23,358 bases of DNA, taken from IMG/VR virus record IMGVR_UViG_3300032046_000226, positions 1 to 23,358 of that record. One strand, written 5' to 3'. Positions 1-23,358 of this stretch are shown in pieces (within the stretch, counting starts at the first letter, position 1; every line of letters begins with the position of its first letter). This DNA comes from a virus. Under the pieces are notes generated by a model, which saw only the letters and a program-made list of their open reading frames with translations, did not search any database and was not told where the DNA came from. The translations under genes and the position numbers were made by a program.

Positions 1-366
1 CGCAACTTGCAGATTCGTAGCGGCACTTGCAACGGTTGTCGCTGCTGCAGCAGCATACGTCGCGCGGGTGCCTAGATCGCTCGCGGCTGGCACTGCCTTG
101 ATAAGTGATATAACCCCCTCGGTCAGACAACGAACCTTCTTGCCTTCCGAGAGCGTGTTGTCAACAGTCTCAAGGGCGATACCAGCACAGGTGTCACCCT
201 GCGCCAGACTCGTCGCGCCATCACCGGCTAAGGCGTAGCCAGCGGTCGTCAGCCTGACGATATCGCCCTTCATGATCTTCTTTGCGGCCAACACCTCAAA
301 GGCGATGACCTTGCCACCCTTGATGAAAGGGTCGCGGGCTGTTCTGTGACTTGCATTGTAAGCCAT
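1..366 (-). CDS. Capsid decoration-like protein, 3' end beyond window
   Basis: The reading frame is open from an ATG at 366 to the window edge (122 codons, no stop), so the C-terminus is missing. The start follows GGGAGGTGG at good spacing. The protein is small, Ala/Gly/Val-rich and beta-rich in character, with segments KGDIVRLTTAGYAL, AGIALETVD and VRCLTEGVISLIK. These match the neighbouring protein at 383-838 (KGDIVRIIAAGTA, VGVAMETVVD, IKCWTSGVCSFIK), so the two are tandem paralogs. The size, composition and position after the protease/scaffold gene fit DUF2190-like head decoration proteins. That family name is inference. The major capsid gene probably lies just beyond the left edge. Confidence 0.6.
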   Translation of the reverse strand, partial: MAYNASHRTARDPFIKGGKVIAFEVLAAKKIMKGDIVRLTTAGYALAGDGATSLAQGDTCAGIALETVDNTLSEGKKVRCLTEGVISLIKAVPAASDLGTRATYAAAAATTVASAATNLQVA

Positions 367-382
367 TTTAGGCCACCTCCCT

Positions 383-838
383 CTAGGCTATTGCTACAGT
401 CAATCCCGGCTGGATTTTGACGAGGACGTTAGTAGTCGGTTTCTCGGGGTCGATGGCGACCACCGCGCCGATGATAAGGTTGCCGCCTGTGGTTGCACCG
501 ACAGCTACTAGAACGGTTTGCTGGTTGCCTGCCTCTGCATTGAACGCGAGGCAGCCAACGTCGGCCTGTATCGGTGTGTCCTTGATAAAGGAGCAGACGC
601 CGCTTGTCCAGCACTTGATCTTCATGGCACCGCCAACGTCTACTACCGTTTCCATCGCAACACCGACGAACATGTCTGCCGCTGCAGGTGTAGTTACCGA
701 GGTAGCTGTGCCTGCAGCGATGATTCTGACGATATCGCCCTTGTAGATCGTTGTCCCACTCAACATGGGATAGGCAACAATATCGCCATCCTCTTTTGCG
801 TAGAGTTCGGCGGGAACAGTCGAGGCTGCAACTGACAT
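383..838 (-). CDS. Capsid decoration-like protein, upstream paralog
   Basis: This 151-aa protein starts at an ATG preceded by GAGGAGGTGAGCTAG. It lies 5 nt after the protease/scaffold gene and 16 nt before its paralog. It has no membrane segment, few charges, and many Gly, Val, Thr and Ala residues, as in small beta-sandwich or beta-barrel capsid-surface proteins. Shared blocks with the next gene are KGDIVR (about residues 33-38), a V/AGxAxETV block (about 58-65) and a C-x(4)-V/G-S-x-IK block (about 75-87). DUF2190-like decoration or head-fibre function is inferred from size, composition and place in the head operon. A second copy may form a two-protein lattice or be a dispensable surface variant. 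Confidence 0.6.
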   Translation of the reverse strand: MSVAASTVPAELYAKEDGDIVAYPMLSGTTIYKGDIVRIIAAGTATSVTTPAAADMFVGVAMETVVDVGGAMKIKCWTSGVCSFIKDTPIQADVGCLAFNAEAGNQQTVLVAVGATTGGNLIIGAVVAIDPEKPTTNVLVKIQPGLTVAIA

Positions 839-843
839 CTAGC

Positions 844-1407
844 TCACCTCCTCGATTCCGCGAGGACCCGCTTCGCAATCGGCGAGTTGATGTCCGCACC
901 GATCTTACTAAAGACTTCAACTGTCTCGGGGGATGGCGCATTCTCGCTAGCATCCGCCCGCTGGTACTCCTTGAAGTCAATCACTTCCTTGTTCTTTTCA
1001 AGGAGTTCGAAGACGAGATCGCCCACGGATACAGTCCGTTTCGCGTCTCCCTCTCCGAATGTCACAAGTTGCTCCGCTGGGACAGGTCCTCCATGAAGCG
1101 GACGAAGCGACAACAGGGCGAACACGATCTCCCTCACGGCAGGAATGAACTTGCCGTCGTGGAACAACCGATCCGTGTCGCCTTTGGCGCGCTCTTCCTG
1201 CACGGCCTTCATCATGGCCTGCGCCTGAGCACCTGTCTGCCGGATCATCTCGTCCTGCTCACGCTTCATCTGCATGACGGCATTGTTGGCGTCCCGCACG
1301 GCTTGCACATCCGGGTTGAGCTTCCGGAACCGCTCGATTGCGGCCATCGCCTGCTCAAGAGTGATATCAGGCACTTCGGTGTTGATTGTCGTTTCTGCTG
1401 TTGGCAT
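844..1407 (-). CDS. Nested in-frame scaffold product (internal start)
   Basis: An ATG at 1407 (residue 248 of the full protein) is preceded by AGGAGGTGA at 1416-1424 with an 8-nt spacer, as good as the sites of the neighbouring genes. It would yield a 187-aa protein equal to the C-terminal part: MPTAETT, then a helical Gln/Arg/Glu segment (about residues 20-85) and an acidic tail. It begins just where the protease domain ends, so it would be a free scaffold as in Mu Z or lambda Nu3. The ribosome site and start codon are seen directly; use of the start is inferred. Confidence 0.55.
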   Translation of the reverse strand: MPTAETTINTEVPDITLEQAMAAIERFRKLNPDVQAVRDANNAVMQMKREQDEMIRQTGAQAQAMMKAVQEERAKGDTDRLFHDGKFIPAVREIVFALLSLRPLHGGPVPAEQLVTFGEGDAKRTVSVGDLVFELLEKNKEVIDFKEYQRADASENAPSPETVEVFSKIGADINSPIAKRVLAESRR

Positions 1408-2148
1408 TATGATTTTCACCTCCTGGGGTGTAAAGACTTCGCCGCCCTGCCAAGCCTCAAGCGGCATTGAAAAGCCGACGCAATCTTCAGCAAACACCCG
1501 CGCGTCGGCTATACGGGGTTCGCGGACAAGTGAAACCTCTGCGATTCCACTCTTGTCGCGCTTGATCGCCACGGACAGAGCCTTGGCTGTGTCTTTCACC
1601 AGGTCCCAGGCGGCATCTGTGAAATCAAGGTCGCAAAACAGTTCCTTTCCCTTCCGGAAGAGGCCCTTGGCTGTCGCCAGGGCTCCATCCAGTACGGTGC
1701 TCATGTGTTCGAGCTTGACCGGAATAGGGGGTCCCGATGCGTGAGCAGTTACCCACGTATCCATGTCCGCTTCGGTCACCTCGATATCCCTGTCGGGATA
1801 ACTGCCGGCCTCGAACAGTTTCGCACGCCGGGTTACGGCGAACACTGCAGTGTCGATGTTCATAATTACCTCCTCAGTCTTGATACCTGCCATAAACTGC
1901 GTCACCGCATCCAGAGCCGCCGCCTCATCCTCCGGCACGAAGTCCACGGACATTGCGACCCACCTGCCGTCACTGCGTTTTGTATACTTGTGGCGAACGG
2001 CGGCCCACGCTGTATCGAAAGCCTTCGATTCGTCGCCCTCATAGGTCTTGAGGGCTGCGTTGAACGCGGCGGCGAATATCTCAAGTGCGTGCGCCGGCAA
2101 GCCCTTGAACCGGCTGTCGGACTTGAGATCGGAAACGGTATAGGGCAT
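844..2148 (-). CDS. ChaB-domain, prohead protease and scaffold fusion
   Basis: 434 aa from the ATG at 2148. AGGAGG lies 7 nt upstream of it; an ATG at 2154 overlaps the previous stop but sits only 1 nt from the same site. Residues 1-62 resemble the ChaB domain (MPYTVSDLKS, LPAHALEIFAAAFNAA, AFDTAWAAVRHKY). Residues 96-230 look like a Mu gpI-type phage protease: KLEH with His148, and SLVREP with Ser207 are candidate catalytic positions. Residues 248-434 are charged, Gln/Glu-rich and coiled-coil-like, as expected of a scaffold. This protease-then-scaffold order, with an in-frame internal start, is known from Mu (I/Z) and lambda (C/Nu3). A ChaB domain at the front is unusual. Catalytic residues are assigned by eye only. 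Confidence 0.75.
   Translation of the reverse strand: MPYTVSDLKSDSRFKGLPAHALEIFAAAFNAALKTYEGDESKAFDTAWAAVRHKYTKRSDGRWVAMSVDFVPEDEAAALDAVTQFMAGIKTEEVIMNIDTAVFAVTRRAKLFEAGSYPDRDIEVTEADMDTWVTAHASGPPIPVKLEHMSTVLDGALATAKGLFRKGKELFCDLDFTDAAWDLVKDTAKALSVAIKRDKSGIAEVSLVREPRIADARVFAEDCVGFSMPLEAWQGGEVFTPQEVKIIMPTAETTINTEVPDITLEQAMAAIERFRKLNPDVQAVRDANNAVMQMKREQDEMIRQTGAQAQAMMKAVQEERAKGDTDRLFHDGKFIPAVREIVFALLSLRPLHGGPVPAEQLVTFGEGDAKRTVSVGDLVFELLEKNKEVIDFKEYQRADASENAPSPETVEVFSKIGADINSPIAKRVLAESRR
1861..1875 (-). promoter_or_regulatory. Internal ribosome binding site before the protease domain
   Basis: GAGGAGGT at 1868-1875 lies 4 nt ahead of an in-frame ATG at 1863 (residue 96). Initiation here would make a 339-aa protease-scaffold protein without the ChaB domain. 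The site encodes Glu-Glu-Val, so chance occurrence is possible. Confidence 0.4.
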
Positions 2149-2150
2149 AG

Positions 2151-2435
2151 TCATACCTCCTCTTCTGTAAAGCTGAACCCACACCCCGGCGTCAGGTCCG
2201 AGGGTTCTTCAGGCCATCGCTGGCATATCTCCGGCTTGTCCGGGCCGTGAAGATCACAGTCGCCGAGCGGGTTGAGGTGCGGGCAGGGAAACTTCAGAAC
2301 CGCCATATCAGTGCCGTGTATCTCGCAACCGCGGGCACGAAGCCAGTCAATGATGTCCGGTATGGAAAGATCGACCGCGAAGCCGATAATGCGGCAGCAA
2401 GCGCCACATCGCAGACAAGAGCCAACCCGTTTCAA
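2151..2435 (-). CDS. YkgJ-type cysteine-cluster protein
   Basis: 94 aa from a TTG at 2435 that overlaps the MuF stop (TTGA), ending in an ATGA overlap region with the next gene. The N-terminus has CLRCGACC (residues 8-15), followed by CPHL (about 50) and CDLH, CQRW and a terminal PGCGF. This Cys pattern is that of the YkgJ/UPF0153 family, predicted metal- or Fe-S-binding proteins of unknown activity. Members turn up inside phage head operons. Here it sits between minor head protein and protease, so a role in head assembly or in modifying a head protein is possible but not shown. The start is weakly supported: no clear ribosome site, so translation is probably coupled. Confidence 0.75.
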   Translation of the reverse strand: MKRVGSCLRCGACCRIIGFAVDLSIPDIIDWLRARGCEIHGTDMAVLKFPCPHLNPLGDCDLHGPDKPEICQRWPEEPSDLTPGCGFSFTEEEV

Positions 2436-3295
2436 GCCGCCATTCCAATCTGGGTCGCTACCCGCCGAGCCCCCTTGGTTCGCCAGTCCAATATCTCCAT
2501 CGAGGTAGTTCCGAATCCCGGCTGTGGCTTCGGACCGGCGGCAGGGTCGGTATACTCAATGCCCTCTTCCCAGGCGAAAATCGGCGCGAGAATGCACCTA
2601 CATGCGACATGTGCAGGCGGCAACCACCCACTGATCGCATTCTTGGGTATCCGTTTGCCGTCTCGATAGGCGCAGATTTCGCAGATGCGAGCATCATGGA
2701 TGCCCATGATCTCGTAGCCCACGATGTCGTCGCTGGAGTCGAACTCCTGCCAACGCGCCTGCTCGTAAATCTTCGCCGTCTCCGTCCGGGCAATCCGTTC
2801 GAGTCGATCACGCCCAAAGGCTGTAAATACGGATTCGAGTTCGCGCACGACCTCCCGGTCGGTCAAACCCTGCTCAATACTTCTGATGATCGTATCCTTG
2901 GCTCGTTGGAGAACAGCCGCCTGCTCCTCGCCCACTATCCGCAGTGAATAGCGGCGATACCAGTTCACACCTACTTCGGGAACGAATGGCTCAGCCTGGA
3001 ACCGTAGTCCCCTTCGGATGGCTTCGGCGAGTCGAAGTTCACTTCTGGCGACTACCGCGCCGTAGGCGTATGCCTGAGCCAATAGGCGAACCAGGGCATC
3101 GAGCAGGTTTTTGATCGGTTTCGTGCCTAGAATGAAGCTATCGGGCACTATCCCTTCTACCAACTGCAGTCGGATGAGCTCAGCCTGCCAGGATGAGGCT
3201 TTCTGCGCAGAGCCAAGGAATGCCGCTTCGATCTGAGCCAACCGCGTCAGCGTCGCTTCCGGTCGGAAGAGTTGAACGCGCTCTGCACTGGTCAT
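2432..3295 (-). CDS. MuF-type minor head / head morphogenesis protein
   Basis: 287 aa from the ATG at 3295, which overlaps the preceding stop as ATGA. The C-terminal half carries the MuF (SPP1 gp7 / Mu gp30) signature: RIARTET at about 167-173, DARICEIC with Cys205 and Cys208, DGK, and PPAHVACRC with His229, Cys232 and Cys234, a likely metal-binding set. The N-terminal half is helical. MuF proteins sit at the portal inside the procapsid and act in head assembly or DNA ejection. Gene order portal, unknown, MuF, protease fits. The open frame extends upstream to 3529 but that part lies inside the preceding gene in another frame and looks like shadow coding. Confidence 0.9.
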   Translation of the reverse strand: MTSAERVQLFRPEATLTRLAQIEAAFLGSAQKASSWQAELIRLQLVEGIVPDSFILGTKPIKNLLDALVRLLAQAYAYGAVVARSELRLAEAIRRGLRFQAEPFVPEVGVNWYRRYSLRIVGEEQAAVLQRAKDTIIRSIEQGLTDREVVRELESVFTAFGRDRLERIARTETAKIYEQARWQEFDSSDDIVGYEIMGIHDARICEICAYRDGKRIPKNAISGWLPPAHVACRCILAPIFAWEEGIEYTDPAAGPKPQPGFGTTSMEILDWRTKGARRVATQIGMAA

Positions 3296-4266
3296 CAGAG
3301 CATCGTAATTATGCGGTCGGGAAGCGCGTAGAAGTCCACGAGCTTGTTGTTTGTCAGGTTGCCGGATACGAAGGCACTGGGTCTGGTGAACATCGGGATA
3401 ACGAACCCCGCCGCCGTGAACGTATTGACCGGGGTAGACTCCATCTCGACCGTAAATGTCGGAGTCCCTAGTACCGTCTTGACCTGGGCGACCTCGCGTA
3501 TGCTCGTGTTGCCGTCCACGTTCTCCCACAGGAGCACATACTCACCACCTTTGAACTGGGCGGTGGCTGCCAGCGTAAATGTGGCCCCGTCCACACTCAC
3601 AATAGCCTGTTTGCCGACAACCCCATGTTTCCACTGGACCGCATCACTGGCCAGGGGCACGGCTATGTTCTTGGTCGTGGCGTCTTGCAGCACAAACGTC
3701 ATGGTCGGCGGACCACCCGGATCGGCCAGTGCCGCAACTGCCAAGACCGGGGCGGCTATGATCTTGGCAGTGTCAAGCACTCCATCGACAGCGGCATAGG
3801 TAGAGGCCCCAGCCATTCCCGTCAGCCGTCCGAATCTATGCATCCCCGCCGTAGTCGGTTGAGCATCGTCGGCGACCATCGTTCCCTTGGGGAAAACGAG
3901 GTGGCTGGCGACGCGCAACCCACTGGACTCAAAGGCAGCTTCGTTTGCCTCCCAAGCAATACGGTAGCCGACAGAGGCCAGATAGGCCGCCAGAACAGGG
4001 CTTGCGAGGTCGAGGTCAACTCGGAAGTAGTCATTGGGCAAGGTGATTGCGTTCTTGACAACGCTATCGCGAAACACTGCGGATGCTTCTATGGCATCAT
4101 CCGCGTTCGTCAGAGCCGTCACGTCCACCCGATGCTCAAAGGTCTCATCCTCGGCTGCATCGGCTATCGTGACGAGCCGAACACTTCCGTCAAGCGCCTC
4201 CTGGACGGCCTGCCGCTTTTTGGCTATGTTGTCGTAGTACTTACGGAGCTGGAGAGCTACTGCCAT
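3295..4266 (-). CDS. Unknown phage structural protein
   Basis: 323 aa. The ATG follows AAGGAGTG and the gene overlaps the end of the portal gene by 26 nt; its stop forms ATGA with MuF. I do not recognise the family. Residues 1-35 are helical and basic (LQLRKYYDNIAKKR). The rest is rich in Val, Thr, Ala and alternating hydrophobics, suggesting beta-sandwich domains, with one Pro/Gly turn (DPGGPPTMTF) near residue 183. Lying between portal and MuF in an operon of head genes, it is probably a virion or assembly protein. No transmembrane segment or signal peptide is evident. Confidence 0.75.
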   Translation of the reverse strand: MAVALQLRKYYDNIAKKRQAVQEALDGSVRLVTIADAAEDETFEHRVDVTALTNADDAIEASAVFRDSVVKNAITLPNDYFRVDLDLASPVLAAYLASVGYRIAWEANEAAFESSGLRVASHLVFPKGTMVADDAQPTTAGMHRFGRLTGMAGASTYAAVDGVLDTAKIIAAPVLAVAALADPGGPPTMTFVLQDATTKNIAVPLASDAVQWKHGVVGKQAIVSVDGATFTLAATAQFKGGEYVLLWENVDGNTSIREVAQVKTVLGTPTFTVEMESTPVNTFTAAGFVIPMFTRPSAFVSGNLTNNKLVDFYALPDRIITML

Positions 4267-5554
4267 TTTGTGACACTCCTTCTTTTCGTAGGGCAGTTGG
4301 AACTTGAGGCATTGCTTCGGGCACTTCCGGCAATTCCTCCCGGTTGGGCAAGCCCAGGTATTCGCGTATCCAAGATTCTCGCGGGTCTACTGCCTCACAG
4401 GTCACAAGGCGGAATATCGACTCGGAAAGTTCTCGGATATTCTTTTGGTCGAGCGGTAGGCTGAAGTTGGGATAGTAGTGCTCGGCAAAGTTGTAGTCAA
4501 TCAGTGGACGTATTAGGGTCTCGTCAACCCACTCCTCCGCCTTGCGCTGCATGCGCTTGATGACTATCTCCTGGACCTTCTCGTGGACTTCGCCGAGGGC
4601 AAACGAGCCGGTCCTCCTTCCCTCATCCGTCGTCAAGGTCTGGCCCAAGAGGCATTTGACCATCTGCTTATCGCAGTATCCGATCAGTCGCTCGAAACCG
4701 CTGGTTTCGCCGCTCCTTGCAGCCTCAAGCAGTTCAACCGTCACATCGTCCGGTAGGACAATCGCAGTCTCCTGCTGGATTTTGTCGAGTACATTCTTGA
4801 GTTCGTCCTGAGCGGCTTTCGGTAAGCCCCTCCGGTACGATCCTTTGGCGGTCGGCGCGCCGTACTTTTCCAGGAAGATCGCCCAGAACTGGAGCATCTT
4901 GTCCTTCATCCACCAGAACTTGTATGCCGCGCGCAGTTCTGAGACGCCTTCGGGCTTCCCATGCTCAGCATTCAGTCTTAGAACCGAGAATTTCTCTATC
5001 CCGCACTCGACCGGAATGCCGGAATCCATCAACATGAGTCGCTTCGGGTTGCCGTAGTCGTCGATGTCGAAGTAGAAGAGCCAAGGCGCTTTCGGCTTGA
5101 TCGCTTGATAAGAAACGAGTCCGGCGTAGGCGGGCTCATCAATGATCCGCCATACCTTCTCTGCTATCGCCGTGCCGTACCAGAGAGCGTCGGCCATGCA
5201 CTCCTCAATCACGTCGTCAAGAGAGCCCGGCATCTCATCAAAAGCATACTGAACAAAGGAAGCCTGCGCTGCTGCCGCTTCAAAGCCATCTTCACCCTCG
5301 GCAACTGAGGAATGGACTTTCCAGCCCCGCGAAAGCAAGCCGCCGATCAGGATGGTGGTGGCCATCTTGATCTCAGGGTCAAATCGCATCTTGCGGTAGA
5401 TAGAGGCCGCACCGCCCTTTGAGGTGAGCAGATCATCAGTGACGGCCGGCCAGTTGTAGAAGGAACTCTTGTACCGTGCTCCCTCTATCGCCGCCTCTTC
5501 GCCCATCGGCGCTTTTCGCGACAGGATGGATTGTATGGCTCGCGGAAGTCTCAA
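4241..5554 (-). CDS. Portal protein, Mu gp29 / DUF935 type
   Basis: 437 aa if translation starts at the TTG at 5554, which has GGGAGAG 5 nt upstream and gives the usual MRLPRAIQSI beginning. The open frame reaches 5638 and an ATG at residue 17 is another possible start. Family hallmarks: FAIFLEKYGAP-like block (WAIFLEKYGAPTAKGSY, about 224-240), VLPDDVTVELLEA, FERLIGYCDKQM and LLGQTLTTDEG. DUF935 portals form the dodecameric ring at the head vertex through which DNA enters and leaves, and bind terminase. A strong hairpin lies directly upstream of the ribosome site. Confidence 0.85.
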   Translation of the reverse strand: MRLPRAIQSILSRKAPMGEEAAIEGARYKSSFYNWPAVTDDLLTSKGGAASIYRKMRFDPEIKMATTILIGGLLSRGWKVHSSVAEGEDGFEAAAAQASFVQYAFDEMPGSLDDVIEECMADALWYGTAIAEKVWRIIDEPAYAGLVSYQAIKPKAPWLFYFDIDDYGNPKRLMLMDSGIPVECGIEKFSVLRLNAEHGKPEGVSELRAAYKFWWMKDKMLQFWAIFLEKYGAPTAKGSYRRGLPKAAQDELKNVLDKIQQETAIVLPDDVTVELLEAARSGETSGFERLIGYCDKQMVKCLLGQTLTTDEGRRTGSFALGEVHEKVQEIVIKRMQRKAEEWVDETLIRPLIDYNFAEHYYPNFSLPLDQKNIRELSESIFRLVTCEAVDPRESWIREYLGLPNREELPEVPEAMPQVPTALRKEGVSQNGSSSPAP

Positions 5555-5576
5555 GAGTTCTCTCCCGGTTGAATGC

Positions 5577-5611
5577 GAGAAGCCCTCCCGGTGTTCTCGG
5601 GAAGGCTTCTC
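5577..5611. repeat. Hairpin before the portal gene
   Basis: GAGAAGCC at 5577-5584 pairs with GGCTTCTC at 5604-5611. After one C/A mismatch, TCCCG (5586-5590) pairs with CGGGA (5598-5602) around a 7-nt loop. On the transcribed minus strand it ends about 15 nt before the portal ribosome site. There is no U-run, so it is not a simple terminator. An RNA processing or translation-control role is inference. Confidence 0.6.
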
Positions 5612-5624
5612 TGATCTAAGGATG

Positions 5625-5675
5625 CAACGGGTATTCAATGGACCCGTATCCGCAACGGGGCGATCATACCCGTTG
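5625..5675. repeat. Inverted repeat with nested stem, portal 5' region
   Basis: CAACGGGTAT (5625-5634) and ATACCCGTTG (5666-5675) are perfect 10-bp arms. Inside the 31-nt spacer CCCGT (5643-5647) pairs with ACGGG (5655-5659). With the hairpin at 5577-5611 this fills most of the 147-nt gap between the small gene at 5702-5899 and the portal gene. I see no other gene in the gap. Confidence 0.6.
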
Positions 5676-5701
5676 GGCAGTTCCTACTGGGCCTTGCGGC
5701 C

Positions 5702-5899
5702 CTATGGAATATCATTGATGCCGAATATCCGGCAGATAAGGTGGTCAGTAATCCTTCTGATGAACCGGACTTCTGGTAGTGCGGCGATATTCCTAATGAG
5801 TTCCCGGCCAGCCGCACTGAGTCGATCTTTGTCGTGCATGAGGCTGCCCGGTATTGACTCATACCCGGTCGGCTCGTTCTTGAGCGGTTCTGTCTTCAC
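5702..5899 (-). CDS. Small hypothetical protein (65 aa)
   Basis: Starts at a GTG (5899) that overlaps the previous stop as GTGA, with GAGGTGA 6 nt upstream, and is therefore probably translationally coupled. The protein is charged (MKTEPLKNEP, MHDKDRLSAAGRELIRN) and helix-prone with a hydrophobic C-terminal part. No family recognised. Another frame is open over 5635-5862 but lacks a ribosome site and has the look of shadow coding. Position just before the portal and after terminase suggests a packaging-region accessory gene. Confidence 0.6.
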   Translation of the reverse strand: MKTEPLKNEPTGYESIPGSLMHDKDRLSAAGRELIRNIAALPEVRFIRRITDHLICRIFGINDIP

Positions 5900-6096
5900 G
5901 GTTTCACCTCGGCGGCGGGGGTGCCCACGGGCTCGGCCCGGTCTGGAAACAAGCCACGTAGTTTTCTCTCTGCGTTGAGCAAAACCACAGCATCAACAAA
6001 GCAATCCAGGCACATGCCAGCTCCAGTTGCATGTTCGCACTTCTTTCGCCGCGACGTGTAGCGCATGGCAAGATCAAAAACCAGGTCCTCGCTCAT
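5896..6096 (-). CDS. Small Cys-containing hypothetical protein (66 aa)
   Basis: ATG at 6096 overlaps the upstream stop (ATGA) with GAGGTGA close upstream. Middle part CEHATGAGMCLDCF has a C-x(8)-C-x(2)-C arrangement that could bind a metal. It ends in PAAEVKP, whose codons carry the ribosome site of the next gene. The C-terminal pattern recurs in the next two upstream genes, so the ends of these three ORFs appear copied or under the same constraint. Function unknown. Confidence 0.65.
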   Translation of the reverse strand: MSEDLVFDLAMRYTSRRKKCEHATGAGMCLDCFVDAVVLLNAERKLRGLFPDRAEPVGTPAAEVKP

Positions 6097-6316
6097 GGCC
6101 TCACCTCGGCGGCAGGCAGTCTGCGCCCAATGGCTTGAACGAGTTCCTGCACCTGCTGTGGAGTCAACTCAGTCGCCGCCTCCGGGTAGGACTCTTCGCC
6201 CGCTTCTCCATCCTCGTATGTGACCGCGATTCTCAGCCCATCGCCGTAGCGGGTGATGGTTAAATCGTCTGTCTGGTAGATTACCTCATCCTCACTCACG
6301 GCGTCACCTCGGCGGC
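5904..6316 (-). repeat. Three copies of a stop-start junction cassette
   Basis: The minus-strand sequence GCCGCCGAGGTGA occurs at 5904-5916, 6101-6113 and 6304-6316. Each copy encodes Ala-Ala-Glu-Val just before a TGA stop, supplies the ribosome site GAGGTGA, and leads into a start codon overlapping that stop (GTGA, ATGA, GTGA). The copies are 197 and 203 nt apart. Confidence 0.75.
6093..6299 (-). CDS. Small acidic hypothetical protein (68 aa)
   Basis: The GTG at 6299 overlaps the upstream stop as GTGA and has GAGGTGA ahead of it; this start is preferred over the longer open frame reaching 6368, which lies inside the upstream gene. Sequence begins MSEDEVIYQTDDLTITRYGDG and contains LTPQQVQELVQAIGRRL, predicted helix. 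It looks like a short two-strand plus helix fold. Ends in PAAEVRP. No family recognised. Confidence 0.6.
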   Translation of the reverse strand: MSEDEVIYQTDDLTITRYGDGLRIAVTYEDGEAGEESYPEAATELTPQQVQELVQAIGRRLPAAEVRP

Positions 6317-6727
6317 GGACTCGGGTTGCGGCAGGGTCTTGAGTCGCTCCCTCAGTTGTCGAACCCACTCTGGACCTTTCTTTCCTGTGCGCTCATAGAA
6401 CTTGAATGCTTCACGCACTGCAGGGTCCTCTATTCCGTAGTCATTGAGCAGTACGTCCACAGGGTCGGGCGGAAGCGGCACTACTTGACTCCAGTGACCA
6501 CGGCGATTCGGGCGAGCGCGTCGGATTTGCATCGATTCCTTTACCAGGCGCACTTCCCAAACGCTCCCGCACTCGCATTCCACGAGATAGAACCTCTGGA
6601 GGATGTCAAGCCTGTAGCGACTCTGCTTGGGCCATACCGTCCATTCGATCACAGCCCCACAGTCGGGGCAGGTCCACGTCATGATGCAGTGGGTTTCAAG
6701 ACGAACCCCAACCTCAATGGACATCAT
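6296..6727 (-). CDS. Zinc-ribbon hypothetical protein
   Basis: 143 aa; tandem ATG codons at 6727/6724 follow GGAGGTG. Residues 19-54 form a zinc ribbon: CPDCG, then about 28 residues later CECG. The C-terminal half is charged and helical (DPAVREAFKFYERTGKKG, WVRQLRERLKTL) and ends in AAEVTP at the first junction cassette. It is the first gene after the large terminase and follows a 51-nt structured gap. A DNA- or protein-binding role is plausible from the ribbon alone. Confidence 0.65.
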   Translation of the reverse strand: MMSIEVGVRLETHCIMTWTCPDCGAVIEWTVWPKQSRYRLDILQRFYLVECECGSVWEVRLVKESMQIRRARPNRRGHWSQVVPLPPDPVDVLLNDYGIEDPAVREAFKFYERTGKKGPEWVRQLRERLKTLPQPESAAEVTP

Positions 6728-6762
6728 CTCTCAACACCTCCGAACGTATTGTCCGATAGGGG

Positions 6763-6813
6763 GGCAGGCAGGCGGCTCGGATAACCGCCGGGGCTGCAGA
6801 CCCCTTGCCTGCC
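6763..6813 (-). other. Three-way-junction RNA candidate after terminase
   Basis: In the 89-nt gap after the terminase stop, 51 nt can fold almost completely. Outer stem: GGCAGGCA (6763-6770) with TGCCTGCC (6806-6813). Inner stems: GGCGG (6771-6775) with CCGCC (6785-6789), and GGGG (6790-6793) with CCCC (6801-6804). Only one base at the junction is unpaired. No U-run follows on the minus strand. The inner GGCGG/CCGCC stem resembles the leader hairpins of the rightward operon. Pairing is read from the sequence; function is unknown. Confidence 0.55.
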
Positions 6814-6816
6814 ACA

Positions 6817-8499
6817 TTATACACCAGAGACGCCTTGCCGCACAAGCTCGCGCTTCCTACTTCCCGTCAGTATCCGTACCGGACCAGCTAAGCCGGCAAA
6901 TGCCAGTACCAGAGCATCGGCATGGTCGGGCGATGGAGCCCCGCGGTGTCTCATCTCAATCTTGCTCTCCATTCGCTTCTTGCCGCTTTCCAGCCGCACA
7001 TACTTGATGTTCGAGAGCTGCCGAATCAGCTCCGGGTTGTCCGGTATCGAGATGCACTCATCAAGCGGATGCTCAACACCCTGCTCAACCAATTCAAAGG
7101 TCTTTTCGAATCGTTGGCGCACCTGCCACCACAACTCCGCCTTGTAATTGGCGAAGGTCTCCAGTGCGGTCCTGCCGTCGGGCATGCAGGACTTTGAGGG
7201 TCCAACGCCCACGTTCACGCCGTACACGCTTAACGGCAAAGACCCTTCCCGATCCCTCGCACTGAATGTCCCGGCTACCCCCGCGCCCACTCCGGCCACA
7301 TCATAATTGAGTTGGGTGATCTTCTCGGCTTCCGCTTTCTCCAAGGCCCAGTTCGCCGTATCAGTCGTGCCCGGCGACCGGCGTTCGTGAATGCCGGTGA
7401 CAACCGGACCGCATCGGGCTACCAGTACACTGAGATTCGGCCCAGAGTCCGCCACGTCCAAGCCGCCCTCGAAGCACTCGCCGCCCGGCATATCGAAGCG
7501 TTTATCCAAATCGACAGCCGACTTTACCCACGCAAACGGTATGCAGATGTCCTCAACCGAACCGGATGGATCAGCCTCGATCTCCTGAGCGATGATCACC
7601 GGATCGCGCAACCTGCGGCACTCAGCCTCATACCACGGATAGATCAACTTCTGAGCCGGCTTGAGTCCGCTCGGCTCTGTTCCCGCAAGACCCGAATCCA
7701 TAACCTGCCCTTCGCCATCAACTACCTGCCAGTGGTTCTTACGAGGGTCGTCTTTCCATGTGAACCGAAATACCGCCAAGGAACCTGATTCCAACTTCCT
7801 GTTGAATACCGTCGTCGGCCCATTGTGCGTAGAAACGTATATCCGAACATTCGTGTTCCCTGAAAGGGCCGCCTCTATCCGCTCCGGTCGCTCCAGAAAT
7901 GCCGCCTCGTCTACGAAGTAGAAACTTGACCTTCCCCCTCGCCCTATCTCGTCACCGCTCTCGCCGGAAATCGTTCCGAGAGTCGCCGGGTTTAAGAGTC
8001 GGCAGAAGTTGTCGTGCTTCTTCCAGTCGAAACCGACCGGCATCATCCAGCTGGGTAGTCGTCGTAGTAAAATCCTGATCTTCTCGAAGATCGTGTCCGG
8101 GTTGCCAAGACCGTCCAACAACTCCTGCTTGCGCGAACCCACACTCCCCTTGAACCCCGGTTCAAATAGCCACTCGTGAATCAAAAATGAGATCGATAGC
8201 CACGTCAAACCCAGGTCGCGACCCTTCTCTACCAGACCGTCCGTCTGAGTCCTCTTTCTCTCCTCTAACCACCTTAGAAGCTCTACCTGCCGGGGATATA
8301 GCGTGAATGGAATGTACTTCTCACCCTCCAGCCTCGGATCGTAAGTCCATACCCACTCGTTTACCCACCATACTATGTCGGAGGCCGCCCTTCCCAATAC
8401 CGGAGCCCGAATCCCCTCCTCATACTCCAACCTGCATACCGATAGGTAATCGTCCTGCTCCTCCCCAGTTAGTTGAGCAAATGCCTCCGCAGTTAGCAC
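6817..8499 (-). CDS. terL: Terminase large subunit (TerL)
   Basis: 560 aa, GTG start at 8499 with GAGGT 7 nt upstream. N-terminal ATPase: Walker A-like EKGRDLGLTW at 91-100, Walker B SSFYFVDEAA at 191-200 with Glu198 as the catalytic acid, and coupling motif YVSTHNG at 221-227. C-terminal RNase H-like nuclease: GGLDVADSG with Asp348, NYDVAGVGAG with Asp400, and SPDHADAL with Asp525/Asp528. It drives ATP-dependent DNA packaging into the prohead and cuts concatemers. The P-loop lacks the classic GKT and matches the divergent Mu gp28-like group. Portal and MuF downstream support that assignment. Confidence 0.93.
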   Translation of the reverse strand: MLTAEAFAQLTGEEQDDYLSVCRLEYEEGIRAPVLGRAASDIVWWVNEWVWTYDPRLEGEKYIPFTLYPRQVELLRWLEERKRTQTDGLVEKGRDLGLTWLSISFLIHEWLFEPGFKGSVGSRKQELLDGLGNPDTIFEKIRILLRRLPSWMMPVGFDWKKHDNFCRLLNPATLGTISGESGDEIGRGGRSSFYFVDEAAFLERPERIEAALSGNTNVRIYVSTHNGPTTVFNRKLESGSLAVFRFTWKDDPRKNHWQVVDGEGQVMDSGLAGTEPSGLKPAQKLIYPWYEAECRRLRDPVIIAQEIEADPSGSVEDICIPFAWVKSAVDLDKRFDMPGGECFEGGLDVADSGPNLSVLVARCGPVVTGIHERRSPGTTDTANWALEKAEAEKITQLNYDVAGVGAGVAGTFSARDREGSLPLSVYGVNVGVGPSKSCMPDGRTALETFANYKAELWWQVRQRFEKTFELVEQGVEHPLDECISIPDNPELIRQLSNIKYVRLESGKKRMESKIEMRHRGAPSPDHADALVLAFAGLAGPVRILTGSRKRELVRQGVSGV

Positions 8500-8546
8500 T
8501 GTCCCAACCTCACAAGCTTGTCCCGACCTTCAGAGTTGATCTTCAT
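8493..8546 (-). CDS. Possible 17-aa leader peptide of terL
   Basis: MKINSEGRDKLVRLGQC followed by TAA, whose bases overlap the terL GTG start. AAGG lies 7 nt ahead of the ATG. The stop-start overlap is like that of real genes in this phage and could couple terL translation. The ribosome site is weak and the peptide is short, so this is tentative. Confidence 0.3.
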   Translation of the reverse strand: MKINSEGRDKLVRLGQC

Positions 8547-8554
8547 TGACTTGC

Positions 8555-8584
8555 CTTATGTGATGTTCAAAGACTTCCTGCCAA
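8555..8584 (-). promoter_or_regulatory. Possible sigma-70-like promoter before terL
   Basis: On the minus strand TTGGCA (8579-8584) and CATAAG (8555-8560) are 18 nt apart, 5/6 and 4/6 matches to consensus. It lies in the 283-nt gap 8500-8782, in which I see no larger gene, only the 17-aa leader candidate and a short dyad CACCACCAGTGGTG near 8720. Packaging genes often have their own late promoter, but this match could be chance. Confidence 0.3.
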
Positions 8585-8782
8585 CCACATGTGTAGTTTG
8601 GGGAGCATGCACATACATGGGGACCCCGGCTTTACAATCTCGCACGTCCGCTTATGAGCGACAGCAACCACGGGTAGTGAACAAACGAGCAGGAATGCTC
8701 AGTATCCCAGGCGTTCACCACCAGTGGTGCGGTTAACATAATGACCTATATAGCGCGTCGATTGAGCACGTACCATGCGTTA

Positions 8783-9259
8783 TCAGGCCGCATCAGGGCT
8801 CTCGTCACTACCCATAGTGTCGGTTGGCTCGGGCAGGGCAGGACAGTCCACGTCTACAGCAACCAGTCTCAACCGCTCAGCAGCCAACTGCTCAAGCTCA
8901 GCGCGCTTCGCTTCCCGCTCGTCAGGTGATAGTGCAGAGAGCGTAGCATCAACCTGTTGGATGGGTTTCCCCCACGCTCTGTCGAGCCAGGTCTGAGCAG
9001 CCTGGAGTTTAACGCGCTCGTCCACTGCACCAAGCATGAGCTTGCGGATAACCTCAAGCGCCTGTGGTGTGTGCTCATTGAGTATACGCTTGAGATCAGC
9101 CGGAACCGATAATCGACCGCTCGGATTACCGCTCTGCCCCGGTTGCCACTGATATGGCTTGAGGTGCGGGTACTGCTTCTCGCGCGTGACTTTCCTGCTT
9201 GCAACTACTTCTGTAGTATCTTCTCCCTCTCTCTCCCTGTCTAGAACCCCCGTAGTCAC
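8783..9259 (-). CDS. DUF5681-type protein, probable small terminase
   Basis: 158 aa from a GTG at 9259 overlapping the upstream stop (GTGA) with GAGAGAGGT 5 nt ahead. Residues about 33-50 read PYQWQPGQSGNPSGR, the diagnostic motif of DUF5681 proteins. Then a helical region (LKRILNEHTPQALEVIRKLMLGAVDERVKLQAAQTWLDRA, in parts) and a Glu/Ala-rich coiled coil (DEREAKRAELEQLAAERL). DUF5681 proteins commonly sit directly before large terminase and are taken as small-terminase equivalents that recognise the packaging site. Here terL follows after 283 nt. Assignment rests on motif and gene order. Confidence 0.75.
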   Translation of the reverse strand: MTTGVLDREREGEDTTEVVASRKVTREKQYPHLKPYQWQPGQSGNPSGRLSVPADLKRILNEHTPQALEVIRKLMLGAVDERVKLQAAQTWLDRAWGKPIQQVDATLSALSPDEREAKRAELEQLAAERLRLVAVDVDCPALPEPTDTMGSDESPDAA

Positions 9260-9465
9260 TCCAGACCTCTCTCCCTGCGCAACTTCGTGCGTTCTGCCGC
9301 CATTCTCGGGGGCAGGCCAGCCATAGACTCGGCTCGGAGTGCGGCAAGGCGAACGCACTCGGCAGGATCGTAGGCGGCGAGTCGTCGCTGCTCGCGCTGC
9401 TGCTCAGCCGTGAGTTTACCTTCAGGTCCCCAGTCGAAGGGGTCATCGTCACCGTCGTAAAGCAT
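9256..9465 (-). CDS. Small hypothetical protein (69 aa)
   Basis: ATG at 9465 has AGAAGGA 7 nt upstream. A TTG at 9486 overlaps the previous stop and is an alternative that adds seven residues. The protein is acidic at the front (MLYDGDDDPFDWGPEG) and then basic-helical (LTAEQQREQRRLAAYDPAE, MAAERTKLRRERGLE). Its stop forms GTGA with the DUF5681 gene. No family recognised; location suggests a packaging accessory. Confidence 0.55.
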   Translation of the reverse strand: MLYDGDDDPFDWGPEGKLTAEQQREQRRLAAYDPAECVRLAALRAESMAGLPPRMAAERTKLRRERGLE

Positions 9466-9482
9466 GGTTCTATCCTTCTGGT

Positions 9483-9833
9483 TCAACCCGCAGATTTGCG
9501 GGTATTGAAACCCGCAGATTTGCGGTAAGTCGGCAGTTTGGCTTCCCGCAGATTTGCGGGTTGAGTTGAGAGCAGATCGGGGTGAAAAGTGTAACGATTG
9601 GTACGAGCCCGATCACGCTGAATCCACTGTTGCGAGTCAAGCTCGGAAATTGCACGTTCGACTGTATCTTCGCTCACGTCCAGGATTCGGGCTATCTTCA
9701 CCATACTTGGATAGCACTCGCCGGTCTTGCGGTTCCGAAAGCTAAGTAAGACCAGCAAGACCCTTGTGGCCGTACCGGAGAGTCCATGCAGTTCGCAGCG
9801 AAGCCAATCCCAATCGATCTTGATGTAGGCCAC
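9483..9833 (-). CDS. Winged-helix (replication-initiator-like) protein
   Basis: 116 aa from GTG at 9833, with GGGAGGTG 6 nt upstream. Residues 1-85 look like a winged helix-turn-helix as in phage replication proteins and HTH_36 regulators: WLRCELHGLSGTATRVLLVLLSFRN, then GECYPSMVKIARILDVSEDTVERAISELDSQQWI. The last 30 residues are low-complexity (KLPTYRKSAGFNTRKSAG) because the DNA there carries three copies of a 16-bp palindrome. An initiator with its binding sites in its own gene recalls lambda O. The gene is short for an initiator, so it may be a DNA-binding regulator instead. Confidence 0.65.
   Translation of the reverse strand: MAYIKIDWDWLRCELHGLSGTATRVLLVLLSFRNRKTGECYPSMVKIARILDVSEDTVERAISELDSQQWIQRDRARTNRYTFHPDLLSTQPANLREAKLPTYRKSAGFNTRKSAG
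9487..9560. repeat. Three iteron-like palindromes CCCGCAGATTTGCGGG
   Basis: Copies at 9487-9502, 9511-9526 (last base changed) and 9545-9560. Each is a dyad with 6-bp arms around GATT; starts are 24 and 34 nt apart. They lie in the last codons of the winged-helix gene and run to its stop. Such clustered dyads are typical of operators or replication iterons. Binding by the gene's own product is a guess. Confidence 0.75.
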
Positions 9834-9873
9834 TTGCCACACCTCCCGAGCATGACACCTCCCGAAAATGAAG

Positions 9874-9929
9874 GGGCCTGACAGTCGGCGGGAGACCGAT
9901 ATTCGCGCACGTGTTCGCTAGTCAGGCCC
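9874..9929. repeat. 9-bp inverted repeat upstream of winged-helix gene
   Basis: GGGCCTGAC (9874-9882) and GTCAGGCCC (9921-9929) enclose 38 nt that contain a small stem TCGG/CCGA (9885-9888 with 9896-9899) and the palindrome CACGTG. It may form a branched structure in DNA or RNA. Confidence 0.5.
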
Positions 9930-9934
9930 ACACC

Positions 9935-10014
9935 TGTATTGCGCCGCCCGCGGCGCAAAGCGAAGCCTTTGTATTGCGCCGCCCGCGCCCACCTATTGCG
10001 CCGCGGGCGGCGCA
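9935..10014. repeat. GC-rich palindromes, three TATTGCGCCGC copies
   Basis: An 18-bp direct repeat beginning TGTATTGCGCCGCC is at 9935-9952 and 9970-9987; a third related copy begins at 9994. Copy 1 is a dyad with 9-bp arms TTGCGCCGC/GCGGCGCAA (9939-9958). Copy 3 has 8-bp arms (9997-10014) and its core is the exact reverse complement of copy 1. Copy 2 is a half-site. This fills most of the 208-nt gap 9842-10049, where no gene is seen. Operator or origin function is likely. Confidence 0.7.
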
Positions 10015-10049
10015 GTACATGATCTAAGAGATATAGAGTCTTGAGGGCT

Positions 10050-10241
10050 TCATGATTTCACCAACCCCGGAGGCACAAGCGCCGCCGGTATGACACGGGG
10101 CATTTCCGCCTGCCTGATGGCGTCCTTCGCCATTTCGAGCATGCCGTAACAGAGGGTCTTGTTCTGGAGCGGCCCGGTCACGGACACGTTCTGACCGCTT
10201 TCATCTTCTCGCAACTGGATTCGCAGTTCGATGATCGGCAT
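10050..10241 (-). CDS. Small conserved phage protein (63 aa)
   Basis: The ATG at 10241 has CAGGAG 6 nt upstream; the frame is open further to 10370 but that extension looks non-coding. Sequence: MPIIELRIQLREDESGQNVSV, then GPLQNKTLCYGMLEMAKDAI, a strand-plus-helix layout I associate with small phage proteins of unknown function. It is the first gene of the leftward block, next to the divergent control region, so an early or regulatory role is possible. Confidence 0.65.
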   Translation of the reverse strand: MPIIELRIQLREDESGQNVSVTGPLQNKTLCYGMLEMAKDAIRQAEMPRVIPAALVPPGLVKS

Positions 10242-10259
10242 TAGGGCTCCTGAAAGATC

Positions 10260-10306
10260 GGCCCCGGCGATGATGGGTGCAACCGCCGGGGCCTGTGAGA
10301 AGGAGG
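10260..10306. promoter_or_regulatory. Strong hairpin with orphan ribosome site
   Basis: GGCCCCGGCG (10260-10269) pairs perfectly with CGCCGGGGCC (10284-10293). On the plus strand AGAAGGAGG follows at 10298-10306, as in the rightward operon leaders, but no start codon stands at normal distance; the first ATG is at 10324. On the minus strand the same hairpin ends 8-12 nt before the ribosome site of the 63-aa gene. It may serve that gene, or mark a deleted plus-strand gene. Confidence 0.5.
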
Positions 10307-10374
10307 AAAAGAAACGAGAGCTGATGATCGCTCTCCCATGTACTAGCCCTAGAACAGTGTTGCGTGACAAGGGT

Positions 10375-10403
10375 GCTCACGCTCAGCTCGGCAGAGCGTG
10401 AGC
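10375..10403. promoter_or_regulatory. 10-bp inverted repeat, operator candidate
   Basis: GCTCACGCTC (10375-10384) and GAGCGTGAGC (10394-10403) are perfect arms around 9 nt. A further half-site TGAGCGTGAA lies at 10446-10455, just ahead of the rightward promoter. No U-run, so a repressor or activator site is more likely than a terminator. Confidence 0.5.
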
Positions 10404-10462
10404 GTGAGTCCTAGTACAATTACCTGATTTGAACTATTTTCGCTCTGAGCGTGAAATAGGGC

Positions 10463-10491
10463 TTGACAGGCACCGATATAGGTGCTATAGT
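10463..10491 (+). promoter_or_regulatory. Strong sigma-70-type promoter of the rightward operon
   Basis: TTGACA (10463-10468), 17-nt spacer, TATAGT (10486-10491): 6/6 and 5/6 matches at ideal spacing. The spacer holds an inverted repeat GCACC/GGTGC (10470-10474 with 10481-10485), so a repressor could bind between -35 and -10. Transcription would start near 10498 and run through the plus-strand genes to the terminator at 15767. Confidence 0.8.
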
Positions 10492-10614
10492 GAATGTAGT
10501 ATAGACAGACAGAGCACATTGACAACCGATGAGACAGACTCCGAACCTAAGCCCTGGCGGGGAACGCAGACAGGAGTAAGCAGGGGAGGAGTAAAGCGAA
10601 CAGCTCTCATGGTG

Positions 10615-10641
10615 GTCTCCTGCTAATCAGAAGGAGGAGAC
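10615..10641 (+). promoter_or_regulatory. Stem that would cover the first ribosome site
   Basis: GTCTCCT (10615-10621) pairs perfectly with AGGAGAC (10635-10641), which includes most of the AAGGAGGAG ribosome site of the first rightward gene. Folding would block initiation, so translation could be switched. The upstream leader 10498-10648 holds no convincing gene beyond a five-codon ATG frame at 10608-10625. Confidence 0.4.
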
Positions 10642-10648
10642 AGCAAGA

Positions 10649-10942
10649 ATGAACATCAGCTACGGCCCCACAAAGGCTAAAGGCCCCTGGTACGTAGGAT
10701 ACAAGGGCGGAGATATGGTAATGTTCCGTCTTGACCGGGGAATTGAGCCAACTGCCATGACTACTCCGCAGTATGCCGCAGTGATCGGCCCGTTCCGTTC
10801 GGCGCGCGGTGCAGCGGCTATGGCCTTTCTTGGTCGGGGAAACCCGCACATGCTAACGGTCGCCGACGCAGAACGGATCGGCAAGGAGATCGGCCTGCAC
10901 TATGATGCTAAGCGGGGTTGGATATACCCGACCCGAGACTAA
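10649..10942 (+). CDS. Hypothetical protein, first gene of rightward operon
   Basis: 97 aa; ATG 9 nt after AAGGAGGAG. It has beta-type segments GPWYVGYKGGDMVMFRL, a GPFRSARGAAAMAF turn-helix block and a C-terminal LHYDAKRGWIYP. The G-P-F-x-S/T-x-R-G pattern is seen in small phage or plasmid proteins of unknown function. As the first product from a strong promoter, it is probably early and abundant. Confidence 0.7.
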   Translation: MNISYGPTKAKGPWYVGYKGGDMVMFRLDRGIEPTAMTTPQYAAVIGPFRSARGAAAMAFLGRGNPHMLTVADAERIGKEIGLHYDAKRGWIYPTRD

Positions 10943-11025
10943 CTCACGATCCGGCAGGAGGCCAGCATGAGGCTGTTCGCAAGCAGACTGTCCTTCCGAG
11001 CCCTTCCGCAAAGGAGGCAAGGATC

Positions 11026-11298
11026 ATGGTCAACTTCACTTCTGATCGCCAACAGCTCGAAATACTGCGCCAGGTTGCCGACCGTGCCGATGAACTCGGC
11101 ATCGGGTACAAGCGCATGGACATGCTCATGGACCTGGACGCCGCGAACTCCAACGGGCAGCCGCTCGATTTCGCGCGGCTGCTCGATTTCCCTGATTTCG
11201 ATTTCACCCATGACATCTGCGGCATTCAGCGCCACATCGACCGAACCACGGGTAAGTTGGGGGATTGTTTCATTCCCCGCTGTGCCAAAATAATGTAG
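11026..11298 (+). CDS. Acidic hypothetical protein (90 aa)
   Basis: The ATG at 11026 follows AAAGGAGG at 9-10 nt. The protein is acidic and helical (QQLEILRQVADRADELGIGY, MDMLMDLDAANSNG), then DFPDFDFTHDICGIQRHID and a basic Cys-containing end. A second, overlapping frame starts at 10967 behind its own GGAGG and runs to 11293, but its Ser/Arg/Thr/Trp-rich product has the composition of shadow coding. Function unknown. Confidence 0.65.
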   Translation: MVNFTSDRQQLEILRQVADRADELGIGYKRMDMLMDLDAANSNGQPLDFARLLDFPDFDFTHDICGIQRHIDRTTGKLGDCFIPRCAKIM

Positions 11299-11370
11299 AA
11301 CCGAACAACAATCACGAACGGGAGGGCTCGCACGGGCAGTCTATCACAGACAGAGAGGAGGCAAGGATCA

Positions 11371-11532
11371 ATGACTTACTTTGACGAGCCCCAGTCGGTG
11401 CAGATGTCATACTGGTTTTGGAGGCATGAGCAGGCCCTATCCCGCCCCGGTTCCACGCGCGCGCACATAGCTATGCGCTACGTTAATGCCCTGGCGTACC
11501 ACATGGAGTACCACGGGTTAGGCATGGACTGA
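11371..11532 (+). CDS. Small hypothetical protein (53 aa)
   Basis: An ATG 9 nt after GAGAGGAGG opens 53 codons beginning MTYFDEPQSV and ending YHMEYHGLGMD. Rich in Tyr, His, Met and Trp (QMSYWFWRHEQAL), predicted helical. The leader has the operon's standard form, with GGAGGCAAGGATC identical to the leader of the preceding gene. No family recognised. Confidence 0.65.
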   Translation: MTYFDEPQSVQMSYWFWRHEQALSRPGSTRAHIAMRYVNALAYHMEYHGLGMD

Positions 11533-11543
11533 CCCCCGGCTGA

Positions 11544-11595
11544 CTCTGCTCTGGCCGCAGAGGTGAGCCGGTTGGCTCAGATCAAGAGAAGGAGG
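11544..11595 (+). promoter_or_regulatory. Hairpin-ribosome-site leader (copy 1)
   Basis: First stem CTCTGC/GCAGAG (11544-11549 with 11557-11562), flanked by CCGGCT/AGCCGG that could extend it. Alternative second stem TGAGCC/GGCTCA (11564-11569 with 11574-11579, loop GGTT). Seven nt later comes AGAAGGAGG (11587-11595), then ATG at 11604. Confidence 0.6.
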
Positions 11596-11603
11596 CAGGA
11601 ACG

Positions 11604-11831
11604 ATGAAACAGGCATATTATCGGGCAGTACCAAGTGGCGAGACGTATGTTGTCGCGCTGGACGACGCCGAGGAGGTCACGGCGATCCGAGGACCACTGT
11701 ACTACCGAGAGGTCACAGCGGCGGCGCTAGGCCAGTGGGATATGTCGGAGGCTGATCCAGACGATCTCGACTGGTATCGTGACGCGGAGTTTGCGCTGAT
11801 GGAGCCGTCGTACCCTGGCGACACCGATTAG
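11604..11831 (+). CDS. Acidic small hypothetical protein (75 aa)
   Basis: ATG 8 nt after AGAAGGAGG. Strongly acidic (ALDDAEEVTAIRG, MSEADPDDLDWYRDAEF, PSYPGDTD), with YYREVTAAALGQW in the middle. Small acidic early phage proteins often act as protein inhibitors or DNA mimics, but nothing here proves that. Lies between two leader hairpins, so it is an independent cassette. Confidence 0.65.
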   Translation: MKQAYYRAVPSGETYVVALDDAEEVTAIRGPLYYREVTAAALGQWDMSEADPDDLDWYRDAEFALMEPSYPGDTD

Positions 11832-11844
11832 CCCCTCTACCCCA

Positions 11845-11898
11845 GCCCTCTTCGGAGGGCCAGGGCAGGCGGGAAACCGCCGAATCACGAGAAGGAGG
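11845..11898 (+). promoter_or_regulatory. Hairpin-ribosome-site leader (copy 2)
   Basis: GCCCTC-TTCG-GAGGGC (11845-11860) is a stem with an extra-stable C(UUCG)G loop. Then GGCGG-GAAA-CCGCC (11868-11881), a GNRA loop. AGAAGGAGG is at 11890-11898, 8 nt later; ATG at 11907. Confidence 0.7.
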
Positions 11899-11906
11899 TG
11901 AAACTG

Positions 11907-12278
11907 ATGGAACAGACTGCTTTCGACCGGGCAATGGCATTTCTCGAACTGCCCGAGGTCCTGGCGTGTAAGCCGACCACGATACAAGCCGTCGATGCGC
12001 TTTTCGGGCACACCGGCACTTGGATCGTGCGCACTGGCAAGCATCCCGAGGAGGGATGGAGAGTTTACCTCTCACGCCTGGACATGAGCGAAGGCGCCGT
12101 TGTGCAGCTCGTATTGCCCAACGTGGTATGCGAAGCGATAACACGACAGCGCCGCAGCCTCATCGACCGCAGCCGCCGTAAGCCTCGCCGGGTATTGAAC
12201 CCCGCCGAGCGCCTTGCGGCCCGTGAGCGCGACCTGCGCCGCGAACTGAAGCGCGTGCGCGAAAAGCGCAGCGGATGA
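11907..12278 (+). CDS. Hypothetical protein with basic C-terminus (123 aa)
   Basis: ATG 8 nt after AGAAGGAGG; the open frame begins slightly upstream but overlaps the ribosome site. Residues 1-85 are mixed (FDRAMAFLELPEV, GHTGTWIVRTGKHPEEGWRVYL, a possible small beta sheet). Residues 85-123 are a very basic helix (RQRRSLIDRSRRKPRR, ERDLRRELKRVREKRSG), suggesting nucleic-acid binding. No family recognised. Confidence 0.65.
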   Translation: MEQTAFDRAMAFLELPEVLACKPTTIQAVDALFGHTGTWIVRTGKHPEEGWRVYLSRLDMSEGAVVQLVLPNVVCEAITRQRRSLIDRSRRKPRRVLNPAERLAARERDLRRELKRVREKRSG

Positions 12279-12298
12279 CAAAGAGCATCATATCGACC

Positions 12299-12346
12299 CT
12301 GCCCCGATAACTATCGGGGCAGGCGGGAAACCGACAGAGAAGGAGG
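12299..12346 (+). promoter_or_regulatory. Hairpin-ribosome-site leader (copy 3)
   Basis: CTGCCCCGAT-AACT-ATCGGGGCAG (12299-12322), a perfect 10-bp stem. Then CGG-GAAA-CCG (12324-12333) with GNRA loop, and AGAAGGAGG at 12338-12346, before ATG at 12355. Confidence 0.7.
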
Positions 12347-12354
12347 CAGCAACG

Positions 12355-12633
12355 ATGTTCAACATCAGTGAGAACAAGGGGTTCGAGATCACGTTTGACA
12401 ACGGCTGGACCGCCAGCGTGCAGTGGGGAGCGGGGAACTACTGCTCGAATCACGACCTGCGGATAGGCGCAAGCTGGGGCGAGCCCGTACCCCCGAGTGC
12501 AAGTGCCGAGATCGCGGCATGGGGGCGAGCCGGTCAATGGCTCAAGTTCAAGGGTAAGGACGTGAAGGGTTACTGTTCGCCGGAGGAAGTCGCCAAGTTT
12601 CTGGCACGGGTAGCCAAGTTCACGCAGTCCTGA
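12355..12633 (+). CDS. Conserved phage protein of unknown function (92 aa)
   Basis: ATG 8 nt after AGAAGGAGG. Contains FEITFDNGWTASVQWGAGNYCSN (given in part), ASAEIAAWGRAGQWLKF and SPEEVAKFLARVA. The combination NGWxxSVQWGxGNYC plus AEIAAW recurs in small phage and bacterial proteins of unknown function that I recall only as hypothetical. Beta strands then a C-terminal helix. Confidence 0.7.
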   Translation: MFNISENKGFEITFDNGWTASVQWGAGNYCSNHDLRIGASWGEPVPPSASAEIAAWGRAGQWLKFKGKDVKGYCSPEEVAKFLARVAKFTQS

Positions 12634-12645
12634 CCTTCCGCCCCT

Positions 12646-12685
12646 GCCCTCCTTCGGGAGGGCCTCGGCGGGCGGTTAGACCGCC
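12646..12685 (+). promoter_or_regulatory. Hairpin leader before the clamp gene (copy 4)
   Basis: GCCCTCC-TTCG-GGAGGGC (12646-12663), again a C(UUCG)G loop, then GGCGGT-TAG-ACCGCC (12671-12685) followed by AATCACAAG. The usual AGAAGGAGG is missing here; instead a further 76 nt with two more stems lead to the clamp gene. Confidence 0.65.
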
Positions 12686-12698
12686 AATCACAAGCAAC

Positions 12699-12751
12699 GC
12701 CCCCGCACTGTGGTATCAGCCGGGGGCAGGCCAAACCTACAAAGGAGGTTT
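12699..12751 (+). promoter_or_regulatory. Extra stems around the clamp ribosome site
   Basis: GCCCCCG (12699-12705) pairs with CGGGGGC (12721-12727). AAACCT (12733-12738) pairs with AGGTTT (12746-12751), which overlaps the AAAGGAGG ribosome site (12741-12748). Clamp translation may thus be held down. Read from sequence; no test possible here. Confidence 0.45.
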
Positions 12752-12761
12752 GACAAGTACC

Positions 12762-14552
12762 ATGGTAACCGTACGCGAATCCACAATCAAGCTGGAGGTA
12801 GCTATCAGCTACCAGTGGGCGCTAGACGCCCATGCCGCAATCATGCGGCGCATTGACAATTGCCGCAGGGCTATCCGACTGTGGCTGGGGACCCGCAGGG
12901 ATAACGCGCGGGCGAACGTGAAACAGTTCCGACTCATTATGCACACGCAGGCGGAAGTATGGCGCACAAGTCTCGCCGCGTCCCTCTTGGGGGTCCGCCC
13001 TTCCGACATCGGCACTTTGCGCGCGATTCTTGCGAACCCCGAGGCGTTCGCGCCTGCGGGTGCGGCGAAAGAGCCCTGGGAGATGACCGCGGCTGAGTTT
13101 GTCTCCAGACCCATTTCGGATCACGTCTACGAACTACTCAAAAAGGAGTTCTTCGGGAGCGATCAATATCGGATCAGCGAACTTGATAAGACTACAGAAG
13201 GCAGGGCTCAACTCCATCGCGTCTTGATTGAACGTGAATTAAACCAGGGCAGGACCCTTCTCCCCGAGGTGCTTGGCGACTACCCCGACCTTGCGGCGAA
13301 CTATGGGAAGGTCGCGCCGACCCCCGAGCCGACCGCGCCGAAAGGCAAGACAACGCGGCGCATTACCAGAGTTCGGGCCGATGGTGACATGAGCGTGCCC
13401 AATCGACTAGGCGCGGAGATTGCCTGCGACCTAAAGGAGTTACGAGCGGCAGTCGAGCAGGTCAAGCGGGCCATTGCCTCACGCACGAGCCTGCCGATCC
13501 TCGGGCATATTCTGCTGACGCCAGAGGATTCCCGCCTTCGACTGACAGCAACCGACCTGGAAATCGGCATGGAAACGAGTATTCTTGCGAACGTGGATTC
13601 CAAACTGGCAAGGGCGATTGCCGTGCCTGCTGGCGCGTTCCTTGACGCGCTAAACACGCGGAATACCGGTGACGGCGCTGTACGACTGACAACAGGCCGG
13701 GTGGACAAGCAAGCGGCAGTCGAGGTCAAGATCGGCACAGGCGCAATCAAGATCATGACGCTGCCTGCTGAGGAGTTCCCCATGCTTGCCGAACTGCAAA
13801 ATGCAACCGAGTGGCAGGCGGTCCCCGATCTTCTTGACGCAGTTTACCGCGTCAAGTTCGCCGCTTCCGCTGACGAGTCCAGGCGAATACTGACAGGGGT
13901 ACTACTCGCAGGGAACAGGCTCGCCGCAACTGACACTTTCCGCATTCCGGTCTGTGCCGTGCCGTACGAGTTCCCCGGTTCCGGCGTTGTAGTCCCCGCG
14001 CGGGCATTCGACATGCTCACCAAAGCGACCGCGAAGCTGGACAGGTCCGGTATGCAGATGAGGGTATCCGACACGCAGGCAGAGTTCCGGGTTGGCGATC
14101 TGACGTTTCGTTGCCGACTGATCGAAGGCGGATTCCCCAACTTCGACAAGGTGATACCCGATCACTCCGACTGGCAGATACAGGTGGATCGCGACCAATT
14201 GGATTCCGCACTTGCCGACGTGTCTGTCGTTGCGAAAGAGAATTCCTACCGCACGCGCTTCGACCTGACCGGCACTCGAAAACTCAGAGTTTCGGCTCAG
14301 TCCGGCAATCTGGGCAAGGCGGAAGCGGAAGTGGCTGTGCAGGCGCACTTCGGCAAGAACATTCCATGCGACAGCCAACGCAGCAGTGTCCACATGGTCT
14401 TCAACAACCGCTTCATACTGGAGGCCCTATACGCGGCGGCGGGAGCCGACATGATCACCATTGCTGGCACGGGCCAGGTATCGCCAGTAGTCATTACGGC
14501 GCAGGATCGGCCCGGCTGGCAGTGCGTCCTGATGCCGATGCAACTCGACTAA
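12762..14552 (+). CDS. dnaN: DNA polymerase III beta sliding clamp with N-terminal extension
   Basis: 596 aa from the ATG at 12762 (AAAGGAGG 13 nt upstream; a TTG at 12750 is too close). Residues about 222-596 are a full three-domain DnaN: SLPILGHILL, LTATDLEIGMETS, LPAEEFPML, VVPARAFDML, FRCRLIEGGFPNFDKVIP and the terminal VLMPMQL, matching E. coli TLPILGNLLL, FTSKLVDGRFPDY and VVMPMRL. Clamps ring DNA and tether polymerase. Usual length is near 370, so about 220 extra residues precede it: a helical Arg-rich part (10-80), PWEMTAAEF (about 105-113), and GRTLLPEVLGDYPDL (about 163-177), motifs I associate with large polyvalent phage proteins. No ribosome site precedes the internal Met at residue 210, so the fusion appears genuine. 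Confidence 0.9.
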   Translation: MVTVRESTIKLEVAISYQWALDAHAAIMRRIDNCRRAIRLWLGTRRDNARANVKQFRLIMHTQAEVWRTSLAASLLGVRPSDIGTLRAILANPEAFAPAGAAKEPWEMTAAEFVSRPISDHVYELLKKEFFGSDQYRISELDKTTEGRAQLHRVLIERELNQGRTLLPEVLGDYPDLAANYGKVAPTPEPTAPKGKTTRRITRVRADGDMSVPNRLGAEIACDLKELRAAVEQVKRAIASRTSLPILGHILLTPEDSRLRLTATDLEIGMETSILANVDSKLARAIAVPAGAFLDALNTRNTGDGAVRLTTGRVDKQAAVEVKIGTGAIKIMTLPAEEFPMLAELQNATEWQAVPDLLDAVYRVKFAASADESRRILTGVLLAGNRLAATDTFRIPVCAVPYEFPGSGVVVPARAFDMLTKATAKLDRSGMQMRVSDTQAEFRVGDLTFRCRLIEGGFPNFDKVIPDHSDWQIQVDRDQLDSALADVSVVAKENSYRTRFDLTGTRKLRVSAQSGNLGKAEAEVAVQAHFGKNIPCDSQRSSVHMVFNNRFILEALYAAAGADMITIAGTGQVSPVVITAQDRPGWQCVLMPMQLD

Positions 14553-14582
14553 GCGGTACGACCGCAAATCCAGAGAAGGAGG
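14553..14582 (+). promoter_or_regulatory. Hairpin-ribosome-site leader (copy 5, minimal)
   Basis: Directly after the clamp stop: GCGGT-ACG-ACCGC (14553-14565), 8 nt, AGAAGGAGG (14574-14582), ATG at 14591. Only the second stem of the full element is present, so that stem and the ribosome site form its core. Confidence 0.65.
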
Positions 14583-14590
14583 CAGGAACG

Positions 14591-14818
14591 ATGAACAGCA
14601 TCAGTGTACAGCGGATCGAGGATAAAGCCCGCGACCTCGTGCGAGAAGAGGCAGAGAAACACGTCACGTCACTTAGCGATAGAGAGGCAAACCTGCACCG
14701 AGGCCGAGCAGAAGGAGCAATGAAACTGCTCGACTTCATCGGCATGAGCGACTACGCCAACCACTGCCTCATGGAGCTATGGGGCGAGATACTCGCCGAC
14801 TCCATGCCGACCGGCTGA
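14591..14818 (+). CDS. Helical small hypothetical protein (75 aa)
   Basis: ATG 8 nt after AGAAGGAGG. Highly charged helices: RIEDKARDLVREEAEKHV, LSDREANLHRGRAEGAMKLLDF, then MSDYANHCLMELWGEIL. Likely an all-helical dimer. Lies just after the clamp; a link to replication is possible but unsupported. Confidence 0.65.
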   Translation: MNSISVQRIEDKARDLVREEAEKHVTSLSDREANLHRGRAEGAMKLLDFIGMSDYANHCLMELWGEILADSMPTG

Positions 14819-14827
14819 CCCTCCACC

Positions 14828-14887
14828 CCTGCCCTCCGGCCAGTGGAGGGCAGGAGTGGGCGATCAGCGCCGATTACGAGAAGGAGG
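14828..14887 (+). promoter_or_regulatory. Hairpin-ribosome-site leader (copy 6)
   Basis: CCTGCCCTCC (14828-14837) pairs with GGAGGGCAGG (14845-14854), 7-nt loop. Second stem GGCG-ATCAG-CGCC (14859-14871). AGAAGGAGG at 14879-14887, 7 nt on, then ATG at 14896 (an ATG at 14890 is only 2 nt from it). Confidence 0.65.
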
Positions 14888-14895
14888 ATATGAGA

Positions 14896-15120
14896 ATGCA
14901 ACTAACCGCCTTACAGCGATTCGTCGCTGACCACTGCATAGGGAAAGGGTTCGATTCCTGCGTGCCATGCAGGTGCTATGCCGGACCACTTTTCCGCTGC
15001 CAGCACCCCGAGCACCCGAAGTTCGCTCAACGCCGCCACGCCCGCCTTCGCGAGCAGTTGAAGCAGACGCAGACACACGAGCAGAAGGAGGAATCCAATG
15101 CCGATCATACCATCCGTTAA
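14896..15120 (+). CDS. Cys/His-rich small protein (74 aa)
   Basis: ATG 8 nt after AGAAGGAGG. SCVPCRCYAGPLFRCQHPEH (residues about 21-41) could bind zinc, followed by a basic helix (KFAQRRHARLREQLKQ) and KEESNADHTIR. Overlaps the next gene by 23 nt; the codons for KEESN contain that gene's ribosome site. No family recognised. Confidence 0.65.
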   Translation: MQLTALQRFVADHCIGKGFDSCVPCRCYAGPLFRCQHPEHPKFAQRRHARLREQLKQTQTHEQKEESNADHTIR

Positions 15121-15343
15121 AATCCAGTGTGACGTGCCGAAGCGTTGGCTGGGGCTCGCCGATCACTGCGACGGGCGGCTCGACATGATCGTTCCGTACA
15201 CGACGAAAGCCGACCTTGCCCGGCACGCCCGCCACGACTGCGGCTGGGTAACAGTCAACGGGCTCTGGATATGCCCGGACTGCCAGGAGAAGATAGGGTT
15301 GTCGGAGATACGGCGAATAGCCAAGGAGGAATCCAATGCCTGA
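15098..15343 (+). CDS. Zinc-binding-like small protein (81 aa)
   Basis: ATG 7 nt after AAGGAGG inside the previous gene. Begins MPIIPSVKIQCDVPKRW; the second half has HARHDCGWVTVNGLWICPDC, a His/Cys set ending in CPDC that suggests a zinc-ribbon-like fold. Ends in KEESNA. The junction AAGGAGGAATCCAATGCC at its start (15086-15103) is repeated exactly at its end (15324-15341). Confidence 0.65.
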   Translation: MPIIPSVKIQCDVPKRWLGLADHCDGRLDMIVPYTTKADLARHARHDCGWVTVNGLWICPDCQEKIGLSEIRRIAKEESNA

Positions 15344-15584
15344 GAAGATCGAAACCTACAGAACCGAGGACGGCAGGCTCGTCGCCGTCCCGGCGAGTGA
15401 CACGAGCGGCGAGATCGTCGAGGAGCTGGTAGCGGCGCTGGAGGGACTACTGAGCATCACCTATCCGCCTATTGGCCAAGACGAAAATGGCTGCCTCAAG
15501 CGGGGAGCTGATCGGCCTGAGACAATACGCGCCCGCGCCGTGCTCGTGAAGGCGAAGAGGGAGGAGGTGAAAGACAATGGCTGA
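15336..15584 (+). CDS. Small hypothetical protein (82 aa)
   Basis: ATG 7 nt after AAGGAGG, overlapping the previous gene by 8 nt. Begins MPEKIETYRTEDGRLVAVPASD, then EIVEELVAALEGLLSITYPP and a basic helix ending REEVKDNG. The last codons carry the next ribosome site (GAGGAGGTGA). No family recognised. Confidence 0.65.
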   Translation: MPEKIETYRTEDGRLVAVPASDTSGEIVEELVAALEGLLSITYPPIGQDENGCLKRGADRPETIRARAVLVKAKREEVKDNG

Positions 15585-15759
15585 GCAAACCGTACGAGTC
15601 CAGCTCATGATCACCCCCGAGCTCGAGCAGGGGATTGAGGAGATCATCCCGATCCTCGCCGAACGGGAGGGGTGCAGCCAGCGCGAGATCACGAAGCGTC
15701 GCATCCACGAAGATGCCTTGCGGCTCTACATCAAAGTCATCAAAGGGGGCAAGATATAA
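15577..15759 (+). CDS. Small protein, possible ribbon-helix-helix regulator
   Basis: 60 aa; ATG 7 nt after GAGGAGGTGA, overlapping the previous gene by 8 nt. VRVQLMITPELEQGIEEII could be a DNA-binding strand plus helix and HEDALRLYIKVIKG a second helix, the size and order of MetJ/Arc repressors. The middle (REGCSQREITKRR) is longer than usual, so this is only a suggestion. Last gene before the terminator. Confidence 0.55.
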   Translation: MAEQTVRVQLMITPELEQGIEEIIPILAEREGCSQREITKRRIHEDALRLYIKVIKGGKI

Positions 15760-15766
15760 GTGTTGA

Positions 15767-15798
15767 GCCCCCGGCATCTTTTGCCGGGGGCTTTCTTT
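15767..15798 (+). terminator. Intrinsic terminator of the rightward operon
   Basis: GCCCCCGGCA (15767-15776), loop TCTTT, TGCCGGGGGC (15782-15791), then TTTCTTT (15792-15798). A perfect 10-bp GC-rich stem with a U-tract, 7 nt after the last plus-strand stop and directly against the convergent gene end. Confidence 0.92.
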
Positions 15799-16250
15799 CA
15801 CCTGAACAGTAGTTCCCCAAGTCCGTCCCACCCCATATCCTCTTTGACCACGGTGCGCAGTCCGAGCCCCTCCTTGCGCATAACACAGCGGCGAACGCGC
15901 CTGATGATGGCGCGCGCGCGCTCCTCAGTGAAAGCTCGCTCCTTCCACGACCCGCCGTTCAAGTAGGGTTCATTAGGCCAGTGCTTCACGATGTCGGCGA
16001 TGGATACGTCTTTATCGCAGGACTCCTCGAAGACGCCCTGCTCAAAGTCGTTGACGTTGCCGGAGGCGTAGGCAAAGCGAATGTCGAGCCAGAGCAAGGC
16101 CGCCAGGGGGGTCCGATCCGACCACTGGCCCTCAACGTATCCGCGCCGCGAGTGACGTTCGGCTGCCCACCTGCGGTATGCGAGATCAGCCGAGAGTGCG
16201 TCAAGGGCGTCGCCGCCCCCGATACCCGCACCAAAAGTCCGCCTTGACAC
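15798..16250 (-). CDS. Hypothetical protein (150 aa)
   Basis: GTG at 16250 with AGGAGAGG 4 nt upstream is preferred; the frame is open to 16304. Residues: basic start (MSRRTFGAGIGGGD), DALDALSADLAYRRWAAERH, WSDRTPLAALLWLDIRF, DIVKHWPNEPYL, and a C-terminal helical RARAIIRRVRRCVMRKEGLGLR. The mix of helices and basic end suggests a nucleic-acid-binding protein or regulator. Last gene of the right-hand leftward block, facing the terminator at its 3' end. Not recognised. Confidence 0.65.
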   Translation of the reverse strand: MSRRTFGAGIGGGDALDALSADLAYRRWAAERHSRRGYVEGQWSDRTPLAALLWLDIRFAYASGNVNDFEQGVFEESCDKDVSIADIVKHWPNEPYLNGGSWKERAFTEERARAIIRRVRRCVMRKEGLGLRTVVKEDMGWDGLGELLFR

Positions 16251-16369
16251 CGCGCCTCTCCTGATGGTAGAATCTATGTGCCGGTGGACAAAATTCGGCT
16301 TCATGCCGTGTGATCGCGTCTCGATCCTATATCCCCGGCACTTGGCAAGGTGTCTGATTGGTTCTACCA

Positions 16370-16381
16370 GAGAGCGCTCTC
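16370..16381. promoter_or_regulatory. Perfect 12-bp palindrome GAGAGCGCTCTC
   Basis: In the 145-nt gap 16251-16395 between two minus-strand genes. A smaller inverted repeat GATCG/CGATC lies near 16310-16325. Could be an operator for the gene at 15798-16250. Nothing else is seen in this gap. Confidence 0.4.
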
Positions 16382-16395
16382 GGCGACGGGGGCGC

Positions 16396-16536
16396 TTATC
16401 CCACTATGCCCTCCCCCGAGTGCCATAGACGCCCGCATCTCGGACACCCGAAGTAACCGTTGTCGCCGCCGACCATTGGCAGCCGACAATACTTACAGAT
16501 CAGACTGATCGTAACGACCACTTGCCAGACGTTCAT
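16396..16536 (-). CDS. Small zinc-ribbon protein (46 aa)
   Basis: The ATG at 16536 overlaps the previous stop (ATGA), so translation is probably coupled; there is no strong ribosome site. Sequence MNVWQVVVTISLICKYC, then GYFGCPRCGRLWHSGEG: two C-x(2)-C knuckles 13 residues apart (Cys14/17 and Cys31/34), a compact zinc ribbon. Very short, but the pattern is clear. Confidence 0.65.
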   Translation of the reverse strand: MNVWQVVVTISLICKYCRLPMVGGDNGYFGCPRCGRLWHSGEGIVG

Positions 16537-16745
16537 TTCAGCCACTTTCGAGCTTCTCTCAGCCGGGCGCGTTTGCGTTCGTCCTTGATCGCTACCACCT
16601 TCCTCTGCCCGTCGACCTCGGCGATCAGGCGCTCTATCAACTCCGCCTTGCGTCTGATCTCCGGCATCGCAAAAAGGTTCTCGGCGGCAACCAACCAGGT
16701 TCGTATTTCGCTCAATTCCTCTGCGGTGATCGGTTCGTCAGCCAT
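16533..16745 (-). CDS. Helical small hypothetical protein (70 aa)
   Basis: ATG at 16745 with GGGAGG 9 nt upstream, overlapping the upstream stop by 8 nt. Begins MADEPITAEELSEIRTWL, then KAELIERLIAEVDGQRK and a basic helical end (KDERKRARLREARKWLK). Its start resembles that of the upstream gene (MSDEPLSEQELEAMITGL) and the two start junctions share GACGAACCG, so part duplication is likely. Phages often have such AEELxxI-type small proteins. Confidence 0.65.
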   Translation of the reverse strand: MADEPITAEELSEIRTWLVAAENLFAMPEIRRKAELIERLIAEVDGQRKVVAIKDERKRARLREARKWLK

Positions 16746-16965
16746 TCGGGTGCGCCTCCCTCACCAGCCGCCTTAACCGCTTAACCTCAGTAATCAGGCA
16801 AGCGCGCACGGGATGGCTGCACCGCGACGCATGCTCACCACGAGGCCAGCCACACTCGGCACAACCGAGGTATTGCTCATCTCGGGCAGAATCGTGGCAG
16901 TCAACCGGTTTAAGTCCGGTAATCATCGCCTCCAACTCCTGCTCTGAGAGCGGTTCGTCAGACAT
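16738..16965 (-). CDS. Small Cys/His-rich protein (75 aa)
   Basis: ATG at 16965 with GGGAGGAG upstream, overlapping the previous stop by 8 nt; the open frame to 17106 is rejected because it lies within the upstream gene. Begins MSDEPLSEQELEAMITGLK; the middle has GCAECGWPRGEHASRCSHP, a C-x(2)-C...H...C-x-H metal-binding candidate; ends with helix TEVKRLRRLVREAH. Confidence 0.65.
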   Translation of the reverse strand: MSDEPLSEQELEAMITGLKPVDCHDSARDEQYLGCAECGWPRGEHASRCSHPVRACLITEVKRLRRLVREAHPNG

Positions 16966-17275
16966 TGTGAGTCTCCTCCCATTCGGCTTCAGCCAGGGCG
17001 TAGGCCAGAGCGGGCGCACATGGTCGGTTGCATTGCACGTTGGGGCGGACCCGTTCACGGTCATAAATACAGCTATCGCAGAAGTCATAGACCTGAATGA
17101 GTGCAAGAGTCGTATCTGTCAACCATTCCAAGGCCCTCTCCGCGATCCACTTCTCCCCTTCCAGCACCGCGATCCGCGCCTCCTTGGCGGCGAGTTGGAC
17201 CAGGAGCTCGTCACACGCATCAACGGCCCGCTGACGGAACTCACTCGAATGGCGTAGAACATTATCCTTAGTCAC
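16958..17275 (-). CDS. Coiled-coil and Cys-rich protein (105 aa)
   Basis: GTG at 17275 overlaps the end of the upstream gene; GGAGAGGGGG lies 7 nt ahead. Residues 10-50 form a helical, coiled-coil-like segment (AVDACDELLVQLAAKEARI, AVLEGEKWIAERALEWL). Residues 65-90 carry DFCDSCIYDRERVRP and VQCNRPCAP: four Cys in C-x(2)-C...C-x(3)-C, a metal-binding candidate. Family unknown. Confidence 0.65.
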   Translation of the reverse strand: MTKDNVLRHSSEFRQRAVDACDELLVQLAAKEARIAVLEGEKWIAERALEWLTDTTLALIQVYDFCDSCIYDRERVRPNVQCNRPCAPALAYALAEAEWEETHNV

Positions 17276-17663
17276 TTTCGGCCCCCTCTCCGAGCGCGGT
17301 GCGCAGGGCTTCTTCGGCTGTATCGTACCAGGCGCACGGCTTCCCTGGCAGCGCCTCAACGGCGAACCGGCCTTCGTTAAGCCCGTGCGCAACCCCCCCG
17401 CGAATCAGAGTCGTGCCAGGCGGCATATCTTCGAGCGACAGCCTTCGCAACTCGCCGTCCGACTCCTGGCCGCAGGCCGCGCGGATTGAGTCAAACATCG
17501 GCATGATCGCGGGGGCCGAGTACACCCTTCCCGAATAGTCGGATAGCGGCTTGTCGCAGACCTGAAAGATTCCCTGACCTCGGCTTGTGGTCCACCTCAA
17601 CTTGCCGCCACAGACTGGACAAGCCGAGAGTGACATTGGCAACTTCGTCAGATCAATGCTCAT
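17268..17663 (-). CDS. Zinc-ribbon hypothetical protein (131 aa)
   Basis: ATG at 17663 with AGGAG 7 nt upstream, overlapping the radical SAM stop (ATGA). Near the N-terminus ACPVCGGKLRW, then QVCDKPL: three Cys of a possible treble ribbon. The C-terminal half has LSLEDMPPGTTLIRGGVAHG and GKPCAWYDTAEEALRTAL, a beta-rich then helical domain. Not recognised. Confidence 0.65.
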   Translation of the reverse strand: MSIDLTKLPMSLSACPVCGGKLRWTTSRGQGIFQVCDKPLSDYSGRVYSAPAIMPMFDSIRAACGQESDGELRRLSLEDMPPGTTLIRGGVAHGLNEGRFAVEALPGKPCAWYDTAEEALRTALGEGAESD

Positions 17664-18496
17664 CGGATTCTCCTTTCCTTCGCGGCGTCTATCGCCGCGT
17701 CGAGCGAGTGAAATGGGAACGCTATAGGATCGGCCTTCGCGGCTCGTATCAAGTCGCGCTTGAAGTAGGCGACCTTGCCCAACCGCTCACACAGACACCG
17801 CGCGATACCGAGGAACCACTGCCAGTCAATCGCCCTCACTCGCGCCTCTTTCTCGGGTGACGGCCAGTCCCAGTTTCCGAGGTGGTTCGAGCAGCCGACA
17901 GCGAATACATCGCAGTATGGGGCCGCGCGCTCAATGAGTTCCAGCGTAAAGTCGGGGTTAATGACGGGCTCGAAGGAGGCCCAGGTGAGGTAGCCACTCT
18001 CATGGAACCTGTATAGGTTGCCCAGCCGCACGTGCGCCGATATAGTACCCCGCTCCCACACGTCTCTACTAGCTACATCGCGCGTCGTCAGCGTCTCACC
18101 GAATTCAGCGAATCCTTGCTTCCCTGGCAGACTGAACTCCGATATGGACTGCTTTGTAAGAAGCCGCACCCGATTGCCCGAAAGATAGATCAACTCTAGG
18201 GCATGGCGCAGAAGATCATAATCCTCCTGCACATGGACCTCGCACGGGTCCCCGATGAAGCTCATGAAGATCGGGTCTTCCTGTTTGCCGATCTTCGCCA
18301 GGTCGCGCTCCAGCCGAGAGATCAGGTCCTTCTTGACCGGCCCGGGGATGTGGTAGTCTTCGCGCGTCTTGTGTAAGGTCAGTGGCGCGCTACAGTAGCG
18401 GCACTCGCCCCGGCAGGTCGTACGAAGGTTCAGCGCATACCCCCGGCTGTATTCCGCCGCAGCGGCGGTCGGCTTGTATAGAACATCAAGTGTCAT
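17660..18496 (-). CDS. Radical SAM protein, SplB-like (COG1533-type)
   Basis: 278 aa; ATG at 18496 after AAGGAG, overlapping the upstream stop as ATGA. TTCRGECRYCSAP holds the CxxxCxxC motif (Cys28, Cys32, Cys35) that binds the 4Fe-4S cluster and SAM. Further typical blocks: FMSFIGDPCEV (about 89-99), RVRLLTKQS (about 121-129) and WASFEPVINPDF. The layout is that of spore photoproduct lyase-like enzymes, many of which are phage-borne with unknown substrate. It may repair or modify DNA. Neighbouring ORFans give no firm clue. Confidence 0.85.
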   Translation of the reverse strand: MTLDVLYKPTAAAAEYSRGYALNLRTTCRGECRYCSAPLTLHKTREDYHIPGPVKKDLISRLERDLAKIGKQEDPIFMSFIGDPCEVHVQEDYDLLRHALELIYLSGNRVRLLTKQSISEFSLPGKQGFAEFGETLTTRDVASRDVWERGTISAHVRLGNLYRFHESGYLTWASFEPVINPDFTLELIERAAPYCDVFAVGCSNHLGNWDWPSPEKEARVRAIDWQWFLGIARCLCERLGKVAYFKRDLIRAAKADPIAFPFHSLDAAIDAAKERRIR

Positions 18497-18798
18497 TTCT
18501 GCTCCTTCCCGACCTCGGCCTTGGCCCAATCCAATACCTCCTGCCGATGTTTATCCGACCAGCCCGGCAGCCCAGACGCCAGACCGGCAAGAATGCGCGC
18601 AACCCTCTCCCAGTCGCCGATCTCTTCTTTGACCGCAGCGATCAGGCTCGCGCGCCGCGCCTCCAGGCAGGAGTCCTTACACAAGTGAATGCACGACGAC
18701 CCATAGGCCCTCTCTTCAGGGCCGGTATAGCAGGCCGCTCTTTCCACACAGAGGCACCGGCAACCATCGAGCATCTGACTAAGCACCACGTTCATCAT
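18493..18798 (-). CDS. Cys-rich hypothetical protein (101 aa)
   Basis: Tandem ATGs at 18798/18795 follow GGAGGG at about 10 nt. Residues 10-50: DGCRCLCVERAACYTG and SSCIHLCKDSCLEARR, seven Cys and a His, likely metal-binding. The C-terminal half is helical (IAAVKEEIGDWERVARIL, HRQEVLDWAKAEVGKEQK). Immediately precedes the radical SAM gene with overlap, so it could be a partner protein. Function unknown. Confidence 0.65.
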   Translation of the reverse strand: MMNVVLSQMLDGCRCLCVERAACYTGPEERAYGSSCIHLCKDSCLEARRASLIAAVKEEIGDWERVARILAGLASGLPGWSDKHRQEVLDWAKAEVGKEQK

Positions 18799-18831
18799 CG
18801 AATCGTCCCTCCATGCCAATCCGCGAAGTTC

Positions 18832-19371
18832 TCAAGGCGCATGAGTCTCCATTTTGAAGCACAACTGCGCGGCATCAGGAAAGTTCAGTGCGGCGAATTC
18901 TCCATGAAACCTCAGTGCCGCTCTGTCGTACGCTCGCGCTGCTTGTTCTTGAAGATAGAAGCATCCCAAGTAATACTCTTTGCCCTTGGAGGTAATGACG
19001 GCTCGCCATGGTTTTCTACATCCCCGGTGGCTCTTGGATACACCGAGGTACCGACTCAGACCCCAAGTCGAGTGGCGACCGCACTGGTTCTCTTGGTGTG
19101 TGCAGACCCGTAGGTTGCGCCTGCGGTTATCGAGTCCGTTGCCGTTGATGTGATGGACATCCATGCCCTGGGGAGCACCCATAATTTCCCGGTGCATCAA
19201 GACGTTCATATATCCCGGCTTACAGTTCTTATAGCCGACGGCATATAAGTTTCGCCGCAACCTGCCCCCGCGACTACTACGGGTAACGTGCCATTTGCGC
19301 TTCATGACTTCCTCATAGTCGGCATCATCTACCAGCGCCACCTCGCCCTGCGTCAGAGTTATTTCTTTCAT
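18832..19371 (-). CDS. HNH homing endonuclease with AP2 domain
   Basis: 179 aa from the ATG at 19371, giving the usual beginning MKEITLTQGEVALVDDADYE. HNH core: LMHREIMGAPQGMDVHHINGN with His73, His74 and Asn78, then LDNRRRNLRVCTHQEN. AP2-like DNA-binding domain at about 106-166: SRYLGVSKSHRGCRKPWRA, GCFYLQEQAARAYDRAALRF, ALNFP. HNH-AP2 enzymes are selfish elements that cut and spread between phage genomes. Freestanding here, with its own extended -10 promoter candidate and inverted repeat upstream. The frame is open to 19503, where an ATG overlaps the nuclease stop; that longer form is less likely. Confidence 0.9.
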   Translation of the reverse strand: MKEITLTQGEVALVDDADYEEVMKRKWHVTRSSRGGRLRRNLYAVGYKNCKPGYMNVLMHREIMGAPQGMDVHHINGNGLDNRRRNLRVCTHQENQCGRHSTWGLSRYLGVSKSHRGCRKPWRAVITSKGKEYYLGCFYLQEQAARAYDRAALRFHGEFAALNFPDAAQLCFKMETHAP

Positions 19372-19415
19372 AACATCCCCCAAACGAAAAGCGCCCGACT
19401 CAGGAACCGGCTGTT

Positions 19416-19485
19416 GTCTACGCAGCAGGCCCGAATCGAGCGCCGTTGTAGTATACCATGTCTCCGGTGATCCTGCTGCGTAGAC
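19416..19485 (-). promoter_or_regulatory. 14-bp inverted repeat with extended -10 element
   Basis: GTCTACGCAGCAGG (19416-19429) and CCTGCTGCGTAGAC (19472-19485) are perfect arms around 42 nt. Inside, on the minus strand, TGGTATACT (19450-19458) is an extended -10 match; no clear -35. This 128-nt gap upstream of the homing endonuclease has no other gene. It could be the endonuclease promoter with operator arms, or a mark of insertion. Confidence 0.55.
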
Positions 19486-19499
19486 ACTTTCATGATACC

Positions 19500-19817
19500 T
19501 CATTGGGGTTCGCCAGTCAATGGCCCGTAGAGATCAACAAAGTCCTCCAGCCGAAGAAGTGCATACCGTCGCGCCTTTCGCCCCTGAGACACCTCAGTCA
19601 GAACCACCATCGGTGTCTGGTCGTCTTTACATGACCCTACAGCTTGCGACACTGCCCCCGTGAGCCAAGTTGGTAGTTTCTGGCGAGCCTTGTGCTCAAT
19701 AGCAAGCAAGGGCGTCGTCACGTCGGCGTGCGGCCCGCCGGTGCAGGGTTGGCGTTCGCCGCCAAGTATCGCCGCCGTCTCACGTTCCTGCCGCTTCCAA
19801 CGATCTCGACTGCTCAT
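19500..19817 (-). CDS. PD-(D/E)XK nuclease, resolvase-like
   Basis: 105 aa; ATG at 19817 overlaps the upstream stop (ATGA) with GGAAGGGGAAG ahead. RDRWKRQERETAAILGGER, then HADVTTPLLAIEHKARQKLP (Asp32, Glu41, Lys43 as the D...ExK set), then WLTGAVSQAV and TPMVVLTEV. This matches small phage endonucleases of the Holliday-junction-resolvase-like or VRR-NUC-like type that process recombination or packaging intermediates. Substrate not determinable from sequence. Confidence 0.75.
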   Translation of the reverse strand: MSSRDRWKRQERETAAILGGERQPCTGGPHADVTTPLLAIEHKARQKLPTWLTGAVSQAVGSCKDDQTPMVVLTEVSQGRKARRYALLRLEDFVDLYGPLTGEPQ

Positions 19818-20011
19818 GACTTCCCCTTCCTCGCCTTCAGCCAGGCACTCAGCCAGTCGCGGACTTCGCGGGGTTCGCTACCCTTGAGGACCGCCCCAAC
19901 GGTCTTTCCTCGCTTCGTGATCTCCAGGTAGATCGCACGGCAGTCGATGTTCGATTCCCTCACGAGAAGATCACGTTGCCATTCAGCGTTTTCCAGTTCG
20001 AGTGGTTTCAT
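19814..20011 (-). CDS. Small hypothetical protein (65 aa)
   Basis: ATG at 20011 with GGGAG 7 nt upstream (within the end of the previous gene). MKPLELENAEWQRDLLVRES, then IYLEITKRGKTVGAVLKG and REVRDWLSAWLKARKGK: strand-helix-helix layout. No family recognised. It precedes the nuclease with ATGA overlap. Confidence 0.6.
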   Translation of the reverse strand: MKPLELENAEWQRDLLVRESNIDCRAIYLEITKRGKTVGAVLKGSEPREVRDWLSAWLKARKGKS

Positions 20012-20016
20012 GATCT

Positions 20017-20208
20017 CTACTCCCACGCCTTGTCGCAGTCTTTGACCCCGCACTGCGGGCACGTCTCATCGACTAAACCTCCGCAATACCGATAGGGCAC
20101 GTCCGGCACAGGCGTGCCCTTGGGATACCGCTGTCCCCACTTGTGCCCGCAGTTCCGGCACACGAGTTCGACGGTGTAGGTGTCAACGTCAGTCCGAATC
20201 TCGTTCAT
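20017..20208 (-). CDS. Zinc-ribbon protein (63 aa)
   Basis: ATG at 20208 after GAGGAGATCGAA, overlapping the tiny upstream ORF as ATGA. CRNCGHKWGQRYPKG then CPQCGVKDC with an additional YCGG: a classical zinc ribbon of two CxxC knuckles. Phage ribbons of this size usually bind nucleic acid or a partner protein; target unknown. Confidence 0.7.
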   Translation of the reverse strand: MNEIRTDVDTYTVELVCRNCGHKWGQRYPKGTPVPDVPYRYCGGLVDETCPQCGVKDCDKAWE

Positions 20209-20276
20209 TTCGATCTCCTCATTCTTTCAGCCAATCTCCCGAGCGGGGTTCCGGGTATGAAGAGTTCCCAGCTCAT
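20205..20276 (-). CDS. Tiny coupled ORF (23 aa)
   Basis: GGGAGG lies 7 nt ahead of the ATG at 20276 and the TGA overlaps the next start as ATGA, so both ends look like those of real genes here. The product begins MSWELFIPGTPLGRL and ends RMRRSK. The start resembles the first residues of RusA-type resolvases (a beta strand then PGxPxG), so it might be a gene remnant. Too short to judge. Confidence 0.45.
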   Translation of the reverse strand: MSWELFIPGTPLGRLAERMRRSK

Positions 20277-20279
20277 TAG

Positions 20280-21098
20280 TTAGCCTCCCTCTCGCCCGTT
20301 TTGTGGACTCAAAAATCTCGGCTCCGCCGCCCGTCGTCTATCCGGCCCCCTCACCTCTCGCCAGTCAACGCAGGCGGCGAGCCTACTGCCGAGTCTCAAT
20401 GCCTCGGTGTCAAAGTCCGTAGGCGACAAGTTGGAGCTGAAGCACAAACGCGGCCTGCCGACAGACTCACACTGGTTGAGCAGGTCGAATATCTCCGACT
20501 GTATCTCCTTGCCCTTGAACCCTAGATCGCCCAACGTCAGGAAGTCGTGCAGGTCGCCGATCAGCAGGAGGTCGCACTCGCGCAGAATCTCGCCCTCGCG
20601 CGTGTCGGTATCGTTGTGCCGTTGCCACTCGTCGCGCATGTTATGAACAATCCTGTGGCTGAACCGATACCGCACGTCATAGACCCGCCGTTTGGTCGTG
20701 AGCATGTAGTTGCCTATCGCGTGCAACAGGTGGTCCTTGCCGACCCCGTAACCACGGTTGCCCACTCCCCAGAAGCCGAGTCCATGATCTACCTCGGGAA
20801 AACTCACGGTGAACTTGTGCGCGGCGGCGACCGCCGCCTTCTGGAGTTCGATCTCCTCCGCCGTGCCGGCGAAGGTAAAGTTCTTAAAGCTGTTGGTGAG
20901 TTGTTTCCCGCTCAACCCGGAACGCTCCAGGCAGCACTCGCGATACCACTGGATGCTCTCTTGCCTATGGCGAAGTTCTTCGGCCTCGATCTCCTCGGCG
21001 GTCGGCGGGTGCTCAAAAACGTGCCTGAGCTTTTCCCGGAGCTTCTCGGGGCAGTGGGAGAGGAACGCGGCTATCTGGGGTTGGAGGGGACCGATCAT
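20280..21098 (-). CDS. DnaC/DnaI-like helicase loader, AAA+ ATPase
   Basis: 272 aa; ATG at 21098 overlaps the initiator stop (ATGA). N-terminal 75 residues helical. Walker A GVGNRGYGVGKDHLL at 111-125, Walker B CDLLLIGDLHD at 175-185, sensor CFSSNLSP at 219-226, arginine finger LGSRLAAC at 236-243. Loaders place the replicative helicase at the origin. Odd points: Asp122 stands where Thr/Ser normally follows the P-loop Lys, and Walker B has Gly-Asp rather than Asp-Asp. Placement right after the initiator is the standard phage pairing. Confidence 0.85.
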   Translation of the reverse strand: MIGPLQPQIAAFLSHCPEKLREKLRHVFEHPPTAEEIEAEELRHRQESIQWYRECCLERSGLSGKQLTNSFKNFTFAGTAEEIELQKAAVAAAHKFTVSFPEVDHGLGFWGVGNRGYGVGKDHLLHAIGNYMLTTKRRVYDVRYRFSHRIVHNMRDEWQRHNDTDTREGEILRECDLLLIGDLHDFLTLGDLGFKGKEIQSEIFDLLNQCESVGRPRLCFSSNLSPTDFDTEALRLGSRLAACVDWREVRGPDRRRAAEPRFLSPQNGREGG

Positions 21099-21910
21099 CG
21101 GCTGAATACCCCGGCGTCTCGTTTTGGTTTTGGTGTCATATTAGGCACTCCGGTCCTGTAGGCGTCGAACTTACTGGAGAAGAATGTCAGGCTGTGACCC
21201 TGTTTGGTGATGAACGGGTCGGGGTCTGTGAAGTAGAAACCGATCCGCTTCTCGATTTCCCCGAACCTGTGACCCCGAAGTAGTGCTTTGAAGATCGCCG
21301 CATCCCGCGCCTCCTTGATCGTCGGACAGTCCTGGAACTCCTGAACGTACCGATCGTGCCAGACCTTGATGAGCCGCTGAGGTTCACCCTGATTCGCCTT
21401 GAGGTCCTTGCACCAGGGACAACCAGCGGAAGGTTCCAAAGGAACCTCAGTCTGTTTCTGTTTCTGTGTCTGTGTCTGGTTCGGAAGGGAAGGGGGTATG
21501 GGGGAAGGGAATGTTTCACTAACCGTTCCAGCAACGTTGCATTTCCGTTTCCGCGCGCGGCATTTTCGCACCCGCTCTGTGCTTGAGTCACTCTCAAATT
21601 GTCGCTTGTCCCAGTTGGTGATAAATGCCATTTTACCGCGATAGGAAACCATTTCTATCGCGTAGAAACGGGATAGTAAGTCAGTTGTAATCCGTTTTCT
21701 CATCCGAATTGATTGCGCAATATCGTCATTTGTCATCGGTTTTGAACTCGATAAGAGCAGAGTACCGCGCACTGGACTCTGGTTGGCTAAGGCCAGTAAA
21801 AGACCCCATATTCCCACTACTTGCGAGTACGGTATCTTGAGTTGGCGCGCTATGTGAGCGCACTTCTTACAATCGAGGACGTCATCCCACCATCTACACC
21901 AGCCCATCAT
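21095..21910 (-). CDS. Replisome organizer / replication initiator-like protein
   Basis: 271 aa from tandem ATGs at 21910/21907, GAGG 4 nt upstream. The N-terminus resembles phage replisome organizers: WWDDVLDCKKCAHIARQL, VVGIWGLLLALANQSPVRGTLLL, a winged-helix-like region, and FITNWDKRQFESDSSTERVRK (in part) at about 97-115. A Pro/Thr/Gln linker (about 135-160) is encoded by hexanucleotide repeats. CPWCKDLK follows, then a helical C-terminal domain. Initiators bind the origin and recruit the helicase loader, encoded next. The longer open frame to 22030 runs into the repeat array and is rejected. Confidence 0.8.
   Translation of the reverse strand: MMGWCRWWDDVLDCKKCAHIARQLKIPYSQVVGIWGLLLALANQSPVRGTLLLSSSKPMTNDDIAQSIRMRKRITTDLLSRFYAIEMVSYRGKMAFITNWDKRQFESDSSTERVRKCRARKRKCNVAGTVSETFPSPIPPSLPNQTQTQKQKQTEVPLEPSAGCPWCKDLKANQGEPQRLIKVWHDRYVQEFQDCPTIKEARDAAIFKALLRGHRFGEIEKRIGFYFTDPDPFITKQGHSLTFFSSKFDAYRTGVPNMTPKPKRDAGVFSR
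21431..21479. repeat. Inverted repeat and hexanucleotide repeats in initiator gene
   Basis: AGGTTCC-AAA-GGAACCT (21431-21447), then about five TCTGTT/TCTGTG units (21451-21479). They encode the Thr/Gln/Lys linker of the initiator. Similar repeats in initiator genes can be the replication origin; alternatively this is only a low-complexity linker. Confidence 0.55.
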
Positions 21911-21947
21911 GTTGCCTCGGTTTCCTTCGCCGGTTCCCAGAAACTTG

Positions 21948-22650
21948 CCCCTGCCTTGCCAAACCTGACCAAACTCCACCCCGATTCGATCCCGCCTAAG
22001 CCGACCCTGCCAAACCCGACCGGTGCTCACCCGGTCCTACCATGCCTGGCCGCGCCAGTCCAGGCCTTGATCGGAACAGATCGTCCTCGCCACACCAAAC
22101 TGCTCCAAATCGTGCCCTGCCTTGCCACTCCGTACCCGGTACAACCGGACCTCGCCTTGACGAGCCTTTCCAGACCCGGCCACGATTACGGGAATGAGTG
22201 CGTCCATGCCGAACCTCGCCTTACCCAGCCTCTCCACTCCAAAGCCGGCCGTGCCGCGAGTATGAGTGCGAAGAATCCCTACCTTGCCGCGCCTCGCCTA
22301 TCCCCATCCGGTCCCACCATGGCAAGCCAGACCGTGCCACGCCCCGCCTATAAAGAGGATAAGTCCGATCCCTGCCCTGCCGTGGCTCGCCAAGCCAAAC
22401 CTCACCGCTCCAGACCGGACCTCGCCTGAGTTCAGAGAATGAGTGCAACCCCTACCCTGCCCTTGCTGAACCATGCCACGCCTGAACTTACTCGACCTCG
22501 CCCCACCTCGCCATAGGTATAAGTGCGACCCCTGCCTTGCCTTGGTTTGCCTCGTCACACCAAACCGCATCTGTCCAAGCCTCGCCCGGCATTACCCGTC
22601 CATACCAAACCTGACCCGGGCCTGGCCCATCATGCCCTACCAAGCCATGT
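21948..22650 (-). repeat. Pentanucleotide-phased GG array with recurring box
   Basis: On the minus strand GG recurs every 5 nt in long exact registers. Between 22530 and 22646 all 24 steps stay in phase and most begin with GG (CC on the plus strand); between 22365 and 22426, 12 of 13 positions are CC. The register is broken by a box which on the plus strand reads near ATGAGTGCGACCCC, at about 22194, 22262, 22359, 22439 and 22519 (spacings 68, 97, 80, 80). The array fills the gap between a conserved phage gene and the initiator. All six frames are broken by stops or give Arg/Gly-rich repetitive products, so I do not call a protein. Confidence 0.75.
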
Positions 22651-22651
22651 C

Positions 22652-23218
22652 TTATGCGATCTGACTGAACTCCTGCAACTCGAAATGGGTGACCTCGAAG
22701 CGCCCAAAACGGGGGCGGTAGTCGCCCACACCGATTCTCTCCCCCGCGACTCTTATGACGGCCTCGATCACCTCCAGCGGGATATGGTCGTCGAGCAGCT
22801 TCAACTCGAAACTCAATCCCCATTCCGGCAGCCAAGCCCGCGTCCTCACGATCCTGGCCCGCTGGATACGAACAGGGGCCTGATGTTGGACCGCCTCTTG
22901 GTTCTCGTGCAGAATGAACCGCGGCTCGACGAGAAGGGAGCCCTTGAAGTCGTCCTTGTACGTCTTCTTCCCCTGTCCCTGAATCTGGAACTGAGCCGCC
23001 GCCTTGACGAGCGCCTGGTAGATATGCTCTGCAGGCTGCACGAACTTGCGGTCTCCGGCCCGCCGATACGCCGACATCTCGAACTCCTCCGCCGGTGTCG
23101 GCTTCGTCTTGTGGACGGGCTTCACTGGGTCCTGAAGTTCCTTCTCTGTGATCTCGCTGAACCGGTGCATGAGTAAGCCCGGATCAGCCCCCTTGATGGA
23201 TACCTGAATCGTTCTCAT
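22652..23218 (-). CDS. Conserved phage protein of unknown function (188 aa)
   Basis: ATG at 23218 with GAGGAGG 8 nt upstream, overlapping the upstream stop as ATGA. Pattern: MRTIQVSIKGADPGLLMHRF at the start, SAYRRAGDRKFVQPAEHIYQ in the middle, EWGLSFELKLLD, and IGVGDYRPRFGRFEVTHFEL near the end. I have met the LLMH ... GxGDxRPRFGRF layout in many phage proteins annotated only as hypothetical. The beta-rich fold with a Gly-rich C-terminal loop could bind nucleic acid. It stands just upstream of the periodic array and the replication genes. Confidence 0.75.
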   Translation of the reverse strand: MRTIQVSIKGADPGLLMHRFSEITEKELQDPVKPVHKTKPTPAEEFEMSAYRRAGDRKFVQPAEHIYQALVKAAAQFQIQGQGKKTYKDDFKGSLLVEPRFILHENQEAVQHQAPVRIQRARIVRTRAWLPEWGLSFELKLLDDHIPLEVIEAVIRVAGERIGVGDYRPRFGRFEVTHFELQEFSQIA

Positions 23219-23358
23219 CGTTCTTCCTCCTCGTTCTCGTGATCGTATAAACTGGGGCGACTCGTAAGATGCCAGTGCCGACCGCACGAGCAGAGGTACG
23301 GCCGTACATCCAAGCCGCTCTTTTTAGTCTGGCGCTTTGCAGCCCTAATAGCGGCCTC
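23215..23358 (-). CDS. Small zinc-finger-like phage protein, 5' end cut
   Basis: 47 codons are open from the window edge to a TGA at 23215-23217 that overlaps the next ATG. The visible part reads EAAIRAAKRQTKKSG, then YLCSCGRHWHLTSRP and an acidic tail (DHENEEEER). The Cys-x-Cys-Gly ... W-H-L-T-S pattern is common in small phage proteins that probably bind zinc. The codons for the acidic tail supply the next ribosome site. The start lies outside the window. Confidence 0.7.
   Translation of the reverse strand, partial: EAAIRAAKRQTKKSGLDVRPYLCSCGRHWHLTSRPSLYDHENEEEER

Follow-up and report, generated by a model that had tools for sequence, protein, structure and literature searches.

In phage Mu, the head protease (I) and its scaffold (Z) are read in a single frame, the scaffold being started internally within the protease gene. 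The herpesvirus UL26/UL26.5 pair obeys the same nested protease-scaffold logic, and the annotation of Stenotrophomonas phage phiSHP3 likewise places a scaffold inside the protease gene (orf32/orf33). ChaB, to our knowledge, is known only as a putative regulator of a cation antiporter. The structure of the Escherichia coli protein (1sg7) was solved in 2004 with its function not established, and the structure paper ties a charged loop to cation regulation (PMC514712). Here we describe a gene in a 23,358-bp IMG/VR virus fragment (the window) that combines a ChaB domain, a head protease and a scaffold, together with a survey of related fusions.

Architecture of the gene

The gene comprises 434 stop-free codons, running from 2148 to 844 on the minus strand. 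Its parts, its ribosome sites and its two flanking genes are listed below. The SD matches were scored against TAAGGAGGTGATC, and each gap runs from the final G of GGAGG up to the ATG.

2151..2435, minus: CxxCxxCC protein, upstream neighbour (PF03692, E 1.2e-05)
844..2148, minus: gene for ChaB, head protease and scaffold as a single 434-aa frame, ending with the stop codon 846-844
2155..2161, minus: ribosome site of start 1, AGGAGGT, 7-nt match, gap of 7 nt to ATG 2148
1951..2148, minus: ChaB domain, residues 1-66 (Pfam PF06150; 1sg7 by sequence and fold)
1840..1950, minus: disordered linker 1, residues 67-103, containing start 2 (pLDDT <50)
1868..1874, minus: ribosome site of start 2, AGGAGGT, 7-nt match, gap of 5 nt to ATG 1863
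1861..1863, minus: start 2, codon 96; predicted product protease plus scaffold, 339 aa
1459..1839, minus: head-maturation protease domain, residues 104-230 (alignment of 22 proteins; fold)
1707-1705, minus: His148, invariant in the alignment of 22 proteins, putative catalytic residue
1575-1573, minus: Ser192, invariant in the same alignment, putative catalytic residue
1366..1446, minus: disordered linker 2, about residues 235-261, containing start 3 (pLDDT <50)
1416..1424, minus: ribosome site of start 3, AGGAGGTGA, 9-nt match, gap of 11 nt to ATG 1407
1405..1407, minus: start 3, codon 248; predicted product scaffold alone, 187 aa
847..1359, minus: helical scaffold region, residues 264-434 (model; phrog_976)
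383..838, minus: virion structural protein, downstream neighbour (phrog_1731, E 6.9e-11)

The N-terminal domain is certainly ChaB. Residues 17-64 match PF06150 with E 6.5e-16 (59.1 bits against the curated cut-off of 27), the sequence search also matches the domain to E. coli ChaB, and the folds superimpose with a Z of 7.9 and an rmsd of 2.0 over 65 aligned residues. The window protein misses the cut-off of the cation transport regulator ChaB equivalog NF007136 (33.5 bits against 120). The viral ChaBs retain P38, N50, E69, W77 and A79 (1sg7 numbering), which are conserved in free cellular ChaBs; the pattern used for the genome search fixed W77 and A79, and left N50, P38 and E69 free. The charged loop (loop 2) proposed for cation regulation is missing from the viral ChaBs. 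The simplest common reading of the domain may be that of a small protein- or nucleic-acid-docking module used in head assembly.

The protein was modeled with AlphaFold2 from an alignment (A5) of 22 ChaB-fused proteins, at a mean pLDDT of 71; the values are mostly above 85 in ChaB and 65-92 in much of the protease domain. The ordered regions are residues 1-66, 104-230 and 264-391, approximately, and confidence is low in the two linkers, at 67-103 and 234-261. In the protease part Gly115 and Pro211 are invariant among the 22 aligned proteins, as are His148 and Ser192. The top PDB matches of the model by Foldseek are herpesvirus capsid proteases, also of middling strength (E 2.5e-3). When residues 97-239 were realigned by structure, T4 gp21 and the herpesvirus proteases came first with a middling Z of about 7.6, compared to 4.9 and below for unrelated MCE rows. 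Weak tblastn matches link the middle part to Bacillus and Staphylococcus phage head maturation proteases. Pfam gives no protease match to the window protein, Mu-like_Pro (PF10123) included, and the protease-scaffold part, searched by sequence against the PDB, returned nothing relevant. As judged from sequence and model, the middle domain is a head protease of the assemblin/Mu I type with predicted activity. Behind it, the scaffold region contains a long helix in the model (residues 279-330), and residues 278-405 match the head maturation protease family phrog_976 with E 9.5e-08. The window tail resembles the C-terminal part of this family, as expected for a scaffold carried on a protease.

On the minus strand, the genes ahead of the ChaB gene encode, in order, the large terminase subunit, a portal of the Mu type (PF06074, E 5e-68), a protein of no family, MuF (PF04233, E 7e-16) and the CxxCxxCC protein. 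A full-length homologue, on a second viral contig (L014), has the order terminase, portal, another gene, ChaB gene, phrog_1731 gene and major head protein. The phrog_1731 gene thus occupies the matching place in both contigs; a small ORF of L014 (5692-5997) stops just ahead of the ChaB gene, as the CxxCxxCC protein does in the window. The major capsid gene of the window probably lies past the contig end. The no-family ORF (3295-4266, minus) encodes a 323-aa protein and overlaps the long MuF frame; in L014, unlike the window, nothing comparable separates the portal from the next gene. Elsewhere in the window (12750-14552, plus), a DNA polymerase III beta clamp is extended at its N-terminus by some 220 aa that belong to no family.

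Three in-frame starts

The preliminary description had proposed that strong ribosome sites precede three in-frame ATGs, at 2148, 1863 and 1407, and that these mark the domain borders. Both observations hold. The three ATGs share one frame and are led by SD matches of 7, 7 and 9 nt, and the two internal starts (codons 96 and 248) fall inside the two disordered linkers of the model. The gap of 11 nt ahead of ATG 1407 is at the long end of SD spacing. Of the other ATGs, that at 2154, upstream of start 1, is too near the SD, and that at codon 66 (1953) has a match of just 5 nt. A 7-nt match at a suitable distance precedes 0.64% of codons in the minus-strand genes of the window; given this background, its occurrence at two of the 13 internal ATGs of the gene has a p of 0.003. 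The other listed genes of the window contain 73 internal ATGs, and not one has an SD match of at least 6 nt. Shuffling of synonymous codons did not make the SD sites of the window significant, and gave no sign that silent positions are selected; the test has little power here, since SD-like sequence is already dictated by residues such as EEV. As the encoded residues force the SD, the support for internal starts is positional and comparative.

ChaB fusions in viruses and cells

When the whole protein was used as the query, IMG/VR, GTDB genomes and phage records yielded no relatives, and peptide patterns were too specific in the pattern scans; an alignment of ChaB only was productive. A first search with ChaB alone gave 31 viral loci, in which ChaB always headed a longer frame (one was cut by the contig end). 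A broader alignment raised the viral loci to 103, with 92 fused, eight free and three cut by contig ends, and the fusion partners were mostly head proteases. With the same query, ChaB was free and mostly short in roughly 76 of 80 loci from bacterial and archaeal genomes, where the phage-like fusions were limited to two loci (L174 and L181) and perhaps a third that is cut (L148). This contrast between viruses and cells comes from one query consisting mainly of fused viral ChaBs, so the absolute proportions may be biased; an earlier scan from just three seeds, E. coli ChaB among them, agreed on the viral result. The ChaB-protease fusion, which the preliminary description had regarded as new and had suggested seeking in other phages, recurs in other viruses and is not rare. 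An assembly error as its origin is ruled out by its presence in 92 viral contigs.

A Pfam scan of 58 fused proteins identified ChaB in all 58, Mu-like_Pro in 11, DUF2213 in three and Peptidase_S78_2 in two. The four commonest named head maturation protease PHROGs had 20, 19, 13 and 10 members among the fused proteins, with overlap. The nearest long gene upstream of the fusion is most often a portal or MuF-like gene, and the nearest downstream is most often a major head protein. One protein (L011, 6001-9465, 1,154 aa) joins ChaB, Peptidase_S77 and Gp23 in one frame by Pfam. Three others (L020, L022, L085) likewise seem to unite ChaB, a T4-type protease and a Gp23-like part in one frame of some 1,150 aa, the Pfam confirmation being for L011 only. 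A second small module sits beside ChaB, or between protease and scaffold, in L016, L042, L065, L043, L015 and others; it is DUF6582 in six of the 58 proteins, and further look-alikes were recognized by eye.

Several free ChaB genes are also of note. Free ChaB genes of 66 aa occur in phages at L100 (6001-6201) and at L079, L091, L093, L096, L097, L102 and L110; that of L100 has the major capsid gene on one side and a head-tail adaptor on the other. A 2.1-kb unverified clone labelled as a Salmonella phage (L008, OR851326.1) is probably host DNA, since its free ChaB is nearly E. coli-like. Among actinobacteria, one ChaB (L190) is joined to a Rho_N domain by Pfam, and in nine Geodermatophilus/Blastococcus loci (L163, L173, L179, L183, L186, L188, L189, L192, L193) ChaB is followed by a Rho_N-like region. 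This region hints at a nucleic-acid role.

Conservation of the internal starts

Two full-length homologues of the window protein were available for comparison, L014 at 36% identity and L042 at 29%, the latter with an inserted module. The scaffold start is present in both at the protease/scaffold border, as ATG 255 led by an unchanged AGGAGGTGA in L014 and as ATG 337 led by GAGGT in L042. Across 63 non-redundant fused genes, we then counted the in-frame internal ATGs led by a 7-nt SD, deriving the expectation from the non-ATG codons of the same genes. There were 36 such ATGs against 5.6 expected (p about 1e-17), whereas out-of-frame ATGs in these genes served as control and gave no excess (5 against 7.6 expected). 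With one gene per supercluster (15 in all) the count was 5.9 against 0.83 expected, at a median p of 2e-4. By inspection of the 63 genes, the SD-led internal ATGs mostly lie behind the protease part. The claim of a nested scaffold start of the kind known from Mu I/Z and lambda C/Nu3 is therefore borne out by its conservation in the two homologues and across diverse ChaB fusions, and the nested arrangement is well supported at the sequence level.

The start that would skip ChaB fared less evenly. It is strong in the window, its counterpart in L014 is a TTG led by GGAGGTG, and starts behind ChaB with a 6-nt SD recur across the 63 genes (12 against 2.4 expected, p 9e-6). However, the L042 counterpart is an ATG with a degenerate site, and significance is lost when each supercluster is represented by a single gene (1.2 against 0.4 expected). 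Related genes thus provide part of the support for this start. Of the two internal sites whose conservation had been proposed as a check, the scaffold start is conserved and the ChaB-skipping start only weakly so. A version of the gene with three products is plausible.

Proposed mechanism and alternatives

A head-gene role of the fusion is indicated because it lies between portal/MuF-type genes upstream and major head proteins downstream. We consider it probable that the product of the gene is a prohead protease attached to the scaffold it acts on and headed by ChaB, operating as follows. The start at 1407 would supply free scaffold in excess. The scaffold would co-assemble with the capsid protein and recruit the fewer copies of the long, protease-bearing forms. 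Once the prohead closed, the protease would digest the scaffold and itself, ahead of DNA packaging. ChaB might serve as a small folded docking module that takes the minor full-length form to a fixed site in the prohead, with the portal, the capsid shell or early-packaged nucleic acid as candidate docking sites. The start at 1863 might yield some ChaB-free protease, by which the dose could be tuned. ChaB would probably be freed by the protease and then be lost or retained in the head. For ChaB in tailed viruses at large, there is close to an even chance that it is mainly a head-assembly module, joined repeatedly to different prohead proteases (of the T4 gp21/S77, XkdF/S78, DUF2213 and Mu I types), and that some of the ChaB-protease genes make three products by way of internal starts, ChaB being confined to the minor one.

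It is quite possible, if somewhat short of an even chance, that there are two products only, the full-length protein and the nested scaffold, such that the 1863 site is incidental and ChaB is never omitted. The loss of significance at one gene per supercluster, the degenerate L042 site and the lack of an SD-led ATG at the ChaB border in many fused relatives all favor this. The 7-nt SD of the 1863 site, its good spacing and its position in a disordered linker argue for a genuine start, as do the GGAGGTG-led TTG at the matching place of L014 and the recurrence above expectation across the 63 genes. That the full-length protein is the sole product, the SD-like sequences reflecting linker residues such as EEV, KE and GG, would account for the synonymous shuffles reproducing the SD strength; the excess is absent, however, from non-ATG codons of these genes and from out-of-frame ATGs, and we regard this reading as quite improbable.

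The long form might instead be the accidental one, with 1863 as the main protease start and ChaB once a gene by itself, just upstream, whose stop codon disappeared, so that readthrough now gives the long form. Free ChaB genes do occur in phage head clusters, such as that of L100, but in-frame fusions make up 92 of the 103 viral loci, many without an SD-led border ATG, and in the window a 7-nt SD also leads the first ATG of the gene; we thus find such an origin very improbable. A last alternative treats ChaB as cargo, which would be packed via the protease-scaffold, cut loose and delivered with the DNA to act like the host ChaB. This agrees with the retention of the five residues conserved in host ChaB and with the joining of ChaB to several protease classes. 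Nonetheless, it is unlikely, in that the viral ChaBs are devoid of the charged loop to which cation regulation has been ascribed (PMC514712), and the free genes in head clusters are explained just as well by a local role in the head.

Comparison with known systems

The presence of ChaB in viral head gene clusters moves the question of its function to a clearly assayable system, and opens assays of head assembly, protease recruitment and scaffold removal. ChaB is easier to detect than the protease, and for this reason it is useful as a tag for annotating the highly diverse phage head proteases that are missed by profile searches. In the open-access library searched, we found no description of a ChaB-prohead protease fusion. 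In the same library, queries on ChaB with phage, capsid, prohead and protease gave only the 2004 structure paper as relevant to ChaB; other matches to "ChaB" were unrelated strings, such as strain names and cHAB blooms. Annotated phage records already hold an example of a ChaB fusion, in a methanogen virus. This ORF (15657-16883 of Methanomicrobiales virus vir524) encodes a 408-aa protein with an N-terminal ChaB in a head gene cluster, as in the window; its protease-like and scaffold-like parts are recognized by eye only, and apart from ChaB, BLAST detects no similarity between it and the window protein.

The window ChaB shares with E. coli ChaB (1sg7, PMC514712) the fold, the core residues and the exposed conserved residues. 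It differs in being fused to a head protease, in the absence of charged loop 2 and in having no cha operon context. The middle domain has a fold like those of herpesvirus assemblin (UL26/UL26.5) and T4 gp21, at a sequence identity of only 7-17%, and those proteases have no ChaB domain. The nested scaffold is an ordinary arrangement of the Mu I/Z type: the window gene has in common with Mu the single frame for protease and scaffold, the internal scaffold start and a neighbourhood of Mu-type terminase, portal and MuF genes. Without the Mu-like_Pro Pfam match, it departs from Mu by adding the N-terminal ChaB and a possible third start, and it is ChaB as a recurrent module of prohead proteases, as recognized from sequence, that is new as far as the open-access papers searched show.
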